64,000 nucleotides of DNA, taken from the NCBI RefSeq assembly GCF_947495255.1, contig NZ_CANLYI010000001.1:310001-374000 (forward strand), read 5' to 3'. Source of the DNA: an uncultured Winogradskyella sp. (lineage in GTDB: Bacteria; Bacteroidota; Bacteroidia; Flavobacteriales; Flavobacteriaceae). Shown here piece by piece: positions 1 to 64,000 of the stretch. Position numbers and translations under genes: made by a program. Each line of letters opens with the position of its first letter. Within the stretch, counting starts at the first letter, position 1. Below the pieces are notes generated by a model. It did not search any database and was not told the origin of the DNA. It worked only from the letters and a program-made list of their open reading frames with translations.

Positions 1-92
1 GTGGAGAAGATCCTGAAAACTTTGGAGGTATTGATAGAAACTTTTATCCAAGACCTACTGTTTATACTTTAGGTGTTAATATAGATTTTTAA
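1..92 (+). CDS. SusC-like TonB-dependent receptor, C-terminal end only
   Basis: Only the last 29 codons and the stop (TAA at 90-92) are present, read in the frame beginning at position 3. The protein ends in GVNIDF, the alternating hydrophobic last strand with a terminal Phe that is typical of outer-membrane beta-barrels. A SusD gene starts 10 bp downstream, so the natural reading is the SusC half of a SusC/SusD pair importing maltodextrins. The body of the gene, and any promoter, lie left of the window. The identity rests on position and the C-terminal strand, not on a full domain. Confidence 0.75.
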   Translation, partial: GEDPENFGGIDRNFYPRPTVYTLGVNIDF

Positions 93-102
93 AAAAAAAA
101 TT

Positions 103-1659
103 ATGAAAAAAATATTTTTAATTTTATTGAGTATTGCCACGTTAGGTATGTACACATCTTGTATAGATGATTTAGATACCGAACCAATAACTGAACTTTC
201 CTTAGAAGAGTTATTAGCTTCGGACCCAAATGCAGTTGAAGGCTTAGTATCAAGACTATACTCAACGTTCGCATTAACAGGACCTAGTGGGCCTGGAAGC
301 TCAGATATTGATAGTCCTGACCCAGGTGAGAGTGCGTTTTTAAGAGCAATCATCAACTTACAAGACTTTACTGCAGATGCAATGAAGAATAGATGGGGAG
401 ATGATGGTTTAGATCAATTAACTACAACCTCTGATTGGGATCGTAATAACAAGTTCTTTAAATTATTTTATGATAGAGCTTATTATACAATACCACAATG
501 TAATAACTTTTTACAAGCACTAGATGTCGCAGATTTCCCAGATGAAGAAAATATTGTTGCCGAAACTCGTTTTTTAAGAGCCTTAGCTTATTACAATATT
601 ATTGATGTATTTGGTAAGGGGGTATTGGCTACTGAAGTAAACTTTGGACAAACTCAACCTTTACCTGAAGCTTCTAGAATAGATTTATTTAACTACGTAG
701 AATCAGAACTTTTAGCTATTGAACCTGTTATTAGAACAACATCTAGTTATGGAAGAGCCAATAGGTATGTAGTAGATATGCTTTTAGCAAAATTATATAT
801 CAATGCCGAAGTTTATACAGGAACACCAAGATGGTCTGATGCCGCGACTTATGTAAACAAAGTAATTAACGAAGGTGGTTATTCATTAGACTCTAATTTT
901 GTTAGAATATTTTCTTCAGATAATAATAGCTCTCCAGAAATAATATTTCCATTGTTAGCTGAGTCTTTAACGAGCCAGAGTTATGGTAACACAACCTATA
1001 TTGTTAACGGAAGCTTAAGTTCTGATACTATGCCATTAGCGCAATTTGGTGCTACTGATGGATGGACAGGTCACAGAGCCTCTAAAGGATGGTACGGTTT
1101 ATTTGGTAATAGTGCTGCTGAATTAGGAGCCTCTAATGATGTAAGAGCAAGTTTATTCTGGACCACAGGTCACAACTTTGAAATGAGTGACTACAGAGAA
1201 TGGACAGACGGCTTCCCTTCTATTAAGTTCAGAAATACGGCTTCGGATGGCAGTGGTAATCCTGTAGGATTTTCTGCTACAGATTTCCCATTCTATCGTT
1301 TATCTGATGTTTACCTAATGTATGCAGAACTTGCTATTAGAGGAGCTGCTGGTACATCTATGAATGATGCATTAACTTATGTAAATGATGTACGTACAAG
1401 ATCAAATGCTGATGCAGTTGGAATGTCTGATTTAACTTTAGAATTCATCATTGATGAGCGCGCTAGAGAATTAAATTTAGAAGGTATGAGACGAAGTGAT
1501 TTAATTCGTTTTAACAAATTTACAGGAGGAAGCTATATCTGGCCTTGGAAAGGTGGAACTGCGAGTGGTTCATCAATATCTGATGATTACAAATTGTTCC
1601 CTATTCCAGCGACTGCTCTACAAGCTAATCCAAACTTAACACAAAATCCAGGATACTAA
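103..1659 (+). CDS. SusD/RagB-family glycan-binding lipoprotein (starch/maltodextrin locus)
   Basis: 518 residues, the usual length for a SusD. The N-terminus is a short lipoprotein signal with the lipobox Y-T-S-C, followed by an acidic stretch (IDDLDTEP) as in surface-exposed Bacteroidota lipoproteins. Characteristic SusD features follow: the helical TPR-like segment with ETRFLRALAYYNIIDVFG near residue 150, and the C-terminal ERARELNLEGMRRSDLIRF segment near residue 455. It would sit as a lid on the SusC barrel and pass oligosaccharides to it. Substrate assignment to alpha-glucans is inferred from the neighbouring SusE-like protein and alpha-amylase. The spacing of 10 bp to the SusC stop and 19 bp to the next gene fits one operon. 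Confidence 0.92.
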   Translation: MKKIFLILLSIATLGMYTSCIDDLDTEPITELSLEELLASDPNAVEGLVSRLYSTFALTGPSGPGSSDIDSPDPGESAFLRAIINLQDFTADAMKNRWGDDGLDQLTTTSDWDRNNKFFKLFYDRAYYTIPQCNNFLQALDVADFPDEENIVAETRFLRALAYYNIIDVFGKGVLATEVNFGQTQPLPEASRIDLFNYVESELLAIEPVIRTTSSYGRANRYVVDMLLAKLYINAEVYTGTPRWSDAATYVNKVINEGGYSLDSNFVRIFSSDNNSSPEIIFPLLAESLTSQSYGNTTYIVNGSLSSDTMPLAQFGATDGWTGHRASKGWYGLFGNSAAELGASNDVRASLFWTTGHNFEMSDYREWTDGFPSIKFRNTASDGSGNPVGFSATDFPFYRLSDVYLMYAELAIRGAAGTSMNDALTYVNDVRTRSNADAVGMSDLTLEFIIDERARELNLEGMRRSDLIRFNKFTGGSYIWPWKGGTASGSSISDDYKLFPIPATALQANPNLTQNPGY

Positions 1660-1678
1660 TACACTAAAATAAACAATA

Positions 1679-3001
1679 ATGAAAAAATTAAAATTTATAT
1701 TACTAGCATTTATCACAGTTGTAAGTTTTACAGCTTGTGAAACAGATGACGATTTAGAATTTGTTGCTAATGAAGCAGAAGGGATTGCTTTTAATACGTC
1801 GTTTTTAGAAAATTACGTTTTAAACTCATCTGTACAAGGGAATCTTGCTGAACGTTTCACTTGGAATAATGCAGATTTTGGTGTACCAACAAATATTACT
1901 TACTACCTACAAGGTGCAACTATGGCAGATTTTTCTGACTATATATCTGGAGACTTATATGATTTAGGAAGTAATGTTGCGAATCCTGAAGCAAATGAAA
2001 TCCCTGTTACAGTTGGTCAAATGATTGATTTAGCTGAAGCTGCAGGTTTAAATAATGAAGCAGGCACTAACACAGGTATGCTTTATTTTAGACTTATGGC
2101 TGTAATAGGTGATGATGGCTTACCATCTTACTCTGCTATACAAGGACTTAACGTAGAATTACAAGAAGAAACAAGTGTAGGTGGTTCTGATATAACGCCA
2201 GCAACTTGGGGAGTAGTAGGTTCTGGTTATAATGATTGGGGAGGAGCTGGCCCAGATGGTCAGTTTTATACAACGAGTGAAGCAGATGTATATGTAGCAT
2301 ATGTAACTCTTATTGATGGAGAAATCAAATTTAGAGAAAATAACGATTGGGCAAGTGATCTTGGTGATAACGATGCTGATGGTACTGTAGAAGCAGGTGG
2401 TGCTAATATTGTAGTTACTGCAGGTACGTACAAAATCACATTAAATACAGCAGCTGCAACATATACTATGGAAGCATTTTCTTGGGGAGTTGTAGGTGAT
2501 GCTTATAATGATTGGGGTGCTACTCCAGATGCAAAATTTTACTACGATTATACTACTGACACTTTTAAAGTAGACGTAAAATTATTAGATGGAGAAATGA
2601 AGTTTAGATTCAATAACGACTGGGCTACTTCATTTCCTAATGATAATATTGCAGTTACGGCTGGACATTATTCTATTGCTATTAATTTAAATGATAACAC
2701 TTACACTATGGAAGAGTCAGATGTTTGGGGAATCGTTGGTTCTGGCTACAATGATTGGGGAGCTACTCTAGATTTTGCTTTAACTCAAATACAACCAGAT
2801 ATCTATTATGGTGACATTGCAACACTTGTTGATGGCGAAATTAAATTTAGAGCAAATAACGATTGGGCTTCTGACTTTGGTGACACTGGAGCAGACGGTA
2901 CAATAGATGCTGGTGGAGATAACATTGCTGTTACTGCTGGTTTATACCGTGTACATATGGATACTGCTAACGGAACTTATTCGTTATACAAAATTCAATA
3001 A
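1679..3001 (+). CDS. SusE/SusF-like starch-binding surface lipoprotein with three repeats
   Basis: 440 residues. A lipoprotein signal ends at F-T-A-C, followed by E-T-D-D-D, which suggests surface export. The first ~170 residues look like the Ig-like SusE N-domain. The rest is three tandem starch-binding modules of about 80-90 residues. Each starts with a W-G-x-V-G-x-x-Y-N-D-W-G motif, with the first Trp at residues 177, 269 and 350, and each has a later motif like DGEIKFRxNNDWA. In this family the paired aromatic residues bind alpha-glucan helices. The protein presumably concentrates starch at the cell surface for the amylase encoded next. The sequence lacks catalytic motifs. The substrate is inferred from family and context. 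Confidence 0.88.
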   Translation: MKKLKFILLAFITVVSFTACETDDDLEFVANEAEGIAFNTSFLENYVLNSSVQGNLAERFTWNNADFGVPTNITYYLQGATMADFSDYISGDLYDLGSNVANPEANEIPVTVGQMIDLAEAAGLNNEAGTNTGMLYFRLMAVIGDDGLPSYSAIQGLNVELQEETSVGGSDITPATWGVVGSGYNDWGGAGPDGQFYTTSEADVYVAYVTLIDGEIKFRENNDWASDLGDNDADGTVEAGGANIVVTAGTYKITLNTAAATYTMEAFSWGVVGDAYNDWGATPDAKFYYDYTTDTFKVDVKLLDGEMKFRFNNDWATSFPNDNIAVTAGHYSIAINLNDNTYTMEESDVWGIVGSGYNDWGATLDFALTQIQPDIYYGDIATLVDGEIKFRANNDWASDFGDTGADGTIDAGGDNIAVTAGLYRVHMDTANGTYSLYKIQ

Positions 3002-3024
3002 ATAAGACTAAACCCTTATAACCT

Positions 3025-3055
3025 AAAAGGGCTGATTAACATCAGCCCTTTTTTT
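3025..3055 (+). terminator. Rho-independent terminator after the SusE-like gene
   Basis: A stem AAAGGGCTGAT pairs with ATCAGCCCTTT across the four-base loop TAAC and runs into a T tract of seven. It lies 24 bp after the SusE-like stop and 14 bp before the amylase start. It should therefore reduce, but perhaps not abolish, transcription into the amylase gene. Confidence 0.85.
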
Positions 3056-3068
3056 AAATAAAAAACTT

Positions 3069-5930
3069 ATGAAAAAAATTTACTTAGTACTTCTTTGTAT
3101 TAGTGTATCGTTTTTTGCTTTTGCACAAGTTACAATTACACCAAATCCGTTTGAAGTTAATGAAAGCATTACAATTACAGTAGACATTAATAGTAGTGCA
3201 ACAGACTGTAACGGATTGAGCAATCCAACCAAAGTATACATGCACTCTGGCGTAGGGGATGGATCTAATGCTTTTGGTATTAGTGTTGTTGGAAATTGGG
3301 GACAAGACGATGGTGTTGGAGAAATGACGAACCAAGGAGGAGGTATATTTAGTATTACTATTACTCCTGAAACTTACTATAGTTTAACAGCAGCACAAGC
3401 CGCTAATGTTATTCAAATGGGAATGGTTTTTAGAAGTGCAGACGGATCTCAAGAAATGAAAGCTAGTGGTTGTAGTGATTTTATATATGACGTGGGTACG
3501 TTTCAAGTAAGCCTAACATCACCTAGTAGCGATACAACCATATTAAATTCTGGCGAAGACTTAACAATTACTGCTACAAATATTGGTGGCAATGCAAGCT
3601 ACACACTTAAAGCTGATGGTACCATAATTGACACTAACAGTTCAACAAATAGTTACAGTTTTGTAGATTCTAACATTACAACAAATAAAAACTATGAGTT
3701 AATTACAGAATTAGGAGGCACTACAATAACCAAAACTTTTAGTGCATTAGTAGATCCAGGATCAAATATTGGTATTATGCCAATAACTTACCAAGAAGGT
3801 ATAACCTATATCGATGACAATACAGCTGTATTAGTACTTTACGCTTCTGGTAAAGATTTTGTATATGTAGCAGGTAGTTTTAATAACTGGCAACCAAATT
3901 CAACATTTGCCATGAAAAAAGACCCAACCAGAAATAATAAATTCTGGATAGAATTAACAGGTTTAACTCCAGGGCAAGTTGAAACTTATCAATATTGGGT
4001 TGTAGATAAAACACCTATTGCAAATTCACCTTCACTAGTTAAAACTGCAGACCCTTATTCTACATTAGTATTATCTCCTTTTGATGACCCTTATATTTCT
4101 GCAACAACATATCCTAACTTACCTACATATCCTGCTGGTCAAGAACGTGAAGTTACTGTTTTAGAAACTGGACAGACAGCATACAATTGGCAGGTTACTA
4201 ATTTCAGTAAACCTAAAAAAGAAGATTTAGTGATATATGAAGTTTTAGTTAGAGATTTTGATGCTAACCGAAACTATCAAGATATAATAGACAGAATCAA
4301 CTATTTTAAAAACCTTAATGTAAATGCTATCCAATTAATGCCTGTAATGGAATTTGAAGGAAACGAAAGTTGGGGTTACAACACGTCTTTCCATATGGCC
4401 TTAGATAAATTTTATGGTACTGAAGACAAACTTAAAGAACTTGTTGATGTATGTCACCAAAACGGAATAGCAGTTATCTTAGATATCGCATTTAACCACG
4501 CTTTTGGAAGAAATCCAATGGTTCGACTATGGATGAACGATCCTGATGGTGATGGTTGGGGTTCACCAAGCTCAGAAAACCCCTATTTTAATGAAGTTGC
4601 AATGCATAGTTATAGTGTTGGTGAAGATTTTGATCATTCTAATGCGAGAACTCAAGATTTTGTGGAGCGCACAGTTGAACATTGGATAAATGAATTTAAT
4701 ATCGATGGTTTCCGATGGGATTTAACAAAAGGATTTACTCAAAACTGTACAGCTGGAGATGAAAGTTGCACAAATGGCTACCAACAAGATCGCGTAGATA
4801 TTTTAAAAGCATACGCAGATTATTCTTGGTCTTTAGATGCTGATCATTATGTTATTTTTGAGCATTTAGGTTCAGATACTGAAGAAAAACAATGGGCTAA
4901 TTATCGTTTAGACGAAGACAAAGGAGTAATGATGTGGGGAAAAATGACAGATCCTTACAATGAGTTAACCATGGGTCAAAATGGTGATAAAAATATAGAC
5001 AGAATCGGTCATACAGCACATACTGGTTTTAATGGCCCTAGAGTTGTTGGTTATCCTGAAAGTCATGATGAAGAACGATTAATGTATAAAAATATCGCTT
5101 ATGGTAACACAAGTAATTCTTCACATAATGTTCAGAATTTAAATATTGCATTATCTAGAATGTCTGCATTAGGTGCAGTATCATCAATGGTTCCTGGACC
5201 AAAAATGATATGGCATTTTGGAGAACTTGGTATGGATAATTCAATTTTTACTTGTAATGACGGAAGTTACAATAACGATGGTTGTAAATTAGATACTAAA
5301 CCACAACCACAATGGACTGAAAACTGGTTAACAGAAGCACTTAGAGCACAAATCTATGAGGATTGGTCTAAGTTACACAAACTTAAAATTGAAGAACCTG
5401 TTTTTGAAGGTGACTACACTATTTCGTCAGGTAACTATACACCTAGAATTGATATTTTTGATAATTCAATACCAAACACAGAGCTTAAAAATGTCATCAT
5501 TCTTGCAAACTTTGATGTTGTTTCTCAAACGGTAAACACAAACTTTCCGAGTGGAGTAACTTCTACTTGGTACGATTTAATGGATCCAACCGGAAACACA
5601 ACTGTAGCGAATTCTACAACCACAATTTCTATTCCTGCTGGTCAGTTTAGAATTTTAGGGAATAAAGCTTCAGATGTATTAAGTGTTCAAAACGAAACAC
5701 TAATTGGGTTTAGTTTATATCCTAATCCAACTCAATCAACTTTTAATATGAATATGAATGTTTCTAAGGTTGAAATTTACGATTTAACCGGAAAATTAGT
5801 GAAGTCATTTAATGGCGAGTTTACTAAAACTGATAGTTTTGATATTTCTACATTAAATTCAGGAATGTATATGGTTAAAGTTCAAAATGACAACAATCAA
5901 ATACTAACAACTAAGTTGATTAAACAATAA
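3069..5930 (+). CDS. Secreted GH13 alpha-amylase with CBM48-like domain and type IX sorting domain
   Basis: 953 residues. It has a signal peptide (MKKIYLVLLCISVSFFAFAQ), an N-terminal beta-sandwich, and a CBM48/E-set-like domain around residues 260-345 (VYVAGSFNNWQ). The GH13 barrel spans roughly 375-800. The four GH13 regions are visible: DIAFNHAF at 472-479; GFRWD with the likely nucleophile Asp551; the acid/base Glu598 in FEHLG; and SHD at 665-667. The last ~75 residues (LYPNPTQ..., ending TKLIKQ) form a type A C-terminal sorting domain for the type IX system. The enzyme is therefore predicted to be secreted or anchored outside the cell, unlike the lipoprotein SusG of Bacteroides. It would cut alpha-1,4-glucan for the SusC/D importer. 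Confidence 0.92.
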   Translation: MKKIYLVLLCISVSFFAFAQVTITPNPFEVNESITITVDINSSATDCNGLSNPTKVYMHSGVGDGSNAFGISVVGNWGQDDGVGEMTNQGGGIFSITITPETYYSLTAAQAANVIQMGMVFRSADGSQEMKASGCSDFIYDVGTFQVSLTSPSSDTTILNSGEDLTITATNIGGNASYTLKADGTIIDTNSSTNSYSFVDSNITTNKNYELITELGGTTITKTFSALVDPGSNIGIMPITYQEGITYIDDNTAVLVLYASGKDFVYVAGSFNNWQPNSTFAMKKDPTRNNKFWIELTGLTPGQVETYQYWVVDKTPIANSPSLVKTADPYSTLVLSPFDDPYISATTYPNLPTYPAGQEREVTVLETGQTAYNWQVTNFSKPKKEDLVIYEVLVRDFDANRNYQDIIDRINYFKNLNVNAIQLMPVMEFEGNESWGYNTSFHMALDKFYGTEDKLKELVDVCHQNGIAVILDIAFNHAFGRNPMVRLWMNDPDGDGWGSPSSENPYFNEVAMHSYSVGEDFDHSNARTQDFVERTVEHWINEFNIDGFRWDLTKGFTQNCTAGDESCTNGYQQDRVDILKAYADYSWSLDADHYVIFEHLGSDTEEKQWANYRLDEDKGVMMWGKMTDPYNELTMGQNGDKNIDRIGHTAHTGFNGPRVVGYPESHDEERLMYKNIAYGNTSNSSHNVQNLNIALSRMSALGAVSSMVPGPKMIWHFGELGMDNSIFTCNDGSYNNDGCKLDTKPQPQWTENWLTEALRAQIYEDWSKLHKLKIEEPVFEGDYTISSGNYTPRIDIFDNSIPNTELKNVIILANFDVVSQTVNTNFPSGVTSTWYDLMDPTGNTTVANSTTTISIPAGQFRILGNKASDVLSVQNETLIGFSLYPNPTQSTFNMNMNVSKVEIYDLTGKLVKSFNGEFTKTDSFDISTLNSGMYMVKVQNDNNQILTTKLIKQ

Positions 5931-5951
5931 TTAATAAGTGTTTTTTATATT

Positions 5952-5988
5952 AAAAAAAGGAGTTTCTTTAGTTAGAAACTCCTTTTTT
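5952..5988 (+). terminator. Rho-independent terminator after the amylase gene
   Basis: A strong hairpin pairs AAAAAAGGAGTTTCT with AGAAACTCCTTTTTT around the loop TTAGTT, 22 bp after the amylase stop. It closes the starch locus. The A-rich left arm would also allow some termination from the other strand. Confidence 0.88.
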
Positions 5989-6091
5989 GTTTTCAACAAT
6001 TTCCTTCATATTTCAAAGAAGTCATTGTTAGTGATAATGCCTAAAGAATGTATTTATTCCTATGGATTAATCAATGAAACACTAAAGTTAA

Positions 6092-6099
6092 TATATTTG
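6092..6099 (+). promoter_or_regulatory. Possible -7 box upstream of the sugar permease gene
   Basis: TATATTTG fits the Bacteroidota -7 consensus TAnnTTTG and lies 95 bp before the permease start. No good -33 TTTG is visible at the expected distance, so this is a weak call. Confidence 0.35.
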
Positions 6100-6194
6100 T
6101 TACTCAAGCTTTCAAGAAAATCAACAATAATATTATAACTTGATTTAGTAATACGTACCAAATCGAATAAACGACACTAACTAATCTAGAGACT

Positions 6195-7514
6195 ATGAGC
6201 ATGAGTAAAAAACCTCAAAACAACCTTGTCCCAATAATTATTATTGCAGGACTGTTCTTTATTTTCGGTTTTGTAACCTGGATTAATGGTGCGTTAATTC
6301 CTTTTATGAAAACCATAAACGAACTTACAGATACACAATCTTATTTTGTAGCGTCTGCATCTTACATTTCTTTTGTAGTTATGGCATTACCAGCATCTTA
6401 CATCTTAAATAAGATTGGTTACAGAAAAGGGATGTCTCTTGGTTTATTTATTATGGCAATTGGCGCATTAGTATTTATACCAGCTGCCGAAGCAAGAACA
6501 TATTGGGTATTTTTAACAGGTATCTTTATTCAAGGTCTTGGGATGACCATTTTACAAACAGCTTCTAATCCATACATCACCATTTTAGGACCAATTGAAA
6601 GTGGTGCAAAACGTATTGCCATAATGGGAATTGCAAACAAAGTTGCTGGTGCTTTAGGCTCTGTAATTTTTGGAGCTATTCTCCTATCTGGTATTGATGA
6701 TGTAAAAGAGCAAGTTGCTACAGCTTCAGAATCTGAAAAGGCTGTACTATTAGATACCATGGCAGATAGTGTTTTTATGCCTTATATTATTATGGCTTCC
6801 GTCTTAATAATCTTAGCAGTCTTAATTAGAAAAGCACCTTTACCTCATGTTGAACCTACTGAAGACGAAACATCGATAGAAAACAATTCCTCTAACAAAA
6901 CCATATTTCAATTCCCTCATTTATGGCTAGGAGTAATTGCCTTGTTTGTATATGTTGGCGCAGAAGTTATAGCTGGTGATACTATTATCGCATACGGTAT
7001 TTCACTTGGTTTTACAGGAGAAGAAGCCAAATACTTTACTACCTATACTCTAATGGCAATGGTAGCTACTTATGCATTAGGTGTCTTTTTAATCCCTAAA
7101 TATGTTAAACAAAAAACAGCATTAATTGCTAGTGCTGTTTTAGGCATATTATTAAGTATACTTATCTTATCAACTTCAGGTTTTACATCTGTTTTATGTG
7201 TCGCTGCTTTAGGTATTTCTAATGCCTTAGTATGGCCTGCAATTTGGCCATTAACTTTAGATGGACTGGGTAAACATACCAAAACAGCTTCAGCATTATT
7301 AATTATGGCAATTTCGGGTGGTGCAATAATTCCGCCATTATATGGAAAAATTGTAGACAGTACAAAACAGGAATTAATTGCATCTGGATTAACTGAAACC
7401 GATGCATTAGCGACTGCATCTACTGAAAGTTACTGGATCTTAATTCCATGTTATGCAATGATTTTATTCTTCGCAATTTGGGGACACAAAATGAGAAGCA
7501 CCTCTAAATCATAA
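6195..7514 (+). CDS. Sugar MFS transporter, FucP/GluP family
   Basis: 439 residues with about 12 hydrophobic segments. The N-terminal block (FGFVTWINGALIPFMK) and the LQTASNPYITILGP motif near residue 120 are typical of the FucP/GluP group of sugar-proton symporters in the inner membrane. A second in-frame ATG lies two codons downstream, and either could be the start. The gene is followed 19 bp later by a Gfo/Idh/MocA oxidoreductase, so the pair probably imports and oxidises or epimerises one sugar. The sugar cannot be read from the sequence. The pair lies between the starch and the pectin loci and has no copy of the pectin operator. Confidence 0.85.
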   Translation: MSMSKKPQNNLVPIIIIAGLFFIFGFVTWINGALIPFMKTINELTDTQSYFVASASYISFVVMALPASYILNKIGYRKGMSLGLFIMAIGALVFIPAAEARTYWVFLTGIFIQGLGMTILQTASNPYITILGPIESGAKRIAIMGIANKVAGALGSVIFGAILLSGIDDVKEQVATASESEKAVLLDTMADSVFMPYIIMASVLIILAVLIRKAPLPHVEPTEDETSIENNSSNKTIFQFPHLWLGVIALFVYVGAEVIAGDTIIAYGISLGFTGEEAKYFTTYTLMAMVATYALGVFLIPKYVKQKTALIASAVLGILLSILILSTSGFTSVLCVAALGISNALVWPAIWPLTLDGLGKHTKTASALLIMAISGGAIIPPLYGKIVDSTKQELIASGLTETDALATASTESYWILIPCYAMILFFAIWGHKMRSTSKS

Positions 7515-7533
7515 ACTTCAATCTTTTTTAAAT

Positions 7534-8502
7534 ATGAAAACATACAATTGGGGAATTATTGGCTGTGGAAATGTAACAGAACTTAAAAGTGGACCTGCAT
7601 ATCAAAAAACGGAAGGCTTTAAATTAGAAGCTGTAATGCGAAGAGATATCGTAAAAGCCGAAGATTATGCTAAAAGACATCAGATATCTAAATTTTATGG
7701 TGATGCTGAAGAACTCATTAACGATTCTGACATAGATGCCATTTACATAGCAACACCTCCAGATTCTCATGAGTATTACGCACTAAAAGTAGCTGAAGCT
7801 GGTAAAATTTGTTGCATAGAAAAACCAATGGCTCCATCTTACCAAGCTTGTTTAAATATAAATGCAGCATTTAAAGCTAAAAACTTACCCTTGTTTGTGG
7901 CTTATTATAGACGATCATTACCTCGGTTTAACAAAATTAAATCATGGATAGACGCTAATAAAATCGGCGAAATACGACATATCAATTGGTTACTTAGCAA
8001 ACCTGCAAATGATATAGATTTATCTCAAACCTATAATTGGCGCACAGATGCAGACATTGCTCCTGCTGGTTATTTTGATGATTTAGCATCACATGGATTA
8101 GATTTGTTTGCTTATTTATTAGGTGATATTTCAAAAGCAAATGGTCTTGCTACTAACCAACAAGGATTATATTCTGCATTAGATGCTGTAACTGGCAACT
8201 GGATACATAAATCAGGAATTACAGGTTCTGGCATTTGGAATTTTGGCACAGAAAAACGAGAAGATTCCGTTCAAATTTACGGAAGCGAAGGAAAAATTAA
8301 ATTTTCAATATTTGACGATCAACCCATCATTCTAGAAACAAATGATACTATTGAAAGTTTGGTTATAGCACATCCTGAAAATATTCAGTTACACCATGTT
8401 CAAAATATAAGAAAGCATTTATTAAATGAATCCTTACATCCTTCAACTGGAGAAACTGCTGCGCAAGCCGCTTGGGTTATGGATCAGATAACACAATCAT
8501 AA
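7534..8502 (+). CDS. Gfo/Idh/MocA-family NAD(P)-dependent oxidoreductase
   Basis: 322 residues. The N-terminal Rossmann fold starts with NWGIIGCGNVTE, and the family motif EKPMAPS is near residue 100. The Asp-His pair in FDDLASHGLDLFAYLLGD near residue 185 lies in the C-terminal substrate domain. Members oxidise or rearrange sugars, inositols and sugar acids in the cytoplasm. The gene follows the MFS permease by 19 bp and is probably co-transcribed. It differs clearly from the second family member at 36978-38027. Exact substrate unknown. Confidence 0.85.
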   Translation: MKTYNWGIIGCGNVTELKSGPAYQKTEGFKLEAVMRRDIVKAEDYAKRHQISKFYGDAEELINDSDIDAIYIATPPDSHEYYALKVAEAGKICCIEKPMAPSYQACLNINAAFKAKNLPLFVAYYRRSLPRFNKIKSWIDANKIGEIRHINWLLSKPANDIDLSQTYNWRTDADIAPAGYFDDLASHGLDLFAYLLGDISKANGLATNQQGLYSALDAVTGNWIHKSGITGSGIWNFGTEKREDSVQIYGSEGKIKFSIFDDQPIILETNDTIESLVIAHPENIQLHHVQNIRKHLLNESLHPSTGETAAQAAWVMDQITQS

Positions 8503-8967
8503 CCCAATAGTTATTGAACTTTTCGCGACTTAAGTATAATATCTATATACTTACTCAAAAAGAATTGATTTAATACCACAAATGTTGAAGTCAATTTACG
8601 ACACGATTATTATGTATAGACACTAATATTGAACTTAATTCAGACAGATTAGTACAACTACCACTCAATTGTAATTTAAATCAAATTTTAGCCAATCTAG
8701 TTAAGTACATATTTACTGGCTCTATTTTAAGATAGCTTATATAAATATCATCAATATTTTCAAAGATGAAACTGAAAGATGAGCACTAAACAAAAAAGAA
8801 AAATTGTAAATTCAATTTTGACCTACAAAGTAAAGAAAAGGAAATACAAACATCTAACATAAGAGCAATAGACCAAGTATGTTAAATTACATAGCATTTT
8901 AATCAAAAATGAAGCATGACTAAAAAATTTGAATAACAATAAGTCTAAAGATTAAAAATAAATTTTC
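8503..8967 (+). other. Gene-free stretch between the permease operon and the pectin operon
   Basis: About 465 bp of AT-rich DNA with stops in all frames and no hairpin terminator that I can find. It contains one short segment (8641-8735) that resembles a broken histidine-kinase ATPase motif, listed separately. The kduI promoter begins at its right edge. Nothing else is supported here. Confidence 0.6.
8641..8735 (+). pseudogene. Possible histidine-kinase remnant (N-box fragment)
   Basis: Reading the frame that contains position 8676 gives LNQILANLVKYIFTGSIL before a TAG at 8733-8735. This resembles the N-box of hybrid histidine kinases, whose usual form is LNQILxNLxxNAIKFTxxGxI, with the Asn-Ala pair of the ATP site lost. 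Stops break the frame on both sides. It could be the trace of a hybrid two-component regulator once placed between the two operons. The match is short and could be chance. Confidence 0.3.
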
Positions 8968-8989
8968 TATATTTGTGCAATCGATTACA
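8968..8989 (+). promoter_or_regulatory. kduI operon -7 box and LacI-type operator
   Basis: TATATTTG at 8968-8975 matches the -7 consensus TAnnTTTG. It is followed immediately by the 14-bp palindrome TGCAATCGATTACA at 8976-8989. The ATG of kduI is 13 bp further on. The core AATCGATT fits the general LacI-family pattern AAnCGnTT. The identical arrangement of box then operator stands on the opposite strand before susC. No clear -33 element is visible. A repressor bound here would cover the transcription start. Confidence 0.8.
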
Positions 8990-9002
8990 ATACTCTTATT
9001 TT

Positions 9003-9842
9003 ATGAATAAATACAATACAAGATATGCTTCTAACCCAGCATCTGTTAAAGCATTAAATACCCAAGAATTACGTGATGAGTTCTTAATTCAAAATGTAAT
9101 AATAAAAGATGAATTGAAATGGACGTATTCTCATTATGATAGATACATGGTAGCAGGTATAAAACCTGTTGAAAAAGCTATTACCTTAGAAACAATAGAC
9201 CCGTTAAAATCTAGCTTTTTTCTAGAAAGAAGAGAATTAGGAATCATTAATATAGGAGATTCTGGATTTGTTATCGTAGATGGAACCACTTATACTTTAG
9301 AACACAAAGAGGCATTGTACCTTGGTCAAGGTAACAAAGCTGTGACATTTTCTAGTAAATCAGCAGAAAAACCAGCTCAATTTTATTTAAATTCAACTCC
9401 TGCTCACAAAAAATTCCCAAATAAAAAAATTGGAATTGATGATGTAGAGGTTATTGAATTAGGTTCTCCTGAAACAGCTAATGCGAGAACATTAAGAAAA
9501 TATATAGTTAACAGTGTAGTTGATGTTTGTCAGTTACAAATGGGAATGACGACTATTAAACCTGGAAGTAGCTGGAACACAATGCCTGCTCATGTGCATG
9601 ACAGACGCATGGAAGTTTATTTCTATTTTGAAGTTCCAGAAAACCAAGCGGTTTGTCATTTTATGGGAGAACCACAAGAAACACGTCATATTTGGATGGC
9701 AAATGGTGAAGCAGTAATTTCACCACCTTGGTCTATTCATTCAGGTTCTGGGACATCTAGTTACTCATTTATTTGGGGAATGGCAGGAGAGAATTTGGAT
9801 TATGGTGATATGGATGTTTGTAAAATAAATGAATTAAGATAA
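9003..9842 (+). CDS. kduI: 5-dehydro-4-deoxy-D-glucuronate isomerase
   Basis: 279 residues, matching KduI. It converts 5-keto-4-deoxyuronate, the product of unsaturated uronates, to 2,5-diketo-3-deoxygluconate in the cytoplasm. The zinc-site motif PAHVHDRRMEVYFYFEVP is present near residue 190, with further ligands in the ISPPWSIHSGSG segment. The start at 9003 is preferred over an upstream TTG at 8973, because that codon lies inside the promoter/operator and this ATG gives the family length. It is the first gene of the pectin uronate operon and is followed after 10 bp by kduD. Confidence 0.95.
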   Translation: MNKYNTRYASNPASVKALNTQELRDEFLIQNVIIKDELKWTYSHYDRYMVAGIKPVEKAITLETIDPLKSSFFLERRELGIINIGDSGFVIVDGTTYTLEHKEALYLGQGNKAVTFSSKSAEKPAQFYLNSTPAHKKFPNKKIGIDDVEVIELGSPETANARTLRKYIVNSVVDVCQLQMGMTTIKPGSSWNTMPAHVHDRRMEVYFYFEVPENQAVCHFMGEPQETRHIWMANGEAVISPPWSIHSGSGTSSYSFIWGMAGENLDYGDMDVCKINELR

Positions 9843-9852
9843 CAGTAAAATA

Positions 9853-10647
9853 ATGTCAATAAATTTATTTGATTTAACAGGAAAAGTAGCATTAGTTACT
9901 GGAGCAACTCACGGCTTAGGTATGGCGATGGCTAAAGGCCTCGGTCATGCTGGAGCAACTATAGTAATAAATGGCGCCTCTTCTAAAGGTAAATTAGACG
10001 AAGCTGTTTCTGAATATAAATCTGAAGGATTGAAAGCTTTTGGTTATTTATTTGATGTTACTAACGAAGCACAAGTTATTGAAAACATCACTAAAATCGA
10101 AAATGAAGTTGGTGCCATTGATATTCTATTTAACAATGCAGGAATAATAAAAAGGACACCACTTGAAAATATGGAAGTGTCCGATTTTGAACAGGTTCTA
10201 AAAGTCGATTTAGTAAGCCCATTTATCATGTCAAAACATGTTATAAAAGGCATGATTAGTAGACGAGAAGGTAAGATTATAAATATATGTTCTATGATGA
10301 GCGAATTAGGTAGAAACACTGTTGGTGCATACGCAGCTGCAAAAGGAGGTTTAAAAATGCTTACCAAGAATATGGCAACAGAGTGGTCTAAACATAACGT
10401 ACAAGTTAATGGTATTGGACCTGGTTATTTTGCAACAACACAAACAGAACCTATTCGTGTAGATGGTCATCCATTTAACGACTTTATTATAAACAGAACA
10501 CCAGCTGCACGTTGGGGAAATCCTGAAGATTTGCAAGGTGCCGCAATATTTTTAGCATCAAAAGCAAGCGATTTTGTTAGCGGACAAGTTGTTTATGTGG
10601 ATGGCGGAATTTTGGCTACCATAGGAAAACCTGCTAACGAAGATTAA
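9853..10647 (+). CDS. kduD: 2-dehydro-3-deoxy-D-gluconate 5-dehydrogenase (KduD-type SDR)
   Basis: 264 residues, a classical short-chain dehydrogenase. It shows the cofactor motif TGATHGLG near residue 17, NNAG near residue 93, and the active-site YAAAK near residue 159. The context after kduI supports reduction of 2,5-diketo-3-deoxygluconate to 2-keto-3-deoxygluconate with NAD(P)H. A gluconate 5-dehydrogenase is the main alternative by sequence alone. It lies 10 bp after kduI and 27 bp before uxaC. Confidence 0.9.
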   Translation: MSINLFDLTGKVALVTGATHGLGMAMAKGLGHAGATIVINGASSKGKLDEAVSEYKSEGLKAFGYLFDVTNEAQVIENITKIENEVGAIDILFNNAGIIKRTPLENMEVSDFEQVLKVDLVSPFIMSKHVIKGMISRREGKIINICSMMSELGRNTVGAYAAAKGGLKMLTKNMATEWSKHNVQVNGIGPGYFATTQTEPIRVDGHPFNDFIINRTPAARWGNPEDLQGAAIFLASKASDFVSGQVVYVDGGILATIGKPANED

Positions 10648-10674
10648 TTACGCAACACTAACTAAACCAATCCA

Positions 10675-12084
10675 ATGAGCACAAATTTTATACACGATAA
10701 TTTTCTGCTAGAAAATAAATATGCTGAAGAGTTATATCATAACTACTCAAAAAATCAGCCTATAATAGATTATCATAACCATTTATCGCCTCAAGAAATT
10801 TTGGACGATACAGTGTATAATAATTTAACAAAAGTGTGGATAAATGGCGACCATTACAAATGGCGCGCTATGCGGACTTTAGGTATAAGCGAAAAGTTTA
10901 TTACAGGTGATGCAACAGACAAAGAAAAGTTTATACAATGGGCAAAAACAGTCCCTTACACTATGCGCAACCCTTTGTATCACTGGACGCATTTAGAGTT
11001 GTCACGTTACTTTAATGTAACAGATTTATTAAACGAACAGTCTGCAGAAAGAATATACGAATCTACATCTGAAAAATTAAGTACTCAAGACTATAGTTGC
11101 CGAAATTTATTAAGAAAAGTTAATGCAGAATTGCTGTGTACTACCGAAGATCCTATTGACACATTGGTACATCATCAGCAACTAGAAAAAAGCGATTTTG
11201 AAGTAAAAGTAAGCACTGCTTTTAGACCCGATAAAGCCATTCTAATTGCCAACTATGGTTACAATAATTACATAAATAGTTTAGGAAAAGCAGCGGACAT
11301 AAACATTGAATCGTATCAAGATTTAAAAGATGCTTTAAAAAGTAGAATTGAATACTTTCATGATAATGGTTGTAGACTTTGCGATCATGGCTTAAACCAA
11401 ATTTCGTTTGTTACATATACTGAAAGAGACGTTGAAATTATTTTCAAAAAGAAAAGAAAAGGCGATTCACTTTCAAAAGAAGAAACGCTAAAATTTGAAA
11501 CAGCAATCCTTTTGTTCTTATCTGAAACTTATCATGAATTTGGTTGGGTACAACAATTTCATTTAGGTGCTTTACGTAATAATAACAAACGTATGCATTC
11601 AATTTTAGGTCCAGATACTGGTTGGGATTCTATTGGCGATTATTCGCAGGCCGAAAAACTTTCAGCATTTTTAAACCAATTAGATAGCAAGGATAAGTTA
11701 ACCAAAACTATAATATATAACCTTAATCCAGCCGATAATGAAGTGATGGCAACCATGATTGGAAACTTCAATGATGGTAGTGTAAGAGGTAAAATACAGT
11801 TTGGCTCAGGTTGGTGGTTTTTAGACCAAAAAGATGGTATGACCAAACAGTTAAACGCCTTATCAAATATGGGTTTAATTAGCTGTTTTATAGGTATGCT
11901 TACGGACTCTCGTAGTTTTTTATCTTTCCCAAGACATGAATATTTTAGAAGAATATTATGTAATCTTTTAGGGGATGAAATACAGAGAGGAGAATTACCA
12001 AAAGAAGAAATGGAATGGATTGGTAAAATGGTAGCAGATATTAGTTATAATAATGCTAAACAATATTTTAGTTTCATAAAATAA
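10675..12084 (+). CDS. uxaC: Uronate (glucuronate/galacturonate) isomerase
   Basis: 469 residues, the usual UxaC length. The N-terminal metal-site motif IIDYHNHLSP is at about residues 30-39, and the later DHGLNQ and GWDSIGDYSQ segments fit this amidohydrolase-fold family. It interconverts D-galacturonate and D-tagaturonate, or D-glucuronate and D-fructuronate, and so opens the saturated-uronate branch that UxaB and UxaA complete. It is the third gene of the operon, 11 bp before the TRAP binding protein. Confidence 0.96.
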   Translation: MSTNFIHDNFLLENKYAEELYHNYSKNQPIIDYHNHLSPQEILDDTVYNNLTKVWINGDHYKWRAMRTLGISEKFITGDATDKEKFIQWAKTVPYTMRNPLYHWTHLELSRYFNVTDLLNEQSAERIYESTSEKLSTQDYSCRNLLRKVNAELLCTTEDPIDTLVHHQQLEKSDFEVKVSTAFRPDKAILIANYGYNNYINSLGKAADINIESYQDLKDALKSRIEYFHDNGCRLCDHGLNQISFVTYTERDVEIIFKKKRKGDSLSKEETLKFETAILLFLSETYHEFGWVQQFHLGALRNNNKRMHSILGPDTGWDSIGDYSQAEKLSAFLNQLDSKDKLTKTIIYNLNPADNEVMATMIGNFNDGSVRGKIQFGSGWWFLDQKDGMTKQLNALSNMGLISCFIGMLTDSRSFLSFPRHEYFRRILCNLLGDEIQRGELPKEEMEWIGKMVADISYNNAKQYFSFIK

Positions 12085-12095
12085 AATTATAACTA

Positions 12096-13070
12096 ATGCG
12101 ATTTAAAATAATTCTCTTAGCAATACTTTTTATAAGTCTTGCATCTTGCAAAAAAACAGAGGGGCCTAAGGTTCTGTATCTAGGTCATACTTTGCCTCAA
12201 ACGCATCCAGTACACAAGGGAATGTTAGAGTTTCAAAAGGCATTAGAGAAAAAATCTAACGGGACATTAAAGGTTAAAATATTTCCTGATGGTCAGTTAG
12301 GGTCAGAAAGAGAATTATTAGAATTATTGCAAATAGGAAGTGTTGCCGCAACAAAAGTAAGTGCAGCCACTCTATCTAATTTTGTTCCTGAATACAATAT
12401 TCTAGGAATACCATATTTGTTTAGAAATAAGGCACACCAATTTAATGTTTTAGAAGGCCCAATTGGCAAATCCATTTTAGAGAAAGGTTCTAAATTTTGG
12501 CTTCGAGGATTATGTTACTATGATGCTGGAAGTAGAAGTTTCTATACCAGTAAAAAAGCGATAAGAACACCAGAAGATTTAAAAGGTCTTAAAATTAGGG
12601 TTCAGAATAATCAAATGGCTATAAATATGGTAAATTCTATGGGTGGGGATGCAACACCTTTATCATATGGGGAATTATATACAGCAATTCAGCAAGGTGT
12701 TGTAGATGGAGCAGAAAATAACCCACCATCATTTGTGTCATCAAATCATTATGAAATTAGCAAGTATTATACTATAGATGAGCATTCTTCTGTACCAGAT
12801 GTTCTTTTGATAGGTACTAAATATTGGGAAAAATTATCGAAAGAAGAAAAGGCTTGGGTACAGGAAGCAGCAAACGAATCCGCCCAAGCGCAAAAAGCTT
12901 TTTGGAGAGCATCTGTTGAGGAATCAATGAAAGTTGTAAAAGATTGGGGTGTGGAAATTATAATTCCTGAGAAATCACTATTCGCAGAAAAATCAAAATC
13001 TGTAGTTGAAGAATTTGTGAAAAAATATCCGGAGATGTCAAAAATTGTAAATGAAATTAAAAATAATTAA
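12096..13070 (+). CDS. dctP: TRAP transporter solute-binding lipoprotein (DctP family), probably uronate
   Basis: 324 residues. The signal ends at L-A-S-C, so the protein is a periplasmic lipoprotein. The DctP fold is supported by LKGLKIRVQNN with the conserved substrate-carboxylate arginine at about residue 168, by PLSYGELYTAIQQGVVDGAENN, and by the N-terminal YLGHTLPQTHPVHKG strand. TRAP systems use a cation gradient to import carboxylates. Its place between uxaC and uxaB makes galacturonate or unsaturated uronate the likely ligand. The stop is 1 bp before the start of the small permease gene. Confidence 0.93.
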   Translation: MRFKIILLAILFISLASCKKTEGPKVLYLGHTLPQTHPVHKGMLEFQKALEKKSNGTLKVKIFPDGQLGSERELLELLQIGSVAATKVSAATLSNFVPEYNILGIPYLFRNKAHQFNVLEGPIGKSILEKGSKFWLRGLCYYDAGSRSFYTSKKAIRTPEDLKGLKIRVQNNQMAINMVNSMGGDATPLSYGELYTAIQQGVVDGAENNPPSFVSSNHYEISKYYTIDEHSSVPDVLLIGTKYWEKLSKEEKAWVQEAANESAQAQKAFWRASVEESMKVVKDWGVEIIIPEKSLFAEKSKSVVEEFVKKYPEMSKIVNEIKNN

Positions 13071-13071
13071 A

Positions 13072-13563
13072 ATGAAAAAATTTGAGTTTATTTTTAATAA
13101 AATTAATAAAGTCCTTGAATGGATTTTGATTGTCATTTTTGCACTATTAGTTTTAGATGTTCTATTTCAAGTATTTTCAAGGTATATTTTAAGTAGATCA
13201 TTTACCTGGACTGAAGAATTCGCAAGGTTTTCTTTAATATGGATGACCATTTTAGGCGCTGCATATCTTAATGCTAAAAAAGAACACTTATCAATGGACT
13301 TTTTATATCAAAAACTTTCAATGGCAAATAAAAGAAAAACTTCAATACTTATAGAAGTATTTATATTTCTTTTTGCTCTAATAGTGATGGTTATTGGTGG
13401 ATTAAATTTGGTTTATACGACATTACATTTAGAACAATTATCAGGTACTTTAAGAATACCGCTTGGGTATGTATATGCTATTATGCCATTTAGTGGTTTT
13501 CTAATTATGTGCTTTTCAATTTATCACATATCAGGTATTTATTCTAATAAAAACATTAGTTAG
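13072..13563 (+). CDS. dctQ: TRAP transporter small membrane subunit (DctQ)
   Basis: 163 residues with four predicted membrane helices. The conserved DctQ segments RYILSRSFTWTEEFARF and LNAKKEHLSMDFLY are present. I place the start at 13072, just after the binding-protein stop, rather than at an in-frame ATG at 13051 that would overlap it by 20 bp and add a non-membrane tail. The subunit pairs with DctM in the inner membrane. The next gene begins 2 bp after its stop. Confidence 0.92.
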   Translation: MKKFEFIFNKINKVLEWILIVIFALLVLDVLFQVFSRYILSRSFTWTEEFARFSLIWMTILGAAYLNAKKEHLSMDFLYQKLSMANKRKTSILIEVFIFLFALIVMVIGGLNLVYTTLHLEQLSGTLRIPLGYVYAIMPFSGFLIMCFSIYHISGIYSNKNIS

Positions 13564-13565
13564 TT

Positions 13566-14870
13566 ATGAGTATAGAAATTATTAGTATAATCGTTTTGTT
13601 TGTTAGTTTCTTTACGCTTTTGTTATTGAAAGTTCCTGTAGCGTATAGCATCGGAATCTCAACAACTTTAAGCTTATTATTAAATATTGACAAAATGCCT
13701 GGTTTAACAACAATTGCTCAGCGCATGACTACAGGTATTGATAGTTTTGCGCTATTAGCGATACCCTTTTTTGTGTTAGCAGGTGAGATTATGAAACAAG
13801 GCGGTATTGCAAATCGACTTATCAATTTTGCGAAATCTTTAGTAGCAAGTCTTCCTGGAGGGTTAGCTTATGTAAATGTATTGGCATCCATGCTTTTTGG
13901 AGCCATTTCTGGCTCAGCGGTTGCTGCTGCTTCGGCTATTGGTTCAATTATGACCGATAGAATGGAAGAAGAAGGATATCCTAGAGCGTTAAGTGCGTCA
14001 GTAAATATTACATCTTCAACAACAGGTTTATTAATTCCACCAAGTAATATCTTAATAGTATATGCCTTAGCCAGTGGAGGAAGTGCTTCTGTAGCTGCAC
14101 TATTTATTGCTGGATATCTACCAGGAATATTATTAGGTTTTGCTATTATGGGATACATAGCGTTCATTACTATTAGTAAAGGTTATGCAAGAGGAAAATC
14201 TTCAACAATTTTGGAAGTTTGGACCTATTTTAGAAAAGCATTTTTCAGTCTATCATTACTCGTAATTGTTGTAGGAGGCATCGTAGCCGGAATTTTTACT
14301 GCAACAGAAGCTTCTGTAATTGCTGTATTATATGCAGCAATATTGTCATTAATTTATGGTGACATGAAAATAAAGGACATGCCTAAAGTATTGTTGTCTA
14401 GTGCAAAAACAACTGCTGTTGTGATGTTCTTAATCTGTACTTCTATGGCCATGTCTTGGTTATTCTCATTTGAAGGAATTCCAGAAATGATAAGTACATT
14501 CTTATTAGAGTCATTAAATAACAAATTTGCCATCTTTTTAGCTATTAATATTATTCTCCTAATAGTAGGTACGTTTATGGATATGACACCAGCAGTATTA
14601 ATATTTACACCAATATTTTTACCAGTAGTAACTACTTTAGGAATGGACCCCGTACATTTTGGGATAGTAATTGTTCTAAATTTATGTATAGGAATTTGTA
14701 CACCTCCTGTAGGTACTCTACTATTTGTAGGTAGTGGAGTCGCCAAAGTTTCAGTCACAAAAGTTATTAGGTCTTTGTTACCATTTTTAGCAATTATGGT
14801 AGCTGTATTAATGCTAATATCATTTATACCAGAAATATCATTGTTTTTGCCAAGACTTTTTGGCTTGTAA
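13566..14870 (+). CDS. dctM: TRAP transporter large permease (DctM)
   Basis: 434 residues, hydrophobic throughout with about 12 membrane segments. DctM-type features include the FALLAIPFFVLAGEIM segment, the glycine/alanine-rich GAISGSAVAAASAIGSI segment, and FMDMTPAVLIFTPIFLPV near residue 340. It forms the transport channel with DctQ and receives uronate from the lipoprotein encoded two genes upstream. It is followed 12 bp later by uxaB, consistent with one transcript. Confidence 0.95.
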   Translation: MSIEIISIIVLFVSFFTLLLLKVPVAYSIGISTTLSLLLNIDKMPGLTTIAQRMTTGIDSFALLAIPFFVLAGEIMKQGGIANRLINFAKSLVASLPGGLAYVNVLASMLFGAISGSAVAAASAIGSIMTDRMEEEGYPRALSASVNITSSTTGLLIPPSNILIVYALASGGSASVAALFIAGYLPGILLGFAIMGYIAFITISKGYARGKSSTILEVWTYFRKAFFSLSLLVIVVGGIVAGIFTATEASVIAVLYAAILSLIYGDMKIKDMPKVLLSSAKTTAVVMFLICTSMAMSWLFSFEGIPEMISTFLLESLNNKFAIFLAINIILLIVGTFMDMTPAVLIFTPIFLPVVTTLGMDPVHFGIVIVLNLCIGICTPPVGTLLFVGSGVAKVSVTKVIRSLLPFLAIMVAVLMLISFIPEISLFLPRLFGL

Positions 14871-14882
14871 TTATAAAATAAT

Positions 14883-16349
14883 ATGACAGAATTAAAAAAT
14901 AAGAAGCCAGTTTTAAATAGGTTGAGTTTAGGACTTAAAAAAAAGCCTCCAATTAAAATAGTTCAGTTTGGAGAAGGGAATTTTTTGAGAGCATTCGTAG
15001 AATATGCCATTCAGCAATTAAATAAGTCTGTTGATTTTAATGCAGGTATTGCTGTTGTGCAACCTATTGACAGAGGTATGGTAGACATGCTAAACGAGCA
15101 AGAAGGATTATATACACTGTTTTTAAAAGGAATTCAAAAAAGTAAAGAAATTCAGCAAAAAGAATTAATTACCAACATTGTTAAAGGTATAAACCCTTAT
15201 AAAGATTTTCAGGAATATTTAGATTTAGCAAAAGAAGAAGAACTACAATTTATCATTTCTAATACAACTGAAGCAGGAATAAGTTATATAAAAAGTGATA
15301 AAATGTATATGCAACCACCAAGTTCATTTCCTGCAAAATTAACGTTGTTATTACACGAACGATTTAAACACTTTAAAGGTGCTTCAGACAAAGGATTAAC
15401 GATTATTCCATGTGAATTAATTAATCATAATGCAGAAACTTTAAAAGAAATCATACTAAAATACGCTTTATTATGGAAGTTAGATAGCACATTTGTTAAT
15501 TGGTTAAATTTAGCGTGTTCATTTCATAGCACATTGGTTGACAGAATTGTACCAGGTTATCCGAAAGATGATATTGAAGCTTATAATACACAATTAGAGT
15601 ATAAAGATAATTTGATTGTTGCAGCCGAAGTGTTTTTACTTTGGGTTATTGAAGGTGGTGAAGATTTAAAGAGAAAGTTACCATTCCACAAAACTGATTT
15701 AGACGTAAAAATAGTAGATAACATGCAACCTTATCGTACTAGAAAAGTACGAATATTAAATGGAGCACATACTTCAATGGTTCCATTTTCTTTACTTTAC
15801 GGAAATGAAACAGTTAAAGAAACAGTTGATAATGTTTTTACAGGTGAATTTGTAAACAAAGCTATTTTTGAAGAGATTAATGACACACTTCCCATGGAAA
15901 AAGCAGAATTAGACAGTTTTGCTGAAGCAGTTTTAGATCGATTTAGAAATCCATTTATCAAACATAAATTAGCTGATATTGCTTTAAATTCAATTTCAAA
16001 ATTTAAGGTACGTGTATTACCAAGTTTACTAGAATATGAAGCTAAAAATGGAAAGCTACCTACAAATTTAACTTTTGCCTTTGCTTGTTTAATACGATTT
16101 TATAAAGGTGATTGGCAGGGAGAAATTTTACCAATAAATGATAATGAAGGTATAATTAATTACTTTAAAAATATTTGGAAAAACAAGGATTATAACTTAA
16201 TTACTAATTGTGTTTTATCTAATAAAGAATATTGGGAAGAAGACTTAACCAAGGTTAAAAATTTATCCTCTGCTTTAGCCTTTGCTTTAGCAGAAATAGA
16301 TTCAATTGGAATAAAAGACGGTTACAATAATTTTCGCAAAAAGTATTAA
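14883..16349 (+). CDS. uxaB: Tagaturonate reductase (altronate oxidoreductase)
   Basis: 488 residues of the polyol-dehydrogenase/mannonate-oxidoreductase family. The nucleotide-binding motif IVQFGEGNFLRAFVEYAI is near residue 25. The catalytic-region motif LNGAHTSMVPF is near residue 295. It reduces D-tagaturonate to D-altronate with NADH. UxaB is preferred over fructuronate reductase because altronate dehydratase follows 32 bp downstream, and a separate SDR sits beside uxuA. Confidence 0.93.
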   Translation: MTELKNKKPVLNRLSLGLKKKPPIKIVQFGEGNFLRAFVEYAIQQLNKSVDFNAGIAVVQPIDRGMVDMLNEQEGLYTLFLKGIQKSKEIQQKELITNIVKGINPYKDFQEYLDLAKEEELQFIISNTTEAGISYIKSDKMYMQPPSSFPAKLTLLLHERFKHFKGASDKGLTIIPCELINHNAETLKEIILKYALLWKLDSTFVNWLNLACSFHSTLVDRIVPGYPKDDIEAYNTQLEYKDNLIVAAEVFLLWVIEGGEDLKRKLPFHKTDLDVKIVDNMQPYRTRKVRILNGAHTSMVPFSLLYGNETVKETVDNVFTGEFVNKAIFEEINDTLPMEKAELDSFAEAVLDRFRNPFIKHKLADIALNSISKFKVRVLPSLLEYEAKNGKLPTNLTFAFACLIRFYKGDWQGEILPINDNEGIINYFKNIWKNKDYNLITNCVLSNKEYWEEDLTKVKNLSSALAFALAEIDSIGIKDGYNNFRKKY

Positions 16350-16381
16350 TACAATTTTTTAAATACTAATTACTTATTAGA

Positions 16382-17995
16382 ATGCAGAAAAAATTAATAA
16401 AAGTTCACCCTTCAGATAATGTGGCAGTTGCTTTAGTAAATCTAAAAGCTGGTGAAACTATTGCTTTTGAAACTCAACAGATAACTGTAATTTCAGATGT
16501 TAAAGCCAAGCACAAAATTGCATTACTAGATTTTAATTCTGGTGATAAAATTATGATGTATGGTGTGTTAGTAGGTAAAGCAAATTCTCCAATTAGAAAA
16601 GGTGACGTGTTAACAATTAATAATGTAAAACACGAAAGCGCAAAGGTGACTAAAAAAACAAACACAATAGGTTGGTCTGCACCCAATGTAGAAAAATGGA
16701 AAGGTAAAACTTTTATGGGCTATCACAGGGAAGATGGACAAGTTGGTACGGCAAATACATGGCTATTCTTTCCTTTAGTATTTTGTGAAAACAGAAATAT
16801 TGAATTACTAAAAGATATTTTTGAAAAAGAACTACTAACTCAAAAAGCGAGTAATCACCGAAAATTATTGCGCTCTTTAGTTAATGAAAGACAAACCAAG
16901 ATAGAGTCTAAAGTAGAAGAAACTACTAACGTTTTTGAAAATATAGATGTAAAGTTTATAACACATCCTGGAGGTTGTGGTGGTATACGTCAAGACTCTG
17001 AAAGTTTAGCTAAGCTTTTAGCTGGTTATGTAAAAAACCCAAATGTTGCCGGAGCCACAGTATTGAGTCTAGGATGTCAAAATCTTCAAATAGATATTTT
17101 TAATAAAGCTTTAAAAGCTATAAGTCCAGAAAATAAAAAACCAATCTTGATTTATGAACAACAGCAAATGGGAACTGTAGATGAGATGCTTTCTGCCATT
17201 ATTAAAAACTCATTTGAAGCTATTAAAAATGCAAATAACATAGAACGTAAACCAGCACCTTTGTCCAAATTGAAAGTAGGTTTAGAATGCGGTGGATCTG
17301 ATGGCTTTTCTGGTATTTCGGCAAATCCAACTTTAGGATATACGTCTGACATGATAGTGGCTTTAGGCGGAACAGCGATTTTAGCAGAATTTCCAGAATT
17401 ATGTGGTGTAGAACAAGAATTAGTTAACCGGTGCGAAACAGAAGTTTCGGCAAAACGATTTTTAGAATTAATGCAAGCTTTTGAAAAATCCGTAGTAGAT
17501 GCTGGTTCTGGTTTTGATATGAATCCTTCACCCGGAAACATAAAAGATGGTTTAATTACAGATGCAATGAAATCTGCAGGAGCCGCAAAAAAAGGAGGGA
17601 CATCTCCTATTGTAGATGTTTTAGATTACGGAGAATATGTAACAAAACAAGGATTAAATTTATTGTGCACACCAGGAAATGACGTAGAAAGCACAACTGC
17701 AATGGTCGGCTCTGGCGCAAATATTGTATTATTTACTACAGGTTTAGGGACACCAACAGGTAACCCAATTACACCAGTAATAAAAGTATCGTCAAACACG
17801 GAGTTAGCTATAAAAATGAGTGACATTATTGATGTAGACACAGGCGATGTAATTAAAGGAGAAAAATCTATTGAAGAAATGGCAGAAACAATGCTTGATT
17901 ATATTATTGAGGTTGCAAGCGGAACTATTAAATCAAAAGCTAGTCTATTAAATCAAGATGATTTTATACCTTGGAAACGTGGTGTTTCACTTTAA
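16382..17995 (+). CDS. uxaA: Altronate dehydratase
   Basis: 537 residues in two parts. An N-terminal SAF-like domain covers about residues 1-90. The large dehydratase domain follows, with YHREDGQVGTANTW, HPGGCGGIRQDSESLA, LGCQNLQ and LECGGSDGFSGISANP. The conserved cysteines in GGCGG, LGCQN and LECGG fit the iron-dependent UxaA/GarD family. It converts D-altronate to 2-keto-3-deoxygluconate, where this branch meets the KduI/KduD branch. It is the last gene of the operon and ends 16 bp before the convergent regulator gene. Confidence 0.95.
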   Translation: MQKKLIKVHPSDNVAVALVNLKAGETIAFETQQITVISDVKAKHKIALLDFNSGDKIMMYGVLVGKANSPIRKGDVLTINNVKHESAKVTKKTNTIGWSAPNVEKWKGKTFMGYHREDGQVGTANTWLFFPLVFCENRNIELLKDIFEKELLTQKASNHRKLLRSLVNERQTKIESKVEETTNVFENIDVKFITHPGGCGGIRQDSESLAKLLAGYVKNPNVAGATVLSLGCQNLQIDIFNKALKAISPENKKPILIYEQQQMGTVDEMLSAIIKNSFEAIKNANNIERKPAPLSKLKVGLECGGSDGFSGISANPTLGYTSDMIVALGGTAILAEFPELCGVEQELVNRCETEVSAKRFLELMQAFEKSVVDAGSGFDMNPSPGNIKDGLITDAMKSAGAAKKGGTSPIVDVLDYGEYVTKQGLNLLCTPGNDVESTTAMVGSGANIVLFTTGLGTPTGNPITPVIKVSSNTELAIKMSDIIDVDTGDVIKGEKSIEEMAETMLDYIIEVASGTIKSKASLLNQDDFIPWKRGVSL

Positions 17996-18001
17996 TCTTC
18001 G

Positions 18002-18022
18002 AAAACTGAACTAATCAGTTTT
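18002..18022. terminator. Bidirectional terminator between uxaA and the LacI-type regulator
   Basis: AAAACTGA (18002-18009) pairs with TCAGTTTT (18015-18022) over a five-base loop. Each strand ends in a short T run. The hairpin overlaps the stop codon of the minus-strand regulator, a common arrangement for convergent genes. Confidence 0.65.
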
Positions 18023-19045
18023 TAAATTTTCTTTAAGAGAAGATTTTCTAATAATCAATTCTGGTTGCAGAACGATTTGTTGTGGTTTTGTAGTTAAATC
18101 TTTAGCGTCAACTTCGTCTAAAAATACTTTAGCAGATTTTTTTCCCATTTCTCTCGGAGATTGATCTACTGATGTTATTGATAACTCCATAAATTTGGTA
18201 AAAGGCTCGTTACTAAAACCGACAACACTTATATCTTCAGGTATTTTTAAACCTTGTTCCTTAATTTCTTGTATAGCACCAAGAGCAGTAAAATCACTGG
18301 AAGAAAATATAGCATCAGGAGGTGTTTTCATATTTAATAACAATTTTGTTACCCTTCTACCTTCATCGACTTTACTAAAGGTTTCAATAACTAAATCCTC
18401 ATCGAACTCTAGTCCAAAGTCTAGTATCGCTTGCTTATAACCTAAATAACGATTTTTAAATATTTCTAATGAACGATCATTAGATAAATGTGCAATACGC
18501 TTACAACCTTGTTCTATTAAATGTTTTGTAGCTTGATAAGACCCATTAAAATCATCTATGGTTATAGAACTTACACCAGGCAAGTCTTTTTTACGGTCAA
18601 AGAATATGAGCGGAACTCTTTTCTGAGACAACTTGTTAAACACATTATTTTTAGTTTTTGAATTTGATATTGACATTAAAATACCATCCACTTGAGCATT
18701 TAACAAAGAAATAATATTTCCTGTCTCTAAGATTTCTTGGTCGTGTGTTTGGCAAACTATAACATGATAACCTTTTGGATATAACTCTTCTTCAATACCA
18801 CGAATTACAGATGCAAAAAAGTTACTATCCATACGAGGAACAATAACACCTACGTTAAAACTTTTACCACTTTTAAGAGCTCTAGCAAGCGTATTTTGCT
18901 CATAATTCATCTCTACTGCAGTTTCTTGAATTAACTCACGCGTTTTTATACTTATTTTAGGATTGTTATTTAAAGCTCTTGAAACTGTTGCTGCAGTTAA
19001 GTTTAATTTTTTTGCAATATCATATATAGTCGTCTTTTTTTTCAT
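18011..19045 (-). CDS. LacI-family transcriptional regulator of the pectin locus
   Basis: 344 residues. The N-terminal helix-turn-helix TIYDIAKKLNLTAATVSRA is followed by the hinge helix NTLARALKSG, whose Leu side chains open the central CG of LacI operators. A periplasmic-binding-protein-like sensor domain covers residues ~60-335. It is the only LacI-type gene here and lies inside the pectin locus, convergent to its uronate operon. I infer that it reads the palindrome TGTAATCGATTACA found at the pectin promoters and that a pathway intermediate releases it. The ligand cannot be read from sequence. The inverted repeat 25 bp upstream of its start may serve autoregulation. Confidence 0.93.
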   Translation of the reverse strand: MKKKTTIYDIAKKLNLTAATVSRALNNNPKISIKTRELIQETAVEMNYEQNTLARALKSGKSFNVGVIVPRMDSNFFASVIRGIEEELYPKGYHVIVCQTHDQEILETGNIISLLNAQVDGILMSISNSKTKNNVFNKLSQKRVPLIFFDRKKDLPGVSSITIDDFNGSYQATKHLIEQGCKRIAHLSNDRSLEIFKNRYLGYKQAILDFGLEFDEDLVIETFSKVDEGRRVTKLLLNMKTPPDAIFSSSDFTALGAIQEIKEQGLKIPEDISVVGFSNEPFTKFMELSITSVDQSPREMGKKSAKVFLDEVDAKDLTTKPQQIVLQPELIIRKSSLKENLKTD

Positions 19046-19069
19046 TGAAAATATTTGTAAAAAGTAAAC

Positions 19070-19083
19070 CGGTAAAATTACCG
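19070..19083. promoter_or_regulatory. Inverted repeat upstream of the LacI-type regulator
   Basis: CGGTAAAATTACCG is a perfect 14-bp palindrome 25 bp before the regulator start, with a T run on the plus strand. It could be an operator for autoregulation or a small hairpin. It differs from the AATCGATT pectin operator, so a second regulator is possible. Confidence 0.4.
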
Positions 19084-19134
19084 ATTTTTTTTATAATTAG
19101 CCTTTATTTTCAATTGTAAATTTATTGATTTCAA

Positions 19135-20463
19135 CTAATAACTATTACCGCATTTAACTAATAATTGATTGGCATATACTTCGATATTCGAGTAATTTAT
19201 ATTTAAGGTATTTAAATGTGAGTCTTTGGTATTACAATCTAGTTTTAATTTTCTTTCCCATTTATTTGGTATACCGTCATTATCAGTATCCTTCATTACT
19301 TTCTTAATCTTTAAAATTGGCCATCCACCAACGTCTTCTTGCGAATCAATAATGCCATTCTTATAAGTAGCATCGCCATTCTTTACGGTTTTTATAATTC
19401 TGGCGTCCACAGAATCTCTATTAATACTTAATCCAGCATGTTTTAAGACCTTTGTTAGTGCTTCTTCTGCATTAGACGTTTTAATATTGTAATCAATACT
19501 AACAGCTTCATTTAGTTTAGTAAGTTCTGGGTTTTCACATTGAACACCACCGTCCCAATTGTTAGCAGTTACGCGTTCATCACCAAACACAAAATTTCCA
19601 TTTACATAAAAATCTCCGTATGGTTTTGATGGACTTACAATTCTATTCACTTTTGATGATGTGGTTGCTGGTCCTGGTTTAAAATAATTATTAACTAAAT
19701 TGTAAGTACCATTTTCACCACCATAAATACTATTTTCTCCCCAATTATAAATCACATTATTTCGGAAATCTACAAATTCATTTTGAGAATTTTCTGTTGT
19801 TTTAGAACCACTAAATCTAGGATTCCTACTATTATTACTTACTAGTAAATTGTGATGAAATGACGCCTTTACTCCTCCCCAAATACCACCATATCCGTGT
19901 GCTCCCTTCTCATGAACTGACCTATTTAACGCTTCAGAAATAATACACCATTGAAGCGTAAAATTCTTATTATTATAAAAAGAAGCATTTTCATCAGTAG
20001 CCCAACTAATAGAGCAGTGATCTATGATTACATTTTCAGTACTTCTGCAACCTAATGCATCACCTTCAATGTTATTTATGTCACCCATTCTAAACCTAAT
20101 ATATCTTAAAATAACATTATTTGCTTTGATAGATACTGGGTAACCTTTAATTGTAATTCCATCAGCTGGAGCTGTATGACCAAGAATACTAACATCTCCT
20201 CTATTAATATCTAATTTTGATTTTAGTTCTATAGTCCCAGAAATTTCGAAAATTATTATTCTAGCTCCTTTTTTTAGTATCCCTTTTCTTAAACTTCCTT
20301 CACCATCGTCATTTAAATTAGTAACCTTATATATAAAACCACCTCGCCCACCTTTAGCGTACTTTCCAAAACCTTCTGCTGTGGGAAAAGCTAATTCTTG
20401 TCCAAAACTTAAACCACTAAATAATATAAAAACTAGTACTGTTAGTTTTTTTCTGAGAATCAT
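19135..20463 (-). CDS. Secreted PL1-family pectate lyase
   Basis: 442 residues from the start at 20463, which directly precedes a clean signal peptide (MILRKKLTVLVFILFSGLSFGQ). An upstream in-frame ATG at 20526 adds only a non-signal tail that overlaps a hairpin. Right-handed beta-helix motifs are present: FPTAEGFGKYAKGGRGG, VIIDHCSISWATDENASF, and SFHHNLLVSNNSRNPRFSG, the last holding the conserved Arg-x-Pro-Arg of this PL1 group. Near the C-terminus DTDNDGIPNKWE looks like a calcium-binding repeat. No type IX sorting domain is seen, so it may act in the periplasm. It would cleave demethylated homogalacturonan. It lies downstream of the SusC/D operon, behind a hairpin. Confidence 0.88.
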   Translation of the reverse strand: MILRKKLTVLVFILFSGLSFGQELAFPTAEGFGKYAKGGRGGFIYKVTNLNDDGEGSLRKGILKKGARIIIFEISGTIELKSKLDINRGDVSILGHTAPADGITIKGYPVSIKANNVILRYIRFRMGDINNIEGDALGCRSTENVIIDHCSISWATDENASFYNNKNFTLQWCIISEALNRSVHEKGAHGYGGIWGGVKASFHHNLLVSNNSRNPRFSGSKTTENSQNEFVDFRNNVIYNWGENSIYGGENGTYNLVNNYFKPGPATTSSKVNRIVSPSKPYGDFYVNGNFVFGDERVTANNWDGGVQCENPELTKLNEAVSIDYNIKTSNAEEALTKVLKHAGLSINRDSVDARIIKTVKNGDATYKNGIIDSQEDVGGWPILKIKKVMKDTDNDGIPNKWERKLKLDCNTKDSHLNTLNINYSNIEVYANQLLVKCGNSY

Positions 20464-20497
20464 ATTTTTTTGTTTTAATTGTAAGAAGAATAAAAAT

Positions 20498-20536
20498 GAA
20501 AAAAGGAGAAATGTTTCTTCAAACATACCTCCTTTT
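20498..20536 (-). terminator. Terminator of the pectin SusC/SusD operon
   Basis: On the minus strand AAAAGGAG and ATGTTT pair with matching arms around the loop GAAG, with one two-base internal bulge, and end in six T. It lies 27 bp past the stop of the third operon gene. The PL1 lyase gene starts about 35 bp further on and is probably expressed by read-through. Confidence 0.75.
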
Positions 20537-20562
20537 AAAGACTAACTTAATCTATTAATCTA

Positions 20563-22116
20563 TTACTGCCTCCAACGCGGATCACCAACTTGGTTGTCTA
20601 TAAGTGTTTGTGTTGTAAGAGTAAAGTCACCTTCTGTTGGGTTTGTAAACCCTGGATCTAAAGTTGTATAACTTGTTGTATTATCAAATCTTAATACACT
20701 AGAGTCGAACATTGTTGGTGCATTAAAATAATTATTGTTATTAAAGTCAATAAACTCATCTGTTCTAGTTTGATCAGAAAAACCTTCTGAATCTGTATCC
20801 GCTATTAGTGTATTTTGAACTATAATATCATTAGTTTGAAATCTAATATATAATATCCTCTTGCTTGAAGAGTTAGAACATGCATATAACGTACAACTAT
20901 CTAAAGTTACATTACAAACTAACCCAGTTTGAGTTGAAGTACCAGCATCATCAATTCTAAAGAAGTCACGTCCAGGCGCGCAATTATTAAATGTACTTGT
21001 ATTAAAATTCACATTTAATACATCTGAATTTCTAAAGTCAAAGAAATCACCTCCACTTGTTAATACATTAGTAACTACACAATTTTCAACTGTAACTAAT
21101 TGAACAATTGCATCAGTCTCATTTCCTGCAATAAAAGATCTATTATAATCGTGAATATTGCAACCGCTCACTAATAATGAATCATATGCACCAGCTGCAC
21201 TATACCTAACAACATCAGTTAATTCCGAAGCAATATCACCCGTTAAATCCAAGTCAATTAGACTAACATCTGTAGCTCCTGTAACAATAGAAAAACTAAC
21301 TTTCAATAGTGGCTTATCAAAACTTAACAGTCCTCTAATAGTCAATGGCTTATCTATTACTATTGTACCTATTTGATCCGTATAATCACCTTGTTCTAGG
21401 ACTAAAACATCTCCTGGTAGAGCATCTGCTACCATTTGAAATATATCATCAGTTGGAGTAACTAAAACACCATCGCCAATATCTATACCCGTTGTAAACA
21501 TTTGAACACCTCTTATATTAGTATCATTTAATAACTGGGCGGTATAATCTGTTTCACCTATTAACCCTGAAATTGTTGCAATTCCGTCAGCAATTTCTTG
21601 TGCTGATAACGCATAGCTAATATCACCAGGCGTAACCAATATTTCGGTTACAGCACTATTTGCAACCCATCTTAATGTCGCTGCGGTAGCTAATATATCA
21701 CCGGGCTCTATAGTTAGAAAAAGTTGCTCTGTTAAAGTTGTTTCTGTTGTTGTTGCATAAGTTGAATCCTCTAACCCTCTAGAACTTAAAGCCTGTACTC
21801 TTATATAATATACTGTCTCTCCTATTAATTGAATTTGTACAGGTAATTCATTTGACGAAACATTAACCGACTCTACAATTGATGAAAAATCTACATCTTC
21901 ACTAACTTCTACTAAATAGTTTTCTACGTTGTCATCCTTAGTCCAATTAAGTTCTACAATAGTTTGATTTCTAATAATTGACGTTAAGCCTACAGGAGCA
22001 AACTCTCTAGAAATATCAAGTTCATCTATTAATTCGTCATTCTTATCACATCCAGAAAATGTTAGTAATAAAACCATAACTATTAATATGGATTTAAAAT
22101 TGTGCTTTGTTTTCAT
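20563..22116 (-). CDS. Surface lipoprotein with FN3-like and parallel beta-helix domains (DUF4957/DUF5123 type)
   Basis: 517 residues. The lipoprotein signal ends at F-S-G-C, followed by DKNDE. Residues ~40-215 read as two fibronectin-III-like domains (LNWTKDDNVENYLVEVS, VYYIRVQALSS). The rest, from about 225, forms a parallel beta-helix beginning DIFQMVADALPGDVLVLEQG and containing many N-rich rungs. This is the architecture of DUF4957/DUF5123 proteins that accompany SusC/D in pectin loci of Bacteroidota. No lyase catalytic set is obvious. I read it as a surface pectin-binding protein taking the place of SusE, third in the operon 27 bp after SusD. Confidence 0.75.
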   Translation of the reverse strand: MKTKHNFKSILIVMVLLLTFSGCDKNDELIDELDISREFAPVGLTSIIRNQTIVELNWTKDDNVENYLVEVSEDVDFSSIVESVNVSSNELPVQIQLIGETVYYIRVQALSSRGLEDSTYATTTETTLTEQLFLTIEPGDILATAATLRWVANSAVTEILVTPGDISYALSAQEIADGIATISGLIGETDYTAQLLNDTNIRGVQMFTTGIDIGDGVLVTPTDDIFQMVADALPGDVLVLEQGDYTDQIGTIVIDKPLTIRGLLSFDKPLLKVSFSIVTGATDVSLIDLDLTGDIASELTDVVRYSAAGAYDSLLVSGCNIHDYNRSFIAGNETDAIVQLVTVENCVVTNVLTSGGDFFDFRNSDVLNVNFNTSTFNNCAPGRDFFRIDDAGTSTQTGLVCNVTLDSCTLYACSNSSSKRILYIRFQTNDIIVQNTLIADTDSEGFSDQTRTDEFIDFNNNNYFNAPTMFDSSVLRFDNTTSYTTLDPGFTNPTEGDFTLTTQTLIDNQVGDPRWRQ

Positions 22117-22143
22117 AATAATTTATTTCTTATTAATTATTTT

Positions 22144-23931
22144 CTAATAGCCATAATCGTTGACTAACTTACCATTACTTCCATCAATAAACACTTGCCA
22201 TATTGGCCAAAACTGTCTATCATCTGGATTCACTCCAGGTTTGAAAAGAGAATTTATCATTTCATCTTCTAGTGTTACCCAACTAAAAGCAGAATATTCA
22301 GCTCCTGGATCTATGTTTTCATTTCTGTTTAATCCATAAATATCTATACTCTCATCATCATCTTCATATTTGTAATACAATGTTGATGGCACATCACTAT
22401 ATTCACCTGTACGATTCTTTAGATTAAACATCTTTACTTTGGCTTCTTCTAAATTAGAGCCTAATAAATTCCAACGGATAAGATTTTGTTTACGTATCAT
22501 TTCACCCGTAAATTCAAATAAGTATTCATCAACAATAGCATCAAACATTTCTTGCGAACTTGATAAGCCATCAACATAAGAATCAACTTTTTCTGCATGT
22601 AAATTAGAAGGAAATGCTCTTCTTCTTATTTCCTTTAAATATTCAGCAGCAGCTCCAGCTCCTTGCAATTCATTTGCAGCTTCTGCAGCAATTAAAAGAA
22701 CCTCAGCATAACGCATGTAAATTTTATTGACACCATCATCATTTGATGAAGTTACATAACGATTCATCCACTCATATCTATATTTCCCAAAATACCACGT
22801 ATTTAAGTTTACGAGTTCTTGTTTTGCTGTTCCATCAATTGGATTTCCCCATTGGTATGGAACACAACTAACATCTCTACGACTATCTTGTTCATCAAAA
22901 TCATAAAAAACGGTAGGTAATGGACCTGCAATACCACCTCTGGCCTGACCTGTATGCTGATCAACACCCCTATGTCTTACAGCGAATGAAAACAAAACTC
23001 TTCCTCGACCATCTGAAAAAGGTATTTCCCATAAAGATTCACCTCCAGCTGTTATAACTTCTTCATTATATTTTTTCCAAAAACTTTCAAATGATGGTTC
23101 TAAATGAGCACTACCACTCTCAATTACATCTGTAGCCTCATCTAAAGCCAGTGCATACATACTTTCTACTGAAAGTTCTGAGTCATTGCTTCGTCTCACG
23201 CCATCCGGATATTGTTGAAAACCACTAGCAACCATTGCTAAACGTGCTCTTAAACTTTTTACAAAAGTTTTATTTATGCGTTCTACGGAATTAGTAGCTG
23301 CAGTCTCATTTGGCCATGCTACTAATGTAGACGCCTCTCCTAAATCTGCAATAATTTGCTTATAAATAATATCTCTACTAGACTTTTCTAAATATATAGT
23401 TTCTGAATTTATTGGTTCAAAACGCGCAGGAACATCTCCCCAAGCTTTCATTAAATCAGCATAATAAATTGCTCTCAATGTTAAAGCCTCGCCTAACAAT
23501 TGACCTAATTCCGTATTTGGCTGAGGACTGCCAAAATTCCTTAATCCTCTAATACATATATTTGCTCGTTCGATTCCTTTATACATCATTGCCCAAGCAT
23601 TATTTGTAGAATTCATTTGAGAATTATTAGGCTTGGCATCATATATCATTAATTCTCCTTGAGAACTACCAGCATCATCTGAGCTATAGTTCCATTCAAT
23701 ATCAGTATTAAATCCATAAAATGGAATAAAACGCCCTCTGTAAGAATTAGTTTGCCCAAAAGGCTCCATAATTCCATCTACAGCTCCTCTTGCTAAACCA
23801 GGTGTAGAGAATATTATTGACTCATCTAATGAAGACTGAGCTGGTGCGTCTAAAAAGTCCTCATCAAACTCTTGGCAAGAATTTAAAATTCCAGCTAGTA
23901 AAATTCCTGAAATAATTATTATTTTTTTCAT
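22144..23931 (-). CDS. SusD/RagB-family lipoprotein, pectic oligosaccharides
   Basis: 595 residues. The lipobox is L-N-S-C, followed by QEFDEDFLD. SusD features include the ALTLRAIYYADLMKAWGDVPARF helix pair near residue 160, KIYMRYAEVLLIAAEAANEL near residue 405, and the RKQNLIRWNLLG segment near residue 505. It caps the SusC receptor encoded 19 bp upstream. Substrate is inferred from the pectin enzymes around it. It is longer than the SusD of the starch locus and not closely similar to it. Confidence 0.93.
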   Translation of the reverse strand: MKKIIIISGILLAGILNSCQEFDEDFLDAPAQSSLDESIIFSTPGLARGAVDGIMEPFGQTNSYRGRFIPFYGFNTDIEWNYSSDDAGSSQGELMIYDAKPNNSQMNSTNNAWAMMYKGIERANICIRGLRNFGSPQPNTELGQLLGEALTLRAIYYADLMKAWGDVPARFEPINSETIYLEKSSRDIIYKQIIADLGEASTLVAWPNETAATNSVERINKTFVKSLRARLAMVASGFQQYPDGVRRSNDSELSVESMYALALDEATDVIESGSAHLEPSFESFWKKYNEEVITAGGESLWEIPFSDGRGRVLFSFAVRHRGVDQHTGQARGGIAGPLPTVFYDFDEQDSRRDVSCVPYQWGNPIDGTAKQELVNLNTWYFGKYRYEWMNRYVTSSNDDGVNKIYMRYAEVLLIAAEAANELQGAGAAAEYLKEIRRRAFPSNLHAEKVDSYVDGLSSSQEMFDAIVDEYLFEFTGEMIRKQNLIRWNLLGSNLEEAKVKMFNLKNRTGEYSDVPSTLYYKYEDDDESIDIYGLNRNENIDPGAEYSAFSWVTLEDEMINSLFKPGVNPDDRQFWPIWQVFIDGSNGKLVNDYGY

Positions 23932-23950
23932 CTTTTAAAAAATGTTTAAA

Positions 23951-26900
23951 TTAAAAATTTAGGTTTAATCCAAATACGACTTGTCTACTTCTTGGATATG
24001 GAGAATAATCCACACCAGGAGTTAATGGAGTATTTCTTCTAGTTGAAACCTCTGGGTCCAATCCTGAATAATTAGTAATAACAAAAACATTATTAGCCGT
24101 TACATATAGCCTTAGTTTAGAAATACTTAAACCAGATAATGCAGAATCAGGAAGTGTATAACCTAACGTTAATGTGTTTAATCTTAAGAAAGAACCATCT
24201 TCTACAGCCCAATCACTAAACACACGGTTTTGCATGTAAGGCGACCACATAGATGTATTTGCGTTAAGCGCCTCTAACTGAGAAGGGTCTGTAACTAACT
24301 GTCCTGTTGACGGATCTAAATTTGTCCATCTATTTCCGTCAGCCATTAATGTTGTTAAATTTCTATACTGACCATTTTGATTGGCTGTATTAAATTCTAT
24401 TTTATTAGCATTGTATATATCATTACCTACACTCCAGTTAAAAGCTGCGGAAAGATCAAAACCATAAACACGCGCATTTAAAACCATACCACCTGTATGG
24501 GTTGGGTTTGCATTACCAATAATTGAATTATCATTTACATCTACAATACCATCACCATCAATATCTTTTAATTTCATTGAGCCTGGTATTACGTTACCTA
24601 TAACTGCACTATTGTCAGCTACACCATTCTTTAACGTATAAACACCAGATGTTGCATCATAATCAAAATCTGACACTTCATATCTTCCGTCACTTTGATA
24701 ACCATACATTAAGCCAATTGATTGACCAACTTGTACAAAATAATCATTTCCAATTTGAGTGGAAGCCCAATTAGTGTTTGTTCCAAAATCCTCTAGCTCA
24801 CCAAGCGAATTAATGCGGTTTTTATTAACTCCAATATTAAATGAAACATTTAAACCAACGTTTTTCTTTTCTATTGCATTTATATTTAACGAAGCTTCAA
24901 AACCGGTATTTTGAATCTCACCTATATTTCTATATTGACTATCATATCCAGTTCCTGGTGTCGGAAATCTAATTAACAAATCTTCAGTTACATTCTTATA
25001 CATTTCAAAAGAACCACTTACTTTCCCACCTAATATTCCAAAATCTAATCCAAGGTTTTGTGACACTGTAGTTTCCCATTTTAAATCAGGATTAGCTAAA
25101 TACCTCGAGGCCGACCAATAATTATCAATTCCATTTAAATAAGAAGTATTTGATGATTCAAAATTTTGAACGGTTTGACCTGCAGGAATATTATTATTAC
25201 CTGCCTGCCCATAACTAACTCTCAGTTTAAGTAAATCTAACCAATTAGTATCACTAAAAAATTCTTCTTCAGAAATTTTCCATGCAGCAGCAGCAGATGG
25301 AAAATATCCCCATTGATTGTCACCTAAAAACTTACTAGAACCATCAACACGATATGTTGCAGTAAACAAATAACGGTTTTTAAAATCGTAATTTAAACGC
25401 CCAAAAAATGACAGTAATTTATCATCAGGACTATAAAAATTATTAACAGATAAAGGTGTACCCTGTGTTGTTAAATTTATTGTAGTTTGAAAAGCAAAAT
25501 CTTCAGGAAATCCCTGAATTTCACTTGTGACTCTATTATCTTTTGAAACTATCATTTCTTGACCTAATAATAATTTTAGACCATGATCCTCACCCATATG
25601 TTTTACAAAATCATAATTTAGTGTATTAGAATTTCTAAAGCTTTCCCTTTTTCTATCTCTAATAATTAAAGCAGGCATTCCTTGATTTTCAGCAGATGGT
25701 CTATTGTTAGCATAATAAGTTGATCTTCCATAGTACCTATAGTCCAAATCATTTCTTTTATTTAAACCTACATCACTTCTAAATTTTAGATTATCAATAA
25801 TTTTCCAAGAAAAACTACCTAACATATTAAAATTCTCAGCCAATTGTCTTCTTTGATTATCTGCAACCGCCACAAAAGGATTTACTAAATAACCAGAAAC
25901 CGCCTCGTCTGTATTAGTTGTTGTTAAACCAGGCAGTGGTATTGGAGAATAACCTACACTATGCCTAAGACGCGCATCAGCAGAAGAAACTTCATTTTGT
26001 TCATTAGCTCCACCACCATTAACTTCGGTGTCAGCATAACGCATTGTAAATGACAAATCTATTTTCTCACTAGCTTTACTCTTAAGCGCTAACGACAAGT
26101 TATTTCTTTTAAAGTCTGAACCTATCATAATAGCTTTTTCATCGTAAAGCGCGTAATTAAAGTTATAACTAATTTTTTCAGAACCGCCTCTTATGGCTAA
26201 ATCACGGCTATTTACTTCTCCGGTTCTACCATATATTTGCTTCTGCCAATCATTACCCTGCATACCAACGTATTGATCATAGTCTTGATACAATCCAAAA
26301 TACTGCTCATAGCTTTGTGGCTCATCGTCAAGTAATGCATATTCGTATTGCCATTTAACATAATCTTCTGGACTAAGCACATCTATTGTTTTTGCTATCT
26401 GCTTTACACCATAAAACATATTATAATTAACCGAAATTTTTCCTGACTTCCCACTCTTCGTTGTAATAATTACAACACCATTTGCACCTCTAGAACCATA
26501 GATAGCAGTAGACGAAGCATCTTTTAGAATACTAATATTTTCGATATCTGTTGGCGAAATATCACTTAGACTATTAATAGGAAAACCATCAACAATTATT
26601 AAAGGAGAACTATCCTGGGTTAGAGATCCAGCACCTCGTACCCTAATTTGTATCTCAGAATCAGGAGAACCTTCTGCTGAAAGGACCTGAACACCGGCTA
26701 AACGACCTGTCAATGTTTCAGCTACACTTGATATCCCTTGCTCTTTTAAGTCACTACCTCCTATAGAAACAACAGAGCCTGTTAAGTCAGATTTTTTTGA
26801 TGTTCCATAACCAATAACAACAACTTCATCCAAAGACTCTAAACTAGGCTCAAGGACAATATTAATTATTTTTTTACCAGAAACTTTCACCTCTTGAGTG

Positions 26901-27205
26901 GTATACCCAATATACGAAAACACCAAAATAGCATCAGGATCATTAACACTTAATGAATAATTACCATCAAAATCAGTAGAAGTTCCTTTTGAAGTTCCTT
27001 TAAGCAATACACTTGCTCCTGGCACAGGCCCTAAATCTTCGGCAGTTACTGTCCCAATAACCGTAAGGTCTTGAGAATATAGAAAAGAACTGCCAAAAAC
27101 AAATAATGCGAATAGCATCAACGATGAAGATTTTACAGTATAAAATCTTTTTGCCTTCTTTCCACTAGAATAGAAAAACAAAAAATCAGTTAGATTGTTA
27201 AACAT
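23951..27205 (-). CDS. SusC-family TonB-dependent receptor, pectic oligosaccharides
   Basis: 1084 residues. After a signal peptide (cleavage likely near FLYSQ, about residue 45) comes a carboxypeptidase-regulatory-like domain (VIGTVTAEDLGPVPGASV). Next is the segment LDEVVVIGYGT, typical of SusC, then the plug with PLIIVDGFPINSL and DASSTAIYGSRGANGVVII, and a ~850-residue barrel ending in VVFGLNLNF. It imports pectin fragments across the outer membrane with TonB energy, lidded by the SusD encoded downstream. Its promoter carries the pectin operator 36 bp before the start. It is divergent from the PL1 lyase gene, with which it shares a 243-bp control region. Confidence 0.96.
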   Translation of the reverse strand: MFNNLTDFLFFYSSGKKAKRFYTVKSSSLMLFALFVFGSSFLYSQDLTVIGTVTAEDLGPVPGASVLLKGTSKGTSTDFDGNYSLSVNDPDAILVFSYIGYTTQEVKVSGKKIINIVLEPSLESLDEVVVIGYGTSKKSDLTGSVVSIGGSDLKEQGISSVAETLTGRLAGVQVLSAEGSPDSEIQIRVRGAGSLTQDSSPLIIVDGFPINSLSDISPTDIENISILKDASSTAIYGSRGANGVVIITTKSGKSGKISVNYNMFYGVKQIAKTIDVLSPEDYVKWQYEYALLDDEPQSYEQYFGLYQDYDQYVGMQGNDWQKQIYGRTGEVNSRDLAIRGGSEKISYNFNYALYDEKAIMIGSDFKRNNLSLALKSKASEKIDLSFTMRYADTEVNGGGANEQNEVSSADARLRHSVGYSPIPLPGLTTTNTDEAVSGYLVNPFVAVADNQRRQLAENFNMLGSFSWKIIDNLKFRSDVGLNKRNDLDYRYYGRSTYYANNRPSAENQGMPALIIRDRKRESFRNSNTLNYDFVKHMGEDHGLKLLLGQEMIVSKDNRVTSEIQGFPEDFAFQTTINLTTQGTPLSVNNFYSPDDKLLSFFGRLNYDFKNRYLFTATYRVDGSSKFLGDNQWGYFPSAAAAWKISEEEFFSDTNWLDLLKLRVSYGQAGNNNIPAGQTVQNFESSNTSYLNGIDNYWSASRYLANPDLKWETTVSQNLGLDFGILGGKVSGSFEMYKNVTEDLLIRFPTPGTGYDSQYRNIGEIQNTGFEASLNINAIEKKNVGLNVSFNIGVNKNRINSLGELEDFGTNTNWASTQIGNDYFVQVGQSIGLMYGYQSDGRYEVSDFDYDATSGVYTLKNGVADNSAVIGNVIPGSMKLKDIDGDGIVDVNDNSIIGNANPTHTGGMVLNARVYGFDLSAAFNWSVGNDIYNANKIEFNTANQNGQYRNLTTLMADGNRWTNLDPSTGQLVTDPSQLEALNANTSMWSPYMQNRVFSDWAVEDGSFLRLNTLTLGYTLPDSALSGLSISKLRLYVTANNVFVITNYSGLDPEVSTRRNTPLTPGVDYSPYPRSRQVVFGLNLNF

Positions 27206-27240
27206 GAAATTATTGTATTTAGTTTATAAATTAATTTTTA

Positions 27241-27285
27241 TGTAATCGATTGCACAAATTTATTGTTAATTTTCAAATACACAAA
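27241..27285 (-). promoter_or_regulatory. susC promoter with LacI-type operator
   Basis: Read on the minus strand: a -33 TTTG (27285-27282), 19 bp, the -7 box TAAATTTG (27262-27255), then directly the operator TGCAATCGATTACA (27254-27241). The ATG is 35 bp further. All three parts match expectation, and the box-operator junction is the same as at the kduI promoter. Repression by covering the start site is the simple reading. Confidence 0.85.
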
Positions 27286-27375
27286 TTTTTGTTAACATTT
27301 TTTTAGAATAATAATAATTCCTTGAAAAATTAAGTTTTTCTCAATTTTAGGTTCTCAATCATAATTTTATGACAA

Positions 27376-27421
27376 TTGCTAGAAAATAATTAATTTGTAC
27401 ATACTTTTGTAATCGATTACA
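27376..27421 (+). promoter_or_regulatory. Promoter and LacI-type operator of the PL1 lyase gene
   Basis: TTG at 27376-27378, a 23-bp spacer, and the -7 box TACTTTTG at 27402-27409. The perfect palindrome TGTAATCGATTACA spans 27408-27421 and overlaps the last two bases of the box. The start codon is 27 bp downstream. The overlap differs by two bases from the kduI and susC sites, where the operator begins just after the box. Confidence 0.82.
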
Positions 27422-27448
27422 TTATCTGTAAATAACATTCAATATTAT

Positions 27449-28756
27449 ATGAAAAGTATTATAACATGTTTTATCGTTTTATTCAACGCTAATTTAGCAT
27501 TTAGTCAAACTTATTACACAACAACCCCTCAAGGCTACGGACAAGGCGCTACGGGTGGCGGTAACGTCGCTCCCGTAACAGTAAATACTTATACTGATTT
27601 TAAGGCTAAAATTAAATTGCAGACTCCACAAGTAATATTAGTCTCTGGTACAATTACAATTGCAGCAGGACAAAATATTAGTGAGGTCGTTACAAATAAA
27701 ACAATTATTGGTCTACCAAATGCTAGACTAGTAAACAATACACAAACACAATCGGGTTCAGGTATTTTAAATTTAAAAAATGGCTCTAATAATGTTATTA
27801 TAAGGAATTTAATTTTTGAAGGCCCTGGAGCATATGACGTTGACGGTAGAGATAATCTTACTGCGGACGGTTGCACAAACCTTTGGGTTGATCATTGTGA
27901 GTTTCAAGATGGAGTTGATGGCAATTTCGATATTAAAGGAAATTCAGATAATGTAACCGTATCTTGGTGTAAATTTACCTATCTAAAACCAGCAGTTCCA
28001 GGTGGACCTGGAGGATCAAACGACCATAGATTTTCAAATTTGGTTGGGTCAAGTGACTCTCAATCTCCAGCAGATGGACATTACAGTATTACTTTTCAAA
28101 ACTGCTATTGGGCAGAAGGTTGCAGAGAAAGAATGCCTAGAGCTAGAAATGCTGAATTACATATAATAAACTGTTATTACAATACAGATGTCTCAAGCTC
28201 GCGCGCATTAGGGTTGAGTGGTGGAATTAACACACTTTCTTGTTATGTTGAAAATTCAGATTTTGCAAATATTGGCACGGTATATCAAGGCTATGGAGGT
28301 ACAGTTACGTTAGAATTTGACAATTGTATAAATAGTGTATCTAACATTGGCTCTGTAACTGAGCCAACATACTCATACAATGTAATTCCTGTTAGCGATG
28401 TAGCTACATATATACCAAATACAACATGTGGTGCTGGTGCAACACTAAATGTAACTAGTGCTGGTGTAATATCTTCAAGTTGCGAAAATTTAGGAATAGA
28501 AAATAATATATTCTCAAATATAAAGTACTACCCAACTATAGTTAAAGATGTATTAAATATAAAATTATCCAATATTAGTAACGCTGAGGTAAAGTATTCA
28601 ATTTACTCCGCAAAAGGCAAAAACCTAATAAATGAATCCACAAAAACAAATGGTGTTATAAACAATATAAACTTAAGTCATTTAACTCAAGGCATTTATT
28701 TTGTTAGATTAAAAATTAAGGAAAATCAAAAAACCTTTAGGATACTCAAAAAGTAA
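27449..28756 (+). CDS. Secreted PL1 pectate lyase with type IX sorting domain
   Basis: 435 residues. The signal peptide ends near NLAFSQ. The PL1 beta-helix includes TADGCTNLWVDHCEFQDG near residue 145 and CRERMPRARNAE near residue 225, which holds the R-x-P-x-x-R catalytic-arginine motif of pectate lyases. Residues from about 355 to the end (YYPTIVKDVLNIKLSN to FRILKK) form a type A C-terminal sorting domain, so the enzyme is exported across the outer membrane. It would start depolymerisation of polygalacturonate outside the cell. It stands alone behind its own operator-bearing promoter, divergent from susC. Confidence 0.93.
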   Translation: MKSIITCFIVLFNANLAFSQTYYTTTPQGYGQGATGGGNVAPVTVNTYTDFKAKIKLQTPQVILVSGTITIAAGQNISEVVTNKTIIGLPNARLVNNTQTQSGSGILNLKNGSNNVIIRNLIFEGPGAYDVDGRDNLTADGCTNLWVDHCEFQDGVDGNFDIKGNSDNVTVSWCKFTYLKPAVPGGPGGSNDHRFSNLVGSSDSQSPADGHYSITFQNCYWAEGCRERMPRARNAELHIINCYYNTDVSSSRALGLSGGINTLSCYVENSDFANIGTVYQGYGGTVTLEFDNCINSVSNIGSVTEPTYSYNVIPVSDVATYIPNTTCGAGATLNVTSAGVISSSCENLGIENNIFSNIKYYPTIVKDVLNIKLSNISNAEVKYSIYSAKGKNLINESTKTNGVINNINLSHLTQGIYFVRLKIKENQKTFRILKK

Positions 28757-28812
28757 GTGGATTTAATTATTATTTAACGTTACATATATAAGTGAATTAT
28801 TACACGTTTTTA

Positions 28813-28826
28813 CATAATCGATTGCA
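28813..28826 (+). promoter_or_regulatory. Degenerate copy of the pectin operator
   Basis: CATAATCGATTGCA keeps the AATCGATT core but has lost the outer TG. No TAnnTTTG box is left at the expected place just upstream. It lies 108 bp before a broken gene start, consistent with decay of promoter and gene together. Confidence 0.55.
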
Positions 28827-28934
28827 TTTATAATTTTAAAAAATATGTTGTAATTAAAAACTCCCAATAATATAGAATAGCCTTCGTAAATTTTTTAATC
28901 AACAAAGATTAAACTAAATATAAACTATTCAATT

Positions 28935-29290
28935 ATGAAAAAACTTTCCTTTTTCACAATGTTTGTCATTCTCTTCGCGTGCTTTTTAGCAAACGGACAA
29001 ACAACGATCTCTTACAATTTAGGAGATGAATCAACCTTTACAAATACAGGAGTACAATGGGATCCTGTAACCTCTACAACAAGTCCAGATGGTAAAATAA
29101 GAACACAAGCAGCAACAAGTTTATGGTGTTGCTTTTCAAGATAGTAATTCTTTAGAAATAGATGTGGATGGCATAAGAACTATTCGTTTTTATGGCTCAG
29201 AATATAGCTCTGGAACCATGGATGGAGGTACACCTATTGGAAGTAATGATCTAGGGACAATGGACGTTGATATGGATGCATATCCTGAAG
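28935..29290 (+). pseudogene. N-terminal remnant of a secreted pectinase-like gene
   Basis: An ATG and a clean signal peptide (ending LANGQ) begin a protein reading ISYNLGDESTFTNTGVQ. A frameshift near 29122-29126 sends it into a TAG at 29142. In the next frame the protein continues sensibly (GVAFQDSNSLEIDVDGIRT and GTMDVDMDAYPEEG) to about 29290. There the sequence switches to the antisense of a second broken gene. So this is the front end of an extracellular pectin-active protein, cut by a rearrangement and then frameshifted. The missing rest is not in the window. Confidence 0.7.
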
Positions 29291-31546
29291 AAGGGAGTAA
29301 CATCCTCTATACGCAATGCAAATTCACTTTTAATATAATATAGATTGGCAACATTCCCTTTAGTAATATTATGATTTCCGGCAGGAATATTTGTTAAAGT
29401 AAGTACTCCATCAGTAGCAGAATGTGCAGAACCATCAAGTTTTATGTTTCCACTGAAATTAGGGTCAAATAGCAATGTTAGCGTTGAAACTGAGTTTGTG
29501 GCATATGAAATTTTTGTTGAGGATTCAATTTTTAATCGTTCAGTTAATGTTAATCCATCATAGGTCGTTGAACCAGGATTAGAATTCATATTTGCATTAG
29601 TAAATGTGTAAAAACTACTATTTAGTCCAGATGTTGTAAAATTATGTGTTTCATCTCCGGAAGGAATTCCATTTATGTTTATACTACCTTCACCCGTTAC
29701 AGTTGTTCCGAATGATCCAATAGTAGTTACTGAAAAAGACACATTATTTGTTGGTGTACCAAAAACGATAACAGTTTTCATGCTGTTGTCTATACTAAAA
29801 TTTATTCCAGAAGAAGGTAACCCTGAAACAGAAGCACCTGTTGCATCTCTTCCCCAAGTAAAAATCATATCTGTAATAGCAGTACCTTCATCAATCCACT
29901 GATTATTGTTGTCAGAAACCGTTAAAGTATGTGTGCTCCCAGCAGGTGGCATCACCTTGTACTTACACTAAATTAGTTGTATATGAAGCTAAAAGAGCTA
30001 GTAATCCCGTATTTATAGCATAAGAGGTATCGTCATTAGGACTATCGAAAGTCCACTCAATATCACCTCCTGAAACACGTCTAGAATATTGTACAACGTT
30101 GTTTTTTGCAACGATAGGACTATCGATGGATTATGAATTTATATATAAATTTGGGTCTGTGTCAAAGTTATTATAAGTATTACCTCCTTGGAAAGATGTA
30201 ATATTACTTATAAACTCTTCACTTCTTGTTGTCGCTACATAAGCATCAAATTGAACAGGGTAATCCACAGCATCATAAGCTACAAATCGAGTCTCACCGC
30301 TCATGTCATTATTAAATGCTTTTATTACACCACCATCTTCACCAGAAAAAGTTCAATTAGATCCATTAAAGACATCGGTGCCTTGTTGCGAAGTCAACAT
30401 AGGATATTTACAATTACGAAAAGTGTTTCCTTCTAAGAATAAAGATGAACCTTCTGTAGAACCGGATCCGTATTTTGCGTTCCCATCAAAATAGTTGTTG
30501 TAAATATGAGCAGAATAAAAACGAACACGAGGATGACGAGAATCTGAATGATCATACCAACTATGATGATAGGTAACATATAATCCTGTGGTAGTATTTT
30601 CACTCAACCCTAAAAGGTTACTTTTTCCGGTATCCCAAAAGTGATTATAAGACATTGTTACATAAGTCGATCTTTTACAATCTAAGGCTCCATCACCTTT
30701 TGCTTGGTCGGCATCACCACCAGCAGCTCCATAAAACAAATCACAATTATGAACCCAAACATATTCATTGTCCTGTTGCAAGCCAATATTGTCACCCTCA
30801 TTTGCATTGGTAAGCATAAACCCAAGGTTTCGAACTTCAATATTTGTACCTCTTTTAATACGAAGTCCCCAACCATTTACCTGAGCATCGTCACTAATAC
30901 CTTCAAAAGTTATAGAACCAATAATATTATTTTCATTTTCAATAACGACATCACCATTTAACATATAATCTAAATCGGTAATATTACCTATTAACCTAAC
31001 AACCAAAGGAAGGTCATCATCCCCTTTTTTAAAGCCATCTAAAATAGCTTGAAGTCCAACACATGGTTTTGTTGTAGCACCTACAACATTTAATGAGATT
31101 GTGATTTTTGAGTTCTCGGTTATATAAATTACTATTGCATTGGGCTTAAGTGTCTCGTCAAGGTTATATGCCCCAGGAACGTGACCATTAAAATGCGCAA
31201 AACCATTTCTATCATGAGCTGTTACAGTAATACTATTAGATACTGTAGCTAATCCTTCAATATTTGCTGTAACTAGAACAATTTTTATAGTATAAGTACC
31301 TGTAGAAATTCCTAAAACATCTGCACGATAATAACTACCATAATTACGAATAAGCTGTGTTTCAATAATTTGATTAGTAATTCCGCCACCAGAATAATAG
31401 ACATTGTAACTATCTACTCCATCAACAGGAAGCCATTTTACAAAAGCCGATTCCATCCAACCAGAAGATTCAGTGATGGTTATAGATTGAGCAGAAATTT
31501 GCGTGAACACCAATAGCATCCATGCATAAAATAATAATTGTTTCAT
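29290..31546 (-). pseudogene. Decayed PL1 pectate lyase with FN3-like and C-terminal modules
   Basis: The first 397 codons (31546-30353) are intact. They give a signal peptide ending ISAQ, an FN3-like domain (KWLPVDGVDSYNVYYSGG), and a PL1 helix with KGDGALDCKRSTYVTMSYNH and HSDSRHPRVRF, whose R-x-P-x-x-R motif is intact. The frame then meets a TGA at 30355-30353, continues to a TAA at 30133-30131 and another at 29965-29963, and shifts frame near 29955. The final module (YDGLTLTERLKIESSTKISY, LTNIPAGNHNITKGNVANLY) ends abruptly at about 29290 without a sorting domain. Three in-frame stops, a frameshift and a lost tail show a pseudogene. A truncated product from the first part remains possible. 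Confidence 0.82.
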
Positions 31547-31642
31547 AAAAATAATTTATAAAGTCTGTATTTTACAGTAAATAATAAATCCGTATTCATA
31601 ATAAATTAGTTAGTCAATTGTTTGTATTTTTAATATCTAAAA

Positions 31643-31686
31643 TTTGCTTTATCGAACTAATTTTTTTAGTTTTGTAATCGATTACA
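31643..31686 (+). promoter_or_regulatory. Promoter and LacI-type operator of the GH28 operon
   Basis: A -33 TTTG (31643-31646), a 20-bp spacer, and the -7 box TAGTTTTG (31667-31674). The perfect palindrome TGTAATCGATTACA (31673-31686) overlaps the box by two bases, as at the PL1 lyase promoter. The start codon is 24 bp downstream. This should control the long pectinase operon up to 44530. Confidence 0.85.
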
Positions 31687-31710
31687 TTTTTTAATAATAA
31701 ATTACTTGCA

Positions 31711-33189
31711 ATGATGTCATTATTTGGGTCTACAATTATAAAAAAACATACATCTATACAGGTTACTTGTTTATTATTAGTAGCTATGTTTATTTCTTTA
31801 ACCTCTTGTAAAAACGTGCAAGAAAAAAAAACAACATCAAAAAATGACCCTTGGTCTATAATGAATGATATAATCGCGAGTGTTTCTGTTCCTGAGTTTC
31901 CAGATGCAACTTTTAATATCATAGATTTTGGAGCAAATCCAGATGGAATTACTTTCAACACTGAAGTATTTAAAAAAACAATTGCTGCTTGTGCTGAAAA
32001 AGGAGGTGGGCAAGTTTTAGTTCCAAAAGGGAAATACCTAACAGGAGCAATTCATTTAGATAATAATATAAATCTTCATTTAGAGGAAGGTGCAGAAATA
32101 CTATTTAGTACCAATCCAAACGACTACCCAATTGTACCAACATCGTATGAAGGTGTTGAGCTTATGAATTATTCACCATTAATATATGCCAATAAAAAGA
32201 ATAACATTGCTGTAACAGGTAAAGGAGTTTTAAACGGTCAAGCAGGAAATGATAATTGGTGGAGTTGGTGTGGAAAAGATGAATATGGTTGGAAAAATGG
32301 TATGCCAAAACAAAAAGATAGTCTTAGCCTTCCGAGGTTAATGGATATGGGACAAAACGGAACACCATTAAATGAACGGCTATTTGGTGAAGGACATTAT
32401 TTAAGACCAACTTTCCTAGAGCCTTACGAATGTAGTAATGTACTCATACAAGGCGTAAAAATAGTTAATGCACCATTTTGGATTATTCATCCTTTTAAAT
32501 CCAACAATGTCATTATAGATGGAGTCACTGTTGAGAGTCATGGTCCAAATAATGATGGCTGTGATCCAGAATATTCTAAAAACGTAATTATTAAGAATTG
32601 TACTTTCAATACAGGAGATGATTGCATTGCAATAAAAGCAGGTAGAGATGCCGAAGGCAGAAGAGTTGCCATCAAAACTGAAAATATAGTTGTTCAAAAT
32701 TGCAAAATGATCGATGGACATGGAGGTGTAGTAATTGGTAGCGAAATGTCTGCAGGTGTTAGTAATGTATATGTAGATAATTGTACCATGGACAGTCCTA
32801 ATTTAGACAGAGCAATACGATTAAAAACAAATTCTAGAAGAGGTGGAATAATCGATGGAGTTTATGTTAGAAACTTAGAAGTAGGACAAGTTAAAGAAGC
32901 CTTTTTAAAGATTAATATGTTTTATGCTACTTATACTAATCAAACTGGTGAGTTTATTCCTGAAATAAAAAATATTTGGTTAGAAAATATTACTGTTAAA
33001 AATGGTGGCGAATTCGGAATTTTAGCAAAAGGCTATAAAGAATCACCAATTAAAAATGTCACTTTAAGAAATGTAAATATAGAAAAAGTTGAAAGTGCTT
33101 TCTCTTTAGAAAATGTTTCTAATTTAAAACTTATAGATACGTATATTAATGGGGCTTTAATGCAAAGTCCACCCAAAGAAGAGAATTAG
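31711..33189 (+). CDS. GH28 polygalacturonase-type glycosidase, lipoprotein
   Basis: 492 residues with a lipobox L-T-S-C near residue 33, so it is membrane-anchored, probably in the periplasm. The GH28 beta-helix starts at FNIIDFGANPDGITFNTEVF. The active-site set is complete: N281-x-D in NNDGCDP, D303-D304 in GDDCIAIKAG, H337 in GHGG, and R370-x-K372 in IRLK. The enzyme hydrolyses alpha-1,4-galacturonosyl bonds, probably as an exo-enzyme on imported oligomers. It is the first gene behind the operator at 31673. A hairpin 58 bp after its stop would make it the most strongly expressed member of the cluster. Two Met codons open the frame. Confidence 0.93.
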   Translation: MMSLFGSTIIKKHTSIQVTCLLLVAMFISLTSCKNVQEKKTTSKNDPWSIMNDIIASVSVPEFPDATFNIIDFGANPDGITFNTEVFKKTIAACAEKGGGQVLVPKGKYLTGAIHLDNNINLHLEEGAEILFSTNPNDYPIVPTSYEGVELMNYSPLIYANKKNNIAVTGKGVLNGQAGNDNWWSWCGKDEYGWKNGMPKQKDSLSLPRLMDMGQNGTPLNERLFGEGHYLRPTFLEPYECSNVLIQGVKIVNAPFWIIHPFKSNNVIIDGVTVESHGPNNDGCDPEYSKNVIIKNCTFNTGDDCIAIKAGRDAEGRRVAIKTENIVVQNCKMIDGHGGVVIGSEMSAGVSNVYVDNCTMDSPNLDRAIRLKTNSRRGGIIDGVYVRNLEVGQVKEAFLKINMFYATYTNQTGEFIPEIKNIWLENITVKNGGEFGILAKGYKESPIKNVTLRNVNIEKVESAFSLENVSNLKLIDTYINGALMQSPPKEEN

Positions 33190-33247
33190 TAGCAGGAATA
33201 AAATAGGAGATATTTTGATTAGTTGTTTAGATTTCAATTCCTATGAT

Positions 33248-33278
33248 AGCCTGATTTACAAAATCAGGCTTATTCTTT
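33248..33278 (+). terminator. Hairpin after the GH28 gene (partial terminator)
   Basis: AGCCTGATTT (33248-33257) pairs perfectly with AAATCAGGCT (33261-33270) around ACA, followed by the T-rich TATTCTTT. It lies between GH28 and the rest of the operon and has no obvious new promoter after it. It may attenuate read-through rather than stop it. Confidence 0.7.
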
Positions 33279-33296
33279 AAATAAAAAATAAGAATA

Positions 33297-34247
33297 GTGT
33301 ATAAATCAATTTCATATAGCTTCATTCTTTTATTGAATGTATCAACTGTATTTGCTTTTCAATCCATACAGAAAGACACTTCATACACAGTAACAAGTTC
33401 TTATAAAAAATACAAAAAAGATTTTCCACAAATTGAAATTGTAAAATCGCAACAGTCTCAAAATGTATTTAAAACGGAAAACATAACATACAAAACGTTA
33501 GAAAACAGAACGCTTTGTTTGGATGCTTTTATAAATACATCAGAAAATAATCCAGCTGTTATTTTAGTGCATGGAGGCGGATGGAAATCTGGCAACAAAT
33601 CTCACATGGCACCAATGGCACAAAACATTGCTTCTAAAGGTTATTCTTGTTTTGCAGTAGAATATAGATTATCAGACGAAGTGCCATATCCCGAAGGGAT
33701 TTATGATTTAAAACAAGCGATTCAATATATAAAATCTAATGCCAAGCAATTTAATTTAGACACGACGAAAGTCGCTATTTTAGGAACCTCTTCAGGCGCA
33801 CAAATGGCAACCTTGGTCGGTACAACAAATAGCAATCCAAAGTTTCAAGAAAAAACAGAATATTCTACGTTAACGTCTGTCCAAGCCATTGTGAACTTAG
33901 ATGGTGTTTTAGCATTTATTCATCCTAAATCTAGTGAAGGCAAAATGGCTAGTTGGTGGTTAGGAGGTACATCTAAAGAAAAGCCTGAAACATGGAAAGA
34001 AGCATCTGCCCTAACCCACACTGATAAAAACACCCCTCCTATTTTATTTATAAGTAGTCAGTATGAGCGTTTTCAAGCAGGACGAGAAGACATGATTAAA
34101 ATTTTAGATAAACATAAAATTTATAGTCAAGTCGAAAACTTTCCAGATAGTCCACATACTTTTTGGTTATTTCACCCATGGTTTAATGATACTGTAAATT
34201 ACATCTCAACATTTTTAGATAAAACACTCAAAAAAGATAAAGAATGA
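33297..34247 (+). CDS. Secreted alpha/beta-hydrolase esterase
   Basis: 316 residues from a GTG start that leads directly into a signal peptide (ending near VFAFQ). The fold shows the oxyanion motif VHGGGW near residue 92, the nucleophile elbow GTSSGA near residue 162, and a late His in DSPHTFW near residue 283. This is the esterase/lipase group often found as carbohydrate acetyl- or feruloyl-esterases. In this context removal of acetyl or methyl groups from pectin is likely. It overlaps the next gene by 4 bp (ATGA), showing translational coupling. Confidence 0.78.
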   Translation: MYKSISYSFILLLNVSTVFAFQSIQKDTSYTVTSSYKKYKKDFPQIEIVKSQQSQNVFKTENITYKTLENRTLCLDAFINTSENNPAVILVHGGGWKSGNKSHMAPMAQNIASKGYSCFAVEYRLSDEVPYPEGIYDLKQAIQYIKSNAKQFNLDTTKVAILGTSSGAQMATLVGTTNSNPKFQEKTEYSTLTSVQAIVNLDGVLAFIHPKSSEGKMASWWLGGTSKEKPETWKEASALTHTDKNTPPILFISSQYERFQAGREDMIKILDKHKIYSQVENFPDSPHTFWLFHPWFNDTVNYISTFLDKTLKKDKE

Positions 34248-35260
34248 AAACACTAAAATTTATAATTGCTTTATGTTTTATTGCTTCAATTACAGCATGT
34301 AAATCTGAGAAAAAAGAAGACATAAAAGAACCGATTAAGCAAACTGAAAAAGTGATTGAAACACCAAAAACTTATGCAGAAATCTCTATTGCACAAGGTG
34401 GAGAATGGATTGATGGCACAAGAGGACACGAAGAATATGATGGTGGAACTTCATTTAAAAATGTTGAAAAATTTCGTGTTCCAGATAACCAGACCGACCA
34501 TTCTTGGTACATACGTTACGAAGGACCAGGTTGGGAAAACAATAAAATAGGATTCAGGCTCTATTTAGATTGGAGAAATGCCATTGATATTTTCGGAAAA
34601 AAAACAGATACTATGGTGTTGTCTAAAGTCGGCCAAGATGGTTTCGATTCATATCATGAACCTGAGCCTTGGGGACAAGACATCTTAAAAGTGGGAAGTG
34701 GGCTTGGCATTGGTTCTATAGGTCGCTCAGTTGAAGGTGAAGTACTTCATTTTAAAGAAGTCGATTCCACATTTGCTTCTGTACAAAATAACTTAGATGC
34801 ATCTTCTGTAATTATAAATTATAAAGGTTGGAAAACAGATGATAATAAAATCGATCTAAAATCAACATTAAGTATTCGTCCAGATCAACGGTACACAAAA
34901 CACACTATTCAGCCTTCAAAAGCAATCGATGGCATTGTAACAGGAATTATCGATCATGGTGTTAATTATTTTCAGAAAGAAAGTACCAACAACAAATGGG
35001 CTTACATAGCAACTTATGGTGAGCAAACGTTGGTACCAGACGATTTAGGAATGGCAATTTTTTATGAGATTAAGACTACCTCCGAAATCAAAAAAGGAGA
35101 AGACGATTATTTAATTGAATTTAAACCAACTACAACGCCAGTGTCATTTTACTTTTTAGGAGCTTGGGAACAGGAAGTTGATGGCATTAAAACAGAAGCC
35201 GAATTTTTAACCTATTTAGATGGTTTATTGGATGAATTGAATTCAAATAACGCGCTATAA
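34244..35260 (+). CDS. DUF4861-type lipoprotein of the pectin locus
   Basis: 338 residues. The signal ends at I-T-A-C, followed by a Lys/Glu-rich linker. From about residue 60 it carries the DUF4861 pattern: HSWYIRYEGPGWENNKIGF, LDWRNAIDIFGKKT and the SYHEPEPWGQDILKVG block. It ends with predicted beta-sandwich strands (TTPVSFYFLGAWEQ). Proteins of this family recur in pectin, alginate and related uronate-polysaccharide loci, but I know of no settled activity. The many conserved His, Asp and Trp suggest an enzyme, maybe a lyase or hydrolase on uronates, in the periplasm. Coupled by overlap to both neighbours. Confidence 0.75.
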   Translation: MKTLKFIIALCFIASITACKSEKKEDIKEPIKQTEKVIETPKTYAEISIAQGGEWIDGTRGHEEYDGGTSFKNVEKFRVPDNQTDHSWYIRYEGPGWENNKIGFRLYLDWRNAIDIFGKKTDTMVLSKVGQDGFDSYHEPEPWGQDILKVGSGLGIGSIGRSVEGEVLHFKEVDSTFASVQNNLDASSVIINYKGWKTDDNKIDLKSTLSIRPDQRYTKHTIQPSKAIDGIVTGIIDHGVNYFQKESTNNKWAYIATYGEQTLVPDDLGMAIFYEIKTTSEIKKGEDDYLIEFKPTTTPVSFYFLGAWEQEVDGIKTEAEFLTYLDGLLDELNSNNAL

Positions 35261-35679
35261 TGAAGATCCTATTAAAAAGTGTAATACTCTTTTGTATGTA
35301 TATTAGTTCTCAAACTATCAATGCACAAGACAAAACTTATACCATTGAAGACTGCGTAAATACATTTTCCAAAGATGAAGCTATACCAACAAAAGTCGGC
35401 TATCAGTATTGGTTTGCAGATAAAGAGTTTTTAGATGGGAGAACACTTAAGTTGAGTGTGGTAGCACCAGGGAAATCTACACACGCACCACACCAACATC
35501 CCGAAGATGAATTCTTTTATGTTTTAGAAGGTACTGCAAGGTTTTATTTAGATGGAAAAGAAGTTGTTGTAGAAGCCAATACAAGTTTGTATTGCCCACC
35601 AAATAGTATGCATGGTATTAGTAATGCTGGTGATATAGAATTAAAATATTTAGTGATTAAGAAATACGAAAAGCAATAA
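35260..35679 (+). CDS. Exported single-domain cupin, KdgF-like candidate
   Basis: 139 residues. A signal peptide ends near TINAQ, unusual for metabolic cupins. The cupin metal site is complete: H-x-H in APHQHPEDEFFYVLEG with the following Glu, and the second-motif His in PPNSMHGISN. KdgF cupins linearise 4,5-unsaturated galacturonate to 5-keto-4-deoxyuronate, the substrate of KduI. Placement directly before GH105, which releases that unsaturated sugar, supports such a role here in the periplasm. A mere sensor or binding role cannot be excluded. Its ATG overlaps the previous stop (TAATG). Confidence 0.72.
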   Translation: MKILLKSVILFCMYISSQTINAQDKTYTIEDCVNTFSKDEAIPTKVGYQYWFADKEFLDGRTLKLSVVAPGKSTHAPHQHPEDEFFYVLEGTARFYLDGKEVVVEANTSLYCPPNSMHGISNAGDIELKYLVIKKYEKQ

Positions 35680-35689
35680 CATAGTTAAG

Positions 35690-36910
35690 ATGAAAAATAT
35701 AACGCTCATTACAATATTAGCTTTAAGTTTTTTTACAAGTTGTAAAGAAGAAAAGAAGCAAGCGGAAGCACCAAAACAAGAAATGGAAATTTCTGATTCA
35801 TTAAAATGGTCAGAACGTATGGCTTTGTCCGAAATTAAAAGATTTCCAGATCCAACACTTTTAGATTTTAGAGACAAACCAAAATGGAGTTATACACCAG
35901 GGTTAGTTTTGCAAGCAATGTCTAAGGTTTATGAGCAAATTAACAATCAAAAAATATATGATTATATATATGAGTATCCTGATAGAATGATTGAAGAAGA
36001 TGGTACTATCAAAACCTACAAAATGTCTAACTACAACTTAGATATGATAAAAGCTGGCGATATCATTTACTATGTGTACAACAAAACTAAAGAGCCTCGT
36101 TTTAAAAAAGTAATGGATACACTTCATAAACAATTAGAAGGTCAACCAACAACTTCAGAAGGTGGTTTTTGGCATAAAAAAAAATATCCATATCAGATGT
36201 GGTTAGATGGTTTATATATGGCTGAACCATTTCATGCTAAATATGCTAAAGACTATATGAATACTGCAGTAGCAAACAAGGTTTATGATAAAATTGTTCT
36301 TCAATTTGACTTAATTGAAAAATACAGTAGAGATTCAGAAACAGGATTATACTTCCATGGTTGGGATGAAAGTAGAAATCAAAAATGGGCTAATAAAGAG
36401 ACAGGGCTTTCAGAGAATTTTTGGTCTCGTGGAATGGGTTGGTACGGCATGGCATTAGTAGATGTGTTAGATTTTTTACCAGAAAATCATCAAGGAAGAG
36501 CAAGAATTATTAAATATCTCAACCAATATGCCGAAGCTATCGTAAAATACCAAGATAAAAGTGGTACATGGTTTCAAGTGCTCAATTTACCTGAAAGAGA
36601 AGGAAACTACTTAGAAGCAACAGGAACAAGTATGTTTACATACACTTTAGCAAAAGGAGTTAATAAAGGATACTTACCAAACACCTATTTAGAGAATGCG
36701 AATAAGGCGTTTCAAGGCACTCTAGATTTATTCATTACCGTTGAAGACAATGGAGTTGTAAATCTTAACAAATGTTGTGGTGTCGCAGGTTTAGGAGGGA
36801 ATCCATATAGAGATGGCACATTTGAATACTATATTGGAGAAATAATTAGATCTAATGACCCTAAAGGAACTGGCCCCTTTATTATGGCAGCTTTAGAATT
36901 AAACAAGTAA
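35690..36910 (+). CDS. GH105 unsaturated glucuronyl/galacturonyl hydrolase, lipoprotein
   Basis: 406 residues. The lipoprotein signal ends at F-T-S-C. The (alpha/alpha)6 barrel shows the GH105 block YPYQMWLDGLYMAEPFHAKY, with the catalytic Asp at about residue 173, and also the motifs WSRGMGWYGMALVDVLDFLP and EATGTSMFTYTLAKGV. It removes the unsaturated uronic acid from the non-reducing end of lyase products, acting on oligomers already in the periplasm. It begins 10 bp after the cupin gene. The released sugar would flow to the cupin, KduI and KduD. Confidence 0.93.
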   Translation: MKNITLITILALSFFTSCKEEKKQAEAPKQEMEISDSLKWSERMALSEIKRFPDPTLLDFRDKPKWSYTPGLVLQAMSKVYEQINNQKIYDYIYEYPDRMIEEDGTIKTYKMSNYNLDMIKAGDIIYYVYNKTKEPRFKKVMDTLHKQLEGQPTTSEGGFWHKKKYPYQMWLDGLYMAEPFHAKYAKDYMNTAVANKVYDKIVLQFDLIEKYSRDSETGLYFHGWDESRNQKWANKETGLSENFWSRGMGWYGMALVDVLDFLPENHQGRARIIKYLNQYAEAIVKYQDKSGTWFQVLNLPEREGNYLEATGTSMFTYTLAKGVNKGYLPNTYLENANKAFQGTLDLFITVEDNGVVNLNKCCGVAGLGGNPYRDGTFEYYIGEIIRSNDPKGTGPFIMAALELNK

Positions 36911-36977
36911 AATAAATTTTAAGTCTTTATTCGAGTGATTTTGAAGGAGGAAAAAATCGTATAGAGAACTAAATAAT

Positions 36978-38027
36978 ATGAATATGGCTTTAATAAATAC
37001 AGCATTATGCTCTTTCGGAATGAGTGGATGGGTTTTTCATGGTCCATTTATAGATGTACACCCAGATTTTAATTTATATGCTGTTTTTGAACGCACCAAA
37101 AATTTAGCCAAAGAAAAATACTCAAATATTAAAACGTTTCGATCTTTGGAAGAATTGCTTAAAGATGACGCCATAGATTTAGTTATCGTTAACACACCAA
37201 ATATTACGCATTACGAGTATACAAAAAAGTGTCTTGAAGCGGGTAAACATGTCGTAGTTGAAAAACCATTTACAGTAACTTCAACAGAAGCTGAAGAACT
37301 AGTTGCATTAGCAGAAAAGCAAAATGTAAAACTTTCAGTATTTCAGAATAGACGATGGGATAGTGATTTTAAAACTGTCAAAAAAGTCATAGAACAAGGC
37401 GTTTTAGGAAATATTGTTGAAGCCGAATTTCATTACGATAGATTTGATCCAGAACTAAGCTATAAAATTCATAAAGAAACACCAACCGAAGGTGTTGGTA
37501 GTTTGTACGATTTAGGTTCACATATCATAGACCAAGCACTACAATTGTTTGGAATGCCTAACAGTGTTTTTGCTACTCTAGATTCATTCAGAGATAATTC
37601 TGAAGTAGGAGATTATTTTGATGTAAAACTGTATTACCATTCACATTACGTATCTCTAAAATCGAGTTATTTTGTTAGAGAACCGCTTCCTGCATATAGC
37701 ATTCATGGTACAACAGGTTCTTTTGTAAAATCAAAAGCAGACATTCAGGAAACCGAACTTCAAAAAGAGATAAAACCCAACACTGCTAATTGGGGAATGG
37801 AACCTGAATCCGAAAGAGGACTACTTCATACCCTTAAAGACGGAAAATCAAAAAAAGAACTTATTGAAACAGAACAAGGAGATTATATGGCTTATTATAA
37901 TGGTATAAACGAAGCGGTTATAAACAATAAACCATTACCAGTGTCGGCCGAAGAAGCCACAAATGTTATTAAAGTTATAGAAGCAGCCATTCAAAGTAAC
38001 CAAGAAAAAAAAGTGATTAATTTATGA
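36978..38027 (+). CDS. Gfo/Idh/MocA-family oxidoreductase
   Basis: 349 residues. The N-terminal Rossmann domain has CSFGMSGWVFHGPF in place of the usual GxGxxG motif, as in the YvaA/scyllo-inositol dehydrogenase-like branch. The family motifs VVVEKPFTVTS (near residue 95) and YDLGSHIIDQALQLFG (near residue 178) are present. A second in-frame Met lies two codons later. It lacks a signal peptide and so is cytoplasmic, which sets it apart from its exported neighbours. It probably processes a sugar released from a pectin side chain. It overlaps the GH43 gene by 4 bp. Confidence 0.85.
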   Translation: MNMALINTALCSFGMSGWVFHGPFIDVHPDFNLYAVFERTKNLAKEKYSNIKTFRSLEELLKDDAIDLVIVNTPNITHYEYTKKCLEAGKHVVVEKPFTVTSTEAEELVALAEKQNVKLSVFQNRRWDSDFKTVKKVIEQGVLGNIVEAEFHYDRFDPELSYKIHKETPTEGVGSLYDLGSHIIDQALQLFGMPNSVFATLDSFRDNSEVGDYFDVKLYYHSHYVSLKSSYFVREPLPAYSIHGTTGSFVKSKADIQETELQKEIKPNTANWGMEPESERGLLHTLKDGKSKKELIETEQGDYMAYYNGINEAVINNKPLPVSAEEATNVIKVIEAAIQSNQEKKVINL

Positions 38028-39634
38028 AGACCAAACTATTTATTATCAGTTTAATTTACGTTTTAAGCAGTTCTGCTCAAGACAAACCAGTTTCAGAAGT
38101 TTGGGCTTCCGATAATGGTAATGGAACTTATACAAATCCAATTTTACATTCAGACTTTTCAGATCCAGATGTCGTTAGAGTTGGAGATGATTACTATATG
38201 ACAGCTTCTTCTTTTAACGCTTCACCAAGCTTACCTATTTTACATTCAAAAGATTTAGTAAACTGGGAATTGGTCAATTATGCACTTCCAAAACAAGTGC
38301 CATTAGAGGTTTTTGACAAACCACAACATGGTAAAGGTGTCTGGGCACCATGTATTAGATATCATAATGAAGAATTTTACATCTATTATCCAGACCCAGA
38401 TTTTGGAATTTATATGATTAAAACCAAAAATCCAAAGAGCGTTTGGTCAGAACCTGTTTTAGTTAAAGGAGGAAAAGGCCTTATAGACCCAACACCACTA
38501 TGGGACGACGATGGAAAAGTATATTTAGCATATGCTTTTGCTGGTAGTCGTGCAGGAATTAAAAGCTTATTGGTTATTGCAACAATGAACGAAAATGGCA
38601 CCAAAACCAATGACGATGAGGTATTGATTATTGATGGTCATAAGAACGAATCTACTATTGAAGGACCAAAATTTTACAAACGAAATGGGTATTACTACAT
38701 TTTTGCACCAGCAGGAGGAGTTTCTACAGGTTGGCAAACTATCTTAAGATCAAAAACTGTTTATGGACCATATGAAAAGAAAAAGGTTTTACATCAAGGA
38801 AACACAGCTATAAATGGTCCGCATCAAGGTGCTTGGGTAACGACACAAACTGGTGAAAATTGGTTTTTTCATTTTCAAGATAAAGATGCTTATGGACGTA
38901 TCGTTCATTTACAACCTATGACATGGGAAAACGACTGGCCATTAATAGGAATTGACCAAAATAATGATAGCATTGGAGAACCTGTTTTAACTTATAAAAA
39001 ACCAAATATTGGTAAAACATATCCAATTGTTACACCACCAGATTCTGATGAATTTAATGAACCCAAATTAGGTTTGCAATGGCAATGGCAAGCAAATCCA
39101 GAAGTCTATTACGGATTTCCAACATCAATGGGACATTTTACCATGTATTGTAGACCAAAACCCGAAGATGCTGTTAATTTACATTCTATTTCAAACTTAT
39201 TATTACAAAAATTTCCAGCAGAAAAATTTACAGCAACTACAAAAATGAGCTTTAATTCAAGACATGATAATGAAGAAGTAGGTTTCTTAATTATGGGATT
39301 AGATTACAGTTATATTCGATTGAAAAAAGAAGAGGGGAATTTATACTTGTCTCAAGTAATATGTGCAGATTCTGATAAAAATAAAGCCGAAACTGAAAGC
39401 GATAAAATTAAAATAGATACTTATACGGTTTTTCTTCAAGTTAAAGTTAGTAAAGGTGGAATTTGTGAGTTTTTCTACAGTCTAGATAATAAAAAATTCA
39501 AATCCATAGGGAAAACTTTTAAAGCTAGAGAAGGGAGATGGATTGGTTCTAAAATAGGATTTTTGGCACTTCGTGAAGGGATTATAAATGATTCTGGAAG
39601 CTTAGATATTGATTGGATAAGATTCAAAAAATGA
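38024..39634 (+). CDS. GH43-family glycosidase with C-terminal beta-sandwich
   Basis: 536 residues. A signal peptide ends near LSSSAQ. The five-bladed propeller has the three GH43 acids: Asp47 in FSDPDVVRVGDDYY, Asp155 in LIDPTPLWDDDG, and Glu213 in STIEGPKFY. Residues ~345-536 form a DUF1349/GH43-C2-like sandwich (DEFNEPKLGLQWQWQ). Enzymes of this type remove xylose, arabinose or galactose from side chains. In a pectin operon, action on arabinose or xylose decorations is a fair guess. It overlaps its neighbours by 4 bp on both sides. Confidence 0.88.
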   Translation: MKTKLFIISLIYVLSSSAQDKPVSEVWASDNGNGTYTNPILHSDFSDPDVVRVGDDYYMTASSFNASPSLPILHSKDLVNWELVNYALPKQVPLEVFDKPQHGKGVWAPCIRYHNEEFYIYYPDPDFGIYMIKTKNPKSVWSEPVLVKGGKGLIDPTPLWDDDGKVYLAYAFAGSRAGIKSLLVIATMNENGTKTNDDEVLIIDGHKNESTIEGPKFYKRNGYYYIFAPAGGVSTGWQTILRSKTVYGPYEKKKVLHQGNTAINGPHQGAWVTTQTGENWFFHFQDKDAYGRIVHLQPMTWENDWPLIGIDQNNDSIGEPVLTYKKPNIGKTYPIVTPPDSDEFNEPKLGLQWQWQANPEVYYGFPTSMGHFTMYCRPKPEDAVNLHSISNLLLQKFPAEKFTATTKMSFNSRHDNEEVGFLIMGLDYSYIRLKKEEGNLYLSQVICADSDKNKAETESDKIKIDTYTVFLQVKVSKGGICEFFYSLDNKKFKSIGKTFKAREGRWIGSKIGFLALREGIINDSGSLDIDWIRFKK

Positions 39635-40818
39635 TAAAAAACAAGTCTTTAATAGTGTCTATGATATTAGCAATGTCGTTAGTTGTGTTATTTCTCTCAT
39701 GCAAAAACGATCAGGTTATAAAAGTTCCTTTTAAAGTAGATATAGTAATTTTTAATCAAGATAAAAACGATGATTTAGGGCTTAAAGCTCCTAAAGGAAT
39801 AGAAACAGTTACTATTTTTAAACCAAATGATTCTACAGATCATTTCAGTAATGGAGCTGTGATGACGGTATTTAAAAATACCTTTTATTGTCAATGGCAA
39901 AGTTCTTCAAAAGATGAAGACTCAATGGACACTTGGCTTGCTTATAGCCAAAGTGATGATGGAAAAAATTGGTCTGAACCCAAAGTTTTATCTGAAACCT
40001 TAGCAAATGGTTACTGTACTTCTGGTGGTTGGTGGAAACATGGTGATAGTTTGGTGGCCTATATCAATGAGTGGCCAAATGATATTATACCTGAAGGAGG
40101 ATTTACATATTACAAAACGAGTGTTGACGGTGTGAATTGGACAGATAAACAACCTGTTTTAATGGCTAATGGCACTCCACTAAATGGTGTTTTTGAACAA
40201 GATCCTCATGCCTTGCCAGATGGTCGTATTGTTGGTGCTGCTCATTTTCAACCTGGATTAATTGCATCACCAATTTATACCGATGACCCTTTGGGTATAA
40301 GTGGTTGGAAACGACCAAAATTTTCTAATAATTCAGTAAAAAATAATGTTTCGCGAGAAATTGAACCCAGTTGGTTCCTACAAGGAAACAATAATTTAGT
40401 AATGGTATTTAGAGATCAAAGTAGCACCTATTATAATTTGGCTTCGGTAAGTAAAGATCGAGGAGAAACATGGACAGTTCCCGTAATTACAAATATGCCA
40501 GACTCTCGATCTAAGCAAAGTGCAGGCAATTTTAATAAAGGTATAGCGTATATAATTAACAATCCTGTAAATAACAAAACGAGGATGCCTTTAGCGGTTA
40601 CTTTAAGCTATGAAGGGAAATTATTTAATACCTCGTATATCATAAGAAGAGGAGGCAAAGATATTCAATCGTTGCGTTACGAAGGAAAATACAAAAGGTT
40701 GGGCTATCATTATCCAAAGTCATTTGTTTGGAAGAACAATCTCTACATATCTTATGCAACTAATAAAGAAGATATTGAATACACTAAAGTACCGTTAACT
40801 AGTTTAACTTTAAATTAA
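39631..40818 (+). CDS. Sialidase-fold lipoprotein with Asp boxes
   Basis: 395 residues from the ATG at 39631, which overlaps the GH43 stop as ATGA. An upstream TTG is less likely. The lipobox is L-F-L-S-C. Three Asp boxes mark a sialidase-type beta-propeller: SQSDDGKNW, SVDGVNWT and SKDRGETW. The sequence also has HALPDGRIVGAAH and PSWFLQGNNNLVMVFR, which may supply active-site residues. Bacterial sialidase-fold enzymes act on nine- or eight-carbon keto-acids and on other sugars. In pectin, the rhamnogalacturonan-II sugars KDO and DHA are conceivable targets. The family cannot be fixed here, so the activity is open. Confidence 0.72.
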   Translation: MIKNKSLIVSMILAMSLVVLFLSCKNDQVIKVPFKVDIVIFNQDKNDDLGLKAPKGIETVTIFKPNDSTDHFSNGAVMTVFKNTFYCQWQSSSKDEDSMDTWLAYSQSDDGKNWSEPKVLSETLANGYCTSGGWWKHGDSLVAYINEWPNDIIPEGGFTYYKTSVDGVNWTDKQPVLMANGTPLNGVFEQDPHALPDGRIVGAAHFQPGLIASPIYTDDPLGISGWKRPKFSNNSVKNNVSREIEPSWFLQGNNNLVMVFRDQSSTYYNLASVSKDRGETWTVPVITNMPDSRSKQSAGNFNKGIAYIINNPVNNKTRMPLAVTLSYEGKLFNTSYIIRRGGKDIQSLRYEGKYKRLGYHYPKSFVWKNNLYISYATNKEDIEYTKVPLTSLTLN

Positions 40819-40820
40819 AA

Positions 40821-42842
40821 ATGATGAGGATGAAAAACGTAAAAAGGATTTTCTTTTTCGCAATCACGTTAGGCGTTTGTTTAAATTTATATGCTCAAGT
40901 ACATGATAAGTCATGGCGAGATATAATTCATAAAAAAGAAGCCGCTTGGTTTGCTACACCTAAAGCCAAGCAAATTGCGGAAAATGTTCTATTATATCAG
41001 CGTGATATTGGTGGATGGCCCAAAAATGTGCAAATGCATCATTCGCTTTCCGAAACTCAAAAACAAGAACTTCTAGTTAAAAAACAGACGAATGAAGGTA
41101 CTACAACAGATAATGGAGCCACAATTCAAGAAATGTTATTTTTATCAAAAATATATGCTCAAACAAGAGATGAAATTTATAAAACTGCCTTTTTAAAAGC
41201 AGTAGATTATATTTTAGAAGCGCAATATGACAATGGAGGTTGGCCACAATTTTATCCTCTAAAAAAAGGCTATAGCACACATATTACTTACAATGATGAT
41301 TCTATGATTAACATCATGAATCTTTTAAAAAAGTTGAAAGATAATTCTGACTACTACTCTATTCAGCCAACAAAAATACAATTAGAAAAAATAACCATAG
41401 CGTTTAATAAGGGTGTTGATTGTATACTCAAAACACAATACAAGCAAAATGGAGTATTAACGGCTTGGTGCGCTCAGCATGATGAAAACACACTGTTGCC
41501 TGCAAAAGCAAGAGCCTATGAATTACCGTCTTTAAGTGGATCAGAATCAGCTCATATCGTTTTACTTTTAATGTCTATAGAAAACCCATCAAAAGAAATA
41601 ATTAATGCTGTAAATAGTGCTGTAACATGGTTCGGAAAAGTAAAAATCACAGGATTAAGAAAAGACCGAATTTATAATGACGTGGGAAAAATTATTGACA
41701 AAAGAATGATTCCTGATGAGAATGCATCTGCAATTTGGGCGCGTTTTATGGAATTGGAGGATAATACACCTTTCTTTTGTGACAGAGACGGCATTAAAAA
41801 AGCCTCTTTAACCGAAATTGGAGATGAACGCAGAAATGGATATGCTTGGTACAAAAACGATCCGCAACTAGTATTAAATAAATATCCTGAATGGAAATTA
41901 AAACACAATTTAAAAACGACTAAAAAGCCAAAAAACGAATTTAATATAGTTGTTGCAAAAGATGGAAGTGGAGACTATGAAACTATTCAAGAGGCTATAA
42001 ACAATACCAAGTCATTTCCATATAAAAGAGTGACAATCTTCATTAAAAATGGTATATATAAAGAAAAAGTTAAAGTTCACGAATGGAATTCAAACCTATC
42101 ATTAATAGGTGAAAGCAAAGACAAAACAATTATTACTTATGACGATTATTTTAATAAGGTTGGATTAGGTAGAAATAGCACCTTTTATACTTACACTCTG
42201 TTAATAGAAGCCAACAATGTTATTTTAAAAAACCTTACCATTGAAAACTCATCTGGTGAAGTTGGTCAAGCAGTGGCTCTATCCGTATTTTCAGATGAAG
42301 TTGCTGTTATAAACTGCAAACTCTTAGGTAATCAAGATACCTTGTATGCATCAGGTAAAGGAAGACAGTATTACAAAGACTGTTATATTGAGGGTACTAC
42401 AGATTTTATATTCGGCAGTGCAACAGCTTTTTTTGAAAACTGCGAAATACATAGTAAAAAGAATTCGTACATCACAGCAGCTTCAACACCAAAAGATTCA
42501 TTATTTGGTTACGTATTTAAAGAATGCAAGCTTACAGCAGATAAAGATATTGATGAAGTCTATTTAGGAAGACCTTGGCGAATATATGCTCAAACAGTCT
42601 TTATAAATTGCGATTTAGGAAGTCATATTTTATCAGAAGGATGGCACAATTGGTCTAAATCAAAAGCTAAAAAAACAACCTTTTATGGTGAGTATAAAAA
42701 TCATAATGTAGGATTTCAACCAGAAAAAAGAGTAGTATGGTCACATCAATTAAAAAAGCAAGAAGCCAAAAAATATACCTTAAAGAATATACTCGGTAAG
42801 TATAAAAAAGCTTCAAAAAAAGAATGGTATGAAACATTATAA
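40821..42842 (+). CDS. Bifunctional PL10 pectate lyase - CE8 pectin methylesterase
   Basis: 673 residues. The signal peptide ends near NLYAQ. Residues ~30-365 are a PL10 alpha/alpha toroid: LLYQRDIGGWPKN, EAQYDNGGWPQFYP, ITYNDDSMINIM and DENASAIWARFMELED. Residues ~372-665 are a CE8 beta-helix beginning FNIVVAKDGSGDYETIQEA, with QDTLY (Asp506), DFIFG (Asp528) and LGRPW (Arg584), the full CE8 catalytic triad. One protein would thus demethylate and then cleave homogalacturonan. No sorting domain is seen, so it probably acts in the periplasm. It starts 2 bp after the sialidase-fold gene and overlaps the CE12 gene by 14 bp. Confidence 0.93.
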   Translation: MMRMKNVKRIFFFAITLGVCLNLYAQVHDKSWRDIIHKKEAAWFATPKAKQIAENVLLYQRDIGGWPKNVQMHHSLSETQKQELLVKKQTNEGTTTDNGATIQEMLFLSKIYAQTRDEIYKTAFLKAVDYILEAQYDNGGWPQFYPLKKGYSTHITYNDDSMINIMNLLKKLKDNSDYYSIQPTKIQLEKITIAFNKGVDCILKTQYKQNGVLTAWCAQHDENTLLPAKARAYELPSLSGSESAHIVLLLMSIENPSKEIINAVNSAVTWFGKVKITGLRKDRIYNDVGKIIDKRMIPDENASAIWARFMELEDNTPFFCDRDGIKKASLTEIGDERRNGYAWYKNDPQLVLNKYPEWKLKHNLKTTKKPKNEFNIVVAKDGSGDYETIQEAINNTKSFPYKRVTIFIKNGIYKEKVKVHEWNSNLSLIGESKDKTIITYDDYFNKVGLGRNSTFYTYTLLIEANNVILKNLTIENSSGEVGQAVALSVFSDEVAVINCKLLGNQDTLYASGKGRQYYKDCYIEGTTDFIFGSATAFFENCEIHSKKNSYITAASTPKDSLFGYVFKECKLTADKDIDEVYLGRPWRIYAQTVFINCDLGSHILSEGWHNWSKSKAKKTTFYGEYKNHNVGFQPEKRVVWSHQLKKQEAKKYTLKNILGKYKKASKKEWYETL

Positions 42843-43614
42843 GGTTTTATTCTTTTTGATTTTGATTATCTGTCAATCATGTAAAAAAGATAAAACAGAA
42901 TCTCAATCAAATCAACGAATACAAAATATTTCTATTTACACAATTGGAGACTCTACTATGGCAGATAAACCAAATCATGAAGAGAATCCAGAACGAGGTT
43001 GGTGTCAATTATTGCCTCAGTTCTTAAACAATAATGCCACTGTAAAAAATCATGCAGTAAATGGAAGAAGTACTCGAAGTTTTATAGCTGAAGGACGATG
43101 GGATTCTGTTTACAAACAAATGAAAAAAGGCGATTATATATTTATTCAGTTTGGACATAATGATCAAAAAATAAAAGACCCAAAGCGTTACACTAATCCG
43201 CATACAGCTTATAGAAGTAACTTAATAAAATTTATTAGAGACTCTAGAGAAAAAAACGCAATTCCTGTGTTGTTTACATCTATAGTAAGGCGAAAATTTA
43301 ATAAAGAAGGCACTTTATTGGATACTCATGGAGCATATCCGTTAGAAGTTCGTTTAGTAGCCAAAGCCTACAACGTTCCATTAATAGATCTTCAATATTT
43401 AACTGAAAGATTGGAAGAGTCTTATGGTGTGGAAGGCTCTAAGAAATTACATTTGCATTATCAGCCAAATGAAATCCCATATTATCCAGAAGGTAAAGAA
43501 GATAATACACATTTATCGGTTTTAGGTGCTACAGAAGTAGCTAAATTAGCTTTAAATGCATTAAAAGACAATGTAGAAGGTTTTGATAACTTCAAAATGA
43601 TAAAAACTAACTAG
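42829..43614 (+). CDS. CE12-type rhamnogalacturonan acetylesterase, lipoprotein
   Basis: 261 residues. The signal ends at C-Q-S-C. The SGNH-hydrolase blocks are complete: IGDSTMAD with the nucleophile at Ser42, the block-II-like VNGRSTRSF, FGHNDQK with Asn111, and the catalytic Asp225 and His228 in DNTHLS. This pattern is typical of CE12 enzymes that remove acetyl groups from galacturonate in (rhamno)galacturonan. It starts inside the end of the PL10-CE8 gene and is followed 1 bp after its stop by another esterase gene. Confidence 0.9.
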   Translation: MKHYKVLFFLILIICQSCKKDKTESQSNQRIQNISIYTIGDSTMADKPNHEENPERGWCQLLPQFLNNNATVKNHAVNGRSTRSFIAEGRWDSVYKQMKKGDYIFIQFGHNDQKIKDPKRYTNPHTAYRSNLIKFIRDSREKNAIPVLFTSIVRRKFNKEGTLLDTHGAYPLEVRLVAKAYNVPLIDLQYLTERLEESYGVEGSKKLHLHYQPNEIPYYPEGKEDNTHLSVLGATEVAKLALNALKDNVEGFDNFKMIKTN

Positions 43615-43615
43615 C

Positions 43616-44530
43616 ATGAAATCTTATAAATACACTCTCTTTTTAAGTTACTTTTTTATACAGAGTTGTTTTGCGCAACTAGACCGTGAAGTGATTCAAT
43701 TATGGAATGACACAATCCCAAATGCAATAGAAAATCCTGAATTTAAAGAAATACTAATAATCACAGATTCTGTGGTTGCGAGTATTGAACGAGTTAGCCA
43801 ACCAACACTGACAGTGTTTCAACCAGTAAAGCCTAATGGAATAGCTGTGATTATTTTTCCAGGAGGAGGTTATCATCATTTGGCGATTAACAAAGAAGGT
43901 TACAAAGTTGCAGAATGGTTAAATACACTTGGTATTACAGTTTTTGTTTTAAAATATAGATTGCCAAACGATACTATTATGAAAGATAAAAGTATTGGGT
44001 CATTGCAAGATGCTCAAGAAGCCATGCGCTATGTAAGACTTAATGTAGAAAAATTTCAATTAAAAAGCGATAAAATAGGTGTTCTGGGGTTTTCTGCTGG
44101 CGGACATTTAGCAGCAACATTGTCAACTCAATATGACAAAAAAGTTTATAACGCTGAAGATAATATTAGTGCAAAGCCAGATTTTTCAATATTGATATAT
44201 CCAGTAATTTCAATGAAAGATTCTTTAACTCATAAAGGTTCAAGAAAAAACTTATTGGGAGAATCACCTTCAGATAAAGACATCGAAAATTATTCTAACG
44301 AAACTCAAATCGATGCTAACACACCTAAAACTTTTTTAGTGCATGCAACGGATGACAAATCTGTTTCTGTAGAAAATAGTATTCAATATTATTTAGCGTT
44401 AAAAGATTATAATGTTTCTGCTGAAATGCATATTTACGAAAAAGGAGGTCATGGTTTTGGATTAGGTAGAGAGCAAAGAAATCACGCTTGGACTGAAGCG
44501 TGTGAGCAATGGTTAAAAGCGAATAATTAG
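43616..44530 (+). CDS. Exported alpha/beta-hydrolase carbohydrate esterase
   Basis: 304 residues. The signal peptide ends near QSCFAQ (a Cys lies in it, but not in a good lipobox). Motifs: the oxyanion hole FPGGGYHHLA near residue 83, the nucleophile elbow GFSAGGH near residue 160, an Asp in HATDDKSVSVEN, and the catalytic His in EKGGHGFGLG. This matches the acetyl-xylan/acetyl-pectin esterase group of the fold. It is the last gene of the operon and ends 16 bp before the convergent uxuA. It is only distantly like the other alpha/beta hydrolase at 33297. Confidence 0.8.
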   Translation: MKSYKYTLFLSYFFIQSCFAQLDREVIQLWNDTIPNAIENPEFKEILIITDSVVASIERVSQPTLTVFQPVKPNGIAVIIFPGGGYHHLAINKEGYKVAEWLNTLGITVFVLKYRLPNDTIMKDKSIGSLQDAQEAMRYVRLNVEKFQLKSDKIGVLGFSAGGHLAATLSTQYDKKVYNAEDNISAKPDFSILIYPVISMKDSLTHKGSRKNLLGESPSDKDIENYSNETQIDANTPKTFLVHATDDKSVSVENSIQYYLALKDYNVSAEMHIYEKGGHGFGLGREQRNHAWTEACEQWLKANN

Positions 44531-44546
44531 ACGTATCAGTTTTTGT

Positions 44547-45713
44547 TTATATAACACCACTTTTTTGAATACCCATACTTAAACCCCTTAATTCAGCTAA
44601 GCCTTTTAACCTTCCAATTGCAGAGTAACCTGCATAAGTTGTTTTATTTTTTAAATCCCCTAACATTTGATGTCCGTGATCTGGTCGCATAGGCAACGAA
44701 ATGTTACGTTCTTTTTCAATCTTTAAAACGGCTTTAACAATCTCATACATATCGGAAGAACCTTCTAAATGATGATCTTCATAAAAACTACCATTGGGTT
44801 CACGCCTTACATTTCTTAAATGAAGAAAATGAATTCGGTCTTTAAATTTTTCAATCATTCTAGGTAAATCATTTTTAGGATTTGCACCTAAAGAACCTGT
44901 ACAAAATGTTATTCCGTTAGAAGGACTGTCTATAAAATCAACCAAATCATCTAAATCGCTTTCAGAAGTTATAATGCGTGGTAATCCCATAATGTCAAAA
45001 GGAGGGTCGTCTGGATGAATTGCCATTTTAATTCCTAATTCTTCTGCAAGCGGAATAATTGTATTTAAAAAATAAGACAGATTTGACTTTAAATCCAAAT
45101 GAGATATGTTATCATACTGCGCAATCATCTCTTTAAATTTTGGAATAGTGAGATCGTCAACAGTTCCTGGTAGTCCTTTTAAAATACTATCCTCTAAACC
45201 TTGTTTTTCTTCAGAAGACATATTCAAAAAGCGTTTTTCTGCAGTATCTAAAATAGTATTACTATAGCTTTTTTCTATATCCTTTCGCTTTATTATAAAA
45301 GCTTCAAACGCTGCCATTTCAACTTTATCAAACCGTAATGCTGTACTTCCATCTTCTAATTCCCAGAATAGTTGTGTGCGTGTCCAATCTAACACTGGCA
45401 TGAAATTATAGCATACATTTTTAATTCCGCATTGGGCTATATTTTTTAAACTCTGCTTATAGTTTTCAATACGTTTCAAGTAATCCCCTTGTCTTAGCTT
45501 TATATTTTCATGAATTGGAATACTTTCAATAAATACCCACTCTAAACCGGCTTTTTCAATCTGATTTTTTACCGTTAGGATGTCCTTAATTGACCAAATT
45601 GCTCCATTTGGCACATGGTGCAATGCAGTTACAATACCTGTTGCGCCAGACTGTTTTATATCAGATAAACTTACGGTATCTGAAGGGCCAAACCATCTAA
45701 ATGTTTCTCTCAT
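44547..45713 (-). CDS. uxuA: Mannonate dehydratase
   Basis: 388 residues. The N-terminus MRETFRWFGPSDTVSLSDI and the block ATGIVTALHHVPNGAIW are hallmarks of UxuA. Metal-site segments MAIHPDDPPFDIMGLPRI, CTGSLGAN, LHLRNVRR and MRPDHGHQML follow. The enzyme dehydrates D-mannonate to 2-keto-3-deoxygluconate in the cytoplasm, completing the glucuronate branch. It starts 3 bp after the SDR gene in the same operon. It does not share the pectin operator. Confidence 0.96.
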   Translation of the reverse strand: MRETFRWFGPSDTVSLSDIKQSGATGIVTALHHVPNGAIWSIKDILTVKNQIEKAGLEWVFIESIPIHENIKLRQGDYLKRIENYKQSLKNIAQCGIKNVCYNFMPVLDWTRTQLFWELEDGSTALRFDKVEMAAFEAFIIKRKDIEKSYSNTILDTAEKRFLNMSSEEKQGLEDSILKGLPGTVDDLTIPKFKEMIAQYDNISHLDLKSNLSYFLNTIIPLAEELGIKMAIHPDDPPFDIMGLPRIITSESDLDDLVDFIDSPSNGITFCTGSLGANPKNDLPRMIEKFKDRIHFLHLRNVRREPNGSFYEDHHLEGSSDMYEIVKAVLKIEKERNISLPMRPDHGHQMLGDLKNKTTYAGYSAIGRLKGLAELRGLSMGIQKSGVI

Positions 45714-45716
45714 TTT

Positions 45717-46523
45717 TTAAACTCCGCTAAAAGAACCAAAACCTCCATCAACATGGATTACAGTTCCTGTCATAAATTTAGAAGCGTTACTTGCTAAAAG
45801 ATGTACTGCTCCATTTAATTCCTCAGATTTACCAAAACGTTTCATGGGTGTACTTTTAATAATGGTTTCTCCACGTTGAGTTAAAGAACCATCATCATTA
45901 GTTAATAATTTTCTGTTTTGATCTGCAAGAAAAAATCCGGGTGCGATTGCATTTACTCTTATTTTATCTCCAAATTTTAAAGCCATATCAACAGCCATCC
46001 AACGTGTAAAGTTTTCCATGGCTGCTTTTGATGCAGAATAGCCAACTACTCTAGTTAGAGCTTGTGCAACAGCTACGGAAGATATATTAATTATAGAACC
46101 GTTTTCTTGCGTTGACATATATTCACCAAATACTAAAGATGGTATAACGGTGCCCATTAAATTTAAATCAGTTACTTTTTGAAAATCTTCTATAGAGATA
46201 TCAAATAATGAATCCTCTGGTGCAAGTGTTGCTCCTGGCATATTACCACCTGCGGCATTGATAAGTATATCTATTTTCTGCCATAAATTAAGAACTTGAG
46301 ATTTAACAGAAAGCAAATTTTCCCTATCAAGAACATCTGCCTTTAACCCTATTGCATTAGTAACAGAAAGTTTTTTAGCAAATGCTTTTGCTTTAAATTC
46401 ATCTCTACCCAAAATTACAACTTTAGCACCAGACTCAACAAGATGTTTTGCTATACTAGAGCCTAAAACACCATAGCCGCCAGTTATAATTATAACTTTA
46501 CCTTTTATATTAAAAATATTCAT
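45717..46523 (-). CDS. uxuB: SDR-type D-mannonate oxidoreductase (fructuronate reductase)
   Basis: 268 residues from the ATG at 46523, which begins MNIFNIKGKVIIITGG. An upstream ATG at 46547 adds eight unlikely residues. SDR motifs: TGGYGVLGSS, NAAGG and YSASK. Its pairing with uxuA, 3 bp apart, points to reduction of D-fructuronate to D-mannonate, as with the SDR-type UxuB of Bacillus. This differs from the long-chain family of uxaB in the same window. The function is inferred mainly from the pairing. Confidence 0.85.
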   Translation of the reverse strand: MNIFNIKGKVIIITGGYGVLGSSIAKHLVESGAKVVILGRDEFKAKAFAKKLSVTNAIGLKADVLDRENLLSVKSQVLNLWQKIDILINAAGGNMPGATLAPEDSLFDISIEDFQKVTDLNLMGTVIPSLVFGEYMSTQENGSIINISSVAVAQALTRVVGYSASKAAMENFTRWMAVDMALKFGDKIRVNAIAPGFFLADQNRKLLTNDDGSLTQRGETIIKSTPMKRFGKSEELNGAVHLLASNASKFMTGTVIHVDGGFGSFSGV

Positions 46524-46676
46524 GTTGTAATTTATAAGAAAATTCACAAAACAACAACTTTCTTAAAACGTTATTATTTTATTTAGAATATTCATCAATA
46601 ATATAATTAATTAAAGATTAAAACTAATAAGGCTTCGAATGTAAAAACATCCAAATATTGTTTCAATGTATTAAAC

Positions 46677-46705
46677 AAAAAAGCTAACTCGTTAAAGTTA
46701 GCTTT
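46677..46705 (-). terminator. Terminator of the tRNA-Leu gene
   Basis: On the minus strand AAAGCTAACT pairs with AGTTAGCTTT around a six-base loop and continues into a T run. It lies 10 bp past the 3' end of the tRNA. Confidence 0.8.
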
Positions 46706-46714
46706 CTTATTTTG

Positions 46715-46796
46715 TACAGGCGGAGAGACTCGAACTCTCACACCTCGCGGCACTAGATCCTAAGTCTAGCGTGTCTACCAATTCCACCACGCCTGC
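46715..46796 (-). tRNA. trnL: tRNA-Leu (anticodon UAG)
   Basis: 82 nt on the minus strand. The acceptor arm GCAGGCG pairs with CGCCTGT (the first pair being G-U). The D arm holds TGGTAGAC. The anticodon stem CTAGA/TCTAG encloses the loop CTTAGGA with anticodon TAG. A long variable arm follows, as in leucine tRNAs. The T arm is GAGAGTTCGAGTCTCTC. The CCA end is not encoded. It reads CUN codons, chiefly CUA. Confidence 0.95.
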
Positions 46797-46922
46797 AACT
46801 TTCCAATAATTATTGGGATGCAAATATAAACAATAGTTTGAATATACAAATAAGATTTTTTTAAGAATTACTAATCATTTCTTAAAGTTAGCTTCAGACT
46901 GATTTATTCCTCTATAAATTCA

Positions 46923-46930
46923 TATTTTTG
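46923..46930 (+). promoter_or_regulatory. Possible -7 box of the dipeptidase gene
   Basis: TATTTTTG fits TAnnTTTG and lies 19 bp before the start codon. I see no -33 TTG at a normal distance. Confidence 0.35.
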
Positions 46931-46949
46931 ATTAAAATCAAACATAATT

Positions 46950-48338
46950 ATGCAATCCATAAAATCTTATATCCAAGACAACAAAGATCGCTTTCTAAAC
47001 GAGCTTATCGATCTTTTAAAAATTCCTTCTATTAGTGCAGATTCTGCCTATAAAGGCGATGTTTTAAAAACTGCCGATGCCGTTAAAATTAGTCTAGAAA
47101 AAGCCGGATGTGACCATGTAGAAATTTGCGAAACCGAAGGTTATCCTATTGTATATGGCGAAAAAATAATAGATAAAAATTTACCAACCATTTTAGTTTA
47201 TGGTCATTACGACGTGCAACCACCAGACCCATTAGATTTATGGAATTCGCCTCCTTTTGAACCTGTTATTAAAAAAACAGACTTACATCCTGAAGGTGCT
47301 ATTTTTGCTAGAGGTGCCTGTGATGACAAAGGCCAAATGTACATGCATGTAAAAGCCATGGAATACATGACAACCAATAACGAATTGCCTTGTAATGTAA
47401 AATTTATGATTGAAGGTGAAGAGGAAGTTGGTAGTGTTAATTTAGCAAAATTTGTGGCAGCTAACAGAGAGAAGTTAACGAATGACGTTATCCTTATTTC
47501 AGACACTGGAATGATTGCACAAGATGTGCCATCCATAACAACAGGCTTAAGAGGTTTAAGTTATGTTGAAGTTGAAGTCACTGGACCAAACAGAGATTTA
47601 CATTCAGGTTTATATGGAGGTGCTGTGGCAAATCCAATAAACGTGTTAACAAAGATGATTGCGTCACTTCACGATGAGAACAATCATATTACTATTCCTG
47701 GTTTTTATGATAAGGTTGAAAATCTTTCGAGTGAAGAACGTGCCGAAATGGCTAAAGCTCCATTTTCATTAGAAGCTTATAAAAAATCTTTGGATATTGA
47801 TGCCGTTTATGGAGAAGCTGGTTATTCTACGAACGAACGTAACTCTATACGACCAACACTAGATGTTAACGGTATTTGGGGAGGTTATACAGGCGAAGGC
47901 GCAAAAACAGTAATTGCAAGTCAAGCATTTGCAAAAATATCAATGCGTTTAGTGCCTAACCAAGAATGGGAAGAGATTACAGAATTGTTTAAAACACATT
48001 TCGAAAATATTGCACCAAAAGGAGTTACCGTAAAAGTGACACCTCATCATGGTGGCCAAGGTTATGTAACACCTATTGATAGTTTAGGCTATAAAGCAGC
48101 TTCTAAAGCTTACGAACAAACTTTTGGTAAAACACCAATTCCGCAACGTAGTGGAGGAAGTATTCCTATTGTCTCTCTTTTTGAAAAAGAACTAAATAGT
48201 AAAACAATCTTGATGGGATTTGGTTTAGATAGTGATGCTATTCATTCACCAAATGAACATTTTGGAGTATGGAATTACCTAAAAGGCATTGAAACAATTC
48301 CTTATTTCTATAAATACTTTACCGAATTATCAAAATAA
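46950..48338 (+). CDS. M20-family metallodipeptidase
   Basis: 462 residues, cytoplasmic. Metal-binding motifs of M20/M25/M40 peptidases are complete: VYGHYDVQPPDP, ARGACDDKGQMYMHVKA, IEGEEEVGS with the catalytic Glu, ISDTGM, and a C-terminal His in DAIHSPNEHF. The dimerisation (lid) domain with RDLHSGLYGG lies near residue 215. It resembles the carnosinase-like dipeptidases common in Bacteroidota and should hydrolyse di- and tripeptides with two zinc ions. It is a single gene with its own terminator and no functional link to the pectin locus. Confidence 0.94.
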   Translation: MQSIKSYIQDNKDRFLNELIDLLKIPSISADSAYKGDVLKTADAVKISLEKAGCDHVEICETEGYPIVYGEKIIDKNLPTILVYGHYDVQPPDPLDLWNSPPFEPVIKKTDLHPEGAIFARGACDDKGQMYMHVKAMEYMTTNNELPCNVKFMIEGEEEVGSVNLAKFVAANREKLTNDVILISDTGMIAQDVPSITTGLRGLSYVEVEVTGPNRDLHSGLYGGAVANPINVLTKMIASLHDENNHITIPGFYDKVENLSSEERAEMAKAPFSLEAYKKSLDIDAVYGEAGYSTNERNSIRPTLDVNGIWGGYTGEGAKTVIASQAFAKISMRLVPNQEWEEITELFKTHFENIAPKGVTVKVTPHHGGQGYVTPIDSLGYKAASKAYEQTFGKTPIPQRSGGSIPIVSLFEKELNSKTILMGFGLDSDAIHSPNEHFGVWNYLKGIETIPYFYKYFTELSK

Positions 48339-48373
48339 ATAAGCGACTTAAAAACAGCTTAGTAAAATAACCG

Positions 48374-48409
48374 AAAGCCTTATGATTAATGATAATCATA
48401 AGGCTTTTT
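48374..48409 (+). terminator. Terminator of the dipeptidase gene
   Basis: A perfect 15-bp stem (AAAGCCTTATGATTA with its complement) around ATGA, followed by a T run, 36 bp past the stop. Confidence 0.92.
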
Positions 48410-48468
48410 GTGGTTTCTAAAATGTACACTTAATTATTCTTTTTATAATTTGAATGGCAGTAATCTTT

Positions 48469-48514
48469 ACTCTACATTTGTAGAATTAAAATATATACTC
48501 TACATTTGTAGAGT
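48469..48514 (+). promoter_or_regulatory. BlaI-type double operator forming the -33 and -7 boxes
   Basis: Two copies of an 18-bp palindrome lie 28 bp apart. Site 2 (48497-48514) is perfect, ACTCTACA-TT-TGTAGAGT. Site 1 (48469-48486) differs by one base. The shared core TACAxxTGTA is the BlaI/MecI operator core. The TTTG of site 1 (48477-48480) and the TACATTTG of site 2 (48501-48508) stand 20 bp apart and match the Bacteroidota -33 and -7 promoter elements. The blaI-like gene starts 26 bp after the -7 box. This predicts tight autorepression. Confidence 0.85.
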
Positions 48515-48534
48515 TAATTCTAAAGACGTAGAGC

Positions 48535-48900
48535 ATGCAACTATCAAAAACCGAAGAACAACTAATGCAACATCTCTGGAAGCTCGATAAAGCTTTTATG
48601 AAAGATTTATTAGAGGTCTATCCAGAACCAAAACCAGCAACCACAACTATCGCAACACTTCTTAAGCGCATGATTGGCAAAGGCTTTGTAGATTATAAAA
48701 CCTTTGGAAAATCTAGAGAGTATTTTCCTTTAGTAAAAAAAGAAGACTATTTCTCTAAGCATGTTAACGGCCTTATTAAAACATTCTTTAATGATAGCGC
48801 TTCTCAGTTTGCTTCCTTTTTTACACGTAAAACAGACTTAACTAAAGAAGAGTTAGAGGCTTTAAAGAAAATTATTGATACAGAAATTCAAAACAAATAA
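48535..48900 (+). CDS. BlaI/MecI/CopY-family transcriptional repressor
   Basis: 121 residues, the family length. The winged helix begins LSKTEEQLMQHLWKLDKAFM and continues with PATTTIATLLKRMIGKGFVDY, the usual recognition and wing segments. The C-terminal half is the dimerisation region. It represses its own promoter through the two palindromes just upstream and pairs with the M56 membrane protease encoded 2 bp downstream, which would cleave it on a signal. The start at 48535 is fixed by family length. A longer frame beginning at 48408 is different and not real. Confidence 0.92.
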   Translation: MQLSKTEEQLMQHLWKLDKAFMKDLLEVYPEPKPATTTIATLLKRMIGKGFVDYKTFGKSREYFPLVKKEDYFSKHVNGLIKTFFNDSASQFASFFTRKTDLTKEELEALKKIIDTEIQNK

Positions 48901-48902
48901 TT

Positions 48903-51854
48903 ATGGAAACGTATCTATTAAAATTTTCGGCATGCTTAGCCGTATTTTGGTTAGTATATGTTCTGTTTTTAGAACGCCAAACCATGCATCAATTTAAGCG
49001 TTTTTATTTGTTAGCAGCATTAATTCTGTCATTAGCCATTCCTAACTTCACCATAACAGAATATGTAGAACCTGTAATTACAAATAATGACATCGCTCCT
49101 GCTTTTTTACCTACAGCGTTCCCAGAAATTATTCCTATTGAAGAACCTTCTTTCTTTACTCTAAAAAACACATTATGGTTTATTTATGGATTTGTGGCTT
49201 TGCTACTTGCAATGCGTTTTGTCATAAACCTTATAAAAATGCAACAACGAATTTCTAAAAATGAAAACATACATCAACGCTCTTTTATCTATGTTTTGTT
49301 GCATGAAAATATAATTCCACATTCCTATTTCAAATACATCTTTTTTAATAAAACAAGATACGAATCTAATAACATTCCAAAAGAAGTAATGCTTCACGAA
49401 GAAACACACGCGAAGCAATTACATAGTTTAGACATTATTATTCTAGAGTTACTTCAAATTATATTTTGGTTTCATCCTTTAATCTACATTCTAAAACATC
49501 ATGTAAAACTTAATCACGAATTTTTAGCAGACCAAGCCGTTTTACAACAAGGTTCAGATGCTAAAGTTTATCAAAATATTTTATTACAATTTTCATCAAA
49601 CACTCAAAATCAGCAATTATCGAGTGCCATCAATTATTCATCAATCAAAAAACGATTTACAGTTATGAAAACACAAACATCAAAAACCAGAATTTGGCTA
49701 AGTACTTTAATTCTATTGCCTATTATGGCATTGTTATTTTATAGTTTTGCAGAAAGAGAATATGTTGGGAAATCAGCAAATGAAAAAAGTTCCTTTTTAG
49801 TAACCGTAGAAAAAAAAGGAAATTTATTAGAACTTAGATGCAAAAACGGGTGTAAATGGAGTCATTTAATACTTCAACCAAATTCAGAACCTTATATCAT
49901 TAATGATTACGGCTTTTCTAATGTTAAAACTCTAGAAACAGACAAGTTTACATTCTCAATTAAACCAAGTGAATCTGGTGTAGACCTTAATGGGATTAAA
50001 GGCACAACATGGATTGATTTAAGTTTTTCTTTACCAGAAAACCAAAAACAAGCCGTCAATCAATTGGGTATGACAAGTACAATACCTAACCATGAAGAAG
50101 GTGAAACTGAAAAAATAATAACCATGAAGGCTATTAATAATACACTCTTCATTGGCGAAAAAAAATCTAGTATTAATACTTACGTAAAAGACTTGAATGA
50201 AATTACTAAAAACTGGTCACAAGAGGATTTTGAACGAATTATATTTGACTTAAATACGGAAAATTGCTCAAAACCTTTTTTAGATAATTTAAACGAACTA
50301 CATAAAAAAACAGACTATTTTTTAATTACTGTACTAGGAATATCACCAAATGATGAAATAACTAGTAACAAAACTATTTTAGAACAAGACGAACCAATCA
50401 TGGTAATCCTCATCAATAGAAATGGTGAACTATTAGTAGATGATGAAGCAGGTACTCTTAAAACCCTTGAAACAAAACTAAAAGTACTAGCAAAATCTTA
50501 TGACAGTTCTAATGGCGTATTGCTAAGATACGACCCAACTCATGCTTCTGAGAAAGCCTTAAAAGAAGTAAAAAGCTTAATTAGAAAGTATGACTTTAAT
50601 GTAACACAAGAAGATGCATCTCCTCAATTACCTATTATGACAGTTCTAATAAATAGAAAAGGACAACTTTTAGTAGATGACAAATTAGGCTCTTTAAAAA
50701 GTATAGAAACAAAACTAAAAACCTTAGCGAAATCATTTGACAATTCTAAAGCCGTTTTTGTAAAATATGACCCAACTGATGCTTCGGAGAAAGCATTAAA
50801 AGAAGTAAGAACTTTAATTAGAGCGTATAATTTTAAAGTGATACAAGTAGACGCTTCATATGATTCAATTATTCCACCTGCTCCTCCTGCTCCACCAAAA
50901 CCAATTAAATCCTCTGATAAAGGTGGACCAAATTTAGGGAATTCTGATTATCAAAAATCAGGTCCAATCAAAATTAATGGTGTTACTTATTATTACATTC
51001 AAAATAATGGAAAAACCACCTACTATGATAATTATGGAAGCGTTGCAGATATTAATAAAATTCCACCACCACCACCTGTACCCATAAACGCTACTGCAAA
51101 GCAAAAGGCAGAAATGCAAAAAGCACAAGACGCATACAACAAAGCACAAAACGCAAATGGAGCAACAAACAAAGACCAAGTAACAGGTTTTACCGAGATA
51201 AATGGAGAAAAATTATATTATGTTTCAAAAGATAGAGAAACTACATATTTTAACCGTTATGGTAAAGTTGTAAAAATGGATAATTTGCCACCTCCTCCTC
51301 CTACACTTCCATCATCTCCAAAAAACCCATCATTCTTAGAATATATGGAAGACATGGAAAAACAAGGTGCAACCTTTTATTTAGATAATAAAAAAATCTC
51401 AGCAAAAAAAGCCAAGTCTATTGCTAAAAGCAATAAAGGGAAAAGTACTGAGATGATGACTAAATTAGATGACAACGGTAAGTATATCGTAAAATTATCT
51501 AGTCCTAAAGAAAATACTCAACCAATTATTAATGGTAAAGTAGGTAAAGATATAGCTACTAAAAAAGAAAGCATTTTCCCGATTGTTAACAGTAAAACAA
51601 TCAAATCAGGAAAGACATCTATGACAAGGGATGAATTTAAAAATATAAAACTAGAGACAAAAAACGGAAAGGTTACTGAGTTTAAATTAAAAATCCCGTT
51701 TAAACCTACTCAACTTATTAAAAGTAATAACATAGATGCTTTAGCTATATCAAACTTAAAGAATACAAAAGCAGATTCTGAACTTGTGATTTTTGCTATT
51801 AAAGATGGTTCGGATATTAAAATTGAACCTTTGGTTATTACTATCACTGATTAA
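48903..51854 (+). CDS. M56/BlaR1-like membrane metallopeptidase with ExbD-like repeats and proline-rich tail
   Basis: 983 residues, far longer than typical BlaR1 proteins. Residues 1-285 hold four membrane helices and the M56 zinc site: HEETH at 165-169 and the downstream HEFLADQAVLQ. From about 290 the protein is extracytoplasmic. Two tandem ~77-residue repeats (about 499-575 and 578-655) resemble the periplasmic fold of ExbD/TolR: INRNGELLVDD and INRKGQLLVDD, each ending in a conserved EKALKEVxxLIRxY stretch. They are followed by proline runs (IPPAPPAPPKP, PPPPPVP) and two copies of a tyrosine-rich motif (YYYIQNNGKTTYYDNYG; YYVSKDRETTYFNRYG). It should sense an envelope signal and cleave the BlaI-like repressor. 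It carries no penicillin-binding domain, so the signal is unknown. Confidence 0.88.
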   Translation: METYLLKFSACLAVFWLVYVLFLERQTMHQFKRFYLLAALILSLAIPNFTITEYVEPVITNNDIAPAFLPTAFPEIIPIEEPSFFTLKNTLWFIYGFVALLLAMRFVINLIKMQQRISKNENIHQRSFIYVLLHENIIPHSYFKYIFFNKTRYESNNIPKEVMLHEETHAKQLHSLDIIILELLQIIFWFHPLIYILKHHVKLNHEFLADQAVLQQGSDAKVYQNILLQFSSNTQNQQLSSAINYSSIKKRFTVMKTQTSKTRIWLSTLILLPIMALLFYSFAEREYVGKSANEKSSFLVTVEKKGNLLELRCKNGCKWSHLILQPNSEPYIINDYGFSNVKTLETDKFTFSIKPSESGVDLNGIKGTTWIDLSFSLPENQKQAVNQLGMTSTIPNHEEGETEKIITMKAINNTLFIGEKKSSINTYVKDLNEITKNWSQEDFERIIFDLNTENCSKPFLDNLNELHKKTDYFLITVLGISPNDEITSNKTILEQDEPIMVILINRNGELLVDDEAGTLKTLETKLKVLAKSYDSSNGVLLRYDPTHASEKALKEVKSLIRKYDFNVTQEDASPQLPIMTVLINRKGQLLVDDKLGSLKSIETKLKTLAKSFDNSKAVFVKYDPTDASEKALKEVRTLIRAYNFKVIQVDASYDSIIPPAPPAPPKPIKSSDKGGPNLGNSDYQKSGPIKINGVTYYYIQNNGKTTYYDNYGSVADINKIPPPPPVPINATAKQKAEMQKAQDAYNKAQNANGATNKDQVTGFTEINGEKLYYVSKDRETTYFNRYGKVVKMDNLPPPPPTLPSSPKNPSFLEYMEDMEKQGATFYLDNKKISAKKAKSIAKSNKGKSTEMMTKLDDNGKYIVKLSSPKENTQPIINGKVGKDIATKKESIFPIVNSKTIKSGKTSMTRDEFKNIKLETKNGKVTEFKLKIPFKPTQLIKSNNIDALAISNLKNTKADSELVIFAIKDGSDIKIEPLVITITD

Positions 51855-51880
51855 ATATTAATATCAAATTACAATTATTT

Positions 51881-51922
51881 AAGACCTCAAATTTTTTAAA
51901 AAGCTTTGAGGTCTTTCATTTT
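51881..51922 (+). terminator. Terminator of the BlaI/M56 operon
   Basis: AAGACCTCAAA (51881-51891) pairs with TTTGAGGTCTT (51905-51915), then T-rich sequence. It lies 26 bp after the stop. Confidence 0.85.
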
Positions 51923-52013
51923 TTATACAAAAGTGTAACAAAACCTAACATTTAGCGTTCTTATAAGTAATCAATCAACCCGATTATTCAGGTCGATCAA
52001 AATCGAACGCTTT

Positions 52014-53114
52014 ATGTTAAAACAATTTTTCATCCTCTGCTCTGGAGCAGATACGGATATTTTAAACGACTGTTCCATAGGAGAACAAAACAAATATGCT
52101 GGTATTGGTGCCACTGTTTTCTTCACAGCTGTTATGGCAACCATTGCAGCGAGTTATGCACTTTACACTGTTTTTGATAATTTATATTCTTCTATATTCT
52201 TCGGATTAATTTGGGGTTTACTTATCTTTAATCTCGACCGTTACATTGTATCTACAATAAAAAAAAGAGACAATATTATTGATGAAATCCTTCAAGCTAC
52301 ACCAAGGATTTTCTTAGCTGTGATAATTGCAATTGTCATTTCAAAACCATTAGAATTAAAGATTTTTGAAAAAGAAATTAATCAAGTTTTATTAGAGCAA
52401 AAGAACGATTTAACCTTGGCAAATCAGAACCAGATTGCAGAACAATTCAACCCTAAAATTACAGAATTAGAAGGTCAAATTTTAGGTTTACAATCTCAAA
52501 TTGACAGAAAAGAAATTGAAGTTAATGCTTTATACGATACTTACATTTCGGAAGCTGAAGGCACTGCTGGTTCGAAACTTTTAGGAAAAGGACCCGTTTA
52601 CAAAGAAAAACGAGATAAGCACGATACTGGTTTAGCAGATTTACAACAATTAAAAACAGAGAATAAAGCTAAAATTACAGCCATAGAAACTGAGATAGCA
52701 AACCTACAAACCGATTATACCAATAACGTAGCAACATCACAACCGGTTATTGATAATTTTGATGGTTTAATGGCAAGGATTACAGCCTTAGGTGAATTAC
52801 CTTGGTTACCATCATTCTTTATTTTTCTGCTGTTTTTAGCTATTGAAACGTCGCCAATAATTGCTAAGCTTTTAGCTTCTAAAGGTGAATTTGATTTTAA
52901 ACTACAAGATCAAGAAACGACGATTCAAACTTGGACCATGCAAAAGGTTGCAGAGCGTAAACTTCTCTTAAAGACGGATAATGATATTAATAACAAAGTC
53001 TATACTGAAATTGCAGATGAAGAGGAAGTAATGAACTACAAACGCAAAAAAGCGAGAGAGTTAATGCAACATCAGGCAGATGCTTTTTTTGAGAAACAAA
53101 AGAGTGCTCTATAA
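52014..53114 (+). CDS. DUF4407-family membrane protein with coiled coil
   Basis: 366 residues. Three hydrophobic segments lie near residues 28-48, 60-78 and 95-113, followed by a long predicted coiled coil (about 130-250; LEGQILGLQSQIDRKEIEV and similar). A last membrane segment is near 262-285 (LPSFFIFLLFLAIETSPIIAKL). The N-terminal block FILCSGADTDIL and the LIFNLDRYIVSTIKK motif are typical of DUF4407. No function is established that I know of. It stands alone, and an inverted repeat AGCGTTC/GAACGCT flanks its leader. Confidence 0.85.
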   Translation: MLKQFFILCSGADTDILNDCSIGEQNKYAGIGATVFFTAVMATIAASYALYTVFDNLYSSIFFGLIWGLLIFNLDRYIVSTIKKRDNIIDEILQATPRIFLAVIIAIVISKPLELKIFEKEINQVLLEQKNDLTLANQNQIAEQFNPKITELEGQILGLQSQIDRKEIEVNALYDTYISEAEGTAGSKLLGKGPVYKEKRDKHDTGLADLQQLKTENKAKITAIETEIANLQTDYTNNVATSQPVIDNFDGLMARITALGELPWLPSFFIFLLFLAIETSPIIAKLLASKGEFDFKLQDQETTIQTWTMQKVAERKLLLKTDNDINNKVYTEIADEEEVMNYKRKKARELMQHQADAFFEKQKSAL

Positions 53115-53224
53115 TCTTATTGGCAAAAACATATTTGAGTTTAGATTCTAAAATTTAGATTTTAATACTAAAAAATTATACAAAGTCTCAAAATCATTAC
53201 TTTTAAGAAAAAATCTTAACAGTA

Positions 53225-53662
53225 ATGAAATTCTATTATCTCATTTTCGCCTTTATATTATTAAGCTGTAATACAAAACCAAAAGAAGACACTTTAAAAA
53301 CTGCGAAAGCGGGAATTCTTAATGTAATGCAAAACCAAGAAAAAGCATGGAATAATCGCGACTTAGAAGGATTTATGCAAGGTTATTGGAAAAGTGATTC
53401 CCTCAAATTTTATGGTAGTAAAGGTATAACTAGAGGTTGGGAACAAACATTAACTAATTATAAAAAAGGGTACCCAACACCAGCAGAAAGTGGTACACTT
53501 AAATTTGTGATTAATGATATCTCTAAAATAGAAGGTGATAACTATTGGGTAATGGGAGAATATCATTTAACACGCCAAATTGGCAATACTAATGGTGTTT
53601 TTATAATCATATTTAAAAAAATAAATGGTAGCTGGAAAATTGTTGCTGACATGTCTTGTTAA
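53225..53662 (+). CDS. DUF4440/SnoaL-like lipoprotein
   Basis: 145 residues. The lipobox L-L-S-C is at the N-terminus. The rest is an NTF2-like cone fold: MQNQEKAWNNRDLEGFMQGYW near residue 35, a central YWVMGEYHL strand, and the final KINGSWKIVADMSC. Members bind small molecules or are catalytically inert. Nothing in the surroundings fixes its role. It is monocistronic, 110 bp after the DUF4407 gene. Confidence 0.82.
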   Translation: MKFYYLIFAFILLSCNTKPKEDTLKTAKAGILNVMQNQEKAWNNRDLEGFMQGYWKSDSLKFYGSKGITRGWEQTLTNYKKGYPTPAESGTLKFVINDISKIEGDNYWVMGEYHLTRQIGNTNGVFIIIFKKINGSWKIVADMSC

Positions 53663-53804
53663 ACAGTTAAGTTACTTAGAAAAGCAAAAATCTCACTTTT
53701 CAGCAAGATTAGTTGAGTTAAAAAATAAAGTGAATCCGAAACATTCATCTATCACCACAAATACCTGGGAAACACTTTATTATATAATTACGGTAAACTC
53801 AGAG

Positions 53805-54134
53805 TTAAGCAGCTACAACACTGCCTGTTGCAATATTTGTATTGTTTGATGTTTCTTGTTTTGGTTTTTCTGTTTTAAAATGCTGATATAATTCTTTACA
53901 CCCTAAGCCAGTTATAGATAATATCTTTGATTTAGTGATAGATTCGTTATGCAATCTAGCCAAAGCCATTACACCTGCTCTATCAATACTTCTTACACCT
54001 TCAATATCTAATAGTACTTCATCTAATTTATCGAAGATATTAGCAAAGTACAAATTGAAAGTCTTTAAATTTACTTTATTTAAAGTTCCTTTTACTTGGT
54101 AACGATTATTACTGTTTGTTATTTCTAAATCCAT
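53805..54134 (-). CDS. Stand-alone STAS-domain protein
   Basis: 109 residues, cytoplasmic. A STAS (anti-sigma-antagonist) fold is suggested by LNKVNLKTFNLYFANIFDKLDEVLLDI and by the loop and helix GVRSIDRAGVMALARLHNES. In SpoIIAA-like antagonists this loop is D-S-S-G with a phosphorylatable serine. Here it is D-R-A-G, so that phosphorylation site is missing. The C-terminus is a low-complexity tail. No partner kinase or sigma factor is in the window. Confidence 0.78.
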   Translation of the reverse strand: MDLEITNSNNRYQVKGTLNKVNLKTFNLYFANIFDKLDEVLLDIEGVRSIDRAGVMALARLHNESITKSKILSITGLGCKELYQHFKTEKPKQETSNNTNIATGSVVAA

Positions 54135-54358
54135 AATAAATAATGTTTAAGCGTTAATACTAATTGCGGGCTATTAATCAGTATAAAAGGTGTTATTATT
54201 TAGAGGGATAACCTCAATATCGGTCTATTCTTTGGGTCTCAAGGATTTAATCGATAAACCGTGATTTAGATTAGACTATTTGAAGTGCATTGTATATTTT
54301 TTCGATAAACTACGTCGTAAAAACAAATAAATTGTCAGAAAAATTAACCATATAACAC

Positions 54359-54619
54359 TTAAGAATTAAACTTTTGAAGATGTACTTTTAAATCTACAGG
54401 CTTGTAAACAATTACCGTTGAAACCTGATATTTTTGAAGCAGTTGTGAAGGTCTAATTGGTCGTTTTTCAAATCCTCCTCCACAATTAGGACAGACTCCT
54501 TTTAACAATGATACGCAATACATACAAAATGTGCATTCAAAAGTACAAATCATTGCTTCATTAGAATCATGAGGCAATGATTTGTTACAATTTTCACATG
54601 TTGGTCTTATTTCTAACAC
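54359..54619 (-). CDS. DUF1272-type small zinc-ribbon protein
   Basis: 86 residues. Cysteine pairs stand in CENCNKSLP, CTFECTFCMYC and CPNCGGGF, the pattern of DUF1272 proteins, and suggest one or two zinc ions. The N-terminus MLEIRPTCENCNK is very typical. The last ~30 residues lack this pattern. Role unknown. No operon partner is clear. Confidence 0.88.
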   Translation of the reverse strand: MLEIRPTCENCNKSLPHDSNEAMICTFECTFCMYCVSLLKGVCPNCGGGFEKRPIRPSQLLQKYQVSTVIVYKPVDLKVHLQKFNS

Positions 54620-54666
54620 TTAGATTATAATTTGAAGAATTAAAAATAAGTGATTAATTTTATAGC

Positions 54667-54807
54667 ATGAAGTATAAGTACAAAATAATCATCATGGTAA
54701 TACTGGCAGCACTTACCATATATGGCTTAGTAACAGAAAAATACCTTTTTATGTTTTTTCTAATACCATTAAGCTTTGACTTCTTTAATAAGAAAAATTC
54801 TGACTAA
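54667..54807 (+). CDS. Small membrane protein, 46 residues
   Basis: A short open frame with an ATG start encodes MKYKYKIIIMVILAALTIYG and a second hydrophobic stretch, YLFMFFLIPLSF, ending in a charged tail (FFNKKNSD). It looks like two membrane segments with a positive N-terminus. It occupies the gap between DUF1272 and phnA and overlaps the phnA stop by 4 bp, convergent. No family is recognised. The reading rests on composition only. Confidence 0.5.
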   Translation: MKYKYKIIIMVILAALTIYGLVTEKYLFMFFLIPLSFDFFNKKNSD

Positions 54808-55379
54808 ATTTTCTTTACATACTTAGTAATAATTACAGTTAAGGTAGGACCTACTTTCCCTTCAATATATTCTGCATTATCTCGATCCAATCTAATATTC
54901 CTAACAGCAACACCTTGTTTAGCAACCATACTAGAACCCTTCACTTTTAAATCTTTTATTAAAACAACAGAGTCTCCATGATTTAGAATAACACCATTGA
55001 CATCTCGATGAATAACTTTATTTTCATCGACGTCACCATCTCCTGAAGCTTTTGCTAATTCTAAGGTTTCTTCTTCCATGTACATCATACCTAACAAATC
55101 TTCCGTCCAATCAGCTTTAATTCTGTTAAGCATACGCCAAGCCATAATCTTCACGGCATCGTGCTCACTCCACATGCTATCATTAAGACATCTCCAATGA
55201 TTAGGATCAATGGCATCTGCATCGTCCATCTGTTCTGTACAGGTTTTACATGCTAATAATGCTGTTTTTAACCCATTTTCCTTTATATCTGAAACGGTGT
55301 ACTCAGATAAATTCTCCTCGTTTCCACAAAGCTCGCATTTAGAGCCGCTGCGTTGTTTTAATTCTCTTTCTAATGACAT
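54804..55379 (-). CDS. phnA: PhnA-type protein
   Basis: 191 residues from the ATG at 55379 (MSLERELKQRSG). An ATG at 55400 adds seven residues. The N-terminal zinc ribbon has CELCGNE and CKTCTEQ. The C-terminal PhnA domain contains DVNGVILNHGDSVVLIKDLKVKGSS. Despite the name, this family is not shown to cleave phosphonates outside special cases, so its job here is unknown. Single gene on the minus strand. Confidence 0.9.
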   Translation of the reverse strand: MSLERELKQRSGSKCELCGNEENLSEYTVSDIKENGLKTALLACKTCTEQMDDADAIDPNHWRCLNDSMWSEHDAVKIMAWRMLNRIKADWTEDLLGMMYMEEETLELAKASGDGDVDENKVIHRDVNGVILNHGDSVVLIKDLKVKGSSMVAKQGVAVRNIRLDRDNAEYIEGKVGPTLTVIITKYVKKI

Positions 55380-55466
55380 AATATATATAGTATTATGCAA
55401 ATGTAAAATTAATTAAGACTTTTAGACATTTTTTAGAAAGCCATTTACAACTATTGTTAATCTTGT

Positions 55467-56432
55467 TTATATGAATACCTCAAGTAGTTTTGACCCTTGA
55501 GAATTAAACTCAACTGAATCTGTATTTGCAGGAACCAAAATAGTTTCGCCCATAGTTACAACCTCTGTTAGATTATTAACGGTTACTTCTGCAGTCCCTT
55601 CAACACACATAAATATGACAAAAGAATCTAAATAGCTATAATCTCTTTTTTGATTTGCTTTAACTTCAAAAATATTTGTGGTAAAAAAATCGCAATCGAC
55701 TAAATTACTGGTTTTGTTTTCTTCTAACTGATAATTACTTTTTCCGTTAGAAGGAAAAGATTTAGTTGCTCCTATTGCAGAAACTGTATGTAGTTCTCTT
55801 TGCTCACCAGCAGCATCAGTTCTGTCCCAATCATAAACACGATATGTGATATCACTTGTTTGTTGAATCTCTGCAGCTAAAACACCTGCACCAATGGCAT
55901 GGATTTTTCCTGCTGGAATAAAATAACTATCGCCTTGTTTTACTTTTTCTGTATTAAAAATTTCATCAACGTTAGAAGCATTAATTTCACTTAATACATT
56001 TTTATCTATATCATTATCTTTTAAGCCTAATACAATTTCAGCATCTTCATCACTATTCATTATATACCACATTTCAGTTTTGCCAAAAGAATTGTGCTTC
56101 GCTTTTGACATTTCATCATCTGGGTGCACTTGTACAGATAAATTAGTTTTAGCATCTAAAAACTTAATTAATAATGGGAAATTTTCTCCGAAAACATCAA
56201 TATTCTGTTTTCCTAAAAATTCACTTTTATGAAGTTTAATTAAATCATTTAAAGATTTACCTTTATAAAGCCCATTTGCAACTGTAGAAATATTGTCTTC
56301 AACACCAGAAATCTCCCAGCTTTCACCAACATTTTTTAAATCTGTTTTTTTATTTAAAATCTCAGAAAGTTTTTCTCCTCCCCAAATTTTCTCTTTTAGT
56401 ATAGGTGCGAATTTTATCGGATATGCTTGCAT
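55467..56432 (-). CDS. manA: Class I mannose-6-phosphate isomerase
   Basis: 321 residues, the short type I form. The zinc ligands are seen in SVQVHPDDE, GKTEMWYIM and IPAGKIHAIG. The product interconverts fructose-6-P and mannose-6-P, the entry to GDP-mannose and mannose-containing glycans. The gene lies 12 bp downstream of the short glycosyltransferase-like gene and 525 bp from the receiver-glycosyltransferase fusion, all on the minus strand. I take it as part of this glycan cluster. Confidence 0.93.
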   Translation of the reverse strand: MQAYPIKFAPILKEKIWGGEKLSEILNKKTDLKNVGESWEISGVEDNISTVANGLYKGKSLNDLIKLHKSEFLGKQNIDVFGENFPLLIKFLDAKTNLSVQVHPDDEMSKAKHNSFGKTEMWYIMNSDEDAEIVLGLKDNDIDKNVLSEINASNVDEIFNTEKVKQGDSYFIPAGKIHAIGAGVLAAEIQQTSDITYRVYDWDRTDAAGEQRELHTVSAIGATKSFPSNGKSNYQLEENKTSNLVDCDFFTTNIFEVKANQKRDYSYLDSFVIFMCVEGTAEVTVNNLTEVVTMGETILVPANTDSVEFNSQGSKLLEVFI

Positions 56433-56444
56433 AATTTTTTTCTT

Positions 56445-56930
56445 TTAAAGATTTGTTTGAAACTGAAGCTTGATGAAAATGTTATTTTCTTTTATTTTTT
56501 TTAAATAATCGAGTAGTGAGAATACGCTCTGAAATAAGGTTTGCTTCTTTTTTAAAGTCTTCATATTATAATTTAAAATAGCATCTTGGTTTTCAGTTAT
56601 AACCTCTATTAAGCCATTTAAACCATGGTATTTAATATTTAACATGTTGGTAGAAACATAACCTAAATGCTTTAAATTAAACTCGTTAAACATAAATCTT
56701 GCTCCTGCTTTTACGGCAGACATATCAGACTTAAATTTTCTAACATTAACTACCGAAACATTATCACATTCATCCTTTACATCCCTTAACAAATCATAGG
56801 TATTATCTTTACTATCATTATTTACGAGGCACAGTTCTAAATTTCTAGTCTGTTTAATTTGATGAATGAAATAATCAATATCCATTTCTTTTTCGTTATT
56901 GTGAAAGATTATAATAATACCGGTTTTCAT
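56445..56930 (-). CDS. Degenerate GT2-like protein lacking the DxD motif
   Basis: 161 residues with a GT-A-like nucleotide-sugar half only. It lines up by eye with the GT2 domain of the next gene: CLVNNDSKDNTYDLL against CFVNDGSKDKTLEVL. At the metal site, GYVSTNML (residues 90-97) stands where the neighbour has GFLDADLS. Both DxD aspartates are lost, and so are the C-terminal acceptor elements. It is therefore probably inactive as a transferase and may bind or regulate the active fusion protein. It lies 27 bp downstream of that gene in the same direction. Confidence 0.75.
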   Translation of the reverse strand: MKTGIIIIFHNNEKEMDIDYFIHQIKQTRNLELCLVNNDSKDNTYDLLRDVKDECDNVSVVNVRKFKSDMSAVKAGARFMFNEFNLKHLGYVSTNMLNIKYHGLNGLIEVITENQDAILNYNMKTLKKKQTLFQSVFSLLDYLKKIKENNIFIKLQFQTNL

Positions 56931-56957
56931 GATTTAGGGATTTAATAAAGGTTGTAA

Positions 56958-58142
56958 TTAGGCTACTTTTAAGTTGTTTGAAACTGCTGCTTTTGTGTTT
57001 TGTTTTTTATTTCTATACACCCAAGCTATTTGACCTAATTGACCAACAATCTTTACGGAATCTTTCATAGATAATTTAGATCCATCAGCATGTATCCATC
57101 TTTTTAATGGTTGCTCACATAACATGGCTTTTGCTTTCTTTAACCCGAAGTGGATACTCATTCTTTTAAAGATTTCTACATCAAAAATCCATTGCGTTAC
57201 AAACTTTTCGCCAAAGGCAATATCAATAACATCTTTATGGAAAATTTTTGCACCACATTGCGTGTCTTTAAAATCCATTTTTAAAATCTTTCTGATAATA
57301 AAGTTGATGGTTAAACTGATTATTTTTCGTGCAGATTCTTTAGTAATGTTTGCTCCCATTCTAGAGATACGCGACCCACTTACTATTTTAAAATCTGAAG
57401 TTTCAATAGTTTTTACTAAATCATCAAAATCTGCTAAGTCTGTAGATAAATCGGCATCTAAAAAACCGATGTAGTCTAAGTCTTCTTTTTTAGCCATGTG
57501 TAACATTCCTAAACGAACCGCTTCAGCTTTTCCTCCATTCTTCTCACAATCGTATACAGTGATAAAATCTTCTCTTCCTTTTTGTAAGTCTTTTAAAACT
57601 TCTAAGGTTTTATCTTTACTTCCGTCATTTACAAAACACAAATGGTAACCAGAATTCTTATCGATATAAGTTAAGAACTCATCACTTAACAAACGTTCTT
57701 CTTCATTATAACATGGAATAACAACACCAACACAACGTTCTTGAATCATTACATCACTTTTTGTAATGATATTTTTAGTTTCTGGCGTACCAATTAAGCG
57801 TTTTACACGAGCACTAATTTCGTTTAAGCTTAAAGGCTTTTTCATATAATCATCAATACCAAGTTCAAAAGCTTGAGTGATGGTATCATCTTTAGTATTA
57901 CCTGAAAGAATCATTATTGGTGTTTCATCATTTTTAGTATTTCTGATATACTTAACCACTTCTAATCCTGACACTCTAGGCATGTTAATATCTACAATAA
58001 CTAAATCTGGACTAAAAGATTCATATAATTCTAATCCTTTAGAAGCATCAGTTTCTATCTTTACTTCGTAACCTAGTTCTAATAATCTTTTCTCTAATGG
58101 AAGTAAAACTAATTGTTGGTCATCTATGGCTAAAACTTTCAT
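56958..58142 (-). CDS. Response-regulator receiver domain fused to a GT2 glycosyltransferase
   Basis: 394 residues in two complete domains. The receiver (1-120) has the acidic pair D7-D8, phospho-acceptor D51 in VIVDINMP, S80, and K102-P103. After a short linker, residues ~133-385 form a dolichyl-phosphate-sugar-synthase-like GT2: GVVIPCYNEEERL, FVNDGSKDKT, and the metal motif D229-A-D231 in GFLDADLS. The later segments are TQCGAKIFHKDV and QWIFDVEIFKRM. No membrane helix is obvious. The natural reading is a glycosyltransferase gated by phosphorylation from an unlinked histidine kinase. It is divergent from the large membrane-protein gene. Confidence 0.92.
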   Translation of the reverse strand: MKVLAIDDQQLVLLPLEKRLLELGYEVKIETDASKGLELYESFSPDLVIVDINMPRVSGLEVVKYIRNTKNDETPIMILSGNTKDDTITQAFELGIDDYMKKPLSLNEISARVKRLIGTPETKNIITKSDVMIQERCVGVVIPCYNEEERLLSDEFLTYIDKNSGYHLCFVNDGSKDKTLEVLKDLQKGREDFITVYDCEKNGGKAEAVRLGMLHMAKKEDLDYIGFLDADLSTDLADFDDLVKTIETSDFKIVSGSRISRMGANITKESARKIISLTINFIIRKILKMDFKDTQCGAKIFHKDVIDIAFGEKFVTQWIFDVEIFKRMSIHFGLKKAKAMLCEQPLKRWIHADGSKLSMKDSVKIVGQLGQIAWVYRNKKQNTKAAVSNNLKVA

Positions 58143-58172
58143 AATAATTGTATTTGTTCGTTATTTACAGGT

Positions 58173-58180
58173 CAAAAGTA
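58173..58180 (-). promoter_or_regulatory. Possible -7 box of the receiver-glycosyltransferase gene
   Basis: On the minus strand TACTTTTG fits TAnnTTTG, 30 bp before the start codon. No -33 TTG stands at the usual distance. Confidence 0.4.
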
Positions 58181-58322
58181 CTTGAGAAGAAGGCTCTAAA
58201 ATTTAAATTTAGCCGAACCTATATTTTAGTGTAGACGAATGGTAGATTGCTATAGACAATTAAAAATAGAACCACTATCTAAATTATATATCTTTACCAT
58301 ATCAATATAGCTTAGGCTTTTA

Positions 58323-61300
58323 ATGAAGGAAACCTCAAATAAATACTTAATATCTGCGCTGCTTTTAGGATTAGCATTTCATGGTAGTTCCATATTTTTT
58401 ACTTTGGAAACGACTTACGATGCCTTAATCCATTTATTCTTTGCAGACCACTATGCTAATAGTTGGTTTGAACCATGGAATTATGAGTGGTACACAGGTT
58501 TTACCGTACAGAGTTATCCACCTTTAGTACATCAATCTATAGGACTACTCTCTATGATTGGAGGCTTAAAGTTTGGGATGTTTAGCGTTGCACTAATAGC
58601 TATTGTACTTTTTATAACAGGAACGTATCGTTTCTCTTTATTAATGACAGGCAATAAAACCGTTGCAGGCTACGCCTCTCTATTAGCAGTATTTTCATCA
58701 TCATTTGTAGAAACCTTGCATATTTTTGGGCAATTACCAAGCATTGTTGGGGTCTCAGTATTAATGCATGCCTTACCAGAAATCTATCTTTGGTTAAAAA
58801 CAGGCAAGAAATGGTATTTAGCAACTTCATTATCTCTAATTGCTGTGACCGTGACTTCGCATCATGTGACACCCATTTTTGGAATGGTTTTTTTCATCTT
58901 TCCTTTAATAGGTATGGTAATTATGGATGTTTCTAGAGAGCAGGTGAACTCAATGAATGAAGTGAATTTTAAACTATTTCTGAATACTTTTTTCAAGCTC
59001 TTTAAACGTATTGTGAGCTTTGGGATGTTATCTCTAGTTTTAATTATAGGTTGCATTTTTCCCTATTGGTTAAACTCTAAAGCCAACCCAATTACTCAGG
59101 TTCCAATTCCACATGGTTCTAGAGATAATTTTTTAGAAATCACATCTTCCGGATTAGTTTTCTTTCTTATTCCTTGGGGAATCTTATTGGTATTGCTACC
59201 ATATATATTTTACAGATACTATAGCAAACGTTACTTGTTTTTTGGTTTATCGGTTACTATTTGCACCATTTTAGGAACAGGAGGCACAACCTCTATTCCA
59301 TTAAAAATGTTAGGTGAAACCGCATTCAACATTCTAACGCTAGACCGTTTTACGCTTTGGGCTTCTATCTTATCCATTCCGTTAATGGGAGAATTTGCCT
59401 ATCGTTTTGTGGAAGGCGATTTAAAAGAATTAATCCAAGAGAAGTTTGGAGCAGTTTACCACAGAATTATTGGCGGCATTTTAGCTGGCTTAATGGTATT
59501 TATGGTCGTATTTACCATGAGTTTAAACTACTTTAGACCATCGCAACCACAGAAAATAAAGATGTTGCCTATTGTGAATTTCTTAAATCAAGATGACCAC
59601 GATAAATGGCGATTTTTAACTTTAGGTTTTGGTGACCAAATGGCTTGGTTGAGTGCTCAAACCAATGCTATGACTGTAGATGGAAATTACCATTCTGCAA
59701 GGCGATTACCAGAATTAACTACACGACCAATTGAGCGATTAGAAAATTCTAAATTTAAAGGTGTTGCAGGTATTGGTTCACTTCAGCAATTTTTAACCAC
59801 ACCAGAAAAATACAACCTCAAATACATTTTTTCTAACGACAAGTTTTACGACCCTATCCTCTACTTCTGTGGTTGGCAACGTTTGCGACAATTAGAAAAC
59901 GGCATTATGGTTTGGGAACGTCTCAATATTCCACCTGTTTCATCCATTTTACCTAAAGAAGATGTTGCTAAATGGCTAAAGATTCATTGGGGAATTGTGC
60001 CATTTTTAACCGTTCTGATTGCGTTTATTTTAAACATACAAATGCTTTGGGTTAACATGCTGAAAACACGCATTAAACCACTTCCAGACTTTTTAAACTT
60101 TTCTGTTTCCTATAAAAAATTTAATAAAACGGTATTACGAATCACACACATCTGGTCGCTAATTTTAGCCATCATTGTGTTTTATGGTATTTATTTATTC
60201 TATTTAAAAAACGACTCACAACGTAGTCCAGAAAATGCAATAATTGCGTATTATGATGCTCTAGATTTTAAAGAGTTTGAAAAAGCACATAGTTTAATCG
60301 ACCCAAACAATACTATTCCTATTGCGCAATACATGTTAGAAATTTCTGTGACAGATGGACTCTTAAGTAGCTATGCTAAAATGGATGCCATAGAAACCGA
60401 AATTACAAAACATAACGATAGTACGGTCTCTGCAAAAGTGATAAGCCAATGGATTACACCTTTAGAAAAAATTGAAAAAGTTGACTATAAAACGTTATCC
60501 AAACGTAAAGGGAAATGGTATTTACACCCAGACGATTTAAAAAACGATTTGCCGCCAGACCAATTATATTCAGACAATACAACACAGTATTTTAACCAAG
60601 GAAGACGACGTATTACTACCGAACAAACTCATCACGAAGACATTTTAAAACAACCCGTTTTAGAGGTCGTTTCAGCAAAATTGGTGCAATATGATGGTAG
60701 CTATGCTATTATTGGTGAAGTGCAAAATATAGATAATGTACCTGCAGATGTTATTTTAAAAGGAACACTATATAACGATGACAATAAGGAACTCGCAACA
60801 TATAATGCTAAGTATCATGTGAAGCACAAATTGATGCCTAAAGAATCTAGTAGTTTCCGAATTAACTTTGAAGGCATTGCATGGTCTAGAACCCAAGATT
60901 CTATTCCAGATACGTTTAATCCAGATGAATTTACACCTATAGAATTTGAAGAACAACCCACTAAATTTAACTTACAGGTAGCAGGAAATGTCTCTGGTTC
61001 TGATTTGTATAAAAACGTAGTTTTAAGCGATATCAATATTAATAAAGAAACCATGAATGGCAATCTTTTTAATAGTGGCATCCAGGAAATAACCATACCT
61101 CAACTATTAATAACGTATTACGACGAAAACAAAAACATGGTTTGGGTAGACCATTTATTTGTAAAAGCAGGCGTAAGACAACAACGTAAGCAAGATTTTG
61201 AATATACTATATTAAAAGATGGCAAAGTGAAAATCATTAACGGTAGCATGAAAAATATTTTTGTTAACGGCTTGCCTAATGAAGACATTTCAGATAAAAT

Positions 61301-61412
61301 AGTACCAAATAGAATATTAAATCATACCAATGCGCAATTACAACCCATTGACCATCCTGATTTTAGTTATATTAAAATAGAAATTAACACGTATATCGGA
61401 AGTCCTAATTAA
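58323..61412 (+). CDS. Large GT-C-like membrane protein with extracytoplasmic C-terminal domains
   Basis: 1029 residues. About ten membrane helices lie in residues 1-400, with the first loop TLETTYDALIHLFFADHYAN. This has acidic and His residues placed as in GT-C enzymes and 6-pyruvoyl-tetrahydropterin-synthase-related membrane proteins. Another helix pair lies around 555-580 and 615-635. After it comes an NTF2-like module (about 640-720; ENAIIAYYDALDFKEFEKAH) and then beta domains. The protein probably moves or transfers lipid-linked sugars, with the fusion GT encoded across the divergent promoter making the donor. The activity is an inference. Its stop overlaps the next ATG as TAATG. Confidence 0.7.
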   Translation: MKETSNKYLISALLLGLAFHGSSIFFTLETTYDALIHLFFADHYANSWFEPWNYEWYTGFTVQSYPPLVHQSIGLLSMIGGLKFGMFSVALIAIVLFITGTYRFSLLMTGNKTVAGYASLLAVFSSSFVETLHIFGQLPSIVGVSVLMHALPEIYLWLKTGKKWYLATSLSLIAVTVTSHHVTPIFGMVFFIFPLIGMVIMDVSREQVNSMNEVNFKLFLNTFFKLFKRIVSFGMLSLVLIIGCIFPYWLNSKANPITQVPIPHGSRDNFLEITSSGLVFFLIPWGILLVLLPYIFYRYYSKRYLFFGLSVTICTILGTGGTTSIPLKMLGETAFNILTLDRFTLWASILSIPLMGEFAYRFVEGDLKELIQEKFGAVYHRIIGGILAGLMVFMVVFTMSLNYFRPSQPQKIKMLPIVNFLNQDDHDKWRFLTLGFGDQMAWLSAQTNAMTVDGNYHSARRLPELTTRPIERLENSKFKGVAGIGSLQQFLTTPEKYNLKYIFSNDKFYDPILYFCGWQRLRQLENGIMVWERLNIPPVSSILPKEDVAKWLKIHWGIVPFLTVLIAFILNIQMLWVNMLKTRIKPLPDFLNFSVSYKKFNKTVLRITHIWSLILAIIVFYGIYLFYLKNDSQRSPENAIIAYYDALDFKEFEKAHSLIDPNNTIPIAQYMLEISVTDGLLSSYAKMDAIETEITKHNDSTVSAKVISQWITPLEKIEKVDYKTLSKRKGKWYLHPDDLKNDLPPDQLYSDNTTQYFNQGRRRITTEQTHHEDILKQPVLEVVSAKLVQYDGSYAIIGEVQNIDNVPADVILKGTLYNDDNKELATYNAKYHVKHKLMPKESSSFRINFEGIAWSRTQDSIPDTFNPDEFTPIEFEEQPTKFNLQVAGNVSGSDLYKNVVLSDININKETMNGNLFNSGIQEITIPQLLITYYDENKNMVWVDHLFVKAGVRQQRKQDFEYTILKDGKVKIINGSMKNIFVNGLPNEDISDKIVPNRILNHTNAQLQPIDHPDFSYIKIEINTYIGSPN

Positions 61413-62629
61413 TGATATTAAAACGCACATATTTGTTTATTCTAGCTTTGATTTTATTATCATCATTTGCTGTTGTTCAACAAAATGAAACGCTAATTAA
61501 AATTGAATTACTAAGCACACAAACTGAGTTTGAAGTTGGCAGTAGCATTGTTTTAAAATTTTCGGCTTCTAAAGAGGAACAACCTTTATTATATTGCTCT
61601 AACAGTTATGGTTCTACCGTAATTTCTTCAACATTAAAAAACAATATTCTAGAATTTTATATTCCTGAAAACATTACAAAAAAAATAGGTGTCGTAAATT
61701 GGAAATTGTTGAATGCAACCAATCCGCTTTCAGGTCAATTAAACATCAACCCAAAAGCAGAAGTGGCAACGTTAGAAACCTATATTGGTCCACCAAGTAT
61801 TGAAGCTGGCGAAACAGATTACACCATGTTAGTTGTAATTCCAACAGATTCATTAGACAATCCTGTACCAACTAATACTTTGGTAAAAGCAAAACATCAA
61901 TTTTTAGCTTCAGAAGAAACAAATGACATTTATACGAAGAATTTAATTTCATGGAGGAATATGTATTCTAAAAAAGAAAGTGGACGCATGCTAGTCTCAT
62001 CTGAAAGTATTGGTATTAATTCTAAAGAATTCACCATTAATGTCATGCCTGCAATCCCTACAGATTTCAAAATTTCTGCAACCAGACCACATGATTATGC
62101 AGATGGAAATCAAATAACCACATTTACCACTTCAATTATAAAAGACAAACAAAACAATGTAGTCAGTGATGGCACTTTTGTGACGTTTTTTATAAAAAAC
62201 AAAAACCAAAATATTTTAAAAACCACTGGTACAACTATTGATGGCATTGCAACTTCAAAAATGATTCATCCAGATTATGAAGATAATTGGAACGTTAAAG
62301 CCTATGTAGATGGCATGTCTGAGAGTAATAGTATTTCAGTGGATTACAAACAAGTTATTAAAGATTTTGATGTTGTTTTTTCTGAAAAAAACAGGTTGAT
62401 AACCGTTGGACCATTACAAAGCTTTATGCAACAAATGATTCCGGATGGATTGCATGTAAAACTTCATATTTACAAAAATAATTCGCGTATTGAAACATTA
62501 ACCAAAACCTCATTTAATGGTTATGTTAATTTCAAATTAAAGTCCGCTATTTACAACCATGGCAACTATGATTTCACCATTGAAACTGCCGGAATATCAA
62601 AAGAATTTAAAACAAAAAAACTATGGTAG
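61412..62629 (+). CDS. Exported Ig-like-domain protein
   Basis: 405 residues. The N-terminal hydrophobic signal (LFILALILLSSFAVVQQ) leads into several beta-sandwich domains with Ig-like character: FEVGSSIVLKFSASK, PTDSLDNPVPTNTLVKAK, and DKQNNVVSDGTFVTFF followed by DGIATSKM. The last two resemble invasin/Big-like domains. No catalytic motif is seen. It is coupled by overlap to the membrane protein upstream and the glycosidase downstream, so a structural or binding role in the same envelope complex is likely. Confidence 0.75.
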   Translation: MILKRTYLFILALILLSSFAVVQQNETLIKIELLSTQTEFEVGSSIVLKFSASKEEQPLLYCSNSYGSTVISSTLKNNILEFYIPENITKKIGVVNWKLLNATNPLSGQLNINPKAEVATLETYIGPPSIEAGETDYTMLVVIPTDSLDNPVPTNTLVKAKHQFLASEETNDIYTKNLISWRNMYSKKESGRMLVSSESIGINSKEFTINVMPAIPTDFKISATRPHDYADGNQITTFTTSIIKDKQNNVVSDGTFVTFFIKNKNQNILKTTGTTIDGIATSKMIHPDYEDNWNVKAYVDGMSESNSISVDYKQVIKDFDVVFSEKNRLITVGPLQSFMQQMIPDGLHVKLHIYKNNSRIETLTKTSFNGYVNFKLKSAIYNHGNYDFTIETAGISKEFKTKKLW

Positions 62630-64000
62630 GTCTTAGCAAAAACATAACGCGTACCATATTAATTGCCTCATATATTATGATTGTAGCCCTAATCATTTCT
62701 GGTGTAAGCGCATTATTTAGTTATCTAAATACAGGTGCAGACCGAAGCACCATGTTGCACACCGAAATTCAGAAAGTAGAACAATATTTACCAAAAGTTA
62801 GTTGGGAACCTTTAAAAAACGAAGGCCGACCAATGGATAACCAAACTTTAAACGCTTTACAAAGCGATTATTTAGATGCTTGGTATGTAAAACAAATTGC
62901 ATATAACACCAATAAAACCGCAGGTATTAAAGATTACTACACCGACAGTGCTAGAGAAAATTTATATAGTTTTATTGAATTAAATAAAGCTGAAAATATA
63001 ACTATTGAAGCAACCACACTTAAGCACAATCCTACTTTAGAGTTTTTTAGTCAAGATGGACAGTTAGCTGTTATTACAGACCGAAATGTTATAGAATACA
63101 AACGTGTTTTTAAAGCTGAAAAATTAGTTTTAGAAACAACAGAAACATCCAACTACAAAATTGTATTTTTATTAGAAGATGGGTTTTGGCGTATTAGGCA
63201 TATGGTTAAGGAAGACGCTAATATTTATGATAATAAGACCGAACCAATTTCAGTAGACAATTTAAATATAAAAGGCATTAACTACTATCCACAAGCCAAT
63301 CCTTGGAATATGTTTGGAGATGAATTTTCCGTAGATACCATTTCTAAAGACTTTAAAATTATTAAAGATGCCGGTTTAAATTCGGTACGACTGTTTGTGC
63401 AATATGAAGACTTTGGAAAAGAACATGTAAATCCTAAAAAACTAGAGAAGCTTAAACAGACTTTAGATGCAGCAGATGCTCATAATTTAAAAGTTGTTTT
63501 AACGTTATTTGATTTTTACGGCGATTATTCAGTAATGAGTTGGACGTTAAATCAACGTCACGCAGAAGCCATCGTTACAGCTGTAAAAGACCATAACGCA
63601 CTCTTAGCTTGGGATATTAAAAACGAACCGAATTTAGATTTTGAATCTAGACAAAAAGCCGTTGTGATTGCTTGGTTAGATAATATGATTGATTTAGTGA
63701 AATCAGTAGACAATGTGCATCCTGTTACCATTGGATGGTCTAACACGCAAAGTGCTTCGATTTTAAAAGATAAGGTAGATTTTGTATCGTTTCATTATTA
63801 TGAAGATTTAGAAAAATTAGACGATGCCATAAAAACCATGAAAACCAAAATACCAAATAAACCTTTAGTACTTCAGGAATTTGGATTGTCTTCTTATTCT
63901 GGTTTTTGGAAACCTTTTGGCTCATCTGATGAAGACCAAGCGAACTACCATAAAAAAATCCAAGAACAAATTGCAGCTAATAATTTGCAATTTATGTCTT
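62623..64000 (+). CDS. Membrane-anchored GH5-like (clan GH-A) glycosidase, 3' end outside the window
   Basis: 459 codons are visible without a stop. The start overlaps the previous gene by 7 bp. A signal-anchor lies at residues ~8-30 (ILIASYIMIVALIISGVSAL). It is followed by an NTF2-like module (about 80-200) and then a TIM barrel beginning IKGINYYPQANPWNMFGDE. The two acids of clan GH-A are in place: Glu335 in DIKNEPNLDF and Glu419 in LVLQEFGLSS, with the His-Tyr pair in VSFHYYEDL between them. It may trim or release the glycan made by this cluster. The substrate (beta-mannan or beta-glucan) is not determinable. Confidence 0.82.
   Translation, partial: MVGLSKNITRTILIASYIMIVALIISGVSALFSYLNTGADRSTMLHTEIQKVEQYLPKVSWEPLKNEGRPMDNQTLNALQSDYLDAWYVKQIAYNTNKTAGIKDYYTDSARENLYSFIELNKAENITIEATTLKHNPTLEFFSQDGQLAVITDRNVIEYKRVFKAEKLVLETTETSNYKIVFLLEDGFWRIRHMVKEDANIYDNKTEPISVDNLNIKGINYYPQANPWNMFGDEFSVDTISKDFKIIKDAGLNSVRLFVQYEDFGKEHVNPKKLEKLKQTLDAADAHNLKVVLTLFDFYGDYSVMSWTLNQRHAEAIVTAVKDHNALLAWDIKNEPNLDFESRQKAVVIAWLDNMIDLVKSVDNVHPVTIGWSNTQSASILKDKVDFVSFHYYEDLEKLDDAIKTMKTKIPNKPLVLQEFGLSSYSGFWKPFGSSDEDQANYHKKIQEQIAANNLQFMS

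Follow-up and report, generated by a model that had tools for sequence, protein, structure and literature searches.

A conserved response regulator of Flavobacteriaceae with a predicted lipid-phosphate-sugar-synthase output, encoded at a locus of surface-polysaccharide type

The gene analysed here lies near the end of a 64,000-nucleotide stretch of Winogradskyella DNA (the window). It encodes a receiver domain fused to a family 2 glycosyltransferase (REC-GT2) and is divergent from the gene of a 1029-residue membrane protein (the partner). The features of the locus are as follows:

55467..56432, minus strand: ManA, mannose-6-phosphate isomerase class I, next gene in the same direction, an optional member of the locus
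56445..56930, minus strand: truncated GT2-like protein of 161 residues without DXD motif
56958..58142, minus strand: REC-GT2 fusion protein of 394 residues (open reading frame with ATG start, Pfam domains, AlphaFold2 model)
57108..57731, minus strand: GT2 domain core, residues 138-345 (PF00535; of ArnC/GtrB/DPMS type by sequence and fold)
57789..58142, minus strand: receiver domain, residues 1-118, with D7, D8, D51, S80 and K102 (PF00072)
57990..57992, minus strand: codon of D51, the phospho-acceptor predicted from alignments
58143..58322: divergent intergenic region of 180 bp between the REC-GT2 and partner genes
58323..61412, plus strand: 1029-residue membrane protein, the conserved partner, possibly with a GT-C-like/PTPS-related N-terminal part and a beta-rich C-terminal part
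61412..62629, plus strand: 405-residue protein with a Big_1/invasin-like stretch below the Pfam cut-off, syntenic
62623..63999, plus strand, continuing to 64137 past the window end: TIM-barrel glycosidase-like protein of 504 residues, N-terminally anchored

Pfam recognised both domains of REC-GT2 in a single frame, Response_reg (PF00072) over residues 3-113 with 86.1 bits (cut-off 30.2) and Glycos_transf_2 (PF00535) over residues 140-306 with 77.3 bits (cut-off 23.3). The fusion that a first-pass annotation had read from the letters alone is thereby confirmed, and every residue it had named (D7, D8, D51, S80, K102, D229 and D231) is present in the window protein. The AlphaFold2 model, built with 47 sequences (mean pLDDT 79.2, pTM 0.71), comprises a receiver (residues 1-118) joined through a linker to a GT domain (138-345), with a long helix at the C-terminus (359-390). 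The receiver part matched OmpR-type receivers and Spo0F, was found to have a receiver fold in structure searches, and also brought matches to PleD and PorX. The GT2 core carries the motifs D229-A-D231, DTQCGAK (293-299) and FDVE (320-323). A chance, frame or assembly artefact is ruled out because the fusion recurs as one open frame across many genera with a low dN/dS.

The enzyme class of the GT part was assigned by comparison with known structures. In the PDB, phmmer matched it to ArnC (2.6e-7), GtrB (2.1e-6) and the Dol-P-Man synthase DPMS (5.9e-4). In the Foldseek ranking ArnC and GtrB came at the top and Dol-P-Man synthase in tenth place, behind a receiver, and VIA-align gave Z scores of about 20 over 209-218 residues, the best chains being those of GtrB, ArnC and DPMS. 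All three methods bear out the dolichyl-phosphate-sugar-synthase-like output anticipated in the first-pass annotation. Judged by sequence and by predicted model, the GT part belongs to the ArnC/GtrB/Dol-P-sugar-synthase fold class. ArnC, GtrB and the Pyrococcus Dol-P-Man synthase, which provide its best sequence and structure matches, share with it the GT2 fold and the DXD motif; they lack a receiver and have membrane helices at the C-terminus, whereas no transmembrane segment was predicted in the window REC-GT2 (best 19-residue window 0.92 against a threshold of 1.6). Some lipid-phosphate sugar synthases lack C-terminal membrane helices, so the lack of such helices lowers the case for membership of the ArnC/GtrB subtype and leaves that for the reaction class unchanged. 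Another family, PF13641, scored 25.6 bits in the window REC-GT2, below its Pfam cut-off of 27. In the C-terminal half, DTQCG(F/A)K and FDVE are what we take to be motifs of ALG5-type Dol-P-Glc synthases; DTQCGAK and FDVE are present and nearly invariant in REC-GT2s, a possible likeness to ALG5 at the level of motifs. The predicted reaction is probably the loading of a sugar onto polyprenyl phosphate or a membrane lipid.

The neighbouring genes provide a context for this activity. The partner of the window matches PF10131 with 8.8 bits (cut-off 26.4), and weak matches to the same family were obtained for 19 of 33 partner members at E up to 10, the best being 1.5e-4. PF10131 (PTPS_related) is presumably a GT-C-linked family, and GT-C enzymes are users of lipid-phosphate sugars. 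Foldseek returned weak matches of the partner model (mean pLDDT 62.6) to STT3, ArnT and PglB, with a best E of 6.2e-4, and phmmer found no match to the partner in the PDB at E 1. From sequence and model together, the partner is possibly GT-C-like. The glycosidase-like protein matches PF02836 with 37.3 bits and has a hydrophobic segment at its N-terminus. Beyond the window lie two GT4 genes, a Polysacc_synt_3 transporter, the second copy of REC-GT2 and an outer-membrane TPR protein that matches the PgaA model TIGR03939 at E 2.8e-10 (39.1 bits, cut-off 366.65). The block is kept at most of the loci fetched and is rearranged in some. The locus is of surface-polysaccharide type. Its likeness to Pga/Pel-type export loci lies in the PgaA-like TPR outer-membrane protein and the GT4 and Polysacc_synt_3 genes; those loci have a known second-messenger input, in place of which the REC-GT2 locus has a receiver. 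No processive synthase of PgaC/BcsA type was found among the locus genes scanned.

Two kinds of small proteins were observed at these loci. STAS-like proteins of about 90-130 residues are encoded in the window (53805-54134) and, in many loci, beside the flippase-like transporter gene; a second regulatory input at the locus is a possible role for them. A stand-alone receiver of 123 residues, which shares 59-65% identity with the REC domain of the fusion, is found directly before REC-GT2 in five Algibacter-type loci (L035, at 5779-6150, and L110, L111, L113 and L117).

The fusion recurs in other genomes, the point on which the first-pass annotation had staked its reading. Matches across both domains were found in 46 of the 199 Flavobacteriaceae genomes searched, with rows picked by hand and including G062 and G106, whose matches are truncated where the contig stops. 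A scan of named genome contigs, some of them metagenome-derived, yielded at least 80 REC-GT2 loci, each aligned from residue 1. Among the loci listed are members of Winogradskyella, Lacinutrix, Algibacter, Psychroserpens, Tamlana, Kordia, Polaribacter, Tenacibaculum, Lutibacter, Maribacter, Zobellia, Cellulophaga, Salegentibacter and others, and the nearest relative among the matches listed is that of W. eximia (98%). The second copy in the same genome, 11 kb further on, has 379 residues and 70% identity. Tandem or near-tandem pairs were also observed in L190, L191, L192, L195 and L201, one member being decayed or shortened in L195 and L201.

In a non-exhaustive sample of 395 genomes of the phylum, 16 had a match at E 1e-40, 12 of which were full fusions and 4 the GT part alone. 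A wide spread over the phylum is not supported by these numbers, 11 of the 12 full fusions being in Flavobacteriaceae and the remaining one, G348, belonging to a different family within that class. The distribution is patchy, because the only other genome of the same genus group that was searched, G157, has no REC-GT2. Spread by plasmids was rejected, as a tblastn search of 72,556 plasmid records gave no match at 1e-40. REC-GT2 is a genuine and conserved response regulator, confined for the most part to one lineage, and its predicted output is that of a lipid-phosphate sugar synthase.

We then compared the GT2s that accompany the partner, which occurs in 54 of the 199 Flavobacteriaceae genomes, 43 with and 11 without REC-GT2. 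Each of these 11 encodes a GT2 of 255-282 residues without a receiver (REC-less GT2), divergent and in the same place. REC-GT2 adjoins the partner divergently in 38 of the 54 rows examined, and a REC-less GT2 does so in 11 of 13. The non-divergent REC-GT2 rows correspond to second copies, to rearranged loci or to loci with another small gene in between; REC-GT2 and partner are on separate contigs in G196, G164 and G048, and in G196 a truncated GT2-like protein adjoins the partner. ManA, a TIGR00218 protein in the window (154.5 bits, cut-off 116.2), is found within three genes downstream at 6 of the 38 divergent REC-GT2 loci and 2 of the 11 REC-less ones. Being near in just 8 of 49 divergent loci, it is weak proof of a mannose donor.

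In a tree of GT domains, from which 18 truncated rows were excluded and where several long branches leave the placement of decayed copies unsure, one split (SH-aLRT 97) separates 60 REC-GT2 rows from 16 REC-less rows. On the partner tree (57 rows, one unlabelled, with SH-aLRT as the sole support), the REC/REC-less label needs 5 changes, at least 4 of them forced by the starred branches. The GT2 lineages being separate and the label changing repeatedly on the partner tree, different GT2s serve one type of partner. Read from these trees, lineages repeatedly switched their GT2 form, either because one form replaced the other or because an ancestor had both genes and one was later lost; the switches may reflect such differential loss and not replacement. 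Repeated switching argues that both forms do the same step, and suggests that the receiver is an optional control added to it.

The two forms differ in the helix preceding DTQCGAK, which is less hydrophobic in REC-GT2s (mean Kyte-Doolittle value 0.52, 54 rows) than in REC-less GT2s linked to the partner (1.28, 11 rows); with a mean of 0.51, five other GT2s resemble REC-GT2. The corresponding Mann-Whitney p of 2.3e-7 ignores relatedness and is not counted as evidence, and the contrast is one evolutionary event, in which the change may lie in the REC-less branch. A tighter standing membrane contact of the partner-linked REC-less GT2 would fit this hydrophobicity, which is suggestive only.

A source of phosphate for the receiver was sought in the same genomes. 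As the first-pass annotation had noted, no cognate kinase sits beside the gene: no HisKA match was found in the genome of the window between C1:278416 and C1:389727. The nearest kinases are 21.6 kb from the window REC-GT2 and 9.1 kb from the second copy, in a module made of a FIST protein, two kinases, a 105-residue HPt-like protein and a LytTR response regulator. The HPt-like protein of this genome matches PF01627 weakly (12.2 bits, cut-off 24.6); with an E limit of 10 the family was detected in 17 of 18 members (best 1.5e-5), and H55 is invariant in the 18. An ortholog of the FIST protein, with an identity of at least 53%, was found in 41 genomes, 29 of which have REC-GT2. When both are on the same contig they are less than 30 kb apart (6-25 kb) in 24 of 25 genomes, G100 being the exception; in four genomes they are on different contigs. 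At the 53% threshold, 17 of the 46 REC-GT2 genomes have no FIST ortholog, and eight genomes have the ortholog with neither REC-GT2 nor partner. In G113 the relay is 10.7 kb from REC-GT2 though no partner was found, and in G407 a LytTR ortholog is flanked by two REC-GT2 genes, of which one is decayed.

Of the 43 partner genomes that have REC-GT2, 26 also have the FIST ortholog, as do 4 of the 11 that lack REC-GT2, and in the REC-less G010, G076 and G180 the relay and the partner are 11-13 kb apart; the relay as a kinase specific to the REC form is therefore not upheld. The FIST-kinase-HPt-LytTR relay is a candidate phospho-source for REC-GT2. Tentatively, the phosphorelay (FIST, kinases, HPt) might set the polysaccharide directly through the receiver of the enzyme while LytTR would handle genes in parallel, at least four switches of GT2 form having taken place. 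As a separate observation, REC-GT2 of G521 is followed on its own strand by genes for an OmpR-type regulator and for a membrane histidine kinase (L194:6439-9854), and this kinase is a possible local one for REC-GT2.

Starting from the observed fusion, its recurrence, its intact motifs, the fold class of the GT part, the locus and the REC-less GT2s in the same place, we propose the following mechanism. REC-GT2 would be a response regulator with a cytoplasmic GT2 output like ArnC, GtrB and the Dol-P-sugar synthases, which would probably make a polyprenyl-phosphate sugar from a presumed donor and acceptor. D51 would be phosphorylated, perhaps by the linked kinase-HPt relay. The phosphorylated receivers would dimerise via their alpha4-beta5-alpha5 face, and active GT2 would thereby be assembled at the membrane, activation being the presumed direction of control. 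The divergent GT-C-like protein (58323-61412) would use the lipid sugar across the membrane, presumably to build or decorate a surface polysaccharide. The supply of lipid sugar would thereby be set without transcription. Gating of sugar transfer by D51 phosphorylation is plausible from the sequence, and the whole proposal, a lipid-sugar synthase gated by a phospho-receiver and feeding a GT-C-like partner for a surface polysaccharide, is the reading we favour, with modest confidence.

Conservation of the two halves bears on whether catalysis by the fused GT matters. In 47 REC-GT2 proteins of at least 350 residues (a set that excludes shorter ones and the G048, G062 and G106 copies, two of which run off a contig), 46 retain D229 and 44 retain D231, and the DXD motif is complete in 44. 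Six pairwise comparisons gave a dN/dS of about 0.1 for REC and of 0.02-0.05 for GT; two of them yielded identical values, the same gene probably being represented twice, and synonymous change was near saturation in most. REC evolves faster and GT is the more conserved half. Copies in G077, G113, G117 and G407 retain the receiver residues and have GT motifs altered or lost. By alignment, the copies with an altered or lost GT motif, and the motif that replaces DADLS, are:

L071:9337-10491, DAGLF
L075:9139-10275, DSQFI
L076:9348-10490, YPEML
L195:8212-9303, NEDLS

From their sequence these four may be response regulators whose glycosyltransferase output is dead. An extra copy in G075 shows changes in both the REC and GT parts.

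Since the receiver residues outlast the GT motifs in these four copies, REC can matter without catalysis in cis, and the receiver of the G077, G113, G117 and G407 copies may act in trans, or the copies may be in decay. Extended to the family, action in trans would mean that the fusion serves mainly to scaffold or localise, in a phospho-dependent way, the polysaccharide machinery or a truncated GT2-like partner, the sugar transfer of its own GT being constitutive or dispensable. Besides the four copies, the truncated GT2-like proteins without DXD speak for this. A neighbour of the type seen at 56445..56930 occurs at 11 of the 38 divergent REC-GT2 loci and at none of the 11 REC-less ones, a count that misses truncated kin matching REC-GT2 better, and in G117 the truncated GT2-like protein comes after the LytTR gene of the relay. 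Against it stand the completeness of DXD in 44 of 47 copies, the stronger conservation of the GT half, and the enzyme-like GT2 found beside the partner wherever REC-GT2 is missing. We consider action in trans unlikely as a general explanation. The truncated protein of the window is itself 31-34% identical to partner-linked REC-less GT2s and 27-30% to REC-GT2s. Kin of 123-222 residues without an intact DXD, likewise related to REC-less GT2, were observed in L051, L068, L075, L182, L196 and L200; remnants and small regulatory partners are both possible identities for proteins of this type.

Conservation of the receiver bears on a second alternative, in which this domain is structural or vestigial, rarely or never phosphorylated, and the fusion an ordinary constitutive polyprenyl-phosphate sugar synthase. 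The lack of an adjacent kinase in the window, the REC-less form serving the same locus elsewhere and the 17 REC-GT2 genomes lacking a FIST ortholog would fit such a receiver. The five residues of receiver chemistry (D7, D8, D51, S80 and K102) are, however, each invariant in 47 of 47 proteins, S80 and K102 included, the receiver has a dN/dS of about 0.1, and REC outlives the GT motifs in the four copies listed above. We hold a vestigial receiver to be improbable. G95, D98, K101, K102, E108 and R112, on a face which we take to be the site of OmpR/PhoB-type dimer contacts, are invariant in all 54 GT-intact REC-GT2 rows, six decayed rows having been removed beforehand. Among the elements listed in the REC-GT2 alignment, strand beta5 varies least and the linker most.

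Transfer of the sugar to a soluble or growing glycan, control then acting on chain building and not on lipid-sugar supply, is very unlikely: it would suit the missing transmembrane segment, the nearby GT4 genes, Polysacc_synt_3 transporter and PgaA-like porin, and the NCBIfam search, in which PgaC/IcaA (2.9e-13) came first, just ahead of ArnC (4.9e-12) and both far below cut-off, but polyprenyl- and dolichyl-phosphate enzymes lead the fold and phmmer matches of the GT domain, which is frequently paired, divergently, with a possibly GT-C-like protein of a class that uses lipid-phosphate sugars.

A receiver gating a lipid-sugar synthase, the favoured reading, can be set beside known systems. REC fused to a BcsA-like GT (PF13641) is described in three genera of Methanobacteriaceae, for instance MTH_548, and such archaeal REC fusions are said to have narrow phyletic distributions (PMC5847659). 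Those proteins resemble ours in combining receiver(s) with a GT2-type GT over a narrow range; they differ in that their GT is cellulose-synthase-like (PF13641; PMC5847659), whereas the window GT is a PF00535 domain of ArnC/GtrB/DPMS type found in Bacteroidota at a conserved polysaccharide-type locus. The first-pass statement that response regulators with enzyme outputs are known agrees with this case, and a REC-GT fusion as such has a precedent in Methanobacteriaceae (PMC5847659). Diguanylate cyclases of the PleD type and PorX also have an N-terminal receiver coupled to a catalytic domain, the output in REC-GT2 being a sugar transferase. PleD dimerises upon activation. A search of titles and abstracts found no description of REC-GT2 in Flavobacteriaceae, an earlier mention in reviews of response regulators being possible. 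Response regulators with enzyme outputs are already known, and an output of ArnC/GtrB/DPMS type in Bacteroidota is a new variant.

Two-component control of polysaccharides usually means control of transcription or of c-di-GMP. With a receiver placed on a predicted lipid-sugar synthase, a signal could set the biosynthetic step at once. Related genera with a REC-less enzyme at this locus offer a natural comparison of switched and unswitched forms, and relatives are found in many cultured marine genera, which opens the question to simple mutants and an enzyme assay. If the prediction from sequence holds, a signal could directly turn on the production of surface sugars in many marine bacteria.
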